From positions 186,001 through 250,000 of the forward strand of contig JAUYAU010000004.1 of NCBI GenBank assembly GCA_030693335.1: DNA of 64,000 nt. Reading direction: 5' to 3'. The stretch comes from Sulfuricurvum sp. Lineage in GTDB: Bacteria; Campylobacterota; Campylobacteria; Campylobacterales; Sulfurimonadaceae. Of the stretch, positions 1 to 64,000 are shown piece by piece (position 1 is the stretch's first letter; the number at the start of each line of letters is the position of its first letter). The notes below the pieces were generated by a model, which was not told the origin of the DNA, made no database searches, and worked only from the letters and a program-made list of their open reading frames with translations. The position numbers were made by a program, and so were the translations under genes.

Positions 1-65
1 GCCGCCAAGCGAAGGTCTTCTTTGACATTGGTAGAGCCTTTTGTAACGGGGGTGAATTCCGCCAT
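1..65 (-). CDS. 5' end of an unidentified protein, cut by the window edge
   Basis: An open frame on the minus strand starts at an ATG at 63-65 and runs off the left edge; only 21 codons are visible. The N-terminus reads MAEFTPVTKGSTNVKED, which I cannot assign to a family. An in-frame stop lies a few codons upstream of this ATG, so the start cannot be much further out. The Shine-Dalgarno is weak (AGGTAA about 14 bases upstream). Divergent from the DsrE-like gene. Confidence 0.35.
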   Translation of the reverse strand, partial: MAEFTPVTKGSTNVKEDLRLA

Positions 66-209
66 GCTCAGCCGTGATTACCTATGAAATGCATCAAAAA
101 AATCTCCTACCAAATAACTTGCAATACTGTACTTACCGTATAAAATTATATTATATTAACGCGTTTCTAATAATAACCTTCTTGAAAAGAATAAAAAGTT
201 AACTTTCTA

Positions 210-215
210 TATAAT
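210..215 (+). promoter_or_regulatory. TATAAT -10 box ahead of the DsrE-like gene
   Basis: A perfect TATAAT lies 37 bases upstream of the TTG start at 252, with the CAGGAGA ribosome site at 241-247 between them. No well-spaced -35 box is seen. This fits Campylobacterota sigma-70 promoters, which generally lack a conserved -35 element. Inferred from position only. Confidence 0.35.
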
Positions 216-251
216 ACGCCGCTATAAAGTAATAATAACGCAGGAGACTCC

Positions 252-599
252 TTGGCAAAAGAAAACCTATTGCTCGTCATCTCAACAGACAATGTCGATT
301 CAATACTCAAATTTCCTCTTTTATACGGCGGCGTTTCGATTCCAAGAGGATATTGGAAAAGAGTCCACGTGATGTTTTGGGGTGCCTCAATATTATGTGC
401 GGTGAACGATGAAAGAATACGCGAAAAAGTCCAAACGATGATCAGCGAGGGCGCAGAGTTCAGTTCCTGCATCGTATGTGCCCAAGATTATGATGCTGTA
501 GATTCCCTACAAGCCATTGGTATTGAATGCAACCATACAGGGGAACTGTTAACAACGGCACTGCAAAATGATGCTATCTGGTCAGTTATGACCATCTAA
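252..599 (+). CDS. DsrE/DsrF-like small protein
   Basis: A 115-residue soluble protein with no signal peptide or membrane segment. Length and layout fit the DsrE-like fold: an N-terminal beta strand LLLVIST, a central hydrophobic strand, a CIVCAQDY segment with two cysteines (about residues 75-78), and a GIE plus C-terminal strand ending IWSVMTI. DsrE-like proteins act in sulfur transfer or as small regulators; the role here is not shown. The TTG start is chosen because CAGGAGA sits at 241-247. The gene precedes two histidine kinases but is separated from them by about 40 bases, so co-transcription is possible. Confidence 0.55.
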   Translation: MAKENLLLVISTDNVDSILKFPLLYGGVSIPRGYWKRVHVMFWGASILCAVNDERIREKVQTMISEGAEFSSCIVCAQDYDAVDSLQAIGIECNHTGELLTTALQNDAIWSVMTI

Positions 600-642
600 A
601 GCCTGTTTTGGTTTTCAGTAATTACCTAAGGATTATTCACAA

Positions 643-2841
643 GTGAGTTCTATACAAAATTTATTTCATTCCATTTTGCGCTGCGGGATACATCCTGATG
701 ATACCGTAAAAATAAAGCTGCAAAAAGAAATATTGACGCTTCTTCCTATTATTGTAGGTATTGCCGGGGCAATATGGGGAAGCGTCTATTTTGTATTTGG
801 GCACTACCTGTCTGCTTCTATCCCTCTCTTTTACTCGGTAATATCCGTATTGAGTCTGTTATATGTAAACTATACAAAAAGTACAACATTTTTACTCCCT
901 TCTCAACTCACTCTTCTCGTCTCCCTGCCTTTCCTCCTTATGTGGTCTCTGGGCGGTTTTGCAGCAGGAAGCTATGTTATGATATGGGCTTTTTATGCTC
1001 CATTGACGGCTATGGCTTTTTCAAAAAAGTATTTTAATCTCTGGTTCATCCTATTTATCCTACTAACTGTCATCTCCTTGCTTATAAACGATAGCCTCGC
1101 GGATCATGTCCGCAAACTCCCGGCCCTAACGATAGATATCTTTACAGCCCTTAATATCATCGCAGGTTTTGGCGGTATCTTACATCTTGTAAACCACTAT
1201 ATTCAAGAAAAAGATGTCCTAGAAGATGCATCGAACAAACTATTATTGGAACAAAATGCATTGTTGTCATTGTTTGACAAAGGTGATTCCGTCTTGTTTA
1301 AATGGAAAAATGAAGAAGGATGGCCCGTTGAATACGTCTCCGGAAATGCTGAGAAATTACTCACCTATTCTGTGGATGATTTCCTATCGCACCATGTCAC
1401 TTACGCCTCCTGCATTCATCAAGATGATATCGGGCACGTCATAGAAGAAGTATTGGAAGCCATAAAAGAAAACAAGGACTTTTTCAAGCATGATCCCTAC
1501 AGAATCATCACAAAAGAGAATAAAATCAGATGGGTGCTGGACTATACCGTCACCGAAAAAGACAAACAGGGCAATATTCTCTATTTTATAGGCTACATTA
1601 ACGATATCACCAAGAATAAAGAAAATGAAATCGCATTGGAAAAAGCCAAAGAAAACGCAGACAAAGCCAATCAAGCAAAATCAGAATTTTTAGCCAACAT
1701 GAGCCATGAAATCCGAACACCGCTCAATGGAATCATCGGTCTCACCAATTTAACTCTAAAAACAGATCTAGACACAGTTCAAAGAGATTATCTGAGCAAA
1801 GCGATAAATTCTTCAAAAGCTCTGTTAAGCATCATCAATGACATTCTTGATTATTCTAAAATCGAAGCCAATAAACTGGAAATAGAAGCCATTGCATTTA
1901 CACTGGATACGATATTGCGCAATCTGTCTGATCTCTTTGGTTATCAGGGTCATGAAAAAGGTCTTGACTTGTCCTATCGTATAGCACCAAATGTCCCCAA
2001 TTCTCTACTCGGAGATCCCTTTAGAATTACCCAAGTACTTACGAATCTTATAGGCAATGCAATCAAATTTACCAAGCAAGGGAAAATTGAGACCAATGTA
2101 ACGCTCTTAGATCACAAGGATAAGACTGTAAAATTAATGTTCAGCGTCAAAGACAACGGAATAGGAATTCCCAAAGAACAGCAAGAACATCTGTTCAATG
2201 CCTTCAGCCAAGTGGATGCATCCAATACCCGGAAATATGGCGGGACAGGCCTTGGGCTGACAATCTCAAAACAACTGGTTTCTCTTATGGGTGGGGACAT
2301 GAGTGTTGAGAGCCAAGAAGGTGTCGGAAGTGAATTTTCTTTTACCCTTGAATTTCAATACACACAGCAAGAGAGCCTCCCTTTCACTTCAAAACGTGAA
2401 GAAAAAGAGTTGTTAATCACAGAAAAGTTCTATGCGCATAAACCGTACAGTGATGATTTCAGTGTAACGGGAAAAATACTGCTGGTTGAAGACAATGAAG
2501 TAAACCAACTCGTTGGGCAAGCCAGTCTTGAACAGTTTGGACTGACCGTAGTCATAGCGGAAAATGGACTCATTGGCGTACAAAAAGCGCAAGAAGAAAA
2601 ATTTGACATTATCTTTATGGACTTGCAAATGCCTATTATGGATGGGTTCAAAGCAACTCTAAAAATACGAGAATTTGATAAGACCACTCCCATAATAGCG
2701 TTAAGTGCCGCCGTTATGCTAAAAGACAAAGAGCGAACGCAAGAAGTAGGGATGAATGAACACATTTCAAAACCCTTTGATTTAAATCAACTAAAAGACG
2801 TTGTACGTAAATATTTAGATCCAAAACGGTTCAGTGCCTAA
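643..2841 (+). CDS. membrane hybrid histidine kinase (TM-PAS-HisKA-HATPase-REC)
   Basis: A 732-residue sensor kinase. Residues about 28-190 hold roughly six hydrophobic helices, followed by a PAS-like domain (205-330) ending in a PAC-like IGYINDITK. The HisKA H-box [13 protein letters not shown] puts the phospho-accepting histidine at H355. The ATPase has an N-box [17 protein letters not shown] and [10 protein letters not shown]. The C-terminal receiver has phospho-acceptor D660 in [10 protein letters not shown]. It probably autophosphorylates and passes phosphate to its own receiver, then to an unlinked output. The start is GTG at 643 after a TAAGGAT site. No output regulator is adjacent. 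The signal is unknown. Confidence 0.9.
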
Positions 2842-2897
2842 TAAGATTATTTTGCGTATTATAGATATTACAATTATAAGTTCATAGTGGAGCATAT

Positions 2898-4442
2898 ATG
2901 CACACAAACAATCTTCCTCAGCTTTTCGATCTTCTTGATACTTTGCCCAATCCCGCTACGCTTAATGCACTGGCTTATGACGACAATGGTATTGCTTATG
3001 ACAAGATTGTCTATGTTAATAAAAGCTTTATTAAGACGATAGGCTATACAGTAGAAGATATCCCCGACGATAACACATGGTTTGCAACGGCTTATCCGGA
3101 TACAGACTATCAGCACTATATCTCAAGCGAATGGCATAAAGCGGTCGAAAAAGCCAAGGCAGAGCAAACCGATCTTATCGGATTTCCAGCCAAAGTTCAC
3201 TGCAAAGATGGAGAAGACCGCTGGTTTAGCATTACAACGCAATTAACGCATACTATTGACGACCAATACAGAACCATTATCTTTGTTCAAACACAGTCAC
3301 CCAGCGAGATTAAGCTTCAACTGGATAAAAAGTCGTTGGACTTATTGCAAGAAAAATGGCTACTCAAGACGATCATCGATACCGCACCGGTACGGATCTT
3401 TTGGAAAGATGAAGAAGGCGTTTATCTAGGATGCAATGAAGCATTTTTACACGACGCCGGGTTAACAGACGAGAGCCAAATCGTCGGAAAGAACGATTTC
3501 GATATGATCTGGAAGAAAGATGCCAAACGCTTTAGGGAAGATGACAGACGCGTACGGGAATCAGGTATTCCTGAACTCAGCTTCCTAGAAAGACAACCTC
3601 ACGATGACGGCAAGGATCTGATACTTTCTACGTCCAAAGTTCCCTTGATTGACGCTGCAGGAAAGACGATAGGAATTTTAGGGCTTTATCACGATATCAC
3701 GAAAGAGTTTGAGTCCAAAGAAGCACTCAAAGAAAAAGACAAACTTTTACTGGCTCAATCACGTCAAGCTGCCATGGGAGAAATGCTTTCTATGATCGCT
3801 CATCAGTGGAGACAGCCTCTTAGCAGTATTACGGCAGTAGTGACTACGATCCAGGTCCAGCAAACCTTAGGTAACAGCACGATGGAGGGTCTAACTAAGC
3901 AATTAGAAGCTATCACACATCAAATAGAATATCTTTCAAGAACGATAACGGATTTCAGTAACTTCTATAAAAAAGACAAAAACAAACAACAAGTACAGCC
4001 CCGTGAAGTAGTGGACCACGCCCTAAGACTGATTACAAAGCTTTTGGAAAACAATAACATTCAATTGCGCGATTCATGTCTTTCTACGAAGACCTTTTAT
4101 GCTTTTCCAAATGAACTTCAGCATGTTTTTATCAATCTTATAAAAAATGCCGCCGATGTGCTTATAGAAAGCAACAAAGAGGAAAAATGGATCAGTATCT
4201 TATGTCAAGATGATACTGAGTTTATAACTTTTGAGATTAGTGATAATGGCGGTGGGATTGACAAATCATTAATAGACCGGATTTTTGAGCCGTACTTCTC
4301 AACCAAACATGAAAAGAATGGTACGGGGTTAGGACTTTACATGAGTAAAACAATCATAGAAAAGAATCTTGGAGGTACATTAAGTTGTAAAAATAGCAGT
4401 GTTGGTGCTGTCTTTACAATAAGACTTCCAATAGTTAACTAA
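2898..4442 (+). CDS. cytosolic PAS-PAS histidine kinase
   Basis: A 514-residue kinase with no membrane segment. Two PAS domains (about 1-130 and 150-275) precede a dimerisation domain with the H-box MIAHQWRQPLSSI, phospho-accepting H302. This HQWRQP form is common in Campylobacterota orphan kinases. The ATPase has NLIKNAADVL, DNGGGI and GTGLGLYMSK motifs at about 400-514. It has no receiver, and no response regulator is nearby, so its partner is probably elsewhere or is the receiver of the preceding hybrid kinase. It starts 56 bases after that gene, with GTGGAG at the ribosome site. The pair may form one signalling unit (inference). Confidence 0.88.
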   Translation: MHTNNLPQLFDLLDTLPNPATLNALAYDDNGIAYDKIVYVNKSFIKTIGYTVEDIPDDNTWFATAYPDTDYQHYISSEWHKAVEKAKAEQTDLIGFPAKVHCKDGEDRWFSITTQLTHTIDDQYRTIIFVQTQSPSEIKLQLDKKSLDLLQEKWLLKTIIDTAPVRIFWKDEEGVYLGCNEAFLHDAGLTDESQIVGKNDFDMIWKKDAKRFREDDRRVRESGIPELSFLERQPHDDGKDLILSTSKVPLIDAAGKTIGILGLYHDITKEFESKEALKEKDKLLLAQSRQAAMGEMLSMIAHQWRQPLSSITAVVTTIQVQQTLGNSTMEGLTKQLEAITHQIEYLSRTITDFSNFYKKDKNKQQVQPREVVDHALRLITKLLENNNIQLRDSCLSTKTFYAFPNELQHVFINLIKNAADVLIESNKEEKWISILCQDDTEFITFEISDNGGGIDKSLIDRIFEPYFSTKHEKNGTGLGLYMSKTIIEKNLGGTLSCKNSSVGAVFTIRLPIVN

Positions 4443-4606
4443 CCTGATAATTTTTTGAGCTGCAAAATATTTACTCGAAGTGAGTATTTACCCCTTAATA
4501 AAATAACTGTTTACAATTAAACCTAATAGATAATAATATAAAATGAGAAATATCGCTATGATGTATGTTTAGAAAAGTTCATTCTAATCATTAAAGGATC
4601 TGATTT

Positions 4607-4678
4607 ATGTGGCTGCGTGATGCGGCAGACGTAGAACAAACAAATCCACCTAATAGGACACCTCGTGCAGCGCTATAA
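4607..4678 (+). CDS. short ORF (23 aa) overlapping the transglutaminase start
   Basis: An ATG at 4607 follows a good AAGGA (4594-4598) and opens a 23-codon frame starting MWLRDAADVEQ. It stops at 4678, 14 bases inside the next gene, which begins with GTG at 4665. This arrangement is typical of a translationally coupled leader. The peptide is not recognised. It could be a chance ORF or a decayed gene end. Coding evidence is limited to the ribosome site and the overlap. Confidence 0.3.
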   Translation: MWLRDAADVEQTNPPNRTPRAAL

Positions 4679-5513
4679 GATTGTTCATCGTACCTACTAT
4701 AACTATTCCATCCCTGTGAATCTCGGGTTCCATAATCTGATGCTTCGCCCCAGAGAAGATTATGAACTGCGTATCGAATCGTTTGCCCTTACCATCACCC
4801 CTGCGGCTACCCTCTTGTGGCACCGGGATATTGAGGGTAATTCGGTCGCCATTGCTACTTTTACGCTTCCGACAAGCCAACTGCTCATAGAGAGCGAAGT
4901 GATCATCCAGCAGTACAATGAGTCCCCTCTTGACTTTTTGGTGAGCGATTATGCCCTGCTTTACCCTTTTACCTATCAAAATGAAGAGGCTATTTTACTC
5001 TCTGCCTACAGAGCACTGCCGGATCCTGATACGATAAGTATGGTCAATAAGTGGATTGCCTCTTTTTGGCAGGCGGGAGAAAAAATTCAAACCTACACTC
5101 TGCTGCAACAAATTGCACAGCACATCAATGAAACACTGACCTATCAAGTGAGGGAAGAACCAGGAGTGCAAAGTGCCGTTAGAACACTCACGTGCGGCAC
5201 AGGATCTTGCCGTGATTTCGCCTTTTTGTTTATGGAAGCCGTACGATGTTTGGGATTGGCTGCACGTTTTGTGAGCGGATATCTTTATGCTCCGCTCATT
5301 GCAGAAGTCGGTTCAACCCACGCGTGGGCAGAAGTCTATTTACCCGGTGCAGGATGGAAAGGATTTGATCCCACCATCGGAAAAATTGTTGGTAGTGATC
5401 ATATTGCCGTAGCCGTAGGAAGGCTTCCTGAAGCTGTCCCTCCCATAGCAGGATCGTTCGCAGGATCGGCGATTTCGAGTATTAGCGTAGGGGTATGGGT
5501 CAGTCAGTGTTAA
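4665..5513 (+). CDS. transglutaminase-like protease-fold protein
   Basis: A 282-residue cytosolic protein of the transglutaminase-like superfamily: an N-terminal beta domain (about 1-85, bacterial transglutaminase-like N-terminal region) and a catalytic domain. The Cys-His-Asp triad is visible as C182 in GTGSCRDFA, H219 in STHAWAEVY and D235 in GFDPT. Family members act as peptidases or amidases. They often sit with an alpha-E protein and a circularly permuted ATP-grasp protein; neither is present here. The GTG start is supported by AGGA at 4655-4658. The end is convergent with the outer-membrane gene 17 bases away. Substrate unknown. Confidence 0.85.
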   Translation: MQRYKIVHRTYYNYSIPVNLGFHNLMLRPREDYELRIESFALTITPAATLLWHRDIEGNSVAIATFTLPTSQLLIESEVIIQQYNESPLDFLVSDYALLYPFTYQNEEAILLSAYRALPDPDTISMVNKWIASFWQAGEKIQTYTLLQQIAQHINETLTYQVREEPGVQSAVRTLTCGTGSCRDFAFLFMEAVRCLGLAARFVSGYLYAPLIAEVGSTHAWAEVYLPGAGWKGFDPTIGKIVGSDHIAVAVGRLPEAVPPIAGSFAGSAISSISVGVWVSQC

Positions 5514-5529
5514 AGAAAAATGCCAAGAG

Positions 5530-6060
5530 TTAGAACTTATAGTTGGCACCCAAATACCAATTTTTTAGTGAATCGATTTTTGCTTTTGCGCCTGAAGAAC
5601 TAAACTCACCGCTGGCATCTGAGCGCATATACCGATAGCCCCCCTCTAGCGAAAAATTTTCACCAAAAGCATAATTTAACCCCATATTCACTCCAATATA
5701 GGCTCCATCCATCGTTAAATCAGGTTGAGAATATTTGCCATACCCAAGCAAGACGCCAAAATAGGGTTTCAACGCATTGCTTCCGATAAGATAGTCGTAA
5801 CCGATACCGTATAAATGTCCTTTTGTATCATCCATCGTATCACTGCGCTGATAATAGATATTGGCACGCCCTTGTTTACTGAGGTAATATCCCCCTTTGA
5901 ATGTTTTGGAATTTCGTATCAGGTTTTGTTCATCATTTACAGCACCATTGGATACCGTTATATTGGAACGGGTTTTGTATGCATCTATACCGATATACCA
6001 CCCGCTGTCTTCTGACATTAAAGCACTTGCGAACACGGTCATTAAGAGTAACTTTTTCAT
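5530..6060 (-). CDS. small outer-membrane beta-barrel protein
   Basis: 176 residues. A signal peptide starts MKKLLLMTVFASALMS; I place the start at 6060 rather than at an upstream ATG at 6102 because it gives a clean signal sequence. The mature part alternates polar and hydrophobic residues and ends in an aromatic C-terminal strand (WYLGANYKF), the signature recognised by the BAM machinery. A conserved EGGYRY block near the C-terminus is shared with the barrel protein at 24348-24887, so the two look paralogous. An eight-stranded OmpA/OmpW-size barrel is likely. No enzymatic motif. Confidence 0.75.
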   Translation of the reverse strand: MKKLLLMTVFASALMSEDSGWYIGIDAYKTRSNITVSNGAVNDEQNLIRNSKTFKGGYYLSKQGRANIYYQRSDTMDDTKGHLYGIGYDYLIGSNALKPYFGVLLGYGKYSQPDLTMDGAYIGVNMGLNYAFGENFSLEGGYRYMRSDASGEFSSSGAKAKIDSLKNWYLGANYKF

Positions 6061-6140
6061 GTTTTCACTTTGTATTGGTTTTGCCTCATTATACATTAAC
6101 AATACTTAACTAAAGATGTTAAATAATAATACTAATTTTT

Positions 6141-6644
6141 CTACTTCATAATTTCTAGGACAAGAGGGGATTGATCAGAAAATTTCACATAGATGAGTCG
6201 ATGGTTCTTAGAATCAAAGAGGCGAAATTGTTCACAGTTTTTTTCAATAACATCACGGTTAATAGCGTATACCTCTTGAGGTTTAATGGGTAGCGTTATG
6301 GGCGCGAGCGATTCCAGGCGCATGAGAGTATTATCCCTTTTGAGAATGAGCCAAACGACATACGGACGATCGGATCCGTATAACGATTGTTCTGATTGGA
6401 CAATCGTTACGATATCAAAATCACGGCTGCTGCTTGCTGCAACGCTCACAGAGGGTGCGAGATTGAGATCACGTCTAAGCAACGAGAGTATCCGGTTTTT
6501 TTTAGAGATAACGACCTCTTTTTCTTGGAAAAAAGTGTTTTGATTTCGCAGTTCATCAATCGCTCCGAACATAAGAACGGTTATCATCCCAAAAAGAGCG
6601 ATCGAGACCAGCAATTCAATGAGGGTAAAAGCGCTGCGTTTCAT
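6141..6644 (-). CDS. gspJ: type II secretion minor pseudopilin, GspJ-like
   Basis: A 167-residue class III prepilin: the N-terminus MKRSA|FTLIELL has the prepilin peptidase cleavage site after A and the key Glu at +5, followed by a hydrophobic helix of about 20 residues. The body is a GspJ-like mixed fold with an 'IVTIVQ...PYVVWLIL' strand region. It is the last gene of the minus-strand pseudopilin operon G-H-I-J and overlaps gspI by 4 bases. Assignment to J rests on order and size. Minor pseudopilins form the tip complex with I and K. Confidence 0.75.
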   Translation of the reverse strand: MKRSAFTLIELLVSIALFGMITVLMFGAIDELRNQNTFFQEKEVVISKKNRILSLLRRDLNLAPSVSVAASSSRDFDIVTIVQSEQSLYGSDRPYVVWLILKRDNTLMRLESLAPITLPIKPQEVYAINRDVIEKNCEQFRLFDSKNHRLIYVKFSDQSPLVLEIMK

Positions 6645-7060
6645 TGCTTATTAGAGGTAATACGGAAAAAAGATTTTGTCTCTTGTGAACTTTTAATCAT
6701 TACTTTTTGCACGTACAATGAGTCAAACAATGAGCTAGAACCCATACCGTTTGTGAATGGGGTGATATTCTCTTTGGGTAGAAGGAGAATCTCATACGTT
6801 GCAGCTTGAAGTTCTTCACGGATGAGCGCATGATCGATCAAATAGCGTTTGTTCAGTGCGTCGCTGATACTCGTACTCTGCGCTTCTTCAATGTTCTCCA
6901 GTGCTAAACTCATTAAAACAGAGGAATCAAAACGATTCAATGCATTTGAAGAGATTGTTGAGGCATAGGATACAACTCGCATCAGCGCCATGGTTGCAAT
7001 CGAAGCAATCGTAACCGCCACCAAGGTTTCAATCAAAGAAAATCCTTTAGAGTGTGCCAT
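6641..7060 (-). CDS. gspI: type II secretion minor pseudopilin, GspI-like
   Basis: 139 residues starting MAHSKG|FSLIETLVA: cleavage after Gly, Glu at +5, then a hydrophobic helix. I chose the start at 7060 because CGGAG precedes it and because the longer frame (to 7126) would place 22 extra residues before the prepilin leader. The gene overlaps gspH by 14 bases and gspJ by 4. Order and length suggest GspI, which nucleates the pseudopilus tip. Subtype assignment is less certain than family assignment. Confidence 0.72.
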   Translation of the reverse strand: MAHSKGFSLIETLVAVTIASIATMALMRVVSYASTISSNALNRFDSSVLMSLALENIEEAQSTSISDALNKRYLIDHALIREELQAATYEILLLPKENITPFTNGMGSSSLFDSLYVQKVMIKSSQETKSFFRITSNKQ

Positions 7061-7598
7061 AAAAATCATCTCCGTTGAGAGGGTAGGAGGATTCATCAAA
7101 AAGATAGTTTCGTACCTCCTCTTCACTGCTGCTTATGTAAGGCTTATTGTCTCCCAGAGGTGTATAGACGTAAAAAGTATTATCACTCTTTAGTATTAAG
7201 GGGGTGATTACACCATCAGGGGAGAGCGTTAGCTCAAAACATTCTTCTGTTAATGTACCTGCCCTTGGGATAACCGCACTTCCCCATCGCTGTAACTCGC
7301 CTAAACGATTAAATCCATAGCGGTGTATCGGGGCATCCGACACCAGTGTTAATGTCGTAAGAATATTTGAATTATGATCAAATATACGACACTTCTCACA
7401 CGATACATCGCAGGTCATCGTGATCGGACTTTGCTGCGAAAAAGAGAGAAGCGTTGTTTTAATCGAGGATAAGCTCATGGTTGAGGGAATGGCGTTCTCT
7501 TTTTTGAGGGTAAAAATGGCGAGCGAATAAACAACTCCGACAATGATTACCACGATGATCAGCTCAAAGAGGCTCATAGCGCTGCGCCATGGTTTCAT
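7047..7598 (-). CDS. gspH: type II secretion minor pseudopilin, GspH-like
   Basis: 183 residues. The leader MKPWRSA|MSLFELIIVV has Ala at -1, Met at +1 and Glu at +5; Met at +1 is allowed though less common. A hydrophobic helix follows, then a globular domain with a CDVSCEKC cysteine cluster, unusual for a pseudopilin and possibly a disulfide pair in the periplasm. The start ATG overlaps the gspG stop as TAATG, indicating translational coupling. The role, connecting the pseudopilus tip to the G shaft, is taken from the family. Confidence 0.72.
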   Translation of the reverse strand: MKPWRSAMSLFELIIVVIIVGVVYSLAIFTLKKENAIPSTMSLSSIKTTLLSFSQQSPITMTCDVSCEKCRIFDHNSNILTTLTLVSDAPIHRYGFNRLGELQRWGSAVIPRAGTLTEECFELTLSPDGVITPLILKSDNTFYVYTPLGDNKPYISSSEEEVRNYLFDESSYPLNGDDFYGTL

Positions 7599-8029
7599 TA
7601 TCGGCATTGTGAGAGGAGATGATCTTTCTCCTCATCTTTTCCCCCTTCTTTTCCATCGCTTCCCAAAGAGATTAGCTCAACAGCACCATCGACGTTCAGA
7701 TACACATAGGGTTTGTTCCACGGATCTTTTGGAAGATTTTTCCCCTCGATATAACCACTTTGGGAATATGACACATAAACATCGGGATTAGGATTAAGTA
7801 TGAGTGCGGCTAGTCCCTCCTCGGTTGTTGGATACTCTCCATTGTCAATTTTAAACATCTTAAAACTCTCATTTAAACTCTTCATCTGTATGCACACCAG
7901 CTTTTGTTTCGCTTCACCGCTCTTTCCTGTGATGTTTGGGATAACGAATGCAGCTAAAAGACCTAGGATCATAATAACGACCATGAGCTCAATTAACGTG
8001 AACCCTTTTGTAACTTTATTTAATTTCAT
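7598..8029 (-). CDS. gspG: type II secretion major pseudopilin GspG
   Basis: 143 residues, the classic size. The leader MKLNKVTKG|FTLIELMVV has Gly at -1, Phe +1 and Glu +5. The C-terminal part carries the GspG signature: PKDPWNKPYVYL followed by a glycine- and aspartate-rich SLGSDGKEGGKDEE segment that binds calcium in known GspG structures. It forms the shaft of the periplasmic pseudopilus. First gene of the minus-strand G-H-I-J operon, divergent from gspK. AGGAAC precedes the ATG. Confidence 0.92.
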   Translation of the reverse strand: MKLNKVTKGFTLIELMVVIMILGLLAAFVIPNITGKSGEAKQKLVCIQMKSLNESFKMFKIDNGEYPTTEEGLAALILNPNPDVYVSYSQSGYIEGKNLPKDPWNKPYVYLNVDGAVELISLGSDGKEGGKDEEKDHLLSQCR

Positions 8030-8099
8030 TTAATTGTTCCTGTTATCTGATATACTGTGGACATTGTATCCAACTCACGAAAAAGATGGCTTAAACAAA

Positions 8100-9008
8100 A
8101 TGAGAAGATCCGGAATCGTTCTACTAATGACACTCATGCTCATAACACTCCTTATGGGAAGTGTTGCATTGGTATTAGCTCAAAGTGAACGATTGTCCCG
8201 ATTGGGGGGGATTGTATTTTTTCAAAGTTCGTCACAAAGGATCGTGAATGATCTACAGAAGCATCTTCCTGTATTACTCAGCGGTATTACCACAGCCGAT
8301 CAACTCGATTTGGCATTGCGATTACCGTTTCAGGTTGAAACACGAAAGAGAGACTTTATGCTAAAAATGAAACTATTATCCCCGTACGGTTGCCTTAATA
8401 TCAATTCCCTTCTCAATAAAGATGGAAGCACGAATACACAAAGCATTGCTCTTTTTATGCAGATTTTTTCTCTTTACCCCATTTCGAGTCCGAATCTATT
8501 TCTCAATATTCTCCTCGATACAATTGATATTGACGTACTGGAGCGCGCAGTTGATACGGAAATATCTTTGACTCATCCTAATGCTAAAAATGGTTCTATC
8601 GCCAATGTAAGAGAATTTAACCGTATACTTGAACGCTATTTACAGCTGACACATGACAGAGCCATTTTATCGATTCCATGGGAGCGTTATGTTGGATTTA
8701 CTGGAGAGAAAATAGATTTTAATGCTGTTAATGAAGAAACCCTTTCCCTGATACTCCCTAAAAATTCCCCTGAAAGAATTCGTTTGCTTACTCGTTACAG
8801 AACCAAAGCATTCACCAGTAAAGCGGAGGCTGTGGCGGCAGAACCGGCACTGGGGAATGTGTTCGATAACTATTTTTTTATTTACACACCCGGGAGCTCC
8901 TATACGTTGTTATGTGATGCTCTGATTACTCAAAACACACACACAGAACATTTGAGATTTCAATACAACCTTTTAGACAAGAGAGTGTACCATGTTGAAT
9001 TTCTTTAA
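8100..9008 (+). CDS. gspK: type II secretion pseudopilin GspK-like
   Basis: 302 residues with the K-type leader MRRSG|IVLLMTLML, which lacks the +5 Glu as GspK proteins do. The large size and the C-terminal SAM-like helices ('DFNAVNEETLSLILP', residues about 208-222) are typical of GspK, the cap of the pseudopilus. I place the start at 8100 so that the leader is short. The upstream frame from 8034 would include a likely -10 box (TATACT at 8051-8056) in the coding region. Overlaps gspL by 17 bases. A weak ribosome site is odd for an operon leader. Confidence 0.78.
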   Translation: MRRSGIVLLMTLMLITLLMGSVALVLAQSERLSRLGGIVFFQSSSQRIVNDLQKHLPVLLSGITTADQLDLALRLPFQVETRKRDFMLKMKLLSPYGCLNINSLLNKDGSTNTQSIALFMQIFSLYPISSPNLFLNILLDTIDIDVLERAVDTEISLTHPNAKNGSIANVREFNRILERYLQLTHDRAILSIPWERYVGFTGEKIDFNAVNEETLSLILPKNSPERIRLLTRYRTKAFTSKAEAVAAEPALGNVFDNYFFIYTPGSSYTLLCDALITQNTHTEHLRFQYNLLDKRVYHVEFL

Positions 9009-10080
9009 TATCAAATGGCTCTCGCTTTTTCGCCGTCCCCTTATATTGGAATACGGGGATATAACAGCTCTTCTGCCATCAGAAGCCATTTATATTCTTG
9101 CTCCAAGTGACTATTGGGTAATGCGCGTAGAGCTTTTTGTTAAAACACCCAAAGAGGCGGTACAGTATGGCCCAGGATTATTTGAACTCAGTGAATCCCA
9201 CCGCTATGAAGCGCAAAAAGTGGGGGACAACAGCTATATCATCCTAGCTTACGATCCAGAACAATTATCCAAAAAGCTCAATGCCCTGCCGAACCTCTCA
9301 CAAGTTGAAAAGATTACATTTGCGCAATGGGTATTTGCACAAGAACTTACCCCTATCTCTTTAAACAACTCTAAATTCCTAACAACGGTAGAGGGGATCG
9401 TGATTGAAATCGATACCGCCTATGTCCGAGGAGGGGTATCTGTCACCCTTGCCCAAGCGTTGGAGCATCCGAAGTTTTTTCTCAAAACGCTCCTGCGAAA
9501 AGAGTTGGTTCCTTCCGCTTTTACCTCCAAAACACTCAAAACAACTCTGATCATTTTGATAATTCTTTTGGGAAATCTTAGCGCAACCGCACTCTTTGAC
9601 CATCAAGAGTCTTCTCGCCTCCAAAAAGAGATGCAGGAAACACTGAAACTCTCAAAACTCCCCGAAACCTCTATTCAACGAGAGGCCATTCTAGCTCAGC
9701 TCAAAACCAAAGAGACTAAGCAACTCTATTTTCGCCACCAATATAAAAAAATCAGCGATATCCCTATTGATGTGACTAAAAGCACGGCACTTCCCCTTCC
9801 TCCCATCCTTGCGAGTTCCTCCGAGGGGGGAATCGTCCTTATCCCTGGTTCGATGCCAAATGAAGCCAACCGATTATTGATCGAAAACAGCTCTAATGCA
9901 GCACCGCTTATGCGCAGTACACTCCTGCAAGAGATACGGTATGAGGGTTCTTCCATCATGCTCATTTATGATGTGCGCGATTCGAATGCGAAAGAAACAC
10001 TCAAAAAGGAAATCATAAAACGATTTAAAAAAGTGCATATCAACGAACGAGATGCTCAACTGGAGGTACGATTACCATGA
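8992..10080 (+). CDS. gspL: type II secretion inner-membrane platform protein, GspL-like
   Basis: 362 residues: a cytosolic domain (1-180) that in GspL binds the GspE ATPase, one membrane helix (about 184-205, TLIILIILLGNLSATALF), then a periplasmic domain ending in a ferredoxin-like fold. Sequence identity to known GspL is not obvious. The call rests on topology and on its place between K and an M-like gene. It overlaps gspK by 17 bases and the next gene by 4, so it belongs to one operon. Confidence 0.6.
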   Translation: MLNFFNIKWLSLFRRPLILEYGDITALLPSEAIYILAPSDYWVMRVELFVKTPKEAVQYGPGLFELSESHRYEAQKVGDNSYIILAYDPEQLSKKLNALPNLSQVEKITFAQWVFAQELTPISLNNSKFLTTVEGIVIEIDTAYVRGGVSVTLAQALEHPKFFLKTLLRKELVPSAFTSKTLKTTLIILIILLGNLSATALFDHQESSRLQKEMQETLKLSKLPETSIQREAILAQLKTKETKQLYFRHQYKKISDIPIDVTKSTALPLPPILASSSEGGIVLIPGSMPNEANRLLIENSSNAAPLMRSTLLQEIRYEGSSIMLIYDVRDSNAKETLKKEIIKRFKKVHINERDAQLEVRLP

Positions 10081-10469
10081 AAACAGAACCCATTATCCTC
10101 ACTGTGTGGATCACACTGGCCCTCGTCTTCGTTGCTGCAACGGCTGCGTTATTGGAAAATACAGCTGTGAAGCAATTTCGATATGACAACACAACGCTCA
10201 TTCATCAAACACATTCCATTGAACGCTATAAAAAACGGTGGTCTGTGCAAGAATCGAAAAATGATATTGACTATTTAAATAATCATATCAATCTTGTTAA
10301 GCATGAACGACGGGGCCAAAACCTCTATTTTGAATTTGACAATCTCTCAACAAATGAGTTTAACATCCTCTCCAATAAGATACTAAATTCGATGCTTATG
10401 ATTAAAAAGATGAAACTAGAGCGCAATAGTGAATCAAAAGGCTCAATCGTTGTGGAGATTGAGTCGTGA
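10077..10469 (+). CDS. small single-pass membrane protein in GspM position
   Basis: 130 residues with a single N-terminal membrane helix (about 8-27), then a short coiled region and a beta-rich C-terminus (ERYKKRW... FEFDNLS). Topology and position match GspM, the partner of GspL, though the sequence is divergent. ATGA overlaps with both flanking genes indicate tight coupling. It is short compared with usual GspM (about 160 residues). Confidence 0.55.
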   Translation: MKTEPIILTVWITLALVFVAATAALLENTAVKQFRYDNTTLIHQTHSIERYKKRWSVQESKNDIDYLNNHINLVKHERRGQNLYFEFDNLSTNEFNILSNKILNSMLMIKKMKLERNSESKGSIVVEIES

Positions 10470-10978
10470 AACGATCCCTGTACTTTTTCTATATTTTTCT
10501 CATCATCATTATCGTGATACCCAAAGAAAAACTCTATTTTGCGTTTGAATCGTTTCTTGGTGAATATCATCTTTTCATCAATAACGAAGATTTTAGCAAC
10601 CGACTTTTTTATGTGGACATTAATAACGGAGAGGTTTTGCTGGACAATCAAGAGTTTGCAAAAATTGAGCATATGAGAATTGCACCGTGGATTATTCTCA
10701 ACCGCTTTACTCTGACCAATATCGTTTTTTCACCGCTCTTTCAAAACTTTTTCCCGGGTAAAATCGATTCCATTACCCTCACCTATTCTCTTTTGGATCC
10801 TTTGCGCATCAAGATAGTTGGAGATGGTGATTTTGGTCACTGCAGCGGCAGTTTTGATATGATAGAGCATAAAATGAGAGTCATCTTTGAAGCTACGTCG
10901 CAGCTTAGAGATTACCCTCTTCTGGTCAATAAACTCCATCAAGAAAAGGAGGGATTGGTTTATGAACAAATTTTTTAA
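10466..10978 (+). CDS. GspN-like / secretion-locus membrane protein
   Basis: 170 residues. An N-terminal hydrophobic helix (about 4-19, a signal anchor) is followed by a beta-rich periplasmic part with no cysteine pair or catalytic motif. GspN proteins are larger and beta-rich; this may be a short version. The evidence is position (after L and M-like genes, before GspC-like) and topology. The end overlaps the GspC-like start by 17 bases, and the strong AAGGAGG for that gene lies inside its coding region. Confidence 0.45.
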   Translation: MKRSLYFFYIFLIIIIVIPKEKLYFAFESFLGEYHLFINNEDFSNRLFYVDINNGEVLLDNQEFAKIEHMRIAPWIILNRFTLTNIVFSPLFQNFFPGKIDSITLTYSLLDPLRIKIVGDGDFGHCSGSFDMIEHKMRVIFEATSQLRDYPLLVNKLHQEKEGLVYEQIF

Positions 10979-11786
10979 TGAATCATCCCTCCAACGCTTC
11001 AATGCCTTAGCCTTCCCGCTGGTATTTCTCTGGGGTATCTCGCTGTGTACTGCGATCTTTTTACCCTCTGCCACGCAAGAACGATTGAGTTATCCATTTG
11101 AGCCGTTCTTTGAAATCTTCCATTTTGGAGAAAAGTTGGCACTGAGCGATCAAGCTTCAGCGGCGCACACCAAAACCGTTACCGTCACGACATTGGTTCC
11201 CTATCCCCATCGTATTATGGGGCTCTATCGCGCCCAAACCGGTTCGTATGCGAGTATTTACGACGGTAAAGAGACACTTATTATCCCGCTAAAAGGAGCC
11301 TACAAGAGGGTATTTCGTCTGATTGGACTCAATGATACCTCTGCCATCTTTGAAGGATACGGTAAAAAATACCGCCTTCGCTTGGGAAAAGATGATAATT
11401 TAAGCCGTTTAGAGCGAATAACCCGTGTCGTGAGTACTCCATCAGAGCAACAAGCCCAGGAGGGAATTCCTCATCTTATTACATATCAAAGCATTATGAA
11501 CCAGGTAAATAAAATGCAAAACATTCATAAATCGATTGATATAACCCCAAGCAAAAGTGGATCAAAATTTATGGGATATCGAGTCAACGCGATTGCATCG
11601 GATTCGGTATTTTCACAACTCGGACTCCAAAAAGGAGATATTATCCAATCATTCAACAACCAAAAGCTCGAATCATTTGCAGATGTTCTCATGATCTACG
11701 GCCGCATGCCGAAGCTTAGAAGTATCCGTCTTACCGTTTTGCGAAATAATCTACCAAAGGACATCGTCTATGAAATCATCCGTTAA
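10962..11786 (+). CDS. gspC: type II secretion GspC-like protein with PDZ domain
   Basis: 274 residues. One membrane helix (about 17-35), a periplasmic homology-region-like domain, and a C-terminal PDZ domain (about 190-270) with the 'FSQLGLQKGDIIQSFNNQKL' type hydrophobic loop. GspC links the inner platform to the GspD secretin and helps select substrates. The ATG at 10962 is preferred over an earlier frame start at 10887, because AAGGAGGG lies just ahead. Overlaps gspD by 17 bases. Confidence 0.78.
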   Translation: MNKFFNESSLQRFNALAFPLVFLWGISLCTAIFLPSATQERLSYPFEPFFEIFHFGEKLALSDQASAAHTKTVTVTTLVPYPHRIMGLYRAQTGSYASIYDGKETLIIPLKGAYKRVFRLIGLNDTSAIFEGYGKKYRLRLGKDDNLSRLERITRVVSTPSEQQAQEGIPHLITYQSIMNQVNKMQNIHKSIDITPSKSGSKFMGYRVNAIASDSVFSQLGLQKGDIIQSFNNQKLESFADVLMIYGRMPKLRSIRLTVLRNNLPKDIVYEIIR

Positions 11787-13371
11787 ATTAATGATCTTAA
11801 GTATTGGCTTTGCTGTCACATTAACAGCTGCTACTGCTAATAATGAAAAAATTTCCCTCTCACTTGATGGGATGGGAGTGAGTGATTTGATCAAATTAGT
11901 AGCCGCCACAACCAACAAAAACATCTTTATCGGCGAAGAGATCCCCGGAACCATCAGTTATGCGGGTAACAAACCGATCCACAAAAAAGATCTCTTTGCC
12001 ATTTTACAAAGTACTCTCGATGCGCGAGGATATACCCTTATCGATACGGGTGGCGGGTATTTGAGTGTGGTTAAAAGTGCTGACGCAACGCAAATGAATC
12101 TGCCGTTGATGGAAAAAAGCGACATCCCTCAAATGCAAACCCATATTTTCACCTTTCGCTTTGCGCCAAGCGAACCCATGTCGGCCAAAATCAAACATTT
12201 CACCAGTAAAAACGGTAAAATAACGGCATCTAAAGAGTCAAATTCGATCATAGTCACCGATTTTCCCACCAACATCGCTACGATACAAAAAGCAATGAGC
12301 ATACTCGATGCCAAAGATGAGACGATAGCCAACACGACCCATGTTATTTCTCTCAAAAATGCCGATGCCAAATCAATCGTCACCATGCTCAATACCATTA
12401 TCGGCAAAATGACCCTGATGCCCGGACAACAACCCCCCAGTATTACGAGTGACGATGCCACCAACTCTCTCATCGTGATTACCAGTGATGAGCTCTTTAA
12501 AAGTCTTGAAGCAACCATTCAGCAGCTCGATCATAATCGCCAACAGGTCTATGTGCGTGCTAAAATTATCGAAATCAGCGAAAACAAATCGCAGGAGATA
12601 GGGATTAAATACGGACTCTCCGGTGGAAAAGCCAGCTCTAAAGGGCTCTTTACCTTTGATTCAATGCTAGGGGATGGTACAACCTCCGCCATATCACTCG
12701 ATCCCATCATGGCAGGGGTAATAAGCCTGCCTGCCCTCACAGAGGGTATAGCGTTGGGGGTAAACATCGCGTTGCTCAGCTCCAACGGTGCCGCGAACAT
12801 CCTCTCTGAACCCTCTATTTTGTGTATCGACAACCAAGAGTCGTCGATTTATGTGGGAAAAACGGTCTCCATCAGCTCAGGGACAACACTGGGAGTCGGA
12901 ATATCGCAAGAAAATTTCACCCGCCAAGATATCGGGCTCACCCTGAAAATCAAACCTCGTCTCTCCAATGACAACAAAGTACTCCTAGGAGTCAGCACAA
13001 AACTCGAAGATATCGAACCCAATTCCATCGCCAATCGTCCCAGTACCACCAAGCGCGAAGTTTTCACTTCTGCCATTGTCAATAACGGCGAAAGTGTCAT
13101 TATCGGAGGGTTGATTCGAGAAAAAAGCGATGAAACGAATACCAAAGTTCCTTTCTTGGGAGATATTCCCTTCTTTGGCAATCTTTTTAAAAGCAAAGCA
13201 ACGGCACATGACCGTATTAATCTTGTCATTATGCTCACCCCCTACATTATCGAGAAAAGCGGTGATTTGAGTACCTTGCGTGCCCAGTTAAATGAATTGG
13301 ATGCCATACAAGAACGGTACATTGCCAACATAACTAAAAAACTCGATACCCCAAAAGAGGCTGTTAAGTGA
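11770..13371 (+). CDS. gspD: type II secretion secretin GspD
   Basis: 533 residues with a Sec signal peptide (about 1-22). An N0-like domain (25-110) is followed by one or two secretin N-domains (about 120-250) and the C-terminal secretin barrel domain with the conserved 'VPFLGDIPFFGNLFK' type segment and 'LVIMLTPYII'. It forms the outer-membrane pore. It is shorter than the usual 650-700 residues, so one N-domain is probably missing. Its stop overlaps the gspE start (AAGTGA). Confidence 0.92.
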   Translation: MKSSVKLMILSIGFAVTLTAATANNEKISLSLDGMGVSDLIKLVAATTNKNIFIGEEIPGTISYAGNKPIHKKDLFAILQSTLDARGYTLIDTGGGYLSVVKSADATQMNLPLMEKSDIPQMQTHIFTFRFAPSEPMSAKIKHFTSKNGKITASKESNSIIVTDFPTNIATIQKAMSILDAKDETIANTTHVISLKNADAKSIVTMLNTIIGKMTLMPGQQPPSITSDDATNSLIVITSDELFKSLEATIQQLDHNRQQVYVRAKIIEISENKSQEIGIKYGLSGGKASSKGLFTFDSMLGDGTTSAISLDPIMAGVISLPALTEGIALGVNIALLSSNGAANILSEPSILCIDNQESSIYVGKTVSISSGTTLGVGISQENFTRQDIGLTLKIKPRLSNDNKVLLGVSTKLEDIEPNSIANRPSTTKREVFTSAIVNNGESVIIGGLIREKSDETNTKVPFLGDIPFFGNLFKSKATAHDRINLVIMLTPYIIEKSGDLSTLRAQLNELDAIQERYIANITKKLDTPKEAVK

Positions 13372-14882
13372 TCACATTTGCTTTATTGGATGATAGAGAT
13401 ATCTATTTTTATTCCCCCCCAAACATCGATCTGGCTTTGTCTATTCGTCACTCTCTTTTGTTTTGTCTCTATAAAGGGGAAAAATACGCCATTATCCCAT
13501 CAAAAGAATATCTAGGAGCGCTACAGTATTACAACAAACTTTCCCTCACCTATCCCATCGCCCACCTTTCACCCGCGGGATATGAAAATCTCTATATGAA
13601 ATTTTTGGAGTTGAAAACCGATTTGGCACTTTCAAAAGCTGTTCCCAATGATGCTGAATACATCGATGAAGAGTTATCCTTGGTCGATTTTATCAAAAAT
13701 TCGGCGGATCTTTTGACCAGTGAAGAATCCGCACCGATCATCAAATTCGTAAACACGATTTTTTATCAGGCGATCAAACGCAAAGCCAGTGATATTCACA
13801 TCGAAACCCATGAAAAAAAGGGGGAAGTTCGGTTTCGCATTGATGGCGCACTCCTCAAACATATCGATTTGGATAAAAATGTGATTGATCTTATCATCAG
13901 TCGTATCAAGGTCATTTCTGCATTGGACATTTCCGAAAAACGGCTTCCCCAAGACGGGAGAACACGTGTGACCGTTGCGGGAAAACATCTCGATGTTCGG
14001 GTCTCCGTCCTCCCAACCTATCACGGTGAACGGGTGGTATTGCGTCTTTTAATGCAAGCAGAAGCCATCCCCTCACTGCGTGAGCTGGGATTTGATGCGA
14101 AAACCACCTCCGAGTTTGAAGAGCTGCTCAAATATTCACACGGCATCATTTTGGTAACGGGCCCTACGGGGAGCGGCAAATCGACTACCCTGCACTCTTT
14201 TCTACAGCAACTCGCAACACCTGAAAAAAATATCATCTCAATCGAAGACCCGGTGGAATATGATGCCCCCAATGTGAGCCAAATCGCGGTCAATACCAAA
14301 GCAGGACTCACCTTCGCCTCCGGATTGCGCTCGATTTTACGACAAGATCCCGATATTATCATGATCGGAGAGATCCGCGACAGCGAAACGGCGCACATTG
14401 CAATCCAAGCCGCCATGACAGGACATCTGGTCCTCTCCACACTTCACACCAACAATGCCACTGCCGCATTGACCCGATTGGCCGATATGGAGATTGATAA
14501 GTTTTTGATCACCTCTACGTTACTGGGAGTGCTAGCCCAACGCTTGGTTCGATGTTTGTGCACAAAGTGTAAAGTACAAACCCTATTGTCGGATGCCAAT
14601 GCCGATGATTTGCACCTAGCACACGGTCTGAGTGTATCCCAACCCAAAGGGTGTGAAAACTGCAATTACAGCGGATATCATGGGCGTGTTGCCATCGGTG
14701 AATTTTTCAGGGTGGATGATACTCTGAGACCTTTACTCAAAATAAGCGAAAACGATTTTGAAATTAGAGAGATCATGCGAGGGCGTGGAATGCAATTTAT
14801 CTCTGATCAGCTCATTGCCCTGCTACTTGACCACACTACCGGCATGGATGAGATCATCCGTGTCGGCGTGAAAGAAGCCTAA
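13368..14882 (+). CDS. gspE: type II secretion ATPase GspE
   Basis: 504 residues. An N-terminal domain contacts GspL; the ATPase core has Walker A GPTGSGKS at 265-272, an Asp box (IEDPVEYD), a Walker B-type GEIRDSETA and a His box. A zinc tetracysteine (C398, C401, C429, C432) sits in the usual place. It powers assembly of the pseudopilus from the cytosol. The start is GTG, overlapping the gspD stop by 4 bases; GspF follows directly (stop TAA then ATG). The family is secure; T4P PilB is excluded by the locus. Confidence 0.94.
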   Translation: MITFALLDDRDIYFYSPPNIDLALSIRHSLLFCLYKGEKYAIIPSKEYLGALQYYNKLSLTYPIAHLSPAGYENLYMKFLELKTDLALSKAVPNDAEYIDEELSLVDFIKNSADLLTSEESAPIIKFVNTIFYQAIKRKASDIHIETHEKKGEVRFRIDGALLKHIDLDKNVIDLIISRIKVISALDISEKRLPQDGRTRVTVAGKHLDVRVSVLPTYHGERVVLRLLMQAEAIPSLRELGFDAKTTSEFEELLKYSHGIILVTGPTGSGKSTTLHSFLQQLATPEKNIISIEDPVEYDAPNVSQIAVNTKAGLTFASGLRSILRQDPDIIMIGEIRDSETAHIAIQAAMTGHLVLSTLHTNNATAALTRLADMEIDKFLITSTLLGVLAQRLVRCLCTKCKVQTLLSDANADDLHLAHGLSVSQPKGCENCNYSGYHGRVAIGEFFRVDDTLRPLLKISENDFEIREIMRGRGMQFISDQLIALLLDHTTGMDEIIRVGVKEA

Positions 14883-16100
14883 ATGCAGTTTCACTACAAA
14901 GGGATCAACAGTTTAGGAAACAGTGTCCAGGAGACGATCGAAGCGGTCAATCTCGACGAAGCAAAAATGAAACTCAAAGCACTCAATATTTTTTATTCTC
15001 AGATACTAGAACGCAAAGAATCCTTGATCGATATTCTCTCTCTTTTTAAAGAGAAAAAAATGGCCTCATCTCTTTTGGCGAGGCTAAGTCGTGACCTTGC
15101 CGTCTATCTCAACGCCGGGATTCCGCTGAGCCGTGCTCTTAATTTATTAAAACATCAAAATCATAAGCATCTGAGAATGGAGCGTTTTTTTCAATCCCTC
15201 ATTGTTCTCATCAGCGAAGGAAAAAGCTTCGCACAAGCTCTCACATCCCAAGAGCACTACACGCTGCCCATTTTTTACATAGGAACCTTAAAAATATCCG
15301 AAGATCGAGGTATACTGGCCGAGGTCTTAAACGAACTGTCAGTGTATTTGGCTCTTCAAGAAAGCATTAAAAAGCAACTGACACAGGCGTTGATCTACCC
15401 CTCTTTTATCATCGGGGTTTCAATTCTCATGATTAGTTTTATGCTCACCGTCGTGGTGCCGAAAATCACCGCCATTTTCGAATCCTCAGGTCAGGCTCTC
15501 CCCTTTTTAACACGCATAGTGATTGCAACGGCGAATCTGTTTTCTCAGTATTGGTTCATTATGGCTCTGATAGTGCTGTGCGCAGTAGGATTTTATACCT
15601 ATACCATGGCGACAAACATCCGCTTTAAAAAAAGAGTGCATGGCCTGACTCTCAACCTTCCCATCATCGGGAAAATGGTGGAAACAGCCGATTTGGCACG
15701 CTTTTGCACCATCTCTTCCTTATTAATCCGTTCAGGAATCCCCGTGGTTAATACCATCAAACTCTCCTGCATCACCCTCTCCTCAGAAGTGATCAAAGAG
15801 CTGTTTGAACAAGCTTCGATTAAAGTAGTAGAGGGCTCTTCCCTCTCACAAGCATTGTCACAAAGCCAAGGCTACAAAGTCGATGATTCATTTGTCGAAG
15901 CGGTTGCTATTGGTGAAGAGACCAGTACACTGGCAGCCATGTTACAGCATCTTTCGACCTTTTACATCGACACCAACAAAGATAAAATTGCCCTCTTTCT
16001 CTCCGTTCTAGAACCCACGCTTATGCTCATTATCGGAAGTATCATCGGAATCATCGTCACCGCAATGCTGCTGCCTATCTTTGCGTTAAATTTGGGGTGA
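14883..16100 (+). CDS. gspF: type II secretion inner-membrane protein GspF
   Basis: 405 residues with two repeated GspF domains (about 55-180 and 260-385) and three membrane helices. The second domain ends in LEPTLMLIIGSIIGIIV. It is the central polytopic rotor or platform protein contacted by GspE. The gene begins at the base after the gspE stop. Its end overlaps the convergent lytic transglycosylase by 15 bases. No prepilin peptidase (GspO) follows, so that function must be encoded elsewhere. Confidence 0.93.
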   Translation: MQFHYKGINSLGNSVQETIEAVNLDEAKMKLKALNIFYSQILERKESLIDILSLFKEKKMASSLLARLSRDLAVYLNAGIPLSRALNLLKHQNHKHLRMERFFQSLIVLISEGKSFAQALTSQEHYTLPIFYIGTLKISEDRGILAEVLNELSVYLALQESIKKQLTQALIYPSFIIGVSILMISFMLTVVVPKITAIFESSGQALPFLTRIVIATANLFSQYWFIMALIVLCAVGFYTYTMATNIRFKKRVHGLTLNLPIIGKMVETADLARFCTISSLLIRSGIPVVNTIKLSCITLSSEVIKELFEQASIKVVEGSSLSQALSQSQGYKVDDSFVEAVAIGEETSTLAAMLQHLSTFYIDTNKDKIALFLSVLEPTLMLIIGSIIGIIVTAMLLPIFALNLG

Positions 16101-16514
16101 TTTCAATGCGACCGTAAGTCGTCGCAGCCATTTGTCTTTATGGACTTTCGTTTTAGAATGGTAATTACCGATGGCTTGAAGATTGAACCCCCGCTCTTTG
16201 ATATGTTGGGATAGTAGCCAGCTTCCTGCGTAAATGTTAATTTTAGGATTGAGAATATTGCCCTCATGGATTCCCCATCTGGATAACACTCGAAAGTGTA
16301 TGGAGTTAATTTGCATCAATCCGTAGTCTTTCGTTCCGTTATCGTTAATCCGAATGGCGTTAGGGTTTCCCCCGCTTTCAATGACGGCAATATTCTTAAT
16401 AAGCATCGGCGGGATGTTGTAATAACTCCCCGCCTTTTGGAAATAGGGCTTATAATCGGATACATCCGCGAACAATGTACACGATAATAAAAGTAAAAAC
16501 AAACTCGTTTTCAT
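16086..16514 (-). CDS. secreted lytic transglycosylase (SLT family)
   Basis: 142 residues with a signal peptide (about 1-16), then a compact SLT lysozyme-like domain. The catalytic glutamate is in the conserved AVIESGGNP, followed by GLMQIN and 'AGSWLLSQHI', and GNYHS near the end. Such small enzymes cleave peptidoglycan to let secretion machines span the wall. It is convergent with gspF and overlaps it by 15 bases. A role in installing the type II secreton is plausible but inferred. GAGGGG precedes the ATG. Confidence 0.85.
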   Translation of the reverse strand: MKTSLFLLLLSCTLFADVSDYKPYFQKAGSYYNIPPMLIKNIAVIESGGNPNAIRINDNGTKDYGLMQINSIHFRVLSRWGIHEGNILNPKINIYAGSWLLSQHIKERGFNLQAIGNYHSKTKVHKDKWLRRLTVALKSPQI

Positions 16515-16542
16515 CCTATGCCCCTCATCAATGGTTTAGCAA

Positions 16543-17991
16543 TTACGGTGCAGGTTGGGTAACCGTTGTTTGATCTAAGGTTACTGCCGTTTGCGCCAAG
16601 AGTCTTCCCTCTATCGTTGAGAGATTACCCATCGTAATAGCAGTTTGACCCAAAACAATCCCTTTAAACTCGGTTCCTGCTCCGATAGTAACCGCACCTG
16701 AGACTTGCCAAAAGATATTTTTAGCCAATGCACCTCCCCCTAAAATGACCTCTTGATTCGCGGCCATATTCAGTGTTCCTGCGACTTTAAGTATCCACAC
16801 ATCCGTTGCCGTTCCAGTGAACGTAAGATCAGTTGGAATCGTTACCGCACTTCCCCACTCATACACACCAGGAGCCAGAGTCAAACTCGTGAGTGTTCCG
16901 CTACCAACATTGGTTGTGGCAGCAGAAGTAGCCGTACGTCCTGCAGCATCGGTATAAGCTGCTTGCATATTTAGTACCGCAGTAGAGAGATCGGCCGAAG
17001 TTGTTCCCCCAACCAAATCAGACGCATACAACTTGAAAGGGGCAACCACTTGTGTTGATGTAGCATAAGTATCTGTTACATCATAGGTTAGGTCCCATCC
17101 GGTCAAAGCACCTCGTGCAGCCGGACTTACACCTACATTTCCTGTTACAACAGAATTTGGAACCGTAGAAACCCCGGTTTGTGCCAAAATGGCGTAATTG
17201 ATTGCAGTACCTAGATTAACGGGATCAGGTCCTGCTGCGACTACTGTACCCGTTTGAAATGTCCATACATAATTCACTAACATCGCATTACCTGCCAAGT
17301 CTTTGACCGAGTTGGTGATAGTTGCATTATAATCTTCACTGATATTAAGATCAACAGTCGGATTAAAAGTAGCGGTTGTACCAATATAGGAAACAACCCC
17401 TGCAACTTGAGCTCCAGCGGCTGTGGTCAGGGTAAAGGTTGTGGTATTGATATCCGCAGGATCCATATGCTCATTGAATGTTGCCGTGATGTTACGGTTG
17501 ATGGCGACACCAGTGGCAAGATTAAGAGGAGTCGTAGCGTTGACATCCGGAGCAGTTGTATCTTGTGCGCCGCCTACGGTAAAGGTCCATACATAGTTAG
17601 CAGCGAGAGCTGTACCTGCAAGATTTTTTGCACCGGTCGTGATGGTAGCTGTATGCAAGCCGGCGGTGAGATTGGTATCGGGTGTAAAGACAGCTATCTT
17701 ACCATAGTAAGCGACTGACCCTGTAACCGCTCCATCATCATCAGCAAGCGTAAATGTGGAGGCAGTAAGTGTTGCTGCATCCATAGCGGTACTAAAAGTA
17801 GCTGTGATCTTGCGGTTATCAGGGACAGCTGTCGCATTATTATCCGGAACAGTTGAAATGACGGTTGGTGCAACAGCACTGGCAGCTGTAGCTCCACTAC
17901 TATCGCTACTGCTGCATCCCATAAATAATGCGGCAAACACTGACATACTTAACCAAACCATTCGATTGGTATATTTTTTGAAAATTCCCAT
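16543..17991 (-). CDS. lipoprotein with two Ig-like (Big_5) domains and a DUF3494 ice-binding-like domain
   Basis: 482 residues. The lipobox is FMGC with Ser at +2, favouring outer-membrane sorting. Two SbsA/Big_5 Ig-like domains (about 40-140 and 145-245) share PTVISTVPD... and 'NLAGTALAANYVWTFT' repeats. The C-terminal domain (about 255-482) is the DUF3494 ice-binding-protein fold: NLGTAINYAILAQTGVST, GNVGVSP, 'DAAGRT', LAPGVYEWG, NIFWQVSG. Some family members bind ice; others are adhesins. Paralogue at 31290-32729. It lies next to the type II secretion genes and could be their substrate (inference). Confidence 0.85.
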   Translation of the reverse strand: MGIFKKYTNRMVWLSMSVFAALFMGCSSSDSSGATAASAVAPTVISTVPDNNATAVPDNRKITATFSTAMDAATLTASTFTLADDDGAVTGSVAYYGKIAVFTPDTNLTAGLHTATITTGAKNLAGTALAANYVWTFTVGGAQDTTAPDVNATTPLNLATGVAINRNITATFNEHMDPADINTTTFTLTTAAGAQVAGVVSYIGTTATFNPTVDLNISEDYNATITNSVKDLAGNAMLVNYVWTFQTGTVVAAGPDPVNLGTAINYAILAQTGVSTVPNSVVTGNVGVSPAARGALTGWDLTYDVTDTYATSTQVVAPFKLYASDLVGGTTSADLSTAVLNMQAAYTDAAGRTATSAATTNVGSGTLTSLTLAPGVYEWGSAVTIPTDLTFTGTATDVWILKVAGTLNMAANQEVILGGGALAKNIFWQVSGAVTIGAGTEFKGIVLGQTAITMGNLSTIEGRLLAQTAVTLDQTTVTQPAP

Positions 17992-18241
17992 AATATCACC
18001 TACCTATAATTAAATCTATCGTAATTTAATCTAAAATAACGATGATTGATAGTATGATCAATTGTTTTATATTATTGCTTAAAGTTTTAAAGTATTAATA
18101 ATACCAAGCATATACAACAAAAGTCATGGGATATTAAGAATTAAATTTACCAAGAAATAACTAAGACTAATAGACTAGAATGTGTACGTCTATAACATAT
18201 ATAAACCTTTTATTAGTTAGTATGTTAATTGGAGAAACGAT

Positions 18242-19426
18242 ATGCAATCAAAAATTGTGGCTGATATATTACTACGTCCCAGTATCCTAGTCGTCGATGA
18301 CACCACCGACAATCTCACGCTAATCAGCGCTTTATTAAACGACTTCTACAAAATAAAAGTGGCAAATAGCGGTGAAAAGGCCCTAAAATACTTGGAGGGT
18401 GATAGTAATCCTGATCTAATCTTATTAGACATTATGATGCCGGTACTCTCTGGCCACGACGTTATTCGCCGTCTCAAATCAAATCCAAAAACACGGGACA
18501 TACCGGTCATCTTTCTAACCGCCATGAGCGAGCCTGAAGATGAAAAAAAAGGGCTTGAGCTTGGGGCAGTCGATTACATAACCAAACCTATATCCCCCCC
18601 TATTCTCCTCGCGCGAATCAAAAGTCAGCTGCAAGTCAAAGCGGCCTCTGATTTTTTACACGATAAAAATCTTTATCTGGAAACCGAAATCGCCAAACGA
18701 ACCCATGAGATATCGGCCATACAGGATGTGACGATTCTGGCCATGGCTTCATTGGCCGAGACACGGGATTTGGAAACCGGAAACCATATCAGGCGAACCC
18801 AGCATTACGTCAAAGCACTCGCCCAAAAACTCAAAACCAATCCCAATTTTGGCTATTTTCTCTCAGACGCCATGATTGAAACCCTCTATAAATCTGCGCC
18901 GCTTCACGATATCGGCAAAGTGGGAATTCCTGATCGGATCTTACTCAAACCGGGAAAATTGACGCATGATGAGTTTAAGATTATGAAAACTCATACTACA
19001 CTGGGTCGTGATGCCATTAAACATGCAGAGAGTCAGCTAGGGATTCAAGTAGAATTTCTTCGCATTGCCAAAGAGATTGCTTATTATCATCAAGAAAAAT
19101 ATGACGGCAGCGGCTATCCCACAGGTGCCAGCGGAAACGACATCCCTATATCCGCGCGGCTGATGTCGCTTGCAGATGTTTATGATGCTTTAATAAGCCG
19201 TCGCGTCTATAAAGAACCGATGTCCCATGCTGATGCTGTCAAGATTATTATTCAGGGGAGAGGAAAACATTTTGACCCTGAGGTTGTCGATGCTTTTTTA
19301 ACTCTGCAGAAGGAATTTCAATCGATTGCGGCATGTTTTATGGATAATGAATCGGACATAAGAGAAAAAACAGAACACCTAGATGTTTTTTATAAAACCA
19401 ACGATGAGGAAAACAACGATGTTTAA
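18242..19426 (+). CDS. response regulator with HD-GYP domain (c-di-GMP phosphodiesterase)
   Basis: 394 residues. An N-terminal receiver (about 13-130) has phospho-acceptor D63 in LILLDIMMP. The C-terminal HD-GYP domain (from about 165) has H222-D223 in [10 protein letters not shown] and the loop EKYDGSGYP. The second position of the usual HHE is Gln here (HQE), a common variant. It hydrolyses cyclic di-GMP when phosphorylated. It overlaps the following phosphorelay kinase by 8 bases, which argues that the kinase is the cognate partner. Confidence 0.9.
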
Positions 19427-22400
19427 CGTAATGATTTTTTTAGAGAAAATGGAGCTTAACACCAAACTACTGCTGGTTATGGGCGCAGGAATTTTACTGG
19501 CCATATTTATCGGATTTCAAAGTATTTATACAATGCGCAAGTTAAACTCACTTCAAAGTAACATGTACAACATGCATCTCGTTGGAATTTCTCACCTCGA
19601 ATCAGTAGCTGATGGTGTGAGTAAAGTCGGACAAGGTCTGCGTCAAATGGTACGTGCTCCTAATGCCATGGAACTCTCCAGTGCGAGAAATTTGCTTGCC
19701 TCTTCGCAAAAAAAAGTCAAAGAGGAGTCACTGATCAGCCATGAACATCTTTTGGGTCATGAAGTCAAAGCGAAGATGTCACGTTTTGATTCTCTATTTG
19801 ATGCTTATGCTAAAAAAATTGACCGTGCACTCATTATGCAATCACAAAACAATACCAAAGCGGCACACTACCTTCAAAGCGATGAATTTAAAGAGAATGC
19901 TGAAGAGGTGAATGATGCGGTAGTAGAGATCATCAGATTAAAACAAAACGATGCAAAATTGGCGATGGAGCAAAGCATTATCATCACCCAAAATGGAGAA
20001 AAGAACTCTTTGTTGTTGTTATTATTTGGGTTAATCCTTGGCGGCGCATCCGCTTATTCAATATCCGTATCCATTCGTCGGCCGCTGAACGAATTGAGAA
20101 AAAAAATAGGAAATTTGGCCAATGCAGAGCTTGAAATAACGATACCCTATACCCATTATCAAAATGAGATAGGTCAAATGGCTTCGTCTCTTTTTATACT
20201 GCAACAAGGAGCCATAAATTTAAAACAAGAATATTGGATAAAAGAACAAATAGCCCTGATACACAGCAATGTACAATCGGCCGAATCTTACGAAGAATTC
20301 GCCGATGAATTATGCAGTACCCTTGCCCCGATTATGGGTATCGTGTATGCAGCATTTTATATTACGCGAGACAAGGGTACTACTTTAGAACGTATCGGCG
20401 GTTACGGAGGTGAAAACGAAACGCTCCAAAAACAGACATTTGAACACGGTGAGGGGTTGGTTGCTCAAGCGATCAAAGAACATGGCAGCATTACGGTATC
20501 ACTGCCTGACGAAGAACCGTTTGAAGTTTTGACAGGTTTGGGAAAACTGCGAATACGTACTCTCATGATATCGCCTATCAAAAATCGTGATACGACCTTA
20601 GCCGTATTGGAAATTGCCTCCCTCTCCTCCTTTAATGAGCAACAAATGCTTTTATACGATGTATTGTTGCCCATCATTGCCGAAAAGTTTCAGATTCTGA
20701 TCGGAAATGTCGCAACCAAAACCTTGCTGGATACGACTCAGGTACAGGCACTGGAATTGGCAGCTTCCGCCCATCAACTGCAAGCACGTCGTGATCAACT
20801 CGAAACCATTAATGAACAATTAGGCAATCAGGCCAGTCGGCTTGAAGAACAAACGGAGGAGTTACTTTCCCAACAAGACTCTCTTATGAAACAGCGTGAT
20901 GAGCTTGAAGTGGCCAAATCAATCGCCGAAGATGCCACAAAAGCCAAAGGAAACTTTCTGGCCAACATGAGCCATGAAATCCGCACTCCGATGAATGCCA
21001 TCATCGGTATGTCCAACCTAGCCCTCCAAACCGATCTCAATCCCAAACAACGCAACTATATTACCAAAGTCGACTCGTCGGCCAAAAATCTTCTCAGTAT
21101 CATCAATGACATTCTTGATTTTTCCAAAATTGAAGCAGGAAAAATTGAATTTGAACACATCGATTTTTATCTCGAAGATGTGATGGACAGCCTTGCCGAT
21201 CTCAGTGTGATTAAAGTACAGGAAAAAGGGCTGGAGCTGCTGTTTGATATCGGTACAGATGTTCCGACAGCCCTTATCGGTGATCCGTTCCGACTGGGTC
21301 AGGTACTCATCAATCTAGTCAATAATGCAATCAAATTTACCGACAAAGGTGAGGTCACCGTCGGTGTCCATAAACTCTCCGATGAAACCGATGGGGTATG
21401 GGTCCGTTTTGCAATCACCGATACAGGGATTGGTCTTAGCGATGAGCAACGTAACAACCTCTTTAAGGCTTTCACCCAAGCCGATACTTCCACGACACGT
21501 AAATACGGCGGAACAGGATTGGGCCTCACCATTAGCAAACGTCTCATTGAACTGATGGAAGGGAAAATCGGCATTGTAAGTCAACTCGGGATGGGCAGTA
21601 CCTTTTACTTCACCGCCAAGTTCGGGGTACAAGTTGAGCAACGCAAACTCTCACTCGATCCCAAAGACATTGCAGGATTACGGATTTTAGTGGTTGATGA
21701 CAATACCAATGCCCGAGAAATCATCCTCAATATTCTCGAATCCTTTAAATTCCTCCCTACAGGCGTGGCCAGCGGCGAAGAAGCGATTCTCGAACTCGAA
21801 AATGCACAACACAACAACAATCCCTATGGTTTGGTTCTTATGGACTGGATGATGCCTACCATGGACGGTATTGAAACGATTAAGCGCATACGCAGCGATG
21901 TGATTCTAGCCCATACCCCGGCTTTCATCATGGTGACCGGATACAGTCGGGATGATTTACTCCAAAGAGCCGATGGGGTACATCTGAATGGAATATTGGT
22001 TAAACCCGTCAACCCCTCAACTTTACTGGATACGATTCTCAATGCATTGGGCAAAGAGGCTTTCCAACGAACACGCAAACATGAAAAAGAGATCAATGCC
22101 AAAGAGGCTATCCTCTCACTGCAAGGAGCCCATGTATTGCTCGTTGAAGACAATGAAATTAATATGGAGTTAGCATTGGAGCAGCTTCAAGACGCCGGAA
22201 TCAAGGTTGACGTAGCCGTAAACGGTGCTCAAGCGGTGGAAAAGATCAAACACACCGACTATGACGGAGTGTTGATGGATTGTCAGATGCCCATTATGGA
22301 CGGCTTTGAAGCAACACGGCAAATTCGCAAGGACGAGCGTTTTAAAAATCTTCCCATACTCGCCATGACCGCCAATGCTATGGCAGGTGACAAGGAAAAA

Positions 22401-23150
22401 TGCATCGAGTCCGGAATGAATGATCATATTCCAAAACCAATTAATGTTGCACAGCTGTTTCTCACTATGGCACATTGGATAAAACCTGCAAATCCGATCG
22501 TCTCCATTTTGCAGCCGACGGATGATACCCATGATAATGCGCAAGTATTGCCCGATATTCCAGAACTTGAAGTCAACAATACCCTCATACGCCTGGGCGG
22601 AAATATTAAACTGCTTCGCAAGCTTATTCGCCGCTTTAGCGAAACACAATTCAATGTAGTACTGCGGATCAAAGAGGCATTGGCCATTGATAATATTGAA
22701 GTAGCCATTCGAGAAGCCCATACACTCAAAGGACTGGCAGGTACGATTGGTGCCCGATTGATCGAAGAGCATGCACAAATACTGGAAAAAAGTCTAAAAG
22801 AGAACGTAACCCAAGGACGTGATGAATCGATTTCTAATTTGGAAATTGACTTGATTAGCCTTTTATCGCAAATAAAATCTGTGTATGGTACTGAAGTTGA
22901 GATCATTCCCGCAGGTAAACAGCCAACCTTGTCCATCGACAAAGATATGTTAGCAACAAAATTGCGACAATTTAATGAACAGCTCACAGACTTGGATGCC
23001 GATTCCTCAACAACATTGATTGGGCTATATGATGAATTAAGCGGATTTGAGGAGATGAAAAAGATACAAAAATACGTTGATGAATTTGAATACGAAGAGG
23101 CACAAAAAGAGTTGCTTATTTTAGCTGACTCATTGGGGATAATACTCTAA
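19419..23150 (+). CDS. multidomain phosphorelay kinase (TM-HAMP-GAF-HisKA-HATPase-REC-REC-Hpt)
   Basis: 1243 residues. TM1 (17-34), a periplasmic helical sensor (35-190) like a methyl-accepting four-helix bundle, TM2 (195-215), HAMP (215-270), GAF (285-430) and a coiled coil (440-510). The HisKA histidine is H519, followed by the ATPase and two receivers with D809 ([11 protein letters not shown]) and D954 ([10 protein letters not shown]). The Hpt domain has H1101 in [10 protein letters not shown] full phosphorelay is thus in one chain. The ATG at 19419, after GAGGA, overlaps the HD-GYP stop by 8 bases. Likely signals to that protein. Confidence 0.92.
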
Positions 23151-23161
23151 AGAAGATGTTT

Positions 23162-23180
23162 TCTCCTGAGTATCAGGAGA
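23162..23180. terminator. hairpin between convergent genes
   Basis: Perfect 8-bp stem TCTCCTGA / TCAGGAGA with a GTA loop, between the convergent kinase and OmpA genes. Tracts of A and T lie nearby but not as a clean run, so Rho-independence is uncertain. Confidence 0.6.
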
Positions 23181-23189
23181 TAAACGTAT

Positions 23190-24218
23190 TTATTTGTAAA
23201 GGTCAATCTCAATACGACGATTTTCGGCACGCCCTGCTTTGAGCATATTACTCATAATGGGCATACTTTCCCCTTTTCCAACGGCATTTAAACGTTCAGG
23301 TGCAATGCCCTGAGAGATCAATGCGTCTCGTACTTTATTTGACCGTTTTTCTGAAATAATCTGATTGACCTCCGGAGTCCCTATGCTATCGGTATGACCG
23401 GTTATGGTCGCTTTATAGGTCGGGTTTTCGTTCATAAACACAACAAAAGCCCGTATTTCAGATGCTGCTGTAGAATCAATGTGATCCGAATTAAATACAA
23501 AATGGTTATTAATGTCTGCGGTTATAGGACATTGGGGTGCAACAACCGCAACAGGTTCCTTAACGGTTTGCTCGACAACAACAACAGCAACTACGGTTTC
23601 AGTTACAACCGATTTTTCAGTTTTTTCAGCAACAACCGCAGGAGCGATCACCGCAGCGGGCTTTGAATCAGTAGGAGCGGCAACACGGTCATTCCCTTTT
23701 CCTTTTTTGTCAAAATAAAACGTTAGACCGCCCATTAATGCAAGATTGTTGTCATGACTTCCATCATTTGATTTAACCATTTTCATAGCTTCCAATTTAA
23801 AAGCCATTTGGGAGGTTATATCCATTTTCATACCCACTCCCGCATTCGCAAACAAGCCATTATGATTTCCAAAAGCAGTGTTGCTCATAGACTCATACCC
23901 GGCTCCTATCTTGAAAAACGGCGTAGTATTAAACTCTTTTTTAAATTCATACACACCATTAAGCGCTGTTCGAACTATTTTGGTAGTACCATTGTCATAC
24001 TTGTAATCGCCATCGCTGTAAAAAAGCGATAATTCAGGTTTGAGTGCAAATTCAAATGAATTAAATTGCATTTCTACCCCATACGTAGCGTAATCATCGA
24101 GATATTGACCATCATTAGGAAGGGTATACCCAACCATAGCGCTGATTTCATAATTGTTTTCACTTGCTCCCAGCAGTGTTGCCGCGAGAAGTACCGAAAA
24201 AGCTAATGTATACTTCAT
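23190..24218 (-). CDS. OmpA-family outer-membrane protein
   Basis: 342 residues. Signal peptide MKYTLAFSVLLAATLLGA, an N-terminal barrel (about 20-180), a Pro/Ala/Val/Thr linker (about 185-230), then an OmpA-like peptidoglycan-binding domain (235-342) with TGHTDSIGTPEVN and RAENRRIEIDL. It links outer membrane and cell wall. The start at 24218 is supported by AAGGA; the frame to 24239 is only an extension. The linker is valine-rich, giving a run of VVAVVVVEQ. Shares its terminator region with the kinase. Confidence 0.9.
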   Translation of the reverse strand: MKYTLAFSVLLAATLLGASENNYEISAMVGYTLPNDGQYLDDYATYGVEMQFNSFEFALKPELSLFYSDGDYKYDNGTTKIVRTALNGVYEFKKEFNTTPFFKIGAGYESMSNTAFGNHNGLFANAGVGMKMDITSQMAFKLEAMKMVKSNDGSHDNNLALMGGLTFYFDKKGKGNDRVAAPTDSKPAAVIAPAVVAEKTEKSVVTETVVAVVVVEQTVKEPVAVVAPQCPITADINNHFVFNSDHIDSTAASEIRAFVVFMNENPTYKATITGHTDSIGTPEVNQIISEKRSNKVRDALISQGIAPERLNAVGKGESMPIMSNMLKAGRAENRRIEIDLYK

Positions 24219-24326
24219 TTTGGATTCCTTAATTATCAAGACTATTCGGTTCGCAAACCGAAGTAGCTTAATATATATCTGTTTTTTGTGTTCTATAACG
24301 AGATGACTTTATGTTTTTCACGCAGT

Positions 24327-24346
24327 TATCATCCAAGAGGATGATA
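24327..24346 (-). terminator. hairpin downstream of the barrel gene
   Basis: Perfect 8-bp stem TATCATCC / GGATGATA with an AAGA loop, ending 2 bases before the stop codon of the gene at 24348-24887 (read on the minus strand). No clear U-run follows. Confidence 0.5.
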
Positions 24347-24347
24347 G

Positions 24348-24887
24348 TTAGAAACGAAGATTAGCGCCGATATACCACATTCTGAGTGTATCTGCATCTA
24401 CAGTTACTCCCAAGACGGTATCGCTGCCCGTTTCGATGAGGTAACGATAACCCCCTTCTATTTCGATATTATTCATAACACGAACAATGGCTCCGACTTG
24501 GCCTCCGTAATGAAGTCCGCTGAGATCGAGTTTGATCCCCGCAGCTTCTTCTTCAAAACGGGTATAGCCAACAACCGGCCCTGCATATAAAAATAAGGCA
24601 TTGTCAATCACCGGCAGGATTAAATCAAATCCCAATGAAGCACCGTCACTGTTTTTTACATTATGTTTAGGTTCAACATAGGTATACGAGAGGTATACTC
24701 TGCCATTATCACCCAGATATTGACCCAAAGTGGCCGTATAATGGGTGTCGTCCACTTTTGATTCATATCCCGTTACATTCACCGTGCTTTTCAACTCGGT
24801 ATTTCCGACACTTACACCAATGAAGGGAACATTTTCAGCACCCATTAATCCCGCTGCGAGGAGTGCAGCTAAAGCTATTTTTTTCAT
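24348..24887 (-). CDS. outer-membrane beta-barrel protein
   Basis: 179 residues. Signal peptide MKKIALAALLAAGLMGA, followed by alternating strands and a C-terminal WYIGANLRF. It shares the 'EIEGGYRY ... WYIGAN' block with the barrel at 5530-6060, so both come from one family. I take the ATG at 24887; a TTG at 24899 is possible. It begins just 4 bases after the stop of the BON-domain gene, so the two are probably co-transcribed. An eight-stranded barrel is inferred. Confidence 0.75.
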   Translation of the reverse strand: MKKIALAALLAAGLMGAENVPFIGVSVGNTELKSTVNVTGYESKVDDTHYTATLGQYLGDNGRVYLSYTYVEPKHNVKNSDGASLGFDLILPVIDNALFLYAGPVVGYTRFEEEAAGIKLDLSGLHYGGQVGAIVRVMNNIEIEGGYRYLIETGSDTVLGVTVDADTLRMWYIGANLRF

Positions 24888-24891
24888 CGGA

Positions 24892-25635
24892 TTACTCAAC
24901 TGTCATTTTATTGACAACGCTGTTCACGCCTCGAACATCTTCAGTCAACTTTGTCACTAAATGTTTTTCAGCTTCATTACGCGCTTTTCCACCGACACTC
25001 ACCACACCGTTGTTGGTTGTTACAGACGTTCTTAAAACACCTGTTGCACCGTGCATCATCAATGTCATTTTGACTTGAGCGGTGATTGAAGCATCATCCA
25101 TTTTTTCACCAATCGTAGGTTTGTTTTTAGAAACCGTCATTTCATTTTTGACTCCTTTTACCCCTTCAACATTTTTGGTATACTCACCCGTCAGCTCTTT
25201 TTGGGCTTGGCTGATCGCGGTTCCTTTCAATGTAACGACTCCGTCTTTGACTAAAACATTGGTATTGCCGGCGTCTACCTTACTGTGAAGCAAAATTGCG
25301 GACTGTACTTTCATCTTAAGCCACATATCCGATTTCTCATTTTTAATCACGATTGCATTTTCAACACTTTTGACACCGGGGATTGCTTCGGCAACATCTT
25401 GTGCCATTGGCTTGTGTGTCTCATCCAGTACATCACCTGATAATGTTACAACGCCCTCTTTGGAAGTGATTTTGATATTTTCATCCGTTAAATACGTTTT
25501 GAATACATAACTTTTCTTAAAAGTTGACTCAATGCGGTCGTCTGCATCCGATGCAAACAACGGCATAGCGGTAGAGATTAAAACCGCTGCAGCCATCGCT
25601 GCATTCATAGCATTGCTGCGTTTAAATGTTTTCAT
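24892..25635 (-). CDS. periplasmic BON-domain protein (OsmY-like)
   Basis: 247 residues with a signal peptide (about 1-29). Three BON domains follow (about 30-100, 105-170, 180-247), each with the 'GVVTLSG / GVVTLKG / GVVSVGG' core and a 'V.GV..V.N' end. OsmY-type proteins bind phospholipid and help under osmotic or envelope stress. AAGGAAA precedes the ATG. It heads a minus-strand run of small stress and envelope genes. Unlike E. coli OsmY, which has two BON domains, this one has three. Confidence 0.85.
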   Translation of the reverse strand: MKTFKRSNAMNAAMAAAVLISTAMPLFASDADDRIESTFKKSYVFKTYLTDENIKITSKEGVVTLSGDVLDETHKPMAQDVAEAIPGVKSVENAIVIKNEKSDMWLKMKVQSAILLHSKVDAGNTNVLVKDGVVTLKGTAISQAQKELTGEYTKNVEGVKGVKNEMTVSKNKPTIGEKMDDASITAQVKMTLMMHGATGVLRTSVTTNNGVVSVGGKARNEAEKHLVTKLTEDVRGVNSVVNKMTVE

Positions 25636-25702
25636 TGTATTTCCTTGTGTTGGTTGTTTTTAGCCGGCACGATGTGCATTCATGTATTATTCGTACATCG
25701 TA

Positions 25703-25993
25703 TTACTTTTTAAATTTTGCCGCCGTATCTTTGATTGCAGTTCCTAGGGAATCCCATGCGTTCTCAATACCTTCTTTCATATGTTCCCACGCATCTTCGC
25801 TCGCAGCATCAAGCTCTATGAGTTTTGCCTGCGTTGCATCAACCATCCCTTGAAGTTCATCGAGATGTTGATTGTATTTCACCCGGACATCGGCAGCAGA
25901 ATTTTTTGCTTCCGCTTTAAATGCCAAAAGCTTTGCTTGAGCCAATTCCAATTCAGTATTGATTTTTTGTTTATAGGCTTCTTTTGTACTCAT
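25703..25993 (-). CDS. small coiled-coil stress protein (sll1863-like)
   Basis: 96 residues, almost wholly helical and charged. A central coiled coil (about 8-75) and a C-terminal amphipathic segment (WDSLGTAIKDTAAKFKK) match the small 'sll1863 family stress response' proteins. No signal peptide. Length and composition, rather than a catalytic motif, support the call. AAAGGAT precedes the ATG. It lies in the BON/lmo0937 cluster, often seen together in stress-linked neighbourhoods. Confidence 0.6.
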   Translation of the reverse strand: MSTKEAYKQKINTELELAQAKLLAFKAEAKNSAADVRVKYNQHLDELQGMVDATQAKLIELDAASEDAWEHMKEGIENAWDSLGTAIKDTAAKFKK

Positions 25994-26033
25994 AATAAAT
26001 CCTTTCTATATAACAATCCGTAATGATAAAAGA

Positions 26034-26255
26034 CTAATCCCTCTTCATTGCGAAAAGCAGTATTAAACTGCCGAATACGACCGTACCAGCTCCAACCCAA
26101 TAGGGAATGTCAACCATTTGTTGTTCTTTAATCGTTAGCTCTATGGGTCCCATTTTGGTCTCTTTGGACTCTTTTGTATAACTGAACTTTCCGTATATTA
26201 ATCCGAGCGCACCTGCTATAATCAGGATGACACCCACAATTTTAAAAATGTTCAT
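26034..26255 (-). CDS. small two-helix membrane protein (DUF3185-like)
   Basis: 73 residues with helices at about 5-22 and 52-69, separated by a charged loop carrying 'KMGPIELTIKEQQMVDIP'. This matches small DUF3185-like inner-membrane proteins of unknown function. The conserved 'GP.EL' loop looks family-specific. GGAGAG precedes the ATG. It sits between the coiled-coil stress gene and the lmo0937-like gene. Confidence 0.6.
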   Translation of the reverse strand: MNIFKIVGVILIIAGALGLIYGKFSYTKESKETKMGPIELTIKEQQMVDIPYWVGAGTVVFGSLILLFAMKRD

Positions 26256-26334
26256 GGTCTCTCCAAAGTGTAAAAGATTGAAATTTTCATAAGGTCAAGC
26301 TCGATCAGGCAAACTATTGTATAAATACAAAAAG

Positions 26335-26481
26335 TTATAATCTACGTCCCTGAATGATACGAACGAGAAGTACCACAATGGCAATAACTAAAAGAATATG
26401 GATAAATCCACCCATGGTATATGAAGTGACGAAACCTAACATCCAGAGAATAATAAGAACGAGCGCAATTGTTTCTAACAT
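26335..26481 (-). CDS. small membrane protein, lmo0937 family
   Basis: 48 residues: two membrane helices with the 'LWMLGFVTSYTMGGFIHILL' core that marks lmo0937-family proteins, ending in RRL. The start at 26481 gives the family's usual length; the frame to 26556 would add 25 unlikely residues. GAAGAAAAG precedes the ATG. Function unknown, often linked to stress clusters. Confidence 0.7.
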   Translation of the reverse strand: MLETIALVLIILWMLGFVTSYTMGGFIHILLVIAIVVLLVRIIQGRRL

Positions 26482-26796
26482 CTTTTCTTCTTTGCCATTG
26501 TAGGCGTATCGTAATGGATACAGACCAATGTCTGCTGCTATAGTATTACGCGTCATTTAAGACGTATATGTTATTTAATTAATACATAAAAAAACCAAAT
26601 AACATATTTAACGTTAGAATACAAAGTTACTCCTTCACCACACATTAATATTAACAGCTAATTATTAATAACTAAAATAGTTACATTTGGTATATCTTAA
26701 GAAAGAATGATAGTTTGTAAACGTTGTTTCCATATGGCATTATTGCGATAGACTGGTTTTAGTGAGAAATCACAATTATAAACACAAGGAAACATT
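26482..26796. other. 315-base divergent intergenic region
   Basis: It separates the minus-strand stress gene run from the plus-strand lipoprotein gene. It is AT-rich and holds an 11-bp inverted repeat (26566-26607, listed separately). I see no RNA gene or further ORF. Both divergent promoters must lie here, though no clear box pair stands out. Confidence 0.5.
26566..26607. promoter_or_regulatory. 11-bp inverted repeat, possible operator
   Basis: ATATGTTATTT (26566-26576) and AAATAACATAT (26597-26607) are perfect complements separated by 20 bases. The half-site centres are 31 bp apart, three helical turns. It lies between divergent stress-related genes, so a dimeric regulator site is possible. 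A weak transcript hairpin is the alternative. Confidence 0.4.
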
Positions 26797-27159
26797 ATGT
26801 CTGGATTAAAAATGATAACCGTCTCCGTAATCGCTATGACCGCATTCATTGGATGCAGTGCCAAAGCACCTACAACAGGCGATTTTATGCGTATGCACGC
26901 AGCAGATGAAAAAGCAACAGGCTTAGATCAAAAACAAATAGCCAAAAATTGGGATCACGGTTCAAAGTTGAAAATATCAGGTGAAAAATTGGTGAAACAT
27001 GGTGAAGAGCTTGTAAAATCAGGTGATAAAGACATGATGACCGGAAAAAGTGAGATCGAACAAGGGAACAAAGATATTATCGAGGGGACAAAACTCACTC
27101 AAGAGAGCGAACAAATATTTCGCGAAAAATACCCTGATCTAAGACTTGACCTTAAATAG
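26797..27159 (+). CDS. small lipoprotein with heptad-like repeats
   Basis: 120 residues. The lipobox is FIGC at about residue 20 with Ser at +2. The mature part is helical with repeated 'SGEKLVKHGEELVKSGDKDM' type units, each containing a Gly and Lys/Glu pairs (about 55-105). Not recognised beyond 'small lipoprotein'. AAGGAAAC precedes the ATG. It stands between the stress cluster and the CheB-CheR fusion, 128 bases upstream of the latter. Confidence 0.65.
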   Translation: MSGLKMITVSVIAMTAFIGCSAKAPTTGDFMRMHAADEKATGLDQKQIAKNWDHGSKLKISGEKLVKHGEELVKSGDKDMMTGKSEIEQGNKDIIEGTKLTQESEQIFREKYPDLRLDLK

Positions 27160-27212
27160 GTAGTTTCCTGTACAATACTGTATCGCTTCATCTTCTATGA
27201 TCGGGAGATGTG

Positions 27213-27284
27213 ATGCAGTTTTATCTGCCTCATACGTCATATATCTACCTGTCCGAACACTATAAAAAACATAAGCGAGTGTAA
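27213..27284 (+). CDS. short ORF (23 aa) just ahead of the CheB-CheR gene
   Basis: ATG at 27213 follows GGGAG (27203-27207) and opens 23 codons starting MQFYLPHTSYIY. The stop ends 3 bases before the next ATG at 27288, whose own ribosome site is weak. This suggests translational coupling. No homology recognised. May be non-coding. Confidence 0.3.
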   Translation: MQFYLPHTSYIYLSEHYKKHKRV

Positions 27285-27287
27285 ATC

Positions 27288-29951
27288 ATGTCCAAACAAA
27301 CAATAGCCAAAGAACAAACTGCCCCTGCCCTCACAGATTCACTCCCCCCGCAAGAAGAAAGTGAGTTGCATCATACTCCTTTTCTTGTTGTCGGTATCGG
27401 TGCATCAGCCGGCGGATTGGCCGCTTTTGAGGCTTTCTTTTCAGGAGTCCCCTCGGATGTAAGTCCCAATATGGCCTTTGTTCTCGTACAGCATCTTGCC
27501 CCTGAGCACACCAGCATCCTGAGTGAAATTATCCGAAAATATACCACTATGGATGTTTTTGAAGTTACTGATGGGATAAAGGTGCAGCGTAACTGCGTCT
27601 ATGTTATCCCTCCTGCATACGATATGGCCTATTTAAACGGGACACTTCAATTGCTGGAACCCGCCGCTAAGCACGGTAAACGGTTACCCATAAACTTTTT
27701 CTTTCAGACATTGGCACAGGACCAACATGAACGCTCAATAGGCATCATTCTCTCAGGAACAGGCAGTGATGGTACACAAGGAATACATGCTATCAAAGAT
27801 GCAGGGGGAATCGTGCTGGCTCAAGCGCCTGAAACCACCGAGTACAATGGAATGCCCAACAGTGCGATAGCCACCGACCTAGTCGATTATATTCTCCCCC
27901 CAGAAGCAATGATTCAACAGCTCATAACCCTCGCTTTAAATACCGACAGCGGAGAAAACAGTCTCATTGCTGCATCCAAAAATATGTTGGATAAAATTTT
28001 TGTTTTACTTCGTGCCAAAAGCGGTCATGATTTCTCTCAATACAAGCCCAATACAATGTTTCGCCGTATTGAGCGACGTATGGCGATACGTCAAATCGAT
28101 TCGATCAGTGAATACGTCAAATTCCTGCAACAAATTCCTGAAGAATTGGATGAACTGTTTCATGATTTACTCATAGGGGTCACCAGTTTTTTCCGGGATC
28201 CGGAGGCCTTTTTATCCTTAAAAGAGAAAATTATCCCCGCTCTTTTTGCCCTAAAACCGCCCGGGAGTGTTATTCGCGTTTGGACAACCGGATGCTCTAC
28301 GGGTGAGGAAGCCTACTCCATCGCCATTTTGCTACGTGAGTTCATGGAAAAACAAAAAGTCAACTACTCTGTGCAGCTTTTTGCTACGGACATCGATTCT
28401 TATGCAATCACCCAAGCTCGAACCGGCTTCTATCCGCTGAGTATCGCAACAACCGTCTCTCCCCAAAGACTGGATCGTTTTTTTACCCTAGAAGCCGACG
28501 GAAGCGGTTATCGTATCCACAAAAACATCCGCGATATGTTAATCTTTTCCGAGCAAAACATCATCAAAGATCCCCCATTTTCTAAAATCGATCTCATCAG
28601 TTGTCGTAATCTTATGATCTATTTTAGCACTCCGCTGCAAAAACGGCTCATTCCCCTCTTTCATTACGCTCTCAATCCGGGGGGAATACTGTTTTTAGGT
28701 TCCTCTGAGAGCATTGGGGAATTCAATGATCTCTTCAGCGTAGAAGACAGCAAATCAAAAATATTTAAACGCAAAGAGACGCAATACGATACGACAAAAA
28801 CCATCGGCCGCATTGTCCCAACAACTGCCCTAAACCGTACTACATCAGCACAAAACACTGCTAAAACCAATATTTCACCCAAATTGCCTTTGCGTGAAAT
28901 AACAGAGCAGGCCCTTTTAAAACAGCTCAATCTCACCGCAGCTTTAATCAATGCTCAAGGAGACATTCTCTATTTGCACGGTCGAACCGGAACCTATTTA
29001 GAACTCCCCTCAGGCGAAATCGGAGTCAATAACATCCTCAAGATGGCAAAAGAAGGTCTTCGGCGCGAGCTGACCATGGCATTGCAAAAAGCCATTACGA
29101 CAAAAGAGACCGTGCGACGTTTCGGGGTACAAATTCAACAAAACGACTATGTCAAAAACGTTGATCTCACCGTGCGAGCCGTCTCATCTGCTTCCACCAT
29201 CTCGATCGATTCTCCTCTGTATCTGGTAACATTGGAAGAAACGGCTTTAGCGATAAAAGGAAACACAAGCATACAGAACAAAGAATCCGTTCCTCTCGGA
29301 CGCATTGCTGCCCTTCAGCAGGAATTGCAAATACAAGAAGAATTTCTCCAAGCCGCAAACGATCAACTCGAAGCAACAATCGAAGAACTGCAATCGTCAA
29401 ATGAAGAGATGCAGTCACTTAACGAAGAGCTACAATCCACCAATGAAGAACTCGAAACCTCCAAAGAGGAGCTGCAATCTATGAACGAAGAACTCTCCAC
29501 GGTCAATGCCGAACTTCAAACCAAAGTCACCGATCTCTCCCATGCAAACAACGATATGAACAACCTCCTCTCCGGCACAGGGATCGGAACAGTCTTTGTC
29601 GATATCAACCTCAATATTCTCCGATACACCCGGGATGTAACCCGTACCATCAACCTCATTAAAAGCGATATCGGCCGACCCATCGGGCATATCGTTTCCA
29701 ACCTCGTCGGGTATGATCGATTGGTGAGCGATATTCATGACGTCTTAGATACCCTTACATCCAAAGAAATAGAGGTTCAAACGATTGACGGACTGTGGTT
29801 TACGATGCGCATACAGCCTTACCGCACACTCAACAATGTGATCGAAGGTGCAGTTGTCTCCTTTGTTGATATTACCGAAACGGTTCACATACGTGAAGCC
29901 CTCCGTAAAGCCAATGAGTTGCTTCATGGCACTCTTAATGATGCACAATGA
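27288..29951 (+). CDS. CheB-CheR-PAS fusion protein
   Basis: 887 residues. CheB methylesterase domain (about 30-215) with the Ser in GASAGGL, the His in VQHLAPEHTS and the Asp in LSGTGSDGTQG. CheR domains (about 235-490) with the SAM-binding GCSTGEEAYS and SCRNLMIYF. Then a linker, a coiled coil of six near-perfect heptads ('ELQSTNE' type, about 700-742) and a PAS domain near the C-terminus. Such fusions pair with PAS kinases and need not act in chemotaxis. ATGA overlap with the next kinase gene. Confidence 0.92.
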   Translation: MSKQTIAKEQTAPALTDSLPPQEESELHHTPFLVVGIGASAGGLAAFEAFFSGVPSDVSPNMAFVLVQHLAPEHTSILSEIIRKYTTMDVFEVTDGIKVQRNCVYVIPPAYDMAYLNGTLQLLEPAAKHGKRLPINFFFQTLAQDQHERSIGIILSGTGSDGTQGIHAIKDAGGIVLAQAPETTEYNGMPNSAIATDLVDYILPPEAMIQQLITLALNTDSGENSLIAASKNMLDKIFVLLRAKSGHDFSQYKPNTMFRRIERRMAIRQIDSISEYVKFLQQIPEELDELFHDLLIGVTSFFRDPEAFLSLKEKIIPALFALKPPGSVIRVWTTGCSTGEEAYSIAILLREFMEKQKVNYSVQLFATDIDSYAITQARTGFYPLSIATTVSPQRLDRFFTLEADGSGYRIHKNIRDMLIFSEQNIIKDPPFSKIDLISCRNLMIYFSTPLQKRLIPLFHYALNPGGILFLGSSESIGEFNDLFSVEDSKSKIFKRKETQYDTTKTIGRIVPTTALNRTTSAQNTAKTNISPKLPLREITEQALLKQLNLTAALINAQGDILYLHGRTGTYLELPSGEIGVNNILKMAKEGLRRELTMALQKAITTKETVRRFGVQIQQNDYVKNVDLTVRAVSSASTISIDSPLYLVTLEETALAIKGNTSIQNKESVPLGRIAALQQELQIQEEFLQAANDQLEATIEELQSSNEEMQSLNEELQSTNEELETSKEELQSMNEELSTVNAELQTKVTDLSHANNDMNNLLSGTGIGTVFVDINLNILRYTRDVTRTINLIKSDIGRPIGHIVSNLVGYDRLVSDIHDVLDTLTSKEIEVQTIDGLWFTMRIQPYRTLNNVIEGAVVSFVDITETVHIREALRKANELLHGTLNDAQ

Positions 29952-31234
29952 ATAAAAATAAAAATCCAGTTAAATATTCCAGCCAAATGCTTCGTCGCAA
30001 AGCCGAAGAGTTAGTTGCGCGTACACCCAAAAACCCCGAAGTATTAACCAGCATTGAAACCGATCACCTTGTCCATGAGCTGCAAGTACATCAGATCGAA
30101 TTGGAGATGCAAAATGAACAACTGCACCTCACGCAAGTTGGACTTGAGCATGAACGCATGCGTTACGTCGATCTCTATAATCTCGCACCCGTAGGGTATT
30201 GCACCCTCAACATGCAGGGGAAGATTTTACAAGCGAACTTGACCGCCGCCAATCTCTTTGGGACAACGCAACATGATCTTGTCAACCAATCCATCACCCA
30301 TTTTATCCTCCAAGAAGATCAAGATATTTATTACCTCTGCCAAAAACAATCCGATGATGTGAATGCATCACGTTCGTGTGAACTGCGTATGATAGGTAAA
30401 AATGACAAACCGTTTTGGGCCCATTTGGAAACCAAAGACGGGCACAATCCCGACAACATAAATGAGTATCATTTGATTATAAATGATATTACGAAATACA
30501 CTATGGTACAGGAGAAATTGAAACTCAATGAGCAGGTTATGCTGGCTCAAGCACAAAAAGCGGGCATGGGAGAGCTCATATCCATGATCGCCCATCAATG
30601 GCGCCAACCGCTAAACAATCTGGCACTCATCAATCAAGACACCTACATCAAATTAGGATTGGGCAAATTAGACGATAAAAGCATTTACGATTCACACGAA
30701 AGAATAGATCAAATTTTGCAGTTCATGTCCAAAACCATAGATGATTTTAGAAACTTTTTCTCGCCCGATCAGCCCAAAGAATTGACAACCATCGAGGAAG
30801 TCATCAACGCCACCCTGAAAATCATCGGGCAATGCTATGTAACGACTAACATCGCCATAAACGTCCATAACAACAGCAAAACCGTTGTCCTGATACACAA
30901 AAACTCCTTGGTACAAGTTTTCCTCAATATTTTAGGAAATGCAAAACACGCATTGGAATCGGCCAACGTCAAACCGGCAATCATTACCGTTATTATCGAC
31001 GAAACCCCCACTTCCATCATCACCACCATACGAGACAACGGAGGCGGAATCCCTGAGGCCATTATCGAGAAATTAGCCGATCCTTATTTTACAACCAAAG
31101 GTTTAATGGGAACAGGATTGGGTCTGTACATATCGCAGACCATTATTGAGAAATATTTTTCCGGAACCCTTACGTGGTTTAACAAGCACCAAGGGGCATG
31201 CTTCGTCATCACTTTGGATAAAAGTCGCGTCTAA
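29948..31234 (+). CDS. cytosolic PAS histidine kinase
   Basis: 428 residues. A helical N-terminus (about 1-60) is followed by a PAS domain (70-185), then the HQWRQP-type H-box (MIAHQWRQPLNNL) and an ATPase with DNGGGIPE and GTGLGLYISQ. No membrane segment, no receiver. It shares a 4-base overlap with the CheB-CheR gene, so the two are made together and probably form one sensory unit. No response regulator is encoded nearby. Confidence 0.88.
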   Translation: MNKNKNPVKYSSQMLRRKAEELVARTPKNPEVLTSIETDHLVHELQVHQIELEMQNEQLHLTQVGLEHERMRYVDLYNLAPVGYCTLNMQGKILQANLTAANLFGTTQHDLVNQSITHFILQEDQDIYYLCQKQSDDVNASRSCELRMIGKNDKPFWAHLETKDGHNPDNINEYHLIINDITKYTMVQEKLKLNEQVMLAQAQKAGMGELISMIAHQWRQPLNNLALINQDTYIKLGLGKLDDKSIYDSHERIDQILQFMSKTIDDFRNFFSPDQPKELTTIEEVINATLKIIGQCYVTTNIAINVHNNSKTVVLIHKNSLVQVFLNILGNAKHALESANVKPAIITVIIDETPTSIITTIRDNGGGIPEAIIEKLADPYFTTKGLMGTGLGLYISQTIIEKYFSGTLTWFNKHQGACFVITLDKSRV

Positions 31235-31258
31235 CAAGATAAAACGAAGAGTGAAACT

Positions 31259-31276
31259 TCCGAGCTTACGCTCGGA
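31259..31276. terminator. GC-rich hairpin between convergent genes
   Basis: 7-bp stem TCCGAGC / GCTCGGA with a TTAC loop, 25 bases after the kinase stop and 14 bases before the convergent lipoprotein stop. No clear T-run; could serve both strands. Confidence 0.55.
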
Positions 31277-31289
31277 CAGTACCATCAAC

Positions 31290-32729
31290 TTACGGAGTAG
31301 GAAGAATAATCGTATTGGCGTTTAACGTAACCGCCGTCTGTGCTAATGTACGCCCTTCCAATGACGCACCGGTATTGAGCGAAATCAAGGTTTGACTCAA
31401 GATATTTCCTTTGAATTGAACGGTCGTTCCCAGTGCCGTTTGACCGGAAACTTGCCAAAAAACATTTTTCGCCTTTGCTCCGCCGGCTAGGGTAATGATC
31501 GCACCGCTGTTTACCGTCAAATTTTGTGCAATCTGGAAAATCCAAACATCATTGGCTCCCCCGGAGAGAGTAACACCGGCACCCGTAATAAGTAGCCCGG
31601 TACCCCATTTATAAAGACCAGGGGCAAGTGTCATCCCGCTGATATTTCCGGCACCCAGTTCTGTAGCCGTAGTATTGGTTCGTCCTGCGGCATCGGTGAA
31701 TGCGATTTCCATGTCACTGATGGCAGTTGTTAGGTAAGCAGGCGTAGGGGCAGCAAAATTAGCTGCATACAATTTTCCCGTTACTTGATCTGCCGTTGCA
31801 TAGGTACTGAAAAGAGTATAGTTGGAAAATCCTGTAAAAGCAGTCGCATCGATTGGACTGACTCCAATATCTCCGGTGATACTCGTAGCTCCCGTAGTGG
31901 AAATCCCTGATTTACTTAGAAGAACGAAATTGCCCGCCGTACCGAGATTAACAGGATCGGGTCCATTTGCGATCGTTGACCCTGTTGTAAACGTCCAGAC
32001 TTTATCGGCAAGCATGGCATTACCAGCCAAGTCTTGGACAGCCGTGGTAATGGTTGCCGTATAATTGGTATCGACATTGAGATCGCTAGTCGGGTTAAAA
32101 GTAGCCGTAGTACCCACGTAGCTTACAACACCTGCAACCGGTGTTATCCCATCGGTTAGCGAAAAAGTTGTTGTGTTGACCGTAGCCGAATCAACGGCTT
32201 CGCTAAAGACCGCCGTAATGTTTTGATTGATCGGCACACCGGTAGCATTACTATCGGGATTGGTAGCATTCACATCAGGTGCTGTAGTATCATTGACAGA
32301 ACCCGTGGTAAAGGTCCAAACATAATTAGCTGCCAAAGAGGTACCGGCTAGATTTTTAGCACCCGTGGTGATGGTAGCAGTATAAAGTACCGTATCATTA
32401 AGATCAACAGTCGGATTAAAAGACGCTGTTATTCCTGAGTAGGTAACGTTTCCATCAACAGGCGTAGAGCCAGGCCCCGTGATAGTAAAAGTACTCGCAC
32501 TAAGCGTTGCGGCATCCATAGCAGTGCTAAACGTAGCCGTTATGTTTTGATTGCGCGCTACGGCTGTAACCGTATTGCCTGGATTGGTAGAAATGACTCT
32601 AGGTGCAGTCGCAACCGTGCTATCAATCACACTGCCGCTACCGCCTCCGCCACAACCTATTACGCCGATACTCAACATTAAAATGCCAAGCCACATGATT
32701 TGATTAGAATATTGTTTAAATATTTCCAT
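31290..32729 (-). CDS. lipoprotein with two Ig-like (Big_5) domains and a DUF3494 ice-binding-like domain
   Basis: 479 residues, a close paralogue of the protein at 16543-17991. Lipobox VIGC followed by a Gly-rich stretch, two Big_5 domains with 'NLAGTSLAANYVWTFT' and 'DLAGNAMLADKVWTFT', and a C-terminal DUF3494 domain with NFVLLSKSGIST, GDIGVSP, 'DAAGRT', LAPGLYKWG and NVFWQVSG. This copy is closer to the canonical ice-binding sequence. The ATG at 32729 is chosen over a GTG at 32741. Function may be ice or surface adhesion; unknown here. Confidence 0.85.
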   Translation of the reverse strand: MEIFKQYSNQIMWLGILMLSIGVIGCGGGGSGSVIDSTVATAPRVISTNPGNTVTAVARNQNITATFSTAMDAATLSASTFTITGPGSTPVDGNVTYSGITASFNPTVDLNDTVLYTATITTGAKNLAGTSLAANYVWTFTTGSVNDTTAPDVNATNPDSNATGVPINQNITAVFSEAVDSATVNTTTFSLTDGITPVAGVVSYVGTTATFNPTSDLNVDTNYTATITTAVQDLAGNAMLADKVWTFTTGSTIANGPDPVNLGTAGNFVLLSKSGISTTGATSITGDIGVSPIDATAFTGFSNYTLFSTYATADQVTGKLYAANFAAPTPAYLTTAISDMEIAFTDAAGRTNTTATELGAGNISGMTLAPGLYKWGTGLLITGAGVTLSGGANDVWIFQIAQNLTVNSGAIITLAGGAKAKNVFWQVSGQTALGTTVQFKGNILSQTLISLNTGASLEGRTLAQTAVTLNANTIILPTP

Positions 32730-32941
32730 GGTTATACCCACTTTCTACCATTATTTATCGTAAAGTAACATTATTATACGACTAATAACAGTATGCCCAT
32801 TGTTTCTATTTTCTAGCTTTGTATTTAAAATTAATATTAATGAACCATATATGTGTTTTATTTGAATATAAATTGCAGAAAAAAAAGCAGTAAAATAATC
32901 GTTTTGGCACATCAATGAAGATCTACCAAAACGGAAGTGGG

Positions 32942-33532
32942 TTAAAAATCGATTCTCATTCCAAAATACCACGCATCATTGTACGTAACATCTCTGTTTT
33001 TAACATTGGTGTCAATCATTCGATATCCTAATTCAATCCGAGCATTTTTAATCGGCTCAACATCCAAATGGATACGTGCTTCTAAATAATCTTCACCGTC
33101 TCTAAACGAAAGTACCGAGGGAGCATAGTACAAAGCCCCACCGACATAAAACGGAATTGTATCGGCAAACGGCAGTTTCATATCGGCTTCTATTCCCAAT
33201 GGGATAGCGGCATAATGATTTCCGTCAAACTTGGTGTATTCGCCTTTGATCCCCAAACCGATAGCCAGTCCTGGAACTTGCTCAACCGGACGTTGCACCA
33301 AAAATGATACTTCCATCAAAGGCTTTGTATTTCCGATTCGATCGCTGTTGCTCTCATCACCGTTCAAAATACGTGCTCCGATGAAAGAACCCTCCAAAGA
33401 ACTGATTCCCATTTGTTTCATATCAATACGAATTTGCCCCTCAAGTTCTTTGTTATTTACATTCAACTCTGCTTGATTGGCGGCAAATGCTGCGCTGCTG
33501 ATGAGAACAGCTGTCATTATCTTAACTAACAT
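32942..33532 (-). CDS. outer-membrane barrel protein, YfaZ-like
   Basis: 196 residues. Signal peptide (about 1-18), then a barrel with 'LAIGLGIKGEYTKFDG', 'FYVGGALYYAPSVLSF' and 'ARIELGYRMID', ending in an aromatic FGMRIDF. This pattern fits YfaZ-family outer-membrane proteins of unknown function. GAGGT precedes the ATG. It begins 11 bases after the end of the small secreted protein gene and is likely co-transcribed with it. Confidence 0.7.
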   Translation of the reverse strand: MLVKIMTAVLISSAAFAANQAELNVNNKELEGQIRIDMKQMGISSLEGSFIGARILNGDESNSDRIGNTKPLMEVSFLVQRPVEQVPGLAIGLGIKGEYTKFDGNHYAAIPLGIEADMKLPFADTIPFYVGGALYYAPSVLSFRDGEDYLEARIHLDVEPIKNARIELGYRMIDTNVKNRDVTYNDAWYFGMRIDF

Positions 33533-33543
33533 GATTACCTCTT

Positions 33544-33741
33544 TTACAGTTTGTCAGCAGCTCGTTGAGCTTCTTTTTTAACTTGTTTTTCAGAGGTCTT
33601 CTCTACTTTTTCGACTTTAACCACATTTTTCTCAACTTGTGTTTTTTCTCCTGGCCCTTCTGTAGGTTTAGGTTTGACAGCCTCTGCTGCAAAGAGGGAT
33701 ACGAGACCGGATAGGGCAATGGAAAGAATAACTTTTTTCAT
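33544..33741 (-). CDS. small secreted lysine-rich protein
   Basis: 65 residues. Signal peptide MKKVILSIALSGLVSLFAA, then a short, highly charged chain rich in Lys, Glu and Val. No domain recognised. AAAGGAT precedes the ATG. Upstream lies a 16-bp palindrome (33762-33777, ATATATTGCAATATAT) that could be an operator. Confidence 0.6.
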   Translation of the reverse strand: MKKVILSIALSGLVSLFAAEAVKPKPTEGPGEKTQVEKNVVKVEKVEKTSEKQVKKEAQRAADKL

Positions 33742-33948
33742 TTTAGATCCTTTTTGTGTTTATATATTGCAATATATTTACACACTATATCACCCATTTT
33801 GTTATTTAAACTAAATAAAAAAATTTACCTCTAATATACAGTTTCATTCATCGCTTACAAAAGTTTATGCCATTTAACTGACATGCTTTGGGCACAGTAG
33901 GATAATTTATCTTTAGGAAGTCTTTGTACAGGGGGTTCTATAGGGATA
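33742..33948. other. intergenic host flank left of the element
   Basis: 207 AT-rich bases with the palindrome at 33762-33777 in front of the small secreted protein gene. No RNA gene or ORF is seen. This is the DNA that would join the tRNA-Ser 3' end if the element were absent. Confidence 0.5.
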
Positions 33949-33965
33949 TGGCGGACAGCTAGGGG
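33949..33965. repeat. att core copy, left end
   Basis: TGGCGGACAGCTAGGGG, a 17-bp exact copy of the tRNA-Ser 3' end (CCA, discriminator, acceptor 3' strand, part of T-stem). Matches 39967-39983 in direct orientation. It marks the far end of the integrated element. Confidence 0.9.
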
Positions 33966-34032
33966 GAAGATTTCTTTCGATATTTTCTACCTGATATCCG
34001 AAGAAACCCGTATTATAGGGGGTTTCAATCAT
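33966..34032 (-). other. predicted 5' coding segment of the integrase in the excised circle
   Basis: Read on the minus strand, ATG at 34030-34032 opens MIETPYNTGFFGYQVENIER, then meets the att core in the same frame as the integrase at 39967-39983. No stop occurs. Joined through one core the frame is 1686 bases, exactly 562 codons. GGAAC lies 9 bases upstream of the ATG. In the integrated state this segment is about 6 kb from the rest of the gene and instead runs into host DNA. Confidence 0.75.
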
Positions 34033-34049
34033 TTTAAAAGTTCCAATAT

Positions 34050-34068
34050 GTGGTTAAATTGTGGTTAA
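34050..34068. other. paired GTGGTTAA sites, left arm
   Basis: GTGGTTAA at 34050-34057 and 34061-34068, 11 bp apart. The same pair occurs at the other end. About 85-100 bp inside the left att core, the expected place for arm-type integrase sites. Confidence 0.6.
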
Positions 34069-34098
34069 GTATTATGATAACCAGATGTAGATTAAATA

Positions 34099-34497
34099 TT
34101 AAGAAAGAGACGATTTATCAAAAAAACTTTTCTGTTTAATTAAAAAATAAATAATCAAAATCCCCAATAGAGTTCTGATTGAATACATCATTTGATTTTC
34201 AACAGTTAAAGGTTCTAAAAACGCAAAAATATTAGATGCAATCACAGTAGCAACTAATATTAAGAGAAATTTCATCAACCATTTTTTCCCTTTTAGTAGA
34301 TAATAATTGATTCCCAAAAGTGCAAGAACCCATAATGTTGTTTTTGGAATAATCATCAAAAATCGAATTAATTTTTCTTCCGTTCCAAGTGCACTTATTG
34401 AAATTAATATCGATACGATAATTAAACGAATGAGTATATCTACCCATAATAGTCTAGAAATCCATCTAATTTCTTTTGGTATATCAATAGCTGACAT
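34099..34497 (-). CDS. four-helix membrane protein of the element
   Basis: 132 residues. Four hydrophobic segments (about 15-40, 48-70, 78-98, 107-125) with short charged loops; no signal peptide or catalytic motif. The start at 34497 is supported by AAAGGA. Not recognised. It is the last gene of the operon in the chromosome. In the excised circle it would lie just ahead of the integrase, with 66 bases between its stop and the predicted integrase ATG. Roles such as entry exclusion or partner to the FtsK-like pump are guesses. Confidence 0.65.
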   Translation of the reverse strand: MSAIDIPKEIRWISRLLWVDILIRLIIVSILISISALGTEEKLIRFLMIIPKTTLWVLALLGINYYLLKGKKWLMKFLLILVATVIASNIFAFLEPLTVENQMMYSIRTLLGILIIYFLIKQKSFFDKSSLS

Positions 34498-34577
34498 TTT
34501 ATTCCTTTGATTTATCAAAATAACTTCAATATTTAAATAGATTCTATTTAGAAATATGATTATACAAAAAAACTATT

Positions 34578-35843
34578 TTAAATTCTTTTCGGTTCAATAT
34601 AAGACCCCTGACCGTATCGAACTTTTAACCCCGTTTCGGAGCTACTATCTAAAAAGACAAACCGACCATAAGGAAAAGATAGAGGGTCAATATTTCCCAA
34701 CTTTTCCAAATAGTCCAATGACCCTAAACACATTTTGACAGCATCATTATTATCGACCCTTAATAAAATACGACTTTGTAAATTTCCCCGTAGTTTGGAA
34801 GATATAATATCCGTTCCCCCACGTTGGGTCTGTATGACCAGTTTGATATTTTGACTTCTACCCAATTGACCCAAACTTTCTATTTTCTGTAAAGTTTGCT
34901 GGAAAAGTAAATAATCATTCTTGTCTAATTCCTTTTTGGGACAACTTTCAACCACTTCCGCCCATTCGTCAAATATCAAAAAAATAGGGTCAGTTTCATA
35001 TTTTTCCAGCCCCTTGTCTTTTAGAAATTTCATTCGTCTTTTGTTTTCTTGATAGACATAATCAACGATTTTATGAAGCTGGTCTAATTGATATCCGACA
35101 ATGATTTTTTTGCTGATTTTTCCGTATTTATGAAATGTGATACCACCCTTAAAATCCAGTAAAAATATCTTTGAAACCTTGTCCAAATTGTGAATAAGTC
35201 CGTTAATAATTTGAGTGATAAAAACACTTTTTCCTGAACCTGATTGACCATTGATAAAATAGGAGGTTGTCTTGTTCAGTTCGATAAAAATTTCTTGACC
35301 CTGTTCGTCTAACCCAAAAAAGATAAACCCGTCTTTTAAAAATTTATTCCCGTCCCAATTGTAATAATCTAATCGGTCTTTGGTATCAATTTTTATTCCA
35401 TTGTCCCTGACCTTTTCGATTTTTAAAGTGCTGGTTTTTAGATAGTGTTTGATTTGTTCGGAGTTCTTTTCGTATAGGTCGTAATCAATCAATCCTGACT
35501 TATTTTTTAAAACGATTACCCCGTCTTTGATACTTTCCACATAATCGAAATAGGTGATTTTTTTATTTTCGCTTCGAAGGTCTTTCCAGTTGAAGACACT
35601 TTTTTCAACTATATTTTTAAACCCGAACACCCTTGGAAGGTTTTTGATTTTGGTTTTGAAATAGTCGAAATATAGGAACTGGTGCAAAACGACACCCCAC
35701 AACACCACTAAAAATAATTCGTCTATATAATTGACTAAAAAATCGTTTGAATAATTGCTAGTGAATATTTTGAATAGTGTGAAGACCACTAAAACCTTGA
35801 TGACCAGTTGAAATATAAATGACTTTACGACCGCAAAAATCAT
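34578..35843 (-). CDS. FtsK/SpoIIIE-type DNA translocase
   Basis: 421 residues. Two N-terminal membrane helices (about 8-28 and 40-60), a linker domain, then an FtsK-type motor: Walker A GQSGSGKS at 199-206, Walker B FLIFDEW (D292-E293), LGQLGRSQNIKLVIQTQR (about 324-341, the FtsK 'lGRa..IhLi.aTQR' region). It lacks the C-terminal gamma domain. Such pumps drive double-stranded DNA transfer in actinobacterial AICEs or serve as coupling proteins (TcpA, ConQ) in Gram-positive elements. Its ATG directly follows the ribbon-helix-helix stop. Confidence 0.85.
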   Translation of the reverse strand: MIFAVVKSFIFQLVIKVLVVFTLFKIFTSNYSNDFLVNYIDELFLVVLWGVVLHQFLYFDYFKTKIKNLPRVFGFKNIVEKSVFNWKDLRSENKKITYFDYVESIKDGVIVLKNKSGLIDYDLYEKNSEQIKHYLKTSTLKIEKVRDNGIKIDTKDRLDYYNWDGNKFLKDGFIFFGLDEQGQEIFIELNKTTSYFINGQSGSGKSVFITQIINGLIHNLDKVSKIFLLDFKGGITFHKYGKISKKIIVGYQLDQLHKIVDYVYQENKRRMKFLKDKGLEKYETDPIFLIFDEWAEVVESCPKKELDKNDYLLFQQTLQKIESLGQLGRSQNIKLVIQTQRGGTDIISSKLRGNLQSRILLRVDNNDAVKMCLGSLDYLEKLGNIDPLSFPYGRFVFLDSSSETGLKVRYGQGSYIEPKRI

Positions 35844-35975
35844 TTATGACCTTTTTTCTTTCAGTCCTTTTTTTAAAAGTTCCACATAGTGAAATCCAAT
35901 CTTTACATTTAGGGGACAACTGCTTTTTATTTCATTGTAAAATTTTTCGTCTATACGAATGGTAAGTGTTTTCAT
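35844..35975 (-). CDS. ribbon-helix-helix protein, 43 aa
   Basis: A 43-residue gene starting MKTLTIRIDEKFYNEIKS, the beta-strand and helix layout of Arc/MetJ/CopG-type regulators: hydrophobic strand LTIRID, then two helices ending in KKGLKEKRS. AAGGGT precedes the ATG. TAA is followed at once by the FtsK-type ATG. Likely an operon regulator or relaxosome accessory factor. Excisionase is another possibility. Confidence 0.7.
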   Translation of the reverse strand: MKTLTIRIDEKFYNEIKSSCPLNVKIGFHYVELLKKGLKEKRS

Positions 35976-35998
35976 AGATAACCCTTGTTTAAGTTCCC

Positions 35999-36259
35999 TT
36001 ATTTGGAAACTTGAATTTTCCCGTTCGTTCTGTAATAGATTTTCTTTTCAATTGCTGACATTGAAACTGGCACCATAACCTTGTCCCCTTTTTTCAAGTC
36101 ATTTATCAAATGGTCTTTGTCGATTTTGATTTCAATGATTTCAAGTCCCCCGTTTTCATTTTCATTCAAAAATTGCAGTTTAGAAACTTTTTCCCCTTTG
36201 TATTCTGTTGTCTTGATAGAAGACAATTCACCTTGAATAAATATTTTTGTATTTGACAT
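35999..36259 (-). CDS. small OB-like, putative ssDNA-binding protein
   Basis: 86 residues, beta-rich with no signal peptide or membrane segment. Size and strand order (EYKGEKVSKLQFL, EIIEIKID, KGDKVMVPVSMSAIEKKIYY) resemble the filamentous-phage gpV ssDNA-binding protein (87 residues) more than classical SSB. A rolling-circle element needs such a protein to coat the displaced strand. The call is from size, position and pattern only. AAGGA precedes the ATG. Confidence 0.5.
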   Translation of the reverse strand: MSNTKIFIQGELSSIKTTEYKGEKVSKLQFLNENENGGLEIIEIKIDKDHLINDLKKGDKVMVPVSMSAIEKKIYYRTNGKIQVSK

Positions 36260-36392
36260 TTTTAATTCCTTGTATTGATTTAGAAAGTTTCAACTTCCAT
36301 AAAATAATTATAAAAAAATATTATTCTTTTCAAAATTTTTTCATATCTTTTTAGGAATTTTGTTTGAGGGGGAAGATTAGGGAAAAGAGGTT

Positions 36393-38186
36393 TTAGTTTT
36401 CGGGTAGTTCTTCCATAACTTTTTCAATCTGTTTATTTTGATATTCCCGTCTTTCTTCCCGTTCTTGTCGTAAATTTTCTTTGACCATTTTTATCGTCAA
36501 TGGTTCGAGGTCTAAGTCTAATAATTCGGTTATCGCATTGTAATAATTGATTGAATTTTGCAGTTTGTCCGTTTCGTTAAAGTCGTTCTTATTCAATAAA
36601 ATATCTTCGTAAAGTTCAACGTCGCTGGAATATTTTTCATAAGTGTAATCACTACTAAAAGAATGTATTAAATAGTCTTTATTCGTTTCACTATCGAAAT
36701 AATAAACTTCCTTATCGGTGTTTTTGTAATTGTATTCCTTGACGAAATAGGGGAAGATTTCCCTTGTTAAATCCATAATGAGCTTATCGTCTTTATTGTC
36801 TTCCAGTAAGACTTCTTCTTCTGTTTCTTCTTCGTCGAGTGTATCTTTACCAAATATATCGTTATAAGCCCGTAGAAACCCCTTTAAAGTCTTTTTGTGG
36901 TCAAGATAGTCTTTGACTTCTTTGAGGAACTTTTTATCGAATTGAGGTGCTGTCAAATAGTTTGGGCCTATGTATCTTTCTTTAACAAATTCAAAAAAAC
37001 TATCTTTTTTCTTTATATCGTATAGGTCTATATTGGCACGTATAATCGTTTTAATTTTTTTGTATTCATTAATCAAAATATTTTCTTCTTGAACAATGAA
37101 AATTCTTTTGTCTTCCAGCATTTTTGAAAGGGTATAAAATAAATGTCTTCGTCCGTTATTGATAAAATCAAAATCGTCTTTATTGAAATAGGAAAGGATA
37201 TTAATTTGATTTCTTTCCCGTTGCTTGAAGAAGGTGAAAAATCGTCCGTTCAATTTTTCTAAATCGTCTTTTTGTAATTTATCAGTGAAAAAATTAATGG
37301 AATAAATTTTTTGTCGAAGTTTTAGCTTTGAAAAAATCAATGTTTCTTTTGACACTTTGGAACGGGGTTCTAATAGTTTATTTTCTTCATTGAAATCAAA
37401 ACTTTTCAACATATATTTAAACATATAGTCTGTGAGGTGCTGTCCTGTTCCTTTGTTGTCTAAAATCGTACGAAAATAGATAAAGTTTCCTTCCCCCTTT
37501 TTAGTTTCCTTGACAATATAGACACTTTGCTTTTCACCTTGAAATTTGATTGACCTTTTCATAAGGGAAAGAACTTCATATTTATTATTGACACGGATTT
37601 TAATTTGCTTGTCTTTGAATAGTTTTTGTATCGCTTCAAAAAAATCAGAATTTACCACCAGTTCAACCCGTCCGATATTGTTCTTATTACGACTTAAAAT
37701 AATTGCTTCTAAATAACGGATGAAATCATTTTCACTTTTTAAAAGGTCGGTCTTATGACAATGGATATTTAATTTTTTGGTCAGTTCATAGACACGGATA
37801 TTTTTATAAGTGATTTTTTTATCGTTGTTCCGCTTGGTAATGGTTCGAAAGTATTTGTTAAATTCTTCATATTGGTTTTTTATCAGTTCTTCCAATTGCT
37901 TCGCTTCGTCAATTTTGCGAGGCACATTCAAAACTGGATCTATGGTTGAAGTGTGAAAAATGATAATTTTATCTTGCTGGACTTGATTGATTGAATTGAT
38001 TTCGTTTTGAATGACAGACCTTTTAATAATCTGCTGTTTTTTGAAAATGTCTTTTAGACTTAAAAAGGTGTTGTTTTCTTTGTGGGTGAAAATTTGTCTA
38101 TGAGCATTATTTAAGATTTCATATTCTTTCAAGTAGAATTCTTTTTGTAATTCAACTAAATAATTTTCGATAAATTTCTTCGACAA
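36393..38186 (-). CDS. HUH-type rolling-circle replication initiator
   Basis: 597 residues. Motif 1: IIFHTSTIDP (F77-P84). Motif 2: metal-binding E134 and H142-C143-H144 (YELTKKLNIHCHK), with E eight residues before the first His as in HUH endonucleases. Motif 3: Y254..K257-Y258..K261 (YMFKYMLK), catalytic Tyr at one of these. The rest (300-597) is highly charged and unassigned, with acidic stretches (DEEETEEEVLLEDN). It nicks one strand to start rolling-circle replication or transfer. TTG start after GGGG; no in-frame ATG nearby. Confidence 0.8.
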   Translation of the reverse strand: MSKKFIENYLVELQKEFYLKEYEILNNAHRQIFTHKENNTFLSLKDIFKKQQIIKRSVIQNEINSINQVQQDKIIIFHTSTIDPVLNVPRKIDEAKQLEELIKNQYEEFNKYFRTITKRNNDKKITYKNIRVYELTKKLNIHCHKTDLLKSENDFIRYLEAIILSRNKNNIGRVELVVNSDFFEAIQKLFKDKQIKIRVNNKYEVLSLMKRSIKFQGEKQSVYIVKETKKGEGNFIYFRTILDNKGTGQHLTDYMFKYMLKSFDFNEENKLLEPRSKVSKETLIFSKLKLRQKIYSINFFTDKLQKDDLEKLNGRFFTFFKQRERNQINILSYFNKDDFDFINNGRRHLFYTLSKMLEDKRIFIVQEENILINEYKKIKTIIRANIDLYDIKKKDSFFEFVKERYIGPNYLTAPQFDKKFLKEVKDYLDHKKTLKGFLRAYNDIFGKDTLDEEETEEEVLLEDNKDDKLIMDLTREIFPYFVKEYNYKNTDKEVYYFDSETNKDYLIHSFSSDYTYEKYSSDVELYEDILLNKNDFNETDKLQNSINYYNAITELLDLDLEPLTIKMVKENLRQEREERREYQNKQIEKVMEELPEN

Positions 38187-38268
38187 ATCCCACCCCTTTT
38201 TCTTTCCTTTCCGTTTTCCAACGGACAGAAAGAATTATATATATTCTTAACAAGGAGGGAAGAACCAC

Positions 38269-38289
38269 GAAAAACCCGAAAGGTTTTTC
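38269..38289. other. 8-bp hairpin between integrase and rep genes
   Basis: Perfect inverted repeat GAAAAACC / GGTTTTTC with a 5-base loop CGAAA, in the 178 bases between the integrase stop and the rep start. It could terminate integrase transcription or be part of a rolling-circle nick site next to rep. I cannot tell which. Confidence 0.5.
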
Positions 38290-38364
38290 AGAACCATTCC
38301 CTAACTGTATGAAAAAATTATTGTAAAAAAATGAAAATATTATGGAAATTTTTTGACAGGGTTT

Positions 38365-39966
38365 TTACTTTTCAAGACAGTCGTATTTGACAAATGAAAC
38401 AATGTCCTTATTTTCATTCCGTTTCTTCTTGAAAGAATAATGACCATACCTTTCCAAATGCAATTTGTCTTCTTTCGATAATGAATGTCCTGAAATTTTC
38501 ATTCTGTCAATTTTATCCGAATTCTTGTTATCCGATATTCTTTCAATGAAGTTATGTCGGGTTGAGTGAAAGGTCTTTCTATTGTCCCCAACGATTTTTT
38601 TAATATTCCGATTAACCCGTTTTGTTATTGCATTAATTTCACCATTAAAAATGAGATAATCACTTTCATTATTTTTCAAATAATATTCGACCAAATCTTT
38701 TATTTGTTCGTGTATATAAACTTCACGAATAGAGTTTTTTGTTTTCCCTTCTTGAATACTAAAAAGATTCCCTTCTATTATGTCTGTTTTTTTCATTAAG
38801 AGTATTTCGGAAATTCTTAGACCTGAATAGAGAGCAATTTTAAAGAGGTGTTTGAGTCCTTCTTCTTCTATTTCATTCATAATTTTGACAATGTCTTCGT
38901 CATCAAATGAGAGTTTGATTGTTTCATTTTTTGCCAAACTATCTAACCTTACGGGATTAGTATCAATATAATTTTGCTTCCAAAAATAATCGAACATATT
39001 GGAGTAATTATTACAATGGTTGTTAATGGTATCGTTGGTCAATAATGAAAATTCGTTTTCGTCTTCGTCTATCAATTCCAAGATTTCTTCGAGTGTTTTG
39101 TCTTTAAATTTGTTATAGGTGAAAGTGTTTTTTGGAAGTTGTGTTAAGAGGTTTTGTAAATCACTTATTTCATATGGTTCGATAGTGTCTATGGTTCTAT
39201 TTTCGTCAATCAATAAAGTTAAATATTTATACCCTGATTGATAGGTTTTAAAAGAGCTATTCCCAACTTTATCTATATTCTTTTTCTTTTCTAGCCATTT
39301 CAAATAACCTTCTTTTAGGGTAATGGTTTTCTTTCTTGATTTTGTAGGGGGAACAACTTCGGAAATAGTTTCTACTTCCTTTTTAAGTTGTATCTGTTTT
39401 TTTGCTTCTTCTGTCAAAGATAATTCATTACTATCAAACTTCAATTTGATATCGGTTTGAATATTTAACAGGTTTTGTCTTTGCTGATTTTCCAATGCTT
39501 CTAATTTTTTTCGTTCTTCTTCGATTTGTTGATTAATGAGTTCTGCTTTTTTTGTATCAAATTCGATTTTTCGTTTTAGTCTTTCTTCTAAGCTTCCACG
39601 AGCTTTTTCTTGTCGTAAATGTTCTTGATAGTCTTCTTCACTTAAATATTCAAACATTTGAATTCCCAAAATTTTTAATGTAATAGATAAGGTAATTTTA
39701 TCGTGTTTAATCGAACTTATGGTGTGTAATGAAGTTAAGATTTTATTTCGTCTTTCAATAGTCAAATAAATGTCTTTTGTTTTCAATGAAAACTTATAGA
39801 CTTTGTTTTTGACCCTAATATTGAGGTAATAATACCCGTATGAATTCTTATAGAGGTGTTTTGTGTCTAACTTTGTGGTTAAGTTGTGGTTAAATGCAAA
39901 ATTTGAGAGGGTTTTATCACCTAAATTATTTAGTGAAGTCCATAAAATAGGGGGGATTTTAGTTTC
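38365..39966 (-). CDS. int: tyrosine recombinase (integrase), 5' end severed by integration
   Basis: The frame ends at 38365. Catalytic residues: Arg in YSGLRISEIL, HxxRH (HSTRHNF), GHS and a Tyr in LERYGHYSF. An N-terminal arm-binding region 'TKHLYKNSYGYYYLNIRVK' and a coiled-coil middle (about 210-260) precede a core-binding domain. No ATG, GTG or TTG lies between the att core and that N-terminal region. The frame runs on through the core and tRNA to an ATG at 40215, but translation through a tRNA is unlikely. Only the excised circle gives a start (34030-34032). Confidence 0.85.
   Translation of the reverse strand, partial: ETKIPPILWTSLNNLGDKTLSNFAFNHNLTTKLDTKHLYKNSYGYYYLNIRVKNKVYKFSLKTKDIYLTIERRNKILTSLHTISSIKHDKITLSITLKILGIQMFEYLSEEDYQEHLRQEKARGSLEERLKRKIEFDTKKAELINQQIEEERKKLEALENQQRQNLLNIQTDIKLKFDSNELSLTEEAKKQIQLKKEVETISEVVPPTKSRKKTITLKEGYLKWLEKKKNIDKVGNSSFKTYQSGYKYLTLLIDENRTIDTIEPYEISDLQNLLTQLPKNTFTYNKFKDKTLEEILELIDEDENEFSLLTNDTINNHCNNYSNMFDYFWKQNYIDTNPVRLDSLAKNETIKLSFDDEDIVKIMNEIEEEGLKHLFKIALYSGLRISEILLMKKTDIIEGNLFSIQEGKTKNSIREVYIHEQIKDLVEYYLKNNESDYLIFNGEINAITKRVNRNIKKIVGDNRKTFHSTRHNFIERISDNKNSDKIDRMKISGHSLSKEDKLHLERYGHYSFKKKRNENKDIVSFVKYDCLEK
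39875..39893. other. paired GTGGTTAA sites, right arm
   Basis: GTGGTTAA at 39875-39882 and 39886-39893, 11 bp apart, in the same orientation and spacing as the left pair. It lies about 75-90 bp inside the right att core and inside the integrase coding region. Confidence 0.6.
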
Positions 39967-39983
39967 TGGCGGACAGCTAGGGG
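39967..39983. repeat. att core copy, right end (tRNA 3' end)
   Basis: TGGCGGACAGCTAGGGG, identical to 33949-33965. It begins exactly at the encoded CCA of tRNA-Ser and covers the discriminator, the acceptor 3' strand and part of the T-stem, so the tRNA is restored after integration. Confidence 0.9.
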
Positions 39984-40054
39984 TTCGAACCCTAGAAAGG
40001 TTGCCCTTTACACGCGTTCCAGGCGTGCGCCTTCGACCACTCGGCCAGCTGTCC
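39967..40054 (-). tRNA. tRNA-Ser (anticodon GGA)
   Basis: 88 bases, CCA encoded. Acceptor GGACAGC / GCTGTCC; anticodon stem CACGC / GCGTG around loop CTGGAAC, anticodon GGA; long variable arm AAAGG GCAA CCTTT, the class II mark of tRNA-Ser; T-arm TAGGG TTCGAAC CCCTA. It reads Ser codons UCC/UCU. Its 3' end is the attachment site of the element, which leaves it intact. Confidence 0.95.
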
Positions 40055-40087
40055 ATAAAGTGGAACGGTATTGTAATGTATTGAAGC

Positions 40088-40528
40088 TTAATTCCTAAAT
40101 CGAGGGTGGATTCCGTTATGTTTGCTCTCACTGTTCTTTGGCGTATCATCCGAACTGTCATCGCTAAACCATGAATAAAAAAAGATAATAAGGGCAAATA
40201 CCATACATATTTCATACCCTATCGCCCATACGATAAAATAAGAAGCCAAATCAAATTCTAAAAAAAGCTGATAACTTGATTTCGCAATAAAAAGAAACAG
40301 AAAAGCCAATGCCGTGAGATAGGGGATGATCATGATATAGAGGAAGAGCATAACCCCCTCATACCCCTCAGGTGCAAATATGTAGTCACGGTAATCAAAT
40401 TCCCGGTTCAAGAATACTTCTTTTTCTCGGCGAACTTTTTTACCTTTTTTCTGATAATCTTCCACGCTTTCATGAGTCGTGTTGACGCTTTTTAACGAAC
40501 GATTATATTTGTCTGCATAATGACTCAT
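40088..40528 (-). CDS. unassigned three-helix membrane protein
   Basis: 146 residues. A charged N-terminal third (HESVEDYQKKGKK...) is followed by hydrophobic helices at about 62-85, 95-112 and 116-135, and a charged tail ending HPRFRN. No recognised domain. The start at 40528 follows GGAAGGG; the frame from 40552 adds only eight residues. The tRNA-Ser gene begins 33 bases beyond its stop on the same strand, so read-through is conceivable. Confidence 0.6.
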   Translation of the reverse strand: MSHYADKYNRSLKSVNTTHESVEDYQKKGKKVRREKEVFLNREFDYRDYIFAPEGYEGVMLFLYIMIIPYLTALAFLFLFIAKSSYQLFLEFDLASYFIVWAIGYEICMVFALIIFFYSWFSDDSSDDTPKNSESKHNGIHPRFRN

Positions 40529-40670
40529 ATTCCCTTCCTCGCTTGTAAACAATTTATAATAATACTCTAAAATTGCTTGTTATTCTTCATTTTATTATGA
40601 TTTTACCCTATTAACCCCGTCTCCATTGTATAATTAACAAATACTATCTTTATAAGAAAAGTAGGTTTTT

Positions 40671-41771
40671 ATGCGTGCCCAAGAACGTTTTTTTGCTATA
40701 AGTGATGATTTTCGCTCTCCTTATGCTCGTGATCGTGATCGTATCATCCACTCCGGAAGTTTTCGGCGTCTTGAATACAAAACGCAAGTTTTTCTCAATT
40801 CACAAGGCGATTTTTTTCGTACCCGACTCACCCACAGTATCGAAGTCAGCCAAATTGGCCGTTCAATCAGCTCCCATCTGGGTCTGCAAGAATCGCTGGC
40901 GGAATCGATCGCCCTCTCGCATGATTTAGGGCATACTCCTTTTGGGCATATCGGGGGAGACACTCTGGATGAGTGTTTACGAAAAGAGGGGTTCAAAAAC
41001 GGATTCGAGCATAATCTGCAAAGTTTTCGTGTTGTCACATTGCTCGAACAGCGTTACAAACAGTTTTTAGGGCTAAACCTCACCTATGCAACGCTGGAAG
41101 GGATACTCAAGCACTCACCTCCCTATAACAAACCGTTTTTGAGCAGTACCATCCGTGATGCGTTTTCTCTGGACACCCATCCCAGCATCGAAGCGATGAT
41201 CGTTGACCGTGCCGATGAGATTGCCTATATCAGCCATGATATCGATGATGGTGTTGCCTCTGGCCTTATCAGTTTTGAAACACTCAAAAAAAGCGAACTG
41301 ATTCAAACCATTTTGCAAAAAGTATACGATGAAGGCATACATGAAGATGAAGATGAGATGTTTCGTTACCGTTTCAGCTCCCATCTCATCAATCATCTCG
41401 TTTATTCACTGCTGGAATACTCACGTGGGAAAATTGATAATAGCCGTGTGTTAGCCTCTGTTATCCCCTCCTCCCAAGAACTCCCGATTGGATTTACCAA
41501 AGAGCTGGAAACACAGATCAAAAAGCTCAAAAAGATCCTTTTTCAAGAGTTATACCAGCACAAACACATTGTCCGTAAGATGTTTTCAGGCAAACAAGCG
41601 ATTATCGGACTTTTCAATGCTCTCATGGAACAGCCCAAAATGCTGCCGCGTTATTATCTCGAACAATGTGAGCGACGCAACAAACACCGCGTTATTGCCG
41701 ATTACATTGCCAGTATGTCGGATCGCTATGCGATGAAACTCTACAACGAGCTGTACGGGAGAGAGGCTTGA
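40671..41771 (+). CDS. dgt: deoxyguanosinetriphosphate triphosphohydrolase (dNTPase)
   Basis: 366 residues, HD superfamily. Motifs: FRRLEYKTQV, H in RLTHSIEVSQIGRSI, and HD in LSHDLGHTPFGHIGGDTL, then 'DRADEIAYISHDIDDG'. It cleaves dNTPs to deoxynucleosides and tripolyphosphate, shaping the dNTP pool. Homologues are the short-type Dgt of Campylobacterota. The next gene overlaps by 4 bases (TTGA), so the two are co-transcribed. Confidence 0.9.
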   Translation: MRAQERFFAISDDFRSPYARDRDRIIHSGSFRRLEYKTQVFLNSQGDFFRTRLTHSIEVSQIGRSISSHLGLQESLAESIALSHDLGHTPFGHIGGDTLDECLRKEGFKNGFEHNLQSFRVVTLLEQRYKQFLGLNLTYATLEGILKHSPPYNKPFLSSTIRDAFSLDTHPSIEAMIVDRADEIAYISHDIDDGVASGLISFETLKKSELIQTILQKVYDEGIHEDEDEMFRYRFSSHLINHLVYSLLEYSRGKIDNSRVLASVIPSSQELPIGFTKELETQIKKLKKILFQELYQHKHIVRKMFSGKQAIIGLFNALMEQPKMLPRYYLEQCERRNKHRVIADYIASMSDRYAMKLYNELYGREA

Positions 41772-42994
41772 GTTCAAAAATCGCTATTATCGGCGGTGGT
41801 GCAGCTGGGCTTATGGCGGCCATCATTGCCGCGCGCCAAGGCGGTGATATCACCCTTTATGAGCATAATCCCAGCGTCGGAAAAAAGATTTTGGCCTCAG
41901 GAAACGGACGCTGTAATATTATCAATACCACGGCAACAGCAGACGATTATTTCGGAACCAATCCCGATTTTGTCTCCTACGCTTTGGAACAGCTCCCGTT
42001 TTCTGATTTTATCACCTTCTGCCACTCCATAGGACTGCTCCTCGATGTCAAAGAAGATGGACGCTGTTATCCTCTCTCCAATGAAGCAAAGGCTGTTCTT
42101 AATGCTCTTGCCAGTGCAGCAAAAAATGCTGGGGTAAAAATCCTAATCGACAACAAAGTGACCCAGATTTCTAAAACACAAGAGACTTTCGTTGTCCACA
42201 CAAATAATGAAAAAACAAAGTACAACAAAGTACTCATAGCCACAGGATCGCAAGCAGCACCACAGCTGGGAGCAAGTGAGGATGGCTACCGTTTTGCCGC
42301 TGCATTCGGACACACTATTGTCCCTACTTACCCCTCATTGGTACAATTGCATCTAAACTCTAAAATCCACCATAAAATGGCGGGAGTCAAAACGTTTGCC
42401 GAAGTCACTCTTCATATCAACAACAAAGAAGTAGAAAAAGTACAGGGGGACATTCTGTTTGCCAGCTATGGGATTTCAGGTTTGGCTATCTTGGATATCA
42501 GCCAAAAAGCATCTCTTGCTTTGCTCAAAGATCAAAAAGTCATGCTGAGCATAAACTTGCTCCCGCGATTCAATCCCCAAGAACTGAGCGATATCTTGCA
42601 TCAACTTATCCCCTCTGTTCCTAACCATACCCTCGAAACGGTGTTGGGTGGTTTGGTTCCTGCCAAAACCGTTGCGTATCTGTGTGAAGCTGCGCTTATC
42701 AATCCCGCCAAAACTGTCTCGTCCCTCACCCCAAAAGAGATCACCAAGCTTATAGGACTTATTAGGGATTGGAAATTTGAAGCAATCGACACGCATGGAT
42801 TCAAACATGCAGAAGTCAGCGGCGGCGGAGTTGCTACAAAAGAGATCAATAAAAAAACAATGGAATCAAATCTGGTGAGTGGTCTTTATTTTGCAGGAGA
42901 AGTTTTGGATATTGTTGGACGACGCGGAGGTTATAACTTTAATTTCGCATGGGCCAGCGGCATGATCGCCGGGCGCCAAATGGCTAAAAAGTAA
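41768..42994 (+). CDS. HI0933/BaiN-family FAD-dependent oxidoreductase
   Basis: 408 residues. N-terminal Rossmann FAD site IGGGAAGLMAAI, then 'GKKILASGNGRCNI', typical of the HI0933 family, and C-terminal FAGEVLDIVGRRGGYNFNFAWASG. It uses noncovalent FAD; substrate is uncertain in the family. TTG start overlaps the dgt stop. It ends in Ala-Lys-Lys, and its last codons form half of a 27-base palindrome with the end of typA. Confidence 0.88.
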   Translation: MSSKIAIIGGGAAGLMAAIIAARQGGDITLYEHNPSVGKKILASGNGRCNIINTTATADDYFGTNPDFVSYALEQLPFSDFITFCHSIGLLLDVKEDGRCYPLSNEAKAVLNALASAAKNAGVKILIDNKVTQISKTQETFVVHTNNEKTKYNKVLIATGSQAAPQLGASEDGYRFAAAFGHTIVPTYPSLVQLHLNSKIHHKMAGVKTFAEVTLHINNKEVEKVQGDILFASYGISGLAILDISQKASLALLKDQKVMLSINLLPRFNPQELSDILHQLIPSVPNHTLETVLGGLVPAKTVAYLCEAALINPAKTVSSLTPKEITKLIGLIRDWKFEAIDTHGFKHAEVSGGGVATKEINKKTMESNLVSGLYFAGEVLDIVGRRGGYNFNFAWASGMIAGRQMAKK

Positions 42995-43009
42995 AATTTA
43001 CTTTTTAGC
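42983..43009. terminator. palindrome across the ends of two convergent genes
   Basis: A perfect 13-bp inverted repeat with a 1-base centre, starting GCTAAAAAGTAAA. The left arm is the last four codons (GCT AAA AAG TAA) of the flavoprotein gene and the right arm is the same codons of typA on the opposite strand. A long stem with A/T tracts suits a bidirectional terminator. Very AT-rich, so strength is uncertain. Confidence 0.55.
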
Positions 43010-44803
43010 GTAACGTTTACGGTCAGTTGGATCCAACCATTTTTTACGGATACGGATACTAAGAGGAGTTACTTCAAGAAGCTCATCATCTTCGATCCAC
43101 TCGAGTGCACGCTCAAGGTTCATATCACGAGGTGGAATAAGTTTGATTGCTTCATCAGCGCCCGATGAACGGACGTTTGACTGTGCTTTTCCTTTGATCG
43201 GGTTAACATCAAGGTCATTGGTACGGCTATGCTCACCAACGATCATCCCTTTGTAAACTTTTGTTTGAGGATTAACAAACAACACGCCGCGCTCTTGCAA
43301 GTTTGCAAGGGAAAACGCCAAGGTAACACCGTCTTCCATAGAAGTCAACGCTCCGTATTGACGGCTCTCAACACCACTTGCAGTGTAAGGGCGGAACTCC
43401 AAGAAAGAGTGATTCATAACACCCTCTCCTTTCGTTTCTGTCAAAAATTGTCCACGGAAACCGATAAGTCCACGCGCAGGGATAACGAACTCAACACGTG
43501 TAAAGCCCTCACCCATTGGAACCATCGCTGTCATTTCTGCTTTACGACGGCCAAGACGCTCGATGATGCTTCCTGCGAAATCTTGAGGAAGGTCAACAAC
43601 GAGGTGCTCAAATGGCTCACATTTGACCCCTTCGATTTCACGAATGATAACTTCAGGACGTCCAATACCGAACTCAAAGCCCTCACGGCGCATGTTCTCT
43701 GCCAAAATAGTGATTTGAAGCTCTCCACGTCCTGAAACTTGGAACTTACCCTCACCGATTACTTCACAACGCATAGCAACGTTGGTGTTCATTTCCGCTT
43801 CAAGACGCTCTTTGATCTTGTTAGAAGTGATGTGCTTTCCTTCTTGACCTGCAAGCGGAGAATCATTAACCGAGAAGAATACATTCAAGGTAGGCTCTTC
43901 AACGTGCATAGGGTCAAGCGGCATAGGGTTGACAGGATCACAAATAGTATCCCCAACGTCTACGGTTTCGATACCTGCAAGGGCTACGATGTCACCTGCT
44001 TCTGCGGTTTGAATCTCCATACGGTTAAGTCCTAGGAATCCGATCAACTTACTGATCTTACCTTTGACCAATTCGCCATCCGCTTTTGCAAGGAGGATAT
44101 TATCGCCCTTAGAAATACGTCCGTTAAAGATACGTGCAATACCGATTTTACCAACGTAGTTATCATAGTCAAGAGTAAAGACTTGTAACTGTGTTGGATT
44201 TTCAGGATCACCTTGTGGCTCAGGGACTTTTTCAAGAATTGTGTTAAACAAACAAGTAAAGTCGCCATCAGGGTCAGCCATGTCGAGTTTTGCAATACCA
44301 TCACGTGCCGCAGCATAGATGATAGGGAAATCAAGCTGATCTTCCGTAGCATCCATAGCAACGAAAAGGTCGAATACTTCGTCAACAACACGCTCAGGAT
44401 CTGCTGATGGTTTGTCAATTTTGTTGATGACAACGATTGGCTTAAGTCCAAGAGCAAGCATCTTCTTAACAACGAACTTAGTCTGAGGCATAACCCCTTC
44501 GTAAGCGTCAACGAGGATCAAAGCCCCGTCAACCATCTTCAAAACACGCTCAACTTCTCCACCGAAATCGGCGTGACCCGGAGTGTCGATAACGTTGATT
44601 TTGTAATCCCCGTAACGAATAGCAGTGTTTTTAGAAAGAATCGTGATTCCACGCTCTTTCTCAAGAGCATTAGAGTCCATTGCTCTTTCATTGACTTGCT
44701 CGTGGCTGCCAAATGTTCCAGATTGCTGAAGCAATCCGTCAACTAGAGTCGTTTTACCATGGTCAACGTGTGCGATGACGGCGATGTTACGAATTTTTTG
44801 CAC
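42998..44803 (-). CDS. typA: ribosome-associated GTPase TypA/BipA
   Basis: 601 residues, translation-factor GTPase. G1 [11 protein letters not shown]3 [14 protein letters not shown]4 NKIDKP; then domain II, an EF-G-like V/III region and the C-terminal domain with '[20 protein letters not shown]' near its start. It assists ribosome assembly and stress-linked translation at low temperature. GTG start at 44803 after AAGGAT. It ends in Ala-Lys-Lys, convergent with the flavoprotein gene and forming the palindrome. Confidence 0.95.
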
Positions 44804-44891
44804 TGAATATCCTTATAGGTAGGCCGTGATTTTCGCGAATTATACCTTTTTAAAAGTTAAGGATGCTTTAAGTGAGTTTGATACCTTATAT

Positions 44892-44905
44892 GGAATAGCT
44901 TTTGC
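44892..44905 (+). promoter_or_regulatory. sigma-54 promoter upstream of the fliK-like gene
   Basis: GG (44892-44893), ten bases, GC (44904-44905), in the context TGGAATAGCTTTTGCTT, the -24/-12 pattern. It lies 44 bases ahead of the ATG at 44949. Sigma-54 controls hook genes in this phylum, and the site argues against the earlier frame start at 44826. Confidence 0.7.
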
Positions 44906-44948
44906 TTGTTACTATAATCACACTATCTTTTGGTACAAGGATCGCATT

Positions 44949-46376
44949 ATGGTCGTACAAAGCAAAGAAAACAAAGGCTCTGCTTCTCTAGTAGAATTAC
45001 TAGGCGGAACCTCAAAACCAAAAAATGCCAAATCTAATAATGCATTTTCCCAGCTCCTTTCCAGCTTTAACGAGGCAGGAAAGATCAGCAAATCACATGC
45101 TAAAAAAACGGATTTTACAGCGATTATTGATCCTAAAGCAGTTATGGATACCAAAAATGAAACGCTCGTCAATGCAAAATCAGTTGATGTGAAGCCCATA
45201 GATGTTAAAAAACTCAGTGCTAAAGGTTTGAGCGAACTTCTCATGGGTAAAGAGGAAGAAGCGAAGATTCTTCCCAAAGAGCTTCTCAATGCGTTGAGCA
45301 ACGATCAGGTTCATTCTCTTATCCATAAAGCCAAAGAGTATCTAAAAAATGCCATTATGGAAAAATCACCCCAACTCAAAGTCGATGAAAAAGCGATTCC
45401 TAAAACACTCATAGGGCTTGTTGAGCTCGCCCACAAAATAGGCATTGATTTAACCCAAATTACCCTCTCTACCGTGGATAAAGATCTGGCAAGCCCCCTT
45501 AAAGAGTTGCCGACGCCTTTGCTAACCAAGCCCCTTTTGGAGTTTAAAGGTCCCCACAAAGAGGCTCCTATGGAAAATGTCAAAGGGCTTGAAGCTATTG
45601 TACAGCTGCTCAAAGAAACTAAGCTGACCCAAAAAGAAGAAAAAGTAAAAGAAAAAGTAAAAGTAAAAGAAGAAGTCAAAGAAGAAGTAAAACCATCCAA
45701 AGAATCTGTAAAAACTCAGCCGCTGCAATCGCTTCTAAAAGGATTGGAGAAAGCTCAAGAAATCACCGCTGAACTCCCAAAAGAAGTCTTTAAAGAACTT
45801 CCAAAAGCGGTTATTCCCTCTATCCATTCAGAAGCTCTGAGTACCCTTTTGCGTGGGGATCATGAAGGAGAAACTTCTCAGAACAAAGAAGAGGTTAAAC
45901 CACTCAATGAGTCTACCAAAACGCATCAGCCGCTCAAGGCAGACTCTCTCGAAGTCAAAGGCAAAGAAGCCGTCCAAAGTATGCGTCATTTTGCCATCGA
46001 TCTTAAAGAAGCCGCTGAGAGTTACAAGCCACCTTTCACACGTTTGACTATGAAACTCAACCCTGAACGTCTAGGGGAAGTAGATGTAACACTCATACAG
46101 AGAGGGAATAATGTCCATGTCACGATTCAGTCAAACAACACGGCAAGCGTCGCATTCTTAGCGCACAATGCTATGGAGCTTAAAACCCAATTGGCACAAC
46201 AAGGGGTGACGAATGCAACCATGAACTTTATGTCAAATTCGGACAATCAACAGCAAAATTCTCAACAACAGCAACAAAATCAGAATCGTTTTCGCGCTTA
46301 TGCCTCACTCGAAGAACTTCAACACGGCAGCGAAGAGTTAAGTGCTCTTGAAATCATCATTCCGCATTACGCGTAA
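44949..46376 (+). CDS. fliK: flagellar hook-length control protein FliK-like
   Basis: 475 residues. A long, low-complexity N-terminal and middle region (many Lys, Glu, Val; about residues 230-250 a run of EKVKEKVKVKEEVK) is followed by a C-terminal hook-length domain with 'LTMKLNPERLGEVDVTLIQ' and a Gln/Asn-rich tail (NQQQNSQQQQQNQN). FliK measures hook length and switches export. ATG at 44949 follows AAGGA and lies just after the sigma-54 site. First gene of the hook set. Confidence 0.8.
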   Translation: MVVQSKENKGSASLVELLGGTSKPKNAKSNNAFSQLLSSFNEAGKISKSHAKKTDFTAIIDPKAVMDTKNETLVNAKSVDVKPIDVKKLSAKGLSELLMGKEEEAKILPKELLNALSNDQVHSLIHKAKEYLKNAIMEKSPQLKVDEKAIPKTLIGLVELAHKIGIDLTQITLSTVDKDLASPLKELPTPLLTKPLLEFKGPHKEAPMENVKGLEAIVQLLKETKLTQKEEKVKEKVKVKEEVKEEVKPSKESVKTQPLQSLLKGLEKAQEITAELPKEVFKELPKAVIPSIHSEALSTLLRGDHEGETSQNKEEVKPLNESTKTHQPLKADSLEVKGKEAVQSMRHFAIDLKEAAESYKPPFTRLTMKLNPERLGEVDVTLIQRGNNVHVTIQSNNTASVAFLAHNAMELKTQLAQQGVTNATMNFMSNSDNQQQNSQQQQQNQNRFRAYASLEELQHGSEELSALEIIIPHYA

Positions 46377-46391
46377 CACAAGGAGAATATT

Positions 46392-47060
46392 ATGGCAATC
46401 AATTCAGTAGGCAATAATGCGGCTACGGCCCCTTCATCCCCGGCTGTCAATCCTAAAGGTATCTTAGGCAAAGACGATTTTCTCAAACTGTTGCTCTTAC
46501 AGCTTAAATACCAAGACCCAACCTCACCTATGGACAGTGAAAAGATTTTAACGCAAACCGCACAACTAGCGTCTCTTGAATCTTCTGAAAATACCAATAA
46601 ATCGTTGGCGACTCTCGCAACATCCCTGGCTGCATCGATGCAGTTTTCTACCATTTCTGCTATTGGAAAGATTGCGGATACCGGCAGTAATGCGGTTGTT
46701 TTTGAAGGAAACGGGTTAAGCAATTTTGAACTTTATTTTCCTCACAATGCTCGCAACGGCTCCATTAATATAGTCGATTTGAATGGCGACATCCTCAAAA
46801 CCATCCCACTAGAAAGTCAAGTGGCAGGAGTCAACAAGTTTACATGGAATGGTTCAGATAATGATGGAAATACAGTGAAAGCAGGCATCTACTATGTCGA
46901 AGCTAATTATACGGATATGGAAGGTGAAAGCCGCTATACACGTGTTGGAACTTATCCCATTGAATCAGTCCGCTTCGACAATGGTAAAGCATCTGTTAAA
47001 ATAGGTTCAAATTACGTTCCTTTTGAATCAATCAAAGAGATTGTAGGAGGTTGGTCGTGA
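46392..47060 (+). CDS. flgD: flagellar hook assembly scaffold FlgD
   Basis: 222 residues. N-terminal FlgD signature 'GKDDFLKLLLLQLKYQDPTSPMDSE', a Ser/Ala-rich linker, then a FlgD Ig/Tudor-like domain with 'KFTWNGSDNDGNTVKAGIYYVEA'. It caps the hook and lets FlgE subunits assemble. Starts 15 bases after fliK with AAGGAG ahead; overlaps the next gene by 4 bases. Confidence 0.93.
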   Translation: MAINSVGNNAATAPSSPAVNPKGILGKDDFLKLLLLQLKYQDPTSPMDSEKILTQTAQLASLESSENTNKSLATLATSLAASMQFSTISAIGKIADTGSNAVVFEGNGLSNFELYFPHNARNGSINIVDLNGDILKTIPLESQVAGVNKFTWNGSDNDGNTVKAGIYYVEANYTDMEGESRYTRVGTYPIESVRFDNGKASVKIGSNYVPFESIKEIVGGWS

Positions 47061-48364
47061 CACATGGGTATTATGCAGGATTGTCCGGAATACAAACGCA
47101 CCAATACGGATTGGACGTTGTTTCGGATAATTTAGCCAACGTCAACACAATCGGTTACCGTGGTTCTAACACGGAATTTGCTTCTCTCCTCTCTACTAGA
47201 GTTGTCAGTGCTGGAGCCAAAACTCCTACCTCTAATGATCTCGAAGCAGGTGTGCGCCTTCAAGCCACCACCATGAATACCACAAGCGGTACACTTATTA
47301 ATACGGATCGTTTTAACGATCTTTCTATCGGTGGAAATGGATGGTTCGGTGTTGTTTCGGGAACCAATAATTATTTTACACGTGCAGGTAATTTTGTCTT
47401 TGATGAGTACCAGAAGATCCCAGGTCAAATCAATTCCTCCATAGCGCGACTTACAACGGGCGATGGCATGTACGTCACAGGAACAGCCCTTGGAAACTAT
47501 ACTTATGATGCTGCGCTAAAGTCATTTGTTATTGGGCCTGTTACAAACAATGTCCCTCTTGCTGCAGTTAACTCTCAGGGACCATTAGAATTTCCTACAC
47601 TCTTAAAATACCCTGCACAGCCTACAACCATTACCAAATTTGCAGCCAATCTCGGATTTGATCCTGAAACTCGTATTATGAGCGCAGATGCCATCAGTGC
47701 AAATAATGATCGGAATCGTGTAAAACTCGTCTTTACCCAAAGTGCTATTCAACCCGTAACCGGTGTTGCATGGGACATCGCAGCAACCGTAACGTCCAAT
47801 GATGGCACTACCGTTTACGATACACAAAGCGGTCAGGCTATCTTCGGTGCATTAGGAATCCTTCAAACGTCAACATTACCAACGATGAACAATGACGGCT
47901 CCCCGGTTACAATTGATTTATCAAGCTATCTTGGGGGAATTACTTCCAGTGCGGGTGTCCCTATTACGGCTTCCTCTTTATCAGACGGAACACTGGGAGG
48001 AACTCTTACTAAATACGGAATCAGCCCTGATGGAACCATCATCGCCGATTTTTCCAATGGTCGCCAAAGCGCTATCGGGCGTGTAGCGGTTTATCATTTT
48101 CAAAACGAGCAGGGATTGGAGCGTAATGGGGGAACCTTGTACACTCAAAGCTCAAACAGCGGAGCACCTACCTTTTGGACAGATCAAAACGGTAATGCGA
48201 TTACAGGTGCCAAAATCACCAGTGGACAGTTGGAAAACTCCAATGTCCGTCTCGACGTAGGGCTCACCGACATGATTATCTTGCAACGTGCTTATCAGGC
48301 CAATGCCAAGACGATAACAACGGTCGATGAGATGATCCAAAAAGCATTGCAAATGCGACGCTAA
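47057..48364 (+). CDS. FlgE-type flagellar hook-basal body protein
   Basis: 435 residues. Starts MTHGYYAGLSGIQTHQYGLDVVSDNLANVNT, the rod/hook N-terminus, and ends in LTDMIILQRAYQANAKTITT, the C-terminal helix motif. The GTG at 47057 follows AGGAGG and overlaps the flgD stop (GTGA). It is smaller than the second FlgE (718 aa). May be a distal or minor hook subunit, or a shorter FlgE paralogue. In the fliK-flgD operon. Confidence 0.82.
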   Translation: MTHGYYAGLSGIQTHQYGLDVVSDNLANVNTIGYRGSNTEFASLLSTRVVSAGAKTPTSNDLEAGVRLQATTMNTTSGTLINTDRFNDLSIGGNGWFGVVSGTNNYFTRAGNFVFDEYQKIPGQINSSIARLTTGDGMYVTGTALGNYTYDAALKSFVIGPVTNNVPLAAVNSQGPLEFPTLLKYPAQPTTITKFAANLGFDPETRIMSADAISANNDRNRVKLVFTQSAIQPVTGVAWDIAATVTSNDGTTVYDTQSGQAIFGALGILQTSTLPTMNNDGSPVTIDLSSYLGGITSSAGVPITASSLSDGTLGGTLTKYGISPDGTIIADFSNGRQSAIGRVAVYHFQNEQGLERNGGTLYTQSSNSGAPTFWTDQNGNAITGAKITSGQLENSNVRLDVGLTDMIILQRAYQANAKTITTVDEMIQKALQMRR

Positions 48365-48368
48365 TTTT

Positions 48369-48382
48369 GGAATATTTATTGC
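48369..48382 (+). promoter_or_regulatory. sigma-54 promoter upstream of flgE
   Basis: GG (48369-48370), ten bases, GC (48381-48382): TTTTGGAATATTTATTGCTT. This matches the -24/-12 consensus closely. It lies 36 bases ahead of the flgE ATG at 48418. Its presence shows that flgE has its own RpoN promoter besides read-through from fliK. Confidence 0.75.
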
Positions 48383-48417
48383 TTATAAATTATACTTTGT
48401 AACGAAAAGGAACTATC

Positions 48418-50574
48418 ATGTTACGATCACTCTTTGCGGGCGTCACCGGATTGCAAGCACACCAAATCGCGATGGACGTCGAGTCCAACAATATTGCCAA
48501 CGTTAATACGATTGGATTTAAGTACTCTCGTGCCAATTTCTCTGATTTGCTGGCACAAACAGCACAAATCGCTACGGCACCGCAAGGAGACTTGGGGGGT
48601 AAGAATGCCGTTCAGATCGGATTAGGTACGACCATCAACTCCGTTACCCGTATCATGACTCAAGGCTCTATCCAAAATACCGATAAAAATACCGATGTCG
48701 CAATTCAAGGGGATGGATTTTTTATCGTCAGCTCCGATAGAGGTAGTACGTACAAATACAGCCGTTCCGGAGATTTCAAATTTGATGCCAAAGGAAATTT
48801 TGTTGACAATGGCGGATTCGTTGTACAAGGATGGGTACGTGATGAAATAACCGGAAAAGTTGACTCCACAGCACCGATCACCAACATCAACATCCCGCCA
48901 GGACTTACCACCCCTGCTAATCCATCCGCCGTCGTCACGCTCAAAGCAAATCTCGACTCGGGTGAAACAGTAGAGACGTTTAATCCAACCAAGGAGATGA
49001 CCACCTATAATCTGACTGACTACTTGGCATATGTCGGTGGTGCTGTAACTCCTCAAGCATTGACAGCCAATGCGATCCGTACAGCGAATACCAATGCTTC
49101 GGAAGACATGAAAGTTATGTTTAATGAACAGGGCCGATCCATGATAATGCAAGCCGGACAAGGTGTTTGGATCAGCTATAAACCTGCCGTAGAAAATGCA
49201 ACCATTACCGATGTTCAAGGGGCATTTACGTTTGATCTCAACGGAACAACCATAACTGGCACCACTCCAGGTATCATCCCAGCAGATAATGCAGGCTATA
49301 TTGCGCAGCAGATCAATGCTAAAACAGCATTAACAGGTGTCGTTGCAACTGTCGGTGCCTTAGGTGCCTTGGTACTTACCAACGACAATGCACGCTCAAG
49401 TAATCTGGATGCTACTAAAAATATTAGAATTACCAATACTGGCGGTGCTGCCGTTGGTATTGCTAATACCGTTGCAACCACAACCAACACGACAGCATAC
49501 AACTACACCTATGCATCCAATGCAGTTGACTTGGCCAATATTGCAGCGCCTATCGACACCACGTTTAGAACAACTGAACAGCTGCGAATCATCATGCAGG
49601 AGCATGCTCAGCTTATTACAGGTTCAAGAGGCATTGAAGTCATTATAAATAATGAAGGACAGTATAAATTTACCAACAATAACGATGGCGATGCGACCCA
49701 AGAAGATCTCAGACTGCAAGTCACCGCATACAGTTCTTCAGCTACCAACATAACTGCCAATACACGTTTCACCCAAGTCATGCAAGCAATTGATGGTACC
49801 CTCATTGAAGGAAGCACAGGTATTCGTCTCTCACAATCCCTTAATGCTGCTACACACTCAGCGAGTATCGATATCTACGATTCACTGGGAAGTAAACATA
49901 CCCTCAAGATGGATTTTCGCAAGACCGGTGTCGATGCCGTAACCGGAGCTACGTGGAGCATGAAACTCTCCGTCCCTGCACCTGGTGAGATCAATACCAT
50001 TGCACCTCTCAATGAAATTAGCGGTCAGGTCAGCTTTGGACCTGATGGTGCACTTTCATCGTATACACCGACCAATGTCAACTTTACCGGGAACAACGGA
50101 TCTTCACCGAATCAGAATGTCAATATCAACCTGGGAACGTCCAACGCATTTGATGGTATCACGAGTTTCGATGCAACATCGGGAACCAGTGGTATTTCAC
50201 AAGATGGTTTCCCGGGAGGAGATATCGTAGGTATCCGTATTGACCAAAGCGGTACGCTGATTGGATCGTTTTCAAACGGACGCTCATTTGGTCTCGCACA
50301 AATCGGGATGGCAAAGTTTACGAATAACGAAGGTTTAGTTGCAGATGGCGGAAATGTTTTCTTGCAATCTGCCAACTCCGGGGATCCTATCATCGGAACG
50401 GCGGCAACTGCGGGACGCGGATTTATGCAGTCTTCGGCACTCGAAGCCTCCAACGTTGATTTGTCTAAATCATTGACGAACCTCATCATTATTCAACGGG
50501 GTTATCAGGCCAACGGTAAAACCATTACCACATCCGATACGCTTTTGGAAACATTGCTGGGAATTAAACGATAA
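48418..50574 (+). CDS. flgE: flagellar hook protein FlgE
   Basis: 718 residues, the large FlgE typical of Campylobacterota. N-terminal LRSLFAGVTGLQAHQ and NNIANVNTIGFKYSR; C-terminal SKSLTNLIIIQRGYQANGKTI. Large variable surface domains fill the middle (about 200-580). Polymerises to the hook joining rod and filament. AAGGAA precedes the ATG. The sigma-54 site lies just upstream. The 156 bases after the stop hold an imperfect hairpin but no clear gene. Confidence 0.93.
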   Translation: MLRSLFAGVTGLQAHQIAMDVESNNIANVNTIGFKYSRANFSDLLAQTAQIATAPQGDLGGKNAVQIGLGTTINSVTRIMTQGSIQNTDKNTDVAIQGDGFFIVSSDRGSTYKYSRSGDFKFDAKGNFVDNGGFVVQGWVRDEITGKVDSTAPITNINIPPGLTTPANPSAVVTLKANLDSGETVETFNPTKEMTTYNLTDYLAYVGGAVTPQALTANAIRTANTNASEDMKVMFNEQGRSMIMQAGQGVWISYKPAVENATITDVQGAFTFDLNGTTITGTTPGIIPADNAGYIAQQINAKTALTGVVATVGALGALVLTNDNARSSNLDATKNIRITNTGGAAVGIANTVATTTNTTAYNYTYASNAVDLANIAAPIDTTFRTTEQLRIIMQEHAQLITGSRGIEVIINNEGQYKFTNNNDGDATQEDLRLQVTAYSSSATNITANTRFTQVMQAIDGTLIEGSTGIRLSQSLNAATHSASIDIYDSLGSKHTLKMDFRKTGVDAVTGATWSMKLSVPAPGEINTIAPLNEISGQVSFGPDGALSSYTPTNVNFTGNNGSSPNQNVNINLGTSNAFDGITSFDATSGTSGISQDGFPGGDIVGIRIDQSGTLIGSFSNGRSFGLAQIGMAKFTNNEGLVADGGNVFLQSANSGDPIIGTAATAGRGFMQSSALEASNVDLSKSLTNLIIIQRGYQANGKTITTSDTLLETLLGIKR

Positions 50575-50736
50575 TTTTTAGGAGGATAGCCGCCGAGGGA
50601 GAAGCTCGACGTGCTTGAAACTTAAGGAGTATACAAAAGAAAATGAAAAAGCCCCTTTGACGCTGCTGTTGTCAAGTGGGATAATGAAATTATGCGCCAC
50701 TAAAGTAAACGAATGGTAATACAGCTATAATTGCAC

Positions 50737-51243
50737 ATGCGATGGCGAACCCTCAAAAAAACAAAACACTCAGCCCCCACCAAAAGCGCTTCCGTCAACT
50801 ATGCCCCATTTTCTGCCCGAATACTCGCATTTTTAACGGATGTCTTCATGATTGGTTTACCTATTTCTCTGATTCTAACGGCTACTTTCGGATACGACCA
50901 AATGCATACAGCCGGGGCCATAGATGTGATTACTCATAATCAAGCAGCCCTCAGAAATTCACCAAACCCCCTAAGTTCGATTCTCCAAATCATTTTATTT
51001 ATGGCAATCACCGTAGAGCTATGGCATCGGTACACCCAAACGCCTGGAAAAAAGCTGGCACGTATTTGTGTTGTGGATGCTATAACACTCAAGCGCGCTC
51101 CCTACTGGAAGCTCTTTTTACGATTTATAGGCTATTTTTTCTCACTCATTTCGATAGTCGGATTTTTTATCGGATTCTTTCGTAACGATAAACGCTGTTT
51201 GCATGATCTGCTAAGCGGTACTGCCGTGATACGTGAAGCGTAG
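50737..51243 (+). CDS. RDD-family membrane protein
   Basis: 168 residues. An RDD domain with ARILAFLTDVFMIGLPISLIL (the R and D pair), a loop and 'TPGKKLARICVVDAITLKRAPY', and hydrophobic helices at about 30-52, 90-108 and 128-150. RDD proteins are small inner-membrane proteins, sometimes linked to ion stress. The ATG at 50737 or a TTG at 50731 are both possible; the ribosome site is weak. Followed by the MFS gene with only one base between. Confidence 0.8.
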   Translation: MRWRTLKKTKHSAPTKSASVNYAPFSARILAFLTDVFMIGLPISLILTATFGYDQMHTAGAIDVITHNQAALRNSPNPLSSILQIILFMAITVELWHRYTQTPGKKLARICVVDAITLKRAPYWKLFLRFIGYFFSLISIVGFFIGFFRNDKRCLHDLLSGTAVIREA

Positions 51244-51244
51244 C

Positions 51245-52348
51245 ATGTCTCTCATTATCGGAGTTTTCTACTTTTTTTATTTTGCCCTTATCGGTGTACA
51301 TATTATTTTCGTTCCTAAAATTCTCTCCATGGTCGGATACTCTGCTATGGATATCGGCATTATTTTTGCCTCTGCTCCGCTGGTACGCTTTATTGTCCCC
51401 TTTTTATTTCTAAAAGGGTTTAAACTTGATCACAAAGTATTTGTAGCAGCACTCATTTTCATGGTATTGGGAGCAATTGGGTTTTATCCTGCCCTCACCT
51501 TTTTTTGGCCACTGCTCATCAGCAATATCATTTTTGGCATCGGTATCTCATTACTGCTTCCTTACATCGAAGTCATCGCTCTTGATCACATCGGAAAAGA
51601 ATCCTACGGGAAAATCCGTCTATTTGGATCACTGGGGTTCATTGCCGTAGCATTAGTCCTTGTCCGTTATCTGGATGAGCCTAAAATAGGTATAAGTTTT
51701 TTAATTGCCATGGCATTGGCCACAAGTGTATTTGGAGCTTTTGCCGGCTCTTTGGAACATAAAAAGAGCGCTGCTGTCTCTGCAATAAGTGAAAAGCTTC
51801 AATCCTTTAATCCCTTAACCCATCTAAGCCTCTGGATAGGCTTCTTGCTGATGCAAGTGAGCTTTGGCCCTTTTTACAATTTTTTTACCATTTATACTAC
51901 AGACAACGGTGTCTCTTTGGATATGACGGTATGGCTGTGGAGCTTTGGTGTACTCGCTGAAATTATGATGTTTTATTTTCAGGGACCTCTTTTACGCTCT
52001 AATCTTCCTAGGCTTTTAGTCATCACCGCCCTCTTCACATCCCTTAGATGGATGATCGTTGCCCTTTTCCCTGACAATCTCACCCTTCTCTTTCTCTCCC
52101 AAAGCTTGCATGCTTTGAGTTTTGCACTGTTTCATACGGCAGCGATTACCATTTTATTCTCTCTGTACCATTCAAAACGGCTTGCACAACAATTTTTCTT
52201 TGGTATTTCGTATGGTTTAGGGGGATTTTTGGGAGCATTAAGCGCTGGCGTATTGTATCAATATACTCCGGACTGGCTATTTACAGGAGGCGCAATTGCT
52301 GCTTTTGGCGCCACAATTGCCTTTAGAATTCATCTCAAAAAACAGTAG
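51245..52348 (+). CDS. MFS transporter
   Basis: 367 residues with about 11-12 hydrophobic helices. Family features: 'GIIFASAPLVRFIVPFLF' and 'GKIRLFGSLGFIAVALVLV', as in MFS_1-like (nucleoside/sugar-type) members. Substrate unknown. The ATG at 51245 follows the RDD stop; the frame start GTG 51233 overlaps it. Convergent with mscS, 14-base overlap. Confidence 0.82.
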   Translation: MSLIIGVFYFFYFALIGVHIIFVPKILSMVGYSAMDIGIIFASAPLVRFIVPFLFLKGFKLDHKVFVAALIFMVLGAIGFYPALTFFWPLLISNIIFGIGISLLLPYIEVIALDHIGKESYGKIRLFGSLGFIAVALVLVRYLDEPKIGISFLIAMALATSVFGAFAGSLEHKKSAAVSAISEKLQSFNPLTHLSLWIGFLLMQVSFGPFYNFFTIYTTDNGVSLDMTVWLWSFGVLAEIMMFYFQGPLLRSNLPRLLVITALFTSLRWMIVALFPDNLTLLFLSQSLHALSFALFHTAAITILFSLYHSKRLAQQFFFGISYGLGGFLGALSAGVLYQYTPDWLFTGGAIAAFGATIAFRIHLKKQ

Positions 52349-53171
52349 GTAATTCTCCTCGTCGAACATGTAAATCCATCTGAGGAAACGGTATTGAGAT
52401 CTTATGCTTGTCAAATTCAAGCTTGACCGATTCGGTAATCTCAAACTTTATATCCCAATACTCTTCAGCAGCAACCCAAGGACGTGCGTACAGCTGTACA
52501 GAGTTATCTGCAAGTGCCCCGACAACGACAACAGGAGCAGGCTCTTTTAGGATCTTCGGATGCGACAGCAATACGTTCATAATGACTTCTTTAGAGAATT
52601 TCACATCATCTTTGTAATCAATATCAAACACCATATCAATTCGACGTCGATTGTTACTCGTATAATTGATAATGTTACCTGCGATCAATGCACCATTGGG
52701 GACAATGATAGAACGGTTATCTGCCGTTGTAAGGGTAGTTGAAAAAAGGTTCATGGCATGCACAACCCCCTGAACACCCGAAGCTTCTATATAGTCTCCT
52801 ACTTTAAACGGCTTGAAGAAAATAATCAAGATCGCCGCACCAACGTTTGAAAGAGTATCTTTAAGTGCCAATCCCACCGCAAGTCCTGCCGCACCAAAGA
52901 CTGCCACAAAGGAGGTTGTTTCAACTCCCAAATTTCCAATGGAAGCGATCACGATGACAATGATTAAAGCGACATACGTCCCATTGGCTACAAAGGAAAT
53001 CAGTGTTTGGTCAACGTGGGCTTTGCCCATTCCCTTTTTGATCAAGGTTACGATTTGACTTGCAATCCATCGTCCGATTAAGAATATAAGAAGAGAACCC
53101 AGAATTTTTATTCCGTACTCCGTCCCATATTGGAGGGCTAAATCTGTATATTTCTCCAGTTTTGCCACCAT
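52335..53171 (-). CDS. mscS: small-conductance mechanosensitive channel MscS
   Basis: 278 residues. Three N-terminal helices, the last with the glycine-alanine pore helix 'AVFGAAGLAVGLALKDTLSN', then the conserved beta domain 'FKVGDYIEASGVQGVVHAMN' and a C-terminal domain. Opens under membrane tension to release solutes. Standard length. Its 3' end overlaps the MFS gene by 14 bases (convergent). Confidence 0.92.
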   Translation of the reverse strand: MVAKLEKYTDLALQYGTEYGIKILGSLLIFLIGRWIASQIVTLIKKGMGKAHVDQTLISFVANGTYVALIIVIVIASIGNLGVETTSFVAVFGAAGLAVGLALKDTLSNVGAAILIIFFKPFKVGDYIEASGVQGVVHAMNLFSTTLTTADNRSIIVPNGALIAGNIINYTSNNRRRIDMVFDIDYKDDVKFSKEVIMNVLLSHPKILKEPAPVVVVGALADNSVQLYARPWVAAEEYWDIKFEITESVKLEFDKHKISIPFPQMDLHVRRGELPTVF

Positions 53172-53183
53172 AAATATTTCTCC

Positions 53184-53804
53184 TTACCGGTATTCAACTA
53201 TTTTAGTCATAGGTAACCGCATTTGTGGACTTTGAGGATCAACACGATAGCCAAAGGCACAGATCAAGGCAACACTTCTCCCCTGTGGAAGATCAAGCAC
53301 CGCTTCGATCTGCTCTTTTTCAAACCCTTCTATGGGACAACTGTCAATTTCAAGTGTCGCAGCATAGGTCATCATGTTTGCACACGCAATGTAACACTGT
53401 TTTGCTGTCCAGTTTTCAAGCAAATCTTCATGACACTCAATGAGAGAGAGGTAGCTCTTATAAACAGCCATATATTTTTCCAGAGCTTCCGCATCCAGAC
53501 CTCTGCGCTCAAACATGCTACGCACATACGGTGTACCGCTGCGCAAATCATCATTATCGGTCGTGAAGATCACCAGTTCTGAAGCTTCGGTAATTTGTGC
53601 TTGATTCCAGCACGAAGATTTCAATGCTTTACGCAAGGCAGGATCACGCACCACGATCAAACGCCATGGTTCCATACCAAAGGACGATGGTGACATACGC
53701 GCCACTTCTAAAATCGATTCAAACTGCTCTTGAGGAATGGTTTTAGAAACATCAAAATGTTTACATGCATGACGAAACGCCATTGCTTTCATGAAATCGG
53801 ACAT
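53184..53804 (-). CDS. nitroreductase-family NAD(P)H-dependent oxidoreductase
   Basis: 206 residues. FMN-binding nitroreductase fold: 'AFRHACKHFD', 'ARMSPSSFGMEPWRLIVV', 'CYIACANMMTYAATLEIDSCPIEGF'. The dimeric FMN enzyme reduces nitro or quinone compounds. GAGGTGAG precedes the ATG at 53804. Overlaps the DUF309 gene by 16 bases. Confidence 0.88.
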   Translation of the reverse strand: MSDFMKAMAFRHACKHFDVSKTIPQEQFESILEVARMSPSSFGMEPWRLIVVRDPALRKALKSSCWNQAQITEASELVIFTTDNDDLRSGTPYVRSMFERRGLDAEALEKYMAVYKSYLSLIECHEDLLENWTAKQCYIACANMMTYAATLEIDSCPIEGFEKEQIEAVLDLPQGRSVALICAFGYRVDPQSPQMRLPMTKIVEYR

Positions 53805-54160
53805 AACTCACCTCGTTTGTTTTGTATTGATTGCGCCATTGTAACGTATAACGCATTATGCTCACTCTCCAAAGTGTCCAAGAGTGCTACATATTTTAGA
53901 TACGTTTTCCATGCAGTTTCGGAGGGCTTTGGACGTCCTAATTTAATCAGTTCAAAACACACCGCCGCATTGATAAACCCTTTCCAGAGCTTCACCTCAT
54001 CCTCATGCTCAAAACGTCGTGGAAACCACACTGCTTCGAGATCCTCATGTGCATCGTAATAGCGCCCTTCTTGTAATGATGTGATGTAGGCCTCACACGC
54101 ACTTTCTACTGTTGGAGATTCTTTCGCCAATATCCACGCCCCCCTTTCAAACTGATGCAT
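53789..54160 (-). CDS. DUF309-domain protein
   Basis: 123 residues. 'GRYYDAHEDLEAVWFP' and 'LWKGFINAAVCFELIKLG' are the DUF309 core, an all-helical domain of unknown function. The frame overlaps the upstream rhodanese-like gene by 55 bases if started at 54160; a TTG start at 54130 reduces this to 25 and is quite possible. Overlaps nitroreductase by 16 bases. Confidence 0.75.
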   Translation of the reverse strand: MHQFERGAWILAKESPTVESACEAYITSLQEGRYYDAHEDLEAVWFPRRFEHEDEVKLWKGFINAAVCFELIKLGRPKPSETAWKTYLKYVALLDTLESEHNALYVTMAQSIQNKRGELCPIS

Positions 54161-54414
54161 ACATGATCAGGAAATTTTTCCCTAAACTCTTTGAGCCTCG
54201 AATGCGTCCCCTTCCCACTGTCGCAATAAAACACAAACACACTGCCCTTGGGCTCCTGCTTCATCAATGGCGGATTATAGGTAATCCCATCGGCACCCTC
54301 AATACTGTTTAAAATCGTATCGACCAAAATCACCTTTATTCCTTGCACTTCTAACAGCTGTTTGTTATGCAAATATTCTTTCTGCGTCCATTCATCGACG
54401 TTCAAATCGACCAT
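54106..54414 (-). CDS. rhodanese-like protein
   Basis: 102 residues. Ends with a rhodanese-type active loop: 'VFVFYCDSGKGTHSRLKEF' (Cys then a six-residue loop) and 'CISLKGGRGYWRKN'. Such proteins transfer sulfane sulfur. The start at 54414 follows GGATAATAAA; a TTG at 54426 is the alternative. The cysteine loop CDSGKGTHSR is longer than the common CxxGxR. Overlaps DUF309. Confidence 0.65.
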   Translation of the reverse strand: MVDLNVDEWTQKEYLHNKQLLEVQGIKVILVDTILNSIEGADGITYNPPLMKQEPKGSVFVFYCDSGKGTHSRLKEFREKFPDHVCISLKGGRGYWRKNLQQ

Positions 54415-54497
54415 TTTATTATCCAATTTCTTATTTTATGTAAGTCTATCAAAACTATAAAAGCATACCCCTTAGAGTTTTTAGCTACACTTACATT

Positions 54498-57317
54498 ATG
54501 GCTAAGAAAAAGAAAAAAATGATCAAACTCAATCAATCCATTCGCCATTTTTTCGGCGATGAAGGATTTGACGAGGGGATTGAGCGGGTTCCGACCGAAA
54601 CACTCATCGCCCTCTCTCACACATTGGGACTCTTCAACGAGATAACCGACAAACCGACGCTTATCAAAAGCTTCCGCCGTTTATGGTCCGAAGGTGATGG
54701 CGACAATCGTGAGTATATCGTCAATTTTTTCCGCAATGACGGACGAACCTATCCCAACCCGAAACCCAAAGAAAAACCGCATGAACGGGAAGAAAAGATC
54801 GATGAATTGCTAGAGGGGCTGGATATCACGCCCTCGGAACGATTGGCACTTCACTCAGCTTTTATTGATGTACGCATTCGCAAAATCACCCCTGAAAAAA
54901 TTGCCTCCAAATTGGAACATATCCGCGTCTCTCAAAAACGCGAAGCCCTTGAGAAAGCATTGGAGGGGAAATTTAATTATGACGATTCATTGGAGTTTTA
55001 TGCCTCCATCCAATACGCCATAGGGGATGAGCAGTTCACTAAGATTCATGTTCTCAAAACCCCTCCCGTAGAAAACAGACGAATCCAAGAAGAAGCACCC
55101 GAATTATTGATTGACGAGCTTTCCAAACTCAAAACCACCCTCACTCTCCAAAAACAAGAGCAGATCAACCAATTTTTGTCCGCCATACCTGTGCATACGC
55201 ATCGCTATCTCAGTGCGGATGAGATTATCCGTTCGCTCAAAAGCGCTCCCCCCTCCGCTTCCACGATTACTAATGTGCTGGACAACGAACTGCTGCAAAA
55301 AGTACTCTCTACCTATTTCCCCTCTGCCAAGACATCTCTCAACGGCGATGATTTGATGATTGAGATTCAAAAAAGTCTCGACCTTCCCCATTCATCGACA
55401 CCGTTTCATTACACCTTGCATCTGCATCTTGATGCCCTTGAAATCAGTCGCAGTATTTGGGCGGGCAGCGATATCACCTTTGCAGATGTTACGCTAACGC
55501 AAACCAATGAGGCAGAAAAAATCTTTCTGGGCGAACTGCGTGATCTTATCGATAAATGCGGTGAACGGGCAAAACTTCTCAACCTAAGCGAAGCCAGACT
55601 CTACGAACTCGTCTATGAACTGCTTACCCCCCATTTCACAGACATACTGCATATCGGTGCCAAAACGCAAAAAAGAGTCCTTTACGCATTTGATCAGCTC
55701 ATTGCCACCGAATTGCTCAAACGGCAAAGACAGGAGCTCTTAGCCCGCAGTATCCGCGATTTTAAAAACCTCTTTCCCCTCGCACGCTCACTGCGCCGCA
55801 AGCTCGTTTTTCACATAGGGCCTACCAACAGCGGAAAAACCTATACGGCGATGGAAAAACTGCGTGCAGTGGGAACAGGTTATTATCTGGCACCCCTGCG
55901 TTTGTTAGCACTTGAAGGGTATGAAGACTTACGGGATAAGGGCGTCAATGCCTCACTTATCACCGGGGAGGAACAGATCCTTGATGAAGATGCGACGCAT
56001 ATCAGTTCCACCATTGAGATGCTCAATTTCGAGGTCGAAGTAGACGTATGTGTTATTGACGAAGTACAGATGATCGGAGATCGCGACCGCGGATGGGCAT
56101 GGGCAAATGCTATCATCGGGGCACCTGCCAAAACCGTCATTATGACAGGCTCCACCAATGCCCTCGAAGCCATCAGCGCTCTCGCACACTATCTGGGTGA
56201 ACCCCTGGAAATTGTCGAGTTTGAGCGTAAAAATCCCCTTGAACTCATGAAGTCACCGGTTGCCTTGGATAAAATAGAGCCAAAAACGGCCGTCATTGCG
56301 TTCAGCCGCTCCAGTGCTTTGCGCATCAAACAGCAAATCTCCAAAACCTATAAAACGAGTATCATCTACGGAAACCTCAGCCCCGAAGTACGCCGTGAAG
56401 AAGCACGCCGTTTTCGCGAGGGGGAAACCGATATTCTCGTCGCTACCGATGCCATCGCCATGGGGTTGAATCTCCCGATTAAAACCCTTCTTTTTTCCAA
56501 AGCCGATAAATTTGACGGACAATCCCAACGCGATCTCACCGCCAGTGAAGTACAGCAAATCGCAGGGAGGGCAGGACGGTATGGACTAAGCGAACAGGGA
56601 TATGTCGGAGGTGTCAGCAGTGATATTCTCAAAAAGATAGGAACTCTTTTTATCCAAAAAGCGCAAACCATTTCCATTCCGTTTAATGTTATGGCCAACT
56701 TTGACCACATCATGCTCGTATCGACCATTCTCGAAGAAAAATCGCTCTCTGCCATCATCGAATTTTTTGTGGAAAATATGAAGTTTGAAGGACCGTTTCG
56801 TGCGGCCAATCTCGAATCCATGAGTGAAGCATCCGCCATCGCTGACCGCTACGATTTGGACATGAAAACCAAGTTTACCCTTGCAACTGCACCGCTCTCT
56901 ACCGGTTCACCGCTGGTGATGGTGGCATTTGAACGCTATGTCAAAGCGCTGGAGCAAGGCAAACCCATCGCGTACGTTGCACCTGCACATTTGGGTGCGT
57001 ATGCCCTGACAATGGAAGATCTCCAAGACGCCGAAGATCGGATCAAAGAGATCTCTTTGTATCTGTGGCTCTCCTATCGACTGAGTGAATACTTTATCGA
57101 TGCCGAAAAAGCGCGTTCATTTCGTGGAGAGCTCAACCGGTTTATCGAAAATTCTCTCAAACAAAGCCACTTTACTCCACGCTGTAAAACCTGTTCAAAG
57201 CCGCTGGCACCGGGGAGTGAATTTAGTATCTGTCAAAGCTGCTTTAATGCCCTCAATCGTGCAAAAAATCGCGCTACCGCCCCACGGCCTCCGAGCAAAG
57301 CGTATAAGCGCTCCTAG
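54498..57317 (+). CDS. Suv3-like RNA helicase
   Basis: 939 residues. An N-terminal extension of about 430 residues without clear motifs, then a superfamily 2 helicase: motif I GPTNSGKT (441-448), motif II DEVQMIGD (D521), 'ATDAIAMGLNLP' and QQIAGRAGRYG. This DEVQ and the 'GPTNSGKTYTA' form are Suv3-like (degradosome helicase). A C-terminal CxxC-x(13)-CxxC (CKTC...CQSC) may bind zinc. Present in many Campylobacterota. Convergent with the HTH gene. Confidence 0.82.
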   Translation: MAKKKKKMIKLNQSIRHFFGDEGFDEGIERVPTETLIALSHTLGLFNEITDKPTLIKSFRRLWSEGDGDNREYIVNFFRNDGRTYPNPKPKEKPHEREEKIDELLEGLDITPSERLALHSAFIDVRIRKITPEKIASKLEHIRVSQKREALEKALEGKFNYDDSLEFYASIQYAIGDEQFTKIHVLKTPPVENRRIQEEAPELLIDELSKLKTTLTLQKQEQINQFLSAIPVHTHRYLSADEIIRSLKSAPPSASTITNVLDNELLQKVLSTYFPSAKTSLNGDDLMIEIQKSLDLPHSSTPFHYTLHLHLDALEISRSIWAGSDITFADVTLTQTNEAEKIFLGELRDLIDKCGERAKLLNLSEARLYELVYELLTPHFTDILHIGAKTQKRVLYAFDQLIATELLKRQRQELLARSIRDFKNLFPLARSLRRKLVFHIGPTNSGKTYTAMEKLRAVGTGYYLAPLRLLALEGYEDLRDKGVNASLITGEEQILDEDATHISSTIEMLNFEVEVDVCVIDEVQMIGDRDRGWAWANAIIGAPAKTVIMTGSTNALEAISALAHYLGEPLEIVEFERKNPLELMKSPVALDKIEPKTAVIAFSRSSALRIKQQISKTYKTSIIYGNLSPEVRREEARRFREGETDILVATDAIAMGLNLPIKTLLFSKADKFDGQSQRDLTASEVQQIAGRAGRYGLSEQGYVGGVSSDILKKIGTLFIQKAQTISIPFNVMANFDHIMLVSTILEEKSLSAIIEFFVENMKFEGPFRAANLESMSEASAIADRYDLDMKTKFTLATAPLSTGSPLVMVAFERYVKALEQGKPIAYVAPAHLGAYALTMEDLQDAEDRIKEISLYLWLSYRLSEYFIDAEKARSFRGELNRFIENSLKQSHFTPRCKTCSKPLAPGSEFSICQSCFNALNRAKNRATAPRPPSKAYKRS

Positions 57318-57326
57318 CGCTTGGAG

Positions 57327-57953
57327 CTATTTTATCAAATCAGAGTAGTCAAATTCCGCAGGGTTTAAAAAGAGTTTATCCTCACGGATACTAATACGCT
57401 CATCCCTTCCTTGCAGTTTCTCAAAACGTTTTTTGATTTTTTTCTTCGCTTCGTCTTTGATTCGCTTGAGTTTGAGAAAGTCTTTGAGAGAGATCCATCC
57501 ATCAGTTTCGACAACGTCTGCATTAATAGCGTCCAATGTCCCTTGCTCCATCCCCTCTTGCATCACGGCTTCCGGATTCACATGCGAGAGAAACTTGGTT
57601 GCAACCACATGCAAAACACTGCGCAGCTGCGCATCGCGCTCTTTGTATATCTGCTCCACTTTGACACGCTCATCAATGAGCATCTGTTCGCGCTGATCAC
57701 GCAAACGTGATGTTTCATGTTCCAAAATATCCACACGTCCGCGAAGACGCTCATTTTCTTGCTCGATGTACTGGGTATAGCGGGCATCAACCACATTTCC
57801 AACGCCTTGAATACTCTTTGGTGTCGTAATTGTGACGTATTTGACTCCGTCTTCAACAATGCAATTAAGGCTTCCACGACGGACACGATTGTGTATTGCT
57901 TCTTTTGAAACGCCATAATGATCCGCTGCATCCGCTATGGTTAACTTTTTCAT
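57327..57953 (-). CDS. HTH and coiled-coil protein
   Basis: 208 residues. N-terminal helix-turn-helix (about 3-30: LTIADAADHYGVSKEAIHNRVRR, a resolvase/excisionase-like form) with a short beta wing, then a long coiled coil (about 60-115) and a Lys/Arg-rich C-terminus. DNA-binding is likely; partner unknown. Start at 57953 with ATG; GGGACAAG lies ahead. Downstream of the HD-GYP gene in the same direction. Confidence 0.65.
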   Translation of the reverse strand: MKKLTIADAADHYGVSKEAIHNRVRRGSLNCIVEDGVKYVTITTPKSIQGVGNVVDARYTQYIEQENERLRGRVDILEHETSRLRDQREQMLIDERVKVEQIYKERDAQLRSVLHVVATKFLSHVNPEAVMQEGMEQGTLDAINADVVETDGWISLKDFLKLKRIKDEAKKKIKKRFEKLQGRDERISIREDKLFLNPAEFDYSDLIK

Positions 57954-57962
57954 CTTGTCCCT

Positions 57963-58916
57963 TTATTTATGCAGCATACGGATCAAGGCATTTACCATCT
58001 CAAAATCCAAATGCCCCTGCATAGCCTCTTTCATCAATTTAATCGAGTCGAACGTAGTCATTGGATCTTTATAAGAGCGTTTTGTCGTTAATGCATCAAA
58101 TACATCACATACTCCTATTATACGGGCAAATCTAGAAATCTTATCACCCGATAGGTTGTCAGGATAGCCACCGCCAACGAGTTTCTCATGATGATGACGA
58201 ATTCCGGTCAAAACCCGTTCATCTGTAATTCCCAGCTTCAGTGCAATTTCATGCCCTTGGGCAGGATGCGTTTTCATCTCATCAAACTCAACCTCTGTGA
58301 GTGAACCGTTTTTGTTAATAATATCAAAATTGACTTTGCTTTTTCCGATATCATGCAACACTGCGGCCATGCCAAGGGTCTTTAATTCTTCTTCATCCAT
58401 TCCCAAAAAAGCGCCCAGACTTAAGGTATAGATACTCACATTAATCGAATGGGTATGGGTATAAAAATCGTGCGCAGTGATTTTCAGAAGAGAGGCTACC
58501 GCTTTGGTATCATGCAAAATAATATCAACAATACTGTCAACGACCGGTTTGACATTTTTGGCGACTTCCAACGATTCGGGATTACGAAACATTTCATCAA
58601 TAACGGTACTCGCTTTTTCATACACAATAATCGCTTTATCGTCCAGCGATATATCCTCAGCACGGGCAATCGTTTGAATATGCTTCTGCACGTATGCTTC
58701 ATATGCAAGTGCATCTTCTTCATCAATGTAAAGCTTCTCTACTCCACGAATACGCACTTTATCATTCCCATCAATCACGGCATCATTTTGAAGATACAAC
58801 GTCATAGCCGTCTTCTCATCGTTGGGCAAATAAATTTGGAAGTTTAATTTTTCACCCTCCGTAATCACCCGCTTATCAATCGATCGGTACCGCTTTGATT
58901 TTGATTTGGTGCTCAT
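57963..58916 (-). CDS. HD-GYP domain protein
   Basis: 317 residues. N-terminal region (about 1-110) with no clear domain, then an HD-GYP domain with HDIGKSKVNF, 'HPAQGHEIALKLG' and 'HHEKLVGGGYP', where the usual D of DGxGYP is replaced by Val. It may bind or cleave cyclic di-GMP, or have lost activity. No receiver. Co-directional with the HTH gene and yajQ. Confidence 0.82.
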   Translation of the reverse strand: MSTKSKSKRYRSIDKRVITEGEKLNFQIYLPNDEKTAMTLYLQNDAVIDGNDKVRIRGVEKLYIDEEDALAYEAYVQKHIQTIARAEDISLDDKAIIVYEKASTVIDEMFRNPESLEVAKNVKPVVDSIVDIILHDTKAVASLLKITAHDFYTHTHSINVSIYTLSLGAFLGMDEEELKTLGMAAVLHDIGKSKVNFDIINKNGSLTEVEFDEMKTHPAQGHEIALKLGITDERVLTGIRHHHEKLVGGGYPDNLSGDKISRFARIIGVCDVFDALTTKRSYKDPMTTFDSIKLMKEAMQGHLDFEMVNALIRMLHK

Positions 58917-58928
58917 GTCTTTTTCCCT

Positions 58929-59426
58929 TTATCGGAAGTTCTCAAATACAAGCGGAGCTTCCCATTCCATCGCTTTGATGTGTGCCATGATTTTTTGAAG
59001 CTCATCAATTTGTTTGGATTTTACACGGATGTATTCACCCTCAATGACTGCAGAAGCTTTTGTTTTGAGGTTTTTGATTTCAGCAATAATCTTTTTCGCC
59101 TCTTTGGCCTCAATCGTATCGACGATTTTATACGTAGCTTTACGAGACCCGCCGCTCGCATCTTCTGTCTTCAGTTCTTCAAGCGCTTTGGAAGAAAGCC
59201 CGCGCTTGATGAGTTTTCCAATAACAATGTCTTTGAGTGCGTCGAGTTTGTTATCGCTTGAAGCGAGTAAAACGAGTTGTTTTTCTTTTTCGCGGTAATT
59301 GATTTCATAGGTAACCCCTTTGAAATCGTAGCGCCCGATAACCTCTTTTTCAGATTGGGCCATCGCGTCTTTAAACGCCTGTAAATCAATTTTTGCAGAA
59401 ATATCCATAGAGTGTTCTGATGCCAT
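58929..59426 (-). CDS. yajQ: YajQ-family nucleotide-binding protein
   Basis: 165 residues of the YajQ family (about 163 usually). 'SEKEVIGRYDFKGVTYEI' and 'SASRVIEG'-like 'KASAVIEGEYIRVKSKQIDELQ' are the family blocks. Family members bind cyclic di-GMP or nucleotides. It sits next to an HD-GYP gene, suggesting c-di-GMP links (inference). Confidence 0.88.
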   Translation of the reverse strand: MASEHSMDISAKIDLQAFKDAMAQSEKEVIGRYDFKGVTYEINYREKEKQLVLLASSDNKLDALKDIVIGKLIKRGLSSKALEELKTEDASGGSRKATYKIVDTIEAKEAKKIIAEIKNLKTKASAVIEGEYIRVKSKQIDELQKIMAHIKAMEWEAPLVFENFR

Positions 59427-59476
59427 ACTATTATCCTAAATAATTTTATAACAGTTAGTATAACACAAACCGCAAA

Positions 59477-60178
59477 TTAAAACATAGGTGAGCCAAAGTC
59501 CAAGCCGCCGCCAAAGTTCATATTGGGGTCCATATAGCCTAACATAGAACTTTTGGTCCGCAACATTGTGATGTCTTGCTTGGGAGCGATCCCTTGAGGG
59601 CACACGGGGACACATTCACCGCACAGCGTACAGTCCCAAATGCCGTTGCTTTGTACCGCGGCTATCTTAGCGTCACTGAGCGTTTGTCGAGGGTCACTGA
59701 CATAACGCCAAACACGCGTGAGGGCAAAGGGGCCGATAAAATCAGGATTGACCGCATAAACGGGACAAGCACTGTAGCACGCCGTACATAAAATACAGTC
59801 ACTTTGCGTTTCGATTCCATGCATTGCTTCTTCACTGACATTCCCCTCACGTGAGCATTCACTCCAGGTATTTGCCACACGGCTAAAATGCTCAACACAC
59901 GAACTCTCCACCACCAAATCACGGATAACGCTCGCATTGCGCATCGGCTCTACGAGATCACCGTCACTTGGTTTGTATTCACACATGAGCACTTCACGAC
60001 CATTTACTCGAACCGCACAGCTCCCGCACACGCCGCTGCGGCATCCTTGCGAGTAGGTGAGGGTTGAATCCATTTTCATTTTTACGTGATTGAGGATGGT
60101 GAGTAATGTTACTCCCGCTAACTCAATGTTATATTCTTGCGGTTCTTCTTTATGAGATCGTTGTACTAAAATTTTCAT
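59477..60178 (-). CDS. sdhB: succinate dehydrogenase/fumarate reductase iron-sulfur subunit
   Basis: 233 residues. N-terminal ferredoxin domain with CRSGVCGSC and a fourth Cys in LMCEY ([2Fe-2S]), then two clusters: CILCTACYSACP and CTLCGECVPVCP. In classical enzymes the second position of the third motif is not Cys and gives [3Fe-4S]; here all four Cys are present, so a second [4Fe-4S] is likely. This is seen in SdhE-type enzymes. The ATG overlaps the stop of the acidic small ORF. No anchor subunit follows. Confidence 0.87.
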   Translation of the reverse strand: MKILVQRSHKEEPQEYNIELAGVTLLTILNHVKMKMDSTLTYSQGCRSGVCGSCAVRVNGREVLMCEYKPSDGDLVEPMRNASVIRDLVVESSCVEHFSRVANTWSECSREGNVSEEAMHGIETQSDCILCTACYSACPVYAVNPDFIGPFALTRVWRYVSDPRQTLSDAKIAAVQSNGIWDCTLCGECVPVCPQGIAPKQDITMLRTKSSMLGYMDPNMNFGGGLDFGSPMF

Positions 60179-60276
60179 CAGTCACACCACTCTCTTTCTT
60201 CGTCTTCATCGTCGTCGTAAAACTCATCCTCTTCTTCATTTTCTATACTCGTATTTATTCCATAAAATTTACACAT
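60178..60276 (-). CDS. acidic 32-aa small ORF between sdhA and sdhB
   Basis: ATG at 60274-60276, inside the end of sdhA, opens 32 codons: MCKFYGINTS, then an extremely acidic run of Glu/Asp with Tyr and Trp, ending REWCD. Its TGA at 60178-60180 overlaps the sdhB ATG (TGATG), so it would be coupled to it. It overlaps the sdhA end by 22 bases. AGAGGA lies about 10 bases upstream. A 10-residue gap filled by two Cys and a very acidic run is unusual; no homologue recognised. Confidence 0.5.
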   Translation of the reverse strand: MCKFYGINTSIENEEEDEFYDDDEDEEREWCD

Positions 60277-61856
60277 ACTACGCCATCCTCTCTCCATATA
60301 ATCGTGTGCGTTCCAAACAACTCGTCATTTCGCATAGGAACATCACTACGATAATGAGCCCCTCGGCTCTCACTGCGACGAATCGCACACGTTGCAATAA
60401 TCTCTGCCAACTCAATCTTATTGCCAAATTCGATAAACTCAACCAAATTCGTATTGCAAATCTTCGACTTATCCTTTGGACCCATCAACGGTAACTCTTT
60501 TTGCATCTGCTCGATCACATCAAGGACAGCTTTTAGCCCCGTATCCTCACGTACCAATCCCACATTGGCATAGAAGATCTCCGCTAAGCTCTCTTGCTTC
60601 TCATAAAAATCGATTCTGTTGCTAAACGACATCGCCTCGCTGATAAAATCAGTGTCTTTTGAAAGTTGATTATTTTCTAGTGTTGATACAGGTTTGTTCT
60701 CTCCAAACTCCGCCGCAGTTTTTCCGCAATGGCGACCGAACACTACAAGTTCCAAAAGCGAGTTTCCCCCCAAACGGTTCGCCCCATGTGTTTTGTGATT
60801 CGCACACTCTCCCACAGCAAACAAACCGCTAACACTTGTCATGCATTCGTTATTGACTTCTATTCCACCCATACTGTAATGCGCTGCAGGTTTAATCGGA
60901 ATAAGATCATGCACCGGATCGATCCCCTCATAGATCTGTGCCAGTTTACGTTCCTGAGGCAGTTCATGGCTAATAAATTCTTCTCCCAAATGGCGAATAT
61001 CCAAATACACCGCACCACCCGCTGTAATTTCATCATGAATTGCTCTCGCCACCACATCACGAGGTCCTAGCTCGTCGGTAAAACGCTCATGCTTGGCATT
61101 GAGCAAAAACCCGCCTGCTCCGCGTGCACTCTCCGAGATTAGAATCGAAGAATTTTTAAGTGCCGTAGGATGAAACTGAATAAACTCCAAATCGGCCAAC
61201 CTCGCGCCCGCACGTATTGCAGCAGCGATCCCATCGCCCGTACTGCCTACAGAATTTGTGGAGTGCTTACCGTACAATGCCCCGTATCCACCCGTGGCCA
61301 TGATTACCGCATCTGCCCGTATCTCTTCCACATCGCCGGTCAGGATATTTAGGCACGTCGCCCCTAACGCACGGTTTGTTGTTTCATCCACGATAATATT
61401 GAGCAAAAATCGCTCATTCAAGAACATAATCCCCGCTTTGAGACATTGATCATACAGCGTATGAAGCAGTTTTAACCCTGTATAGTCTTGTGCATAACAT
61501 GCTCTGGGTGCAGATGCTCCGCCCAAACGTCTGCGCGCTATCTCACCCGATGCATCCCGACTAAACGGAAGTCCAAGCGTGTTGCACCAACGCACCGCAT
61601 CAGGAGCATTTTCGCACAAAAACGCAATCTGCGATTCATCCCCCAGCCCTGCACTGGACTTCAACGTATCAGCCATATGGTTCGCAACCGAATCCTCATT
61701 GCCTAAAACCGCATTCATCCCCCCCTGCGCCATCGAGGTCTGAGAGCGTGTCGGAAGCGTTTTGCTCATAACGATAACCTCTGCGCCCGCTTCATGTGCC
61801 GACAGTGCGCTCACCAATCCGGCACCTCCACCGCCGATAATTAATACTTTCGCCAT
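60255..61856 (-). CDS. sdhA: succinate dehydrogenase/fumarate reductase flavoprotein subunit (divergent)
   Basis: 533 residues. FAD site IGGGGAGLVSAL, active-site SESARGAGGFLLN, HYSMGGIEVN and RLGGNSLLELVVFG, and C-terminal RRSESRGAHYRSD. The usual covalent flavin His in TRSHT is replaced by Gln (TRSQT, Q39), so FAD may be noncovalent as in TfrA or NadB. It is shorter than classical SdhA (about 590). The linked iron-sulfur subunit excludes L-aspartate oxidase. No E or C subunit nearby. Confidence 0.85.
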   Translation of the reverse strand: MAKVLIIGGGGAGLVSALSAHEAGAEVIVMSKTLPTRSQTSMAQGGMNAVLGNEDSVANHMADTLKSSAGLGDESQIAFLCENAPDAVRWCNTLGLPFSRDASGEIARRRLGGASAPRACYAQDYTGLKLLHTLYDQCLKAGIMFLNERFLLNIIVDETTNRALGATCLNILTGDVEEIRADAVIMATGGYGALYGKHSTNSVGSTGDGIAAAIRAGARLADLEFIQFHPTALKNSSILISESARGAGGFLLNAKHERFTDELGPRDVVARAIHDEITAGGAVYLDIRHLGEEFISHELPQERKLAQIYEGIDPVHDLIPIKPAAHYSMGGIEVNNECMTSVSGLFAVGECANHKTHGANRLGGNSLLELVVFGRHCGKTAAEFGENKPVSTLENNQLSKDTDFISEAMSFSNRIDFYEKQESLAEIFYANVGLVREDTGLKAVLDVIEQMQKELPLMGPKDKSKICNTNLVEFIEFGNKIELAEIIATCAIRRSESRGAHYRSDVPMRNDELFGTHTIIWREDGVVCVNFME

Positions 61857-62015
61857 AATAAAGACTCCTTGAATGGGGTGATTGTAGCGTAATGGGTTTT
61901 AGGAGTTTCTCAATAGATTGATAGGTGTAAAAAATTTAAGCTCATTGAATTAAAAGTCGTCTTTTACATTGAAGCGGCTCATCGAAAAGATATGTTTATT
62001 AATCCATAAACATAT

Positions 62016-63110
62016 CTAAAACGTTTTACCAAATTTGACAGCCAACGAAGCACCGATAAAAAAGTTCTCTTGACGATTGCCTCTGCTCCCCTCAAATATT
62101 GGATCACCATCTTTTAACCAGCGCCCTTCAAGGCGTGCCGCTACATTCGGATAGGGAGTATAATCAAAATTCATTGACGTACTAAAAGTTTTAAATCCGT
62201 TAGGGTTTTGTGTTGAAATTATAACACCTTGCTTGTCCTGATAATACTCTGCGCGTAATGCTCCTGCAAACTGAGCGCTGTACCGATACTGTCCAATCAC
62301 TACCGGAGTGTACCAACAATCATAGCCAGCACCCCCTTTCTCTTTTTGTTGGAATCCGATATCAAACCCTCCAATCACTCCCAATTCTTCACTTAAGCGA
62401 ACCATTGCATAAAGATTGTTGAAATATCGCATACGCCTTGTAAAATCAGGATCGTCACTGCCGATAAAAGTACTCCAATTCAGAGTCAAATCCTCACTTG
62501 GGGTATAGCGGATCTGTGTTCCCAGCGATGGGAGAGTGTTGCCCTCTACCGTATTTATTCTCTGCCATCCATTCACAATTGCCGCCATAAAAAGCCATTT
62601 TTCATCGGGCGTATAGGTAAGTTTTGTTCCCGTAAAAAAATAGGGTGAGTTTTCAGCGGCCAACGAACGGGTGAGCGTCCAGTTATCCATAGATACAGCA
62701 CTTTCAAAACCAATAAACGACGAAAAGACCCCGGCATCTAGCCATAGCGTCCCCGTATCATTCAACGCCACTCCGATATTGGCTTCGTAGATATGCTGCG
62801 CAAGCCCTTTTTCATTGCTGTAATTATCAGTCGAGTACGTTCCCGTATGAATCCCGATATTTGAACGATAATTGGGATGCTCCACTCCGACTTGCAGCAA
62901 CACAAGGTTGACATTTGGTTCATCATGCCGATTATGATTGTAAAGAAAAGGTTGTCTCCGATCAGATGAAGGATTATTATAATCCTCCACGTAGTACATA
63001 TCCGCAAACCCTGATACCTTAACTACCGGCTTTTCATGTGCCAAAACAGCTGATTCACCCCAAAGAGTTTCAGCCAATAGCAATGCCACCCATACCATGA
63101 TCCAATTCAT
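62016..63110 (-). CDS. outer-membrane beta-barrel porin (BBP2-like)
   Basis: 364 residues. Signal peptide (about 1-24, ending AVLA), then 'KVSGFADMYYVEDYNNP' and many alternating strands with 'NPNGFKTFSTSMNFDY' and a C-terminal 'FFIGASLAVKFGKTF' ending in Phe. Fits the BBP2 (DUF1597) porin type. AAGGAGAG precedes the ATG at 63110; the frame start at 63134 is an extension. Confidence 0.78.
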   Translation of the reverse strand: MNWIMVWVALLLAETLWGESAVLAHEKPVVKVSGFADMYYVEDYNNPSSDRRQPFLYNHNRHDEPNVNLVLLQVGVEHPNYRSNIGIHTGTYSTDNYSNEKGLAQHIYEANIGVALNDTGTLWLDAGVFSSFIGFESAVSMDNWTLTRSLAAENSPYFFTGTKLTYTPDEKWLFMAAIVNGWQRINTVEGNTLPSLGTQIRYTPSEDLTLNWSTFIGSDDPDFTRRMRYFNNLYAMVRLSEELGVIGGFDIGFQQKEKGGAGYDCWYTPVVIGQYRYSAQFAGALRAEYYQDKQGVIISTQNPNGFKTFSTSMNFDYTPYPNVAARLEGRWLKDGDPIFEGSRGNRQENFFIGASLAVKFGKTF

Positions 63111-63252
63111 CTCTCTCCTTTTGAGCATACACAAGGCCCTCTATACTACTTTATTCTAAAGAAACTTATCCTTTCCTTTACTAAATATCCCATTCGCAAT
63201 GATGGTCAAAAGAGTATGATAGAATACGGCACTTTACTCTAAAAGTTATTTC

Positions 63253-64000
63253 ATGAATACTCAAACCCTCTTATCTTTATTAGGCATCTATCTCTTCATC
63301 GCTGTCGGTTTCGGAGCCAAATGGACCTTCAAAGAAAAAATCGACGACCGTACCATTACCCTGCTGAGTGTCTATTTTTTACAAATCTTTCTCACCTTTT
63401 GGGGATTGCTCAAACGCCCCATCGATACCGAACTCTTACTCGCTCCATCAGTCTATCTGGCCATTACTCTAATAGCGCTGCTACTTATGATACCGCTCTC
63501 ACGACTGCTGTTTCGTGACACCAAAGAGCGCTCCATCGCCACCGTCGCGGCACTCATCGGCAATACTGGGAATTTGGGGATTCCACTTGGAATTGCTCTG
63601 TTTGGCGAACAGTGTGTCCCTTATCTGACCCTTATCAACCTGGTCAATGTCTTTGTGGTCTATACCATCGGGGTTTTCTATTATTCGCGCGGTGAATTCA
63701 GCGTGCGTGATTCACTTATCAATATCCTAAAACTACCGGTTCTTTGGGCAGCGATGGTGGCGATTATCCTTAACCTCATCGGATATATTCCAAGCGAGGC
63801 TGTGGATAAAACCCTGATGATGGGTGCGTATGCTTCTATGACCATGCAGTTGGTGTTGTTTGGGATTTATTTGTACGGGATAAAATTTAAAGAGATCAAC
63901 AAACGGCTTACGCTGTGGATCAGCAGTAGCAAGTTTATCCTCATCCCCGCTCTTGCCTGGATCGTTTTGGGACAAATTGACATGGAAAGTTCGGTAAAAG
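63253..64000 (+). CDS. AEC-family permease, 3' end beyond the window
   Basis: 249 codons visible from ATG 63253 to the right edge, open to the end. Eight or more helices; 'NTGNLGIPLGIALFGEQ' is the auxin-efflux-carrier/malonate-permease signature. Full AEC proteins are about 300 residues, so some 50 are missing. Substrate unknown. Starts 118 bases after the divergent porin. Confidence 0.8.
   Translation, partial: MNTQTLLSLLGIYLFIAVGFGAKWTFKEKIDDRTITLLSVYFLQIFLTFWGLLKRPIDTELLLAPSVYLAITLIALLLMIPLSRLLFRDTKERSIATVAALIGNTGNLGIPLGIALFGEQCVPYLTLINLVNVFVVYTIGVFYYSRGEFSVRDSLINILKLPVLWAAMVAIILNLIGYIPSEAVDKTLMMGAYASMTMQLVLFGIYLYGIKFKEINKRLTLWISSSKFILIPALAWIVLGQIDMESSVK

Follow-up and report, generated by a model that had tools for sequence, protein, structure and literature searches.

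A clade of two-subunit SdhA/SdhB-like enzymes in Campylobacterota with glutamine at the flavin-histidine position, a candidate soluble fumarate reductase

Background

What does an SdhA/SdhB pair do when its flavoprotein has Gln at the position of the flavin-linked His and no anchor gene follows? The question is raised by the window analysed here, a stretch of 64,000 nucleotides from Sulfuricurvum sp. (GenBank assembly GCA_030693335.1, contig JAUYAU010000004.1). A first-pass annotation, made from the letters of the window, had described the pair as a divergent fumarate reductase/dehydrogenase whose membrane link lies elsewhere. The fumarate reductase of the reductive TCA cycle in sulfur-oxidising Campylobacterota, together with its electron donor, is a proposal without biochemistry in the literature covered. 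If the flavin bond is missing throughout a clade of soluble two-subunit enzymes, a fumarate reductase that works one way is to be expected. The features of the locus are as follows.

58929-59426, (-) strand: yajQ (NF003819), a recurrent downstream neighbour, outside the enzyme
59477-60178, (-) strand: sdhB/frdB-like iron-sulfur subunit gene, 233 aa
59597-59632, (-) strand: second CxxCxxCxxxCP sequence motif of SdhB, CTLCGECVPVCP, with an extra Cys relative to the usual 3Fe-4S site
59762-59797, (-) strand: first CxxCxxCxxxCP sequence motif of SdhB, CILCTACYSACP
60178-60276, (-) strand: acidic microprotein ORF, 32 aa, MCKFYGINTSIENEEEDEFYDDDEDEEREWCD, with overlaps of 22 nt (sdhA) and 1 nt (sdhB)
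60255-61856, (-) strand: sdhA/frdA-like flavoprotein gene, 533 aa, with Gln39 at the flavin-His position

Results

Flavin site of the window SdhA

The translated flavoprotein carries SKTLPTRSQTSMAQGG at the flavin site. Gln39 is encoded by CAG (61742-61740) and aligns with His45 of E. coli SdhA, which we take to be the flavin-linked residue. Codon and alignment thus agree with the first-pass annotation that Gln stands in place of the SdhA/FrdA flavin His, and the His required for covalent FAD is absent. The protein contains the Pfam domains FAD_binding_2 (E 1.9e-97) and Succ_DH_flav_C (E 3.2e-26). It scores 553.5 bits against TIGR01812, narrowly below the curated cut-off of 567.3, and 429.6 bits against MFR_Fp_SdhA, under the cut-off of 1100. 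Its AlphaFold model (mean pLDDT 91.9) finds its best structural match in E. coli FrdA (Z 55, 1.8 Å over 528 residues). The N-terminus starts MAKVLIIGGGGAG in the translation of the ORF, without an extension and so without a Tat signal.

Named relatives of the gene at 78-84% identity are from Sulfuricurvum MAGs and a 'Helicobacteraceae' MAG. An orthologue was found in 35 of the 36 other same-genus genomes searched, and Gln39 is invariant in all 15 aligned orthologues; a chance or sequencing change was rejected on these grounds.

Phylogeny and conserved residues

A tree of 103 rows, built by a quick method with a midpoint root, places 37 rows in a clade with the window gene (SH-aLRT 99). The named rows of this Gln-type clade are all Campylobacterota, and the remainder belong to the same order. 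The His-type clade (56 rows, SH-aLRT 100) stands apart from it, and an Asn group from nif regions (six rows, SH-aLRT 99), a two-row Asn group and NadB are also separate. Row L082 is truncated, and row L050 is a wrong slice of a 794-aa upstream read-through with an unreliable placement; the flavin site of L050 is Gln in the orthologue alignment.

Among the Gln-type rows with the column, the flavin site is Gln in 33 of 35 and Asn in two. In the His-type clade it is His in 52 of 56 rows, Ala in three and Gln in one. Since the His-type clade includes neither NadB nor the two other non-His groups, the Gln-type clade may never have had the His, and Gln at this site need not represent a loss. The first-pass wording of a His changed to Gln therefore stands for the residue, and its direction was an assumption.

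The non-His rows within the His-type clade (L113, L092, L126 and L141) have Gln in Peregrinibacteria or Ala in Sporomusa, Solidesulfovibrio and Campylobacter, and apparently reflect separate losses of the flavin His.

H242, R286, H354, R399 and E255 (E. coli SdhA numbering) are kept in every clade row with the column. We take these residues to form the dicarboxylate site, binding both carboxylates and giving the proton. F119, which presumably lines the substrate site, is replaced by Leu in 32 of 36 clade rows and by Met in three, with Phe retained in one; R140 is replaced by Tyr in 34 of 36; and Gln301/Glu302 are invariant (37/37). The clade-specific changes at F119 and R140 leave the substrate open. 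The first-pass label of a divergent fumarate reductase/dehydrogenase is supported on the fumarate reductase side.

SdhB and the missing anchor

SdhB has a 2Fe-2S motif in addition to the two CxxCxxCxxxCP motifs; both of the latter have four Cys, as first described. Both 4Fe motifs are present in 64 of 65 fetched SdhB loci at >=40% identity, a count that includes places fetched twice; the sole exception is L089, whose SdhB was only partly read. The absence of an sdhC, sdhD or CCG-type sdhE gene after sdhB also held: yajQ and, by eye, an HD-domain protein gene lie there instead. In the 23 named clade loci that were read, the 3 kb downstream contain no CCG gene, and inspection by eye found no anchor subunit gene among the neighbours of fetched relatives. 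A linked sdhC or sdhE in relatives, named by the first-pass annotation as evidence against its reading, was looked for and found in none of the fetched clade loci. One regex match in L089, a candidate linked CCG subunit, was rejected because it is SdhB itself.

In fetched clade loci, sdhA followed by sdhB is the usual order. Four genomes (G040, G047, G054 and G059) have no adjacent sdhB, and in all four, when checked, an sdhB was located on another contig (47-51% identity), which argues that A and B go together. The unlinked sdhB loci, read for partners, have unrelated neighbours and no partner gene common to them. Neighbours of Gln-type sdhAB vary among the fetched loci, and none of these loci has a linked donor gene.

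Two neighbouring features were also observed. In the window, an auxin efflux carrier-type transporter (PF03547) is encoded at 63253-63999, on the far side of the gene that precedes sdhA; in several relatives such a transporter gene is the direct upstream neighbour of Gln-type sdhA, on the opposite strand. In L078, FrdA and FrdC-like genes (1447-4283; by eye) lie ~2 kb upstream of Gln-type sdhAB, on the opposite strand.

Other SdhA-like, CCG and anchor genes of the genome

The genome searched (2.17 Mb, 18 contigs) has four long SdhA-like genes, including that of the window. One, on contig 8, is a His-type sdhA (PLRSHSGAAQGG) within a complete sdhABE operon, whose third gene is the only sdhE-like CCG gene of the genome and whose SdhB also has two 4Fe motifs. 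Another, on contig 3 (L014:5801-7468), has LRSNSAVASGG, which puts Asn at the flavin site, and is without an SdhB. It adjoins NifU-like and ferredoxin-like genes, apparently in a nif region (by eye), and joins other Campylobacterota in a group of its own in the tree. The fourth is NadB-like.

The first-pass annotation had proposed a genome-wide search for a CCG-domain E subunit or a cytochrome b. CCG-domain matches were found in two genes only, the sdhE of sdhABE and a 428-aa GlcF/GlpC-like protein, and neither is linked to the Gln-type pair. The genome has no match to Sdh_cyt (PF01127), for which 7 of 14 control genomes were positive by the same search. The 428-aa protein is similar to TfrB over the C-terminal part of the latter (E 3.8e-54). 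Its gene is present in 279 of the 298 genomes of the order, whether or not they encode the Gln enzyme, and the protein was rejected as a private partner. The claim that the membrane link lies elsewhere is thus weakened: an SdhE does exist, and it sits in a separate His-type sdhABE operon. No match to Sdh5 (PF03937), the E. coli-type flavinylation factor, was found in the genome, which says little about the Gln enzyme since the genome also has a His-type SdhA.

A conserved microprotein at the sdhA-sdhB junction

The 32-aa acidic ORF between sdhA and sdhB was missed by the first-pass annotation. An in-frame ATG at 60297 would extend it to 39 aa. A same-frame ORF ending E[RK]E[WY]CD is found at the junction in 30 of 32 same-genus genomes examined, out of 36 with the gene when the window's own is counted; L066 and L091, which may be the same assemblies as two others in view of identical microproteins, are left out of this count. 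L025 lacks the ORF, and in L032 it is degenerate. Lengths range from 27 to 85 aa, depending on the species and the start chosen. Related ORFs with a CCED motif occupy the same place in L068 (an Arcobacter MAG), L072 and genera g26 and g4. Of the family pattern 'CCED...EREWCD', the window copy keeps the EREWCD end and lacks the CCED part.

A profile built from 16 microproteins gave 12 matches in 298 genomes, at least five of them outside the profile, and all 12 lie at a Gln-type sdhA-sdhB junction by coordinates or sequence. The profile is not fully sensitive, as it missed G029, whose microprotein ORF is seen directly. The composition is 28% Glu and 20% Asp. The window, L068 and L072 microproteins have no family match in Pfam or NCBIfam, and for a coiled-coil form (L046) the only matches there are coiled-coil ones below threshold.

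Aligned codons differ at positions 1, 2 and 3 with frequencies of 0.21, 0.19 and 0.52 (18 pairs, no stops in frame). Whole ORFs were compared, since counts picked by motif fix amino acids through the search pattern. A mere leader or Shine-Dalgarno element was rejected because the third codon position varies most; the C-terminus is also kept in four species despite 121-135 extra bases before sdhB.

These extra bases lie between the microprotein stop and sdhB in L019, L033, L042 and L063. In three of the four they translate alike (SAVYC.WAS...KHSVSVVNRD.IPM) and look like a mobile repeat. In L018, L031 and L036, repeat-like inserts (PFVVSLS...) lie inside the microprotein ORF with the frame kept.

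Association with the reductive TCA cycle

A DNA pattern for the Gln motif matched 130 of 298 genomes of the order, 128 with fitting codons. Asn members, L076 and L100 among them, escape the pattern, so that the clade numbers at least 128. ATP-citrate lyase is present in 108 of the 128 Gln-motif genomes versus 50 of the 170 others, raw counts that are confounded by kinship. The lyase search matched 163 genomes, five of which (E > 1e-7) were scored as lacking it. Of the 20 Gln-motif genomes without the lyase, 15 belong to one family (f9) and three have weak matches only, scored as absent. A strict link to the reductive TCA cycle was rejected on account of these 20 genomes and the 50 lyase genomes without the motif, and such a role is therefore not general. 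In autotrophs the Gln enzyme likely serves the reductive TCA cycle, although this is not the whole story.

Discussion

Established by sequence are the Gln, the catalytic residues, the Cys motifs, the A/B pairing in the cases checked, the absence of a linked anchor and the coding nature of the microprotein. We lean, if only just, towards a whole explanation in which Gln-type SdhAB is a cytosolic two-subunit fumarate reductase, supplied by a low-potential soluble donor and aided by the microprotein. Its core is that the enzyme is probably a soluble, one-way fumarate reductase with non-covalent FAD. That the FAD is non-covalent is strongly suggested by Gln or Asn across the clade, in line with the expectation of the first-pass annotation. 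We hold with moderate confidence that fumarate to succinate is the main direction; a soluble donor and a role in succinate supply are put forward with weak to moderate confidence, and help from the microprotein only weakly.

Covalent attachment raises the potential of FAD, and non-covalent homologues only reduce fumarate, according to the accessible part of PMC9557727. We propose that FAD held without a covalent bond would have a low potential and that the enzyme would, as a consequence, work mainly from fumarate to succinate. The His alone does not set direction, since 8-methylmenaquinol:fumarate reductase (MFR) with an introduced His still did not oxidise succinate (PMC2680327, accessible part). 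Electrons from a soluble low-potential donor, not quinol, would enter through SdhB, and its predicted clusters, one 2Fe-2S and two 4Fe-4S, would carry them to FAD and fumarate in SdhA. The output would be cytosolic succinate, which in autotrophic members probably feeds the reductive TCA cycle, with the Gln-type enzyme working alongside the quinone-linked SdhABE. The small, acidic, Cys-containing protein translated between the subunits may help in Sulfuricurvum and some of its relatives.

How it may help is a matter of guesses. We consider it possible, although rather doubtful, that the enzyme has in the microprotein a third component of its own. As an assembly factor, it would pass SdhA on to SdhB in the absence of a covalent flavin; alternatively, as a docking or thiol-switch subunit, it would stand in for the anchor and recruit the soluble donor. 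If true, this would add a new class to the accessory proteins of complex II; as part of the enzyme, the microprotein would show how a complex II relative with two subunits is put together or supplied with electrons.

Gln-type SdhAB could instead exchange electrons with quinone by borrowing the contig 8 SdhE or the lone 428-aa CCG/4Fe-4S protein. Both are encoded in the genome, the latter resembles the C-terminal part of TfrB, and the SdhB of the sdhABE operon likewise has two 4Fe motifs. However, SdhE belongs to its own complete operon, the 428-aa gene is near-universal regardless of the Gln enzyme, and the fetched relatives have no anchor or CCG linkage. We regard this arrangement as unlikely, and a soluble enzyme is the simpler reading. 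We give a similarly low chance to an enzyme that reduces another dicarboxylate or an enoate, or works in the oxidative direction, with fumarate as a side substrate only. The substitutions at F119 and R140 in nearly all members and the invariant Gln301/Glu302 would suit such an enzyme, as would a D-2-hydroxyacid dehydrogenase gene upstream in several relatives, but that gene adjoins the pair in only some members, the residues taken to bind both carboxylates and give the proton are kept, and the predicted fold matches E. coli FrdA.

A second L-aspartate oxidase that acquired an SdhB is very improbable. NadB is soluble with non-covalent FAD (PMC9557727, accessible part), and the window SdhA matches the nadB model with E 2.9e-118. 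This match, at 395.7 bits, nevertheless falls under the 452.75 cut-off; the genome has its own NadB-like gene; Leu111 of the window SdhA corresponds to Glu in both NadB rows; and the tree separates the two. NadB identity was rejected on the score, the separate gene and the Leu111 site.

Among known systems, the soluble fumarate reductase that we favour shares several features with the MFR (sdhABE) of Wolinella and Campylobacter, from the same phylum, which also lacks the flavin His and has a fumarate site and SdhB. According to the accessible part of PMC2680327, the Wolinella MFR has Ala at the flavin site, binds FAD non-covalently and does not oxidise succinate, and changing the Ala to His gained the covalent bond but not succinate oxidation; MFR differs from the window enzyme by its Ala, a Tat signal and the SdhE anchor. 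In the tree, unlike the window gene, L141, a Campylobacter SdhA with Ala at this site, is nested in the His-type clade. Quinone-linked complex II (sdhABCD, frdABC, sdhABE) has a linked anchor, whereas the window and the fetched relatives do not.

The TfrAB thiol:fumarate reductase of methanogens is soluble with non-covalent FAD. TfrB combines SdhB with a CCG half in a 488-residue model; the window SdhB (233 aa) matches positions 5-220 and has no counterpart beyond 220. Hydrogenobacter reportedly has a soluble, NADH-dependent enzyme that reduces fumarate in the reductive TCA cycle (said to be described by Miura in 2008); the Gln-type enzyme resembles it in its proposed soluble role in that cycle. 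Two Aquificaceae SdhA rows (L086 and L093) have His, and identity with the Hydrogenobacter enzyme is not implied. The microprotein recalls SDHAF4, a small, flexible, disordered complex II assembly factor that acts on SDHA (PMC10784507, accessible part), by analogy only, with no sequence similarity claimed; the microprotein is acidic with Cys motifs.

The closest parallel is the two-subunit Frd for which a cytoplasmic location and a reductive TCA role have been put forward in the Zeitz epsilonproteobacterium and, citing Sievert 2008, in Sulfurimonas denitrificans (PMC4674564, accessible part). As in those organisms, adjacent sdhA and sdhB without a third enzyme subunit, the microprotein ORF apart, occur beside a three-subunit enzyme. 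Our search of the Zeitz genome found a two-gene FrdAB copy 53% identical to the window gene, with both 4Fe motifs but with Asn, not Gln, at the flavin site; its three-gene copy is a His-type sdhABE. The Zeitz FrdAB is thus a clade relative, and the two-subunit kind was already known. The accessible part of PMC4674564 mentions neither the flavin residue nor a microprotein, and neither the Gln nor the microprotein is described in the titles and abstract openings searched, most subscription papers being outside reach. As far as the literature searched goes, the two-subunit form, proposed as cytoplasmic, is known already, and the clade-wide flavin-site feature and the microprotein appear to be new.
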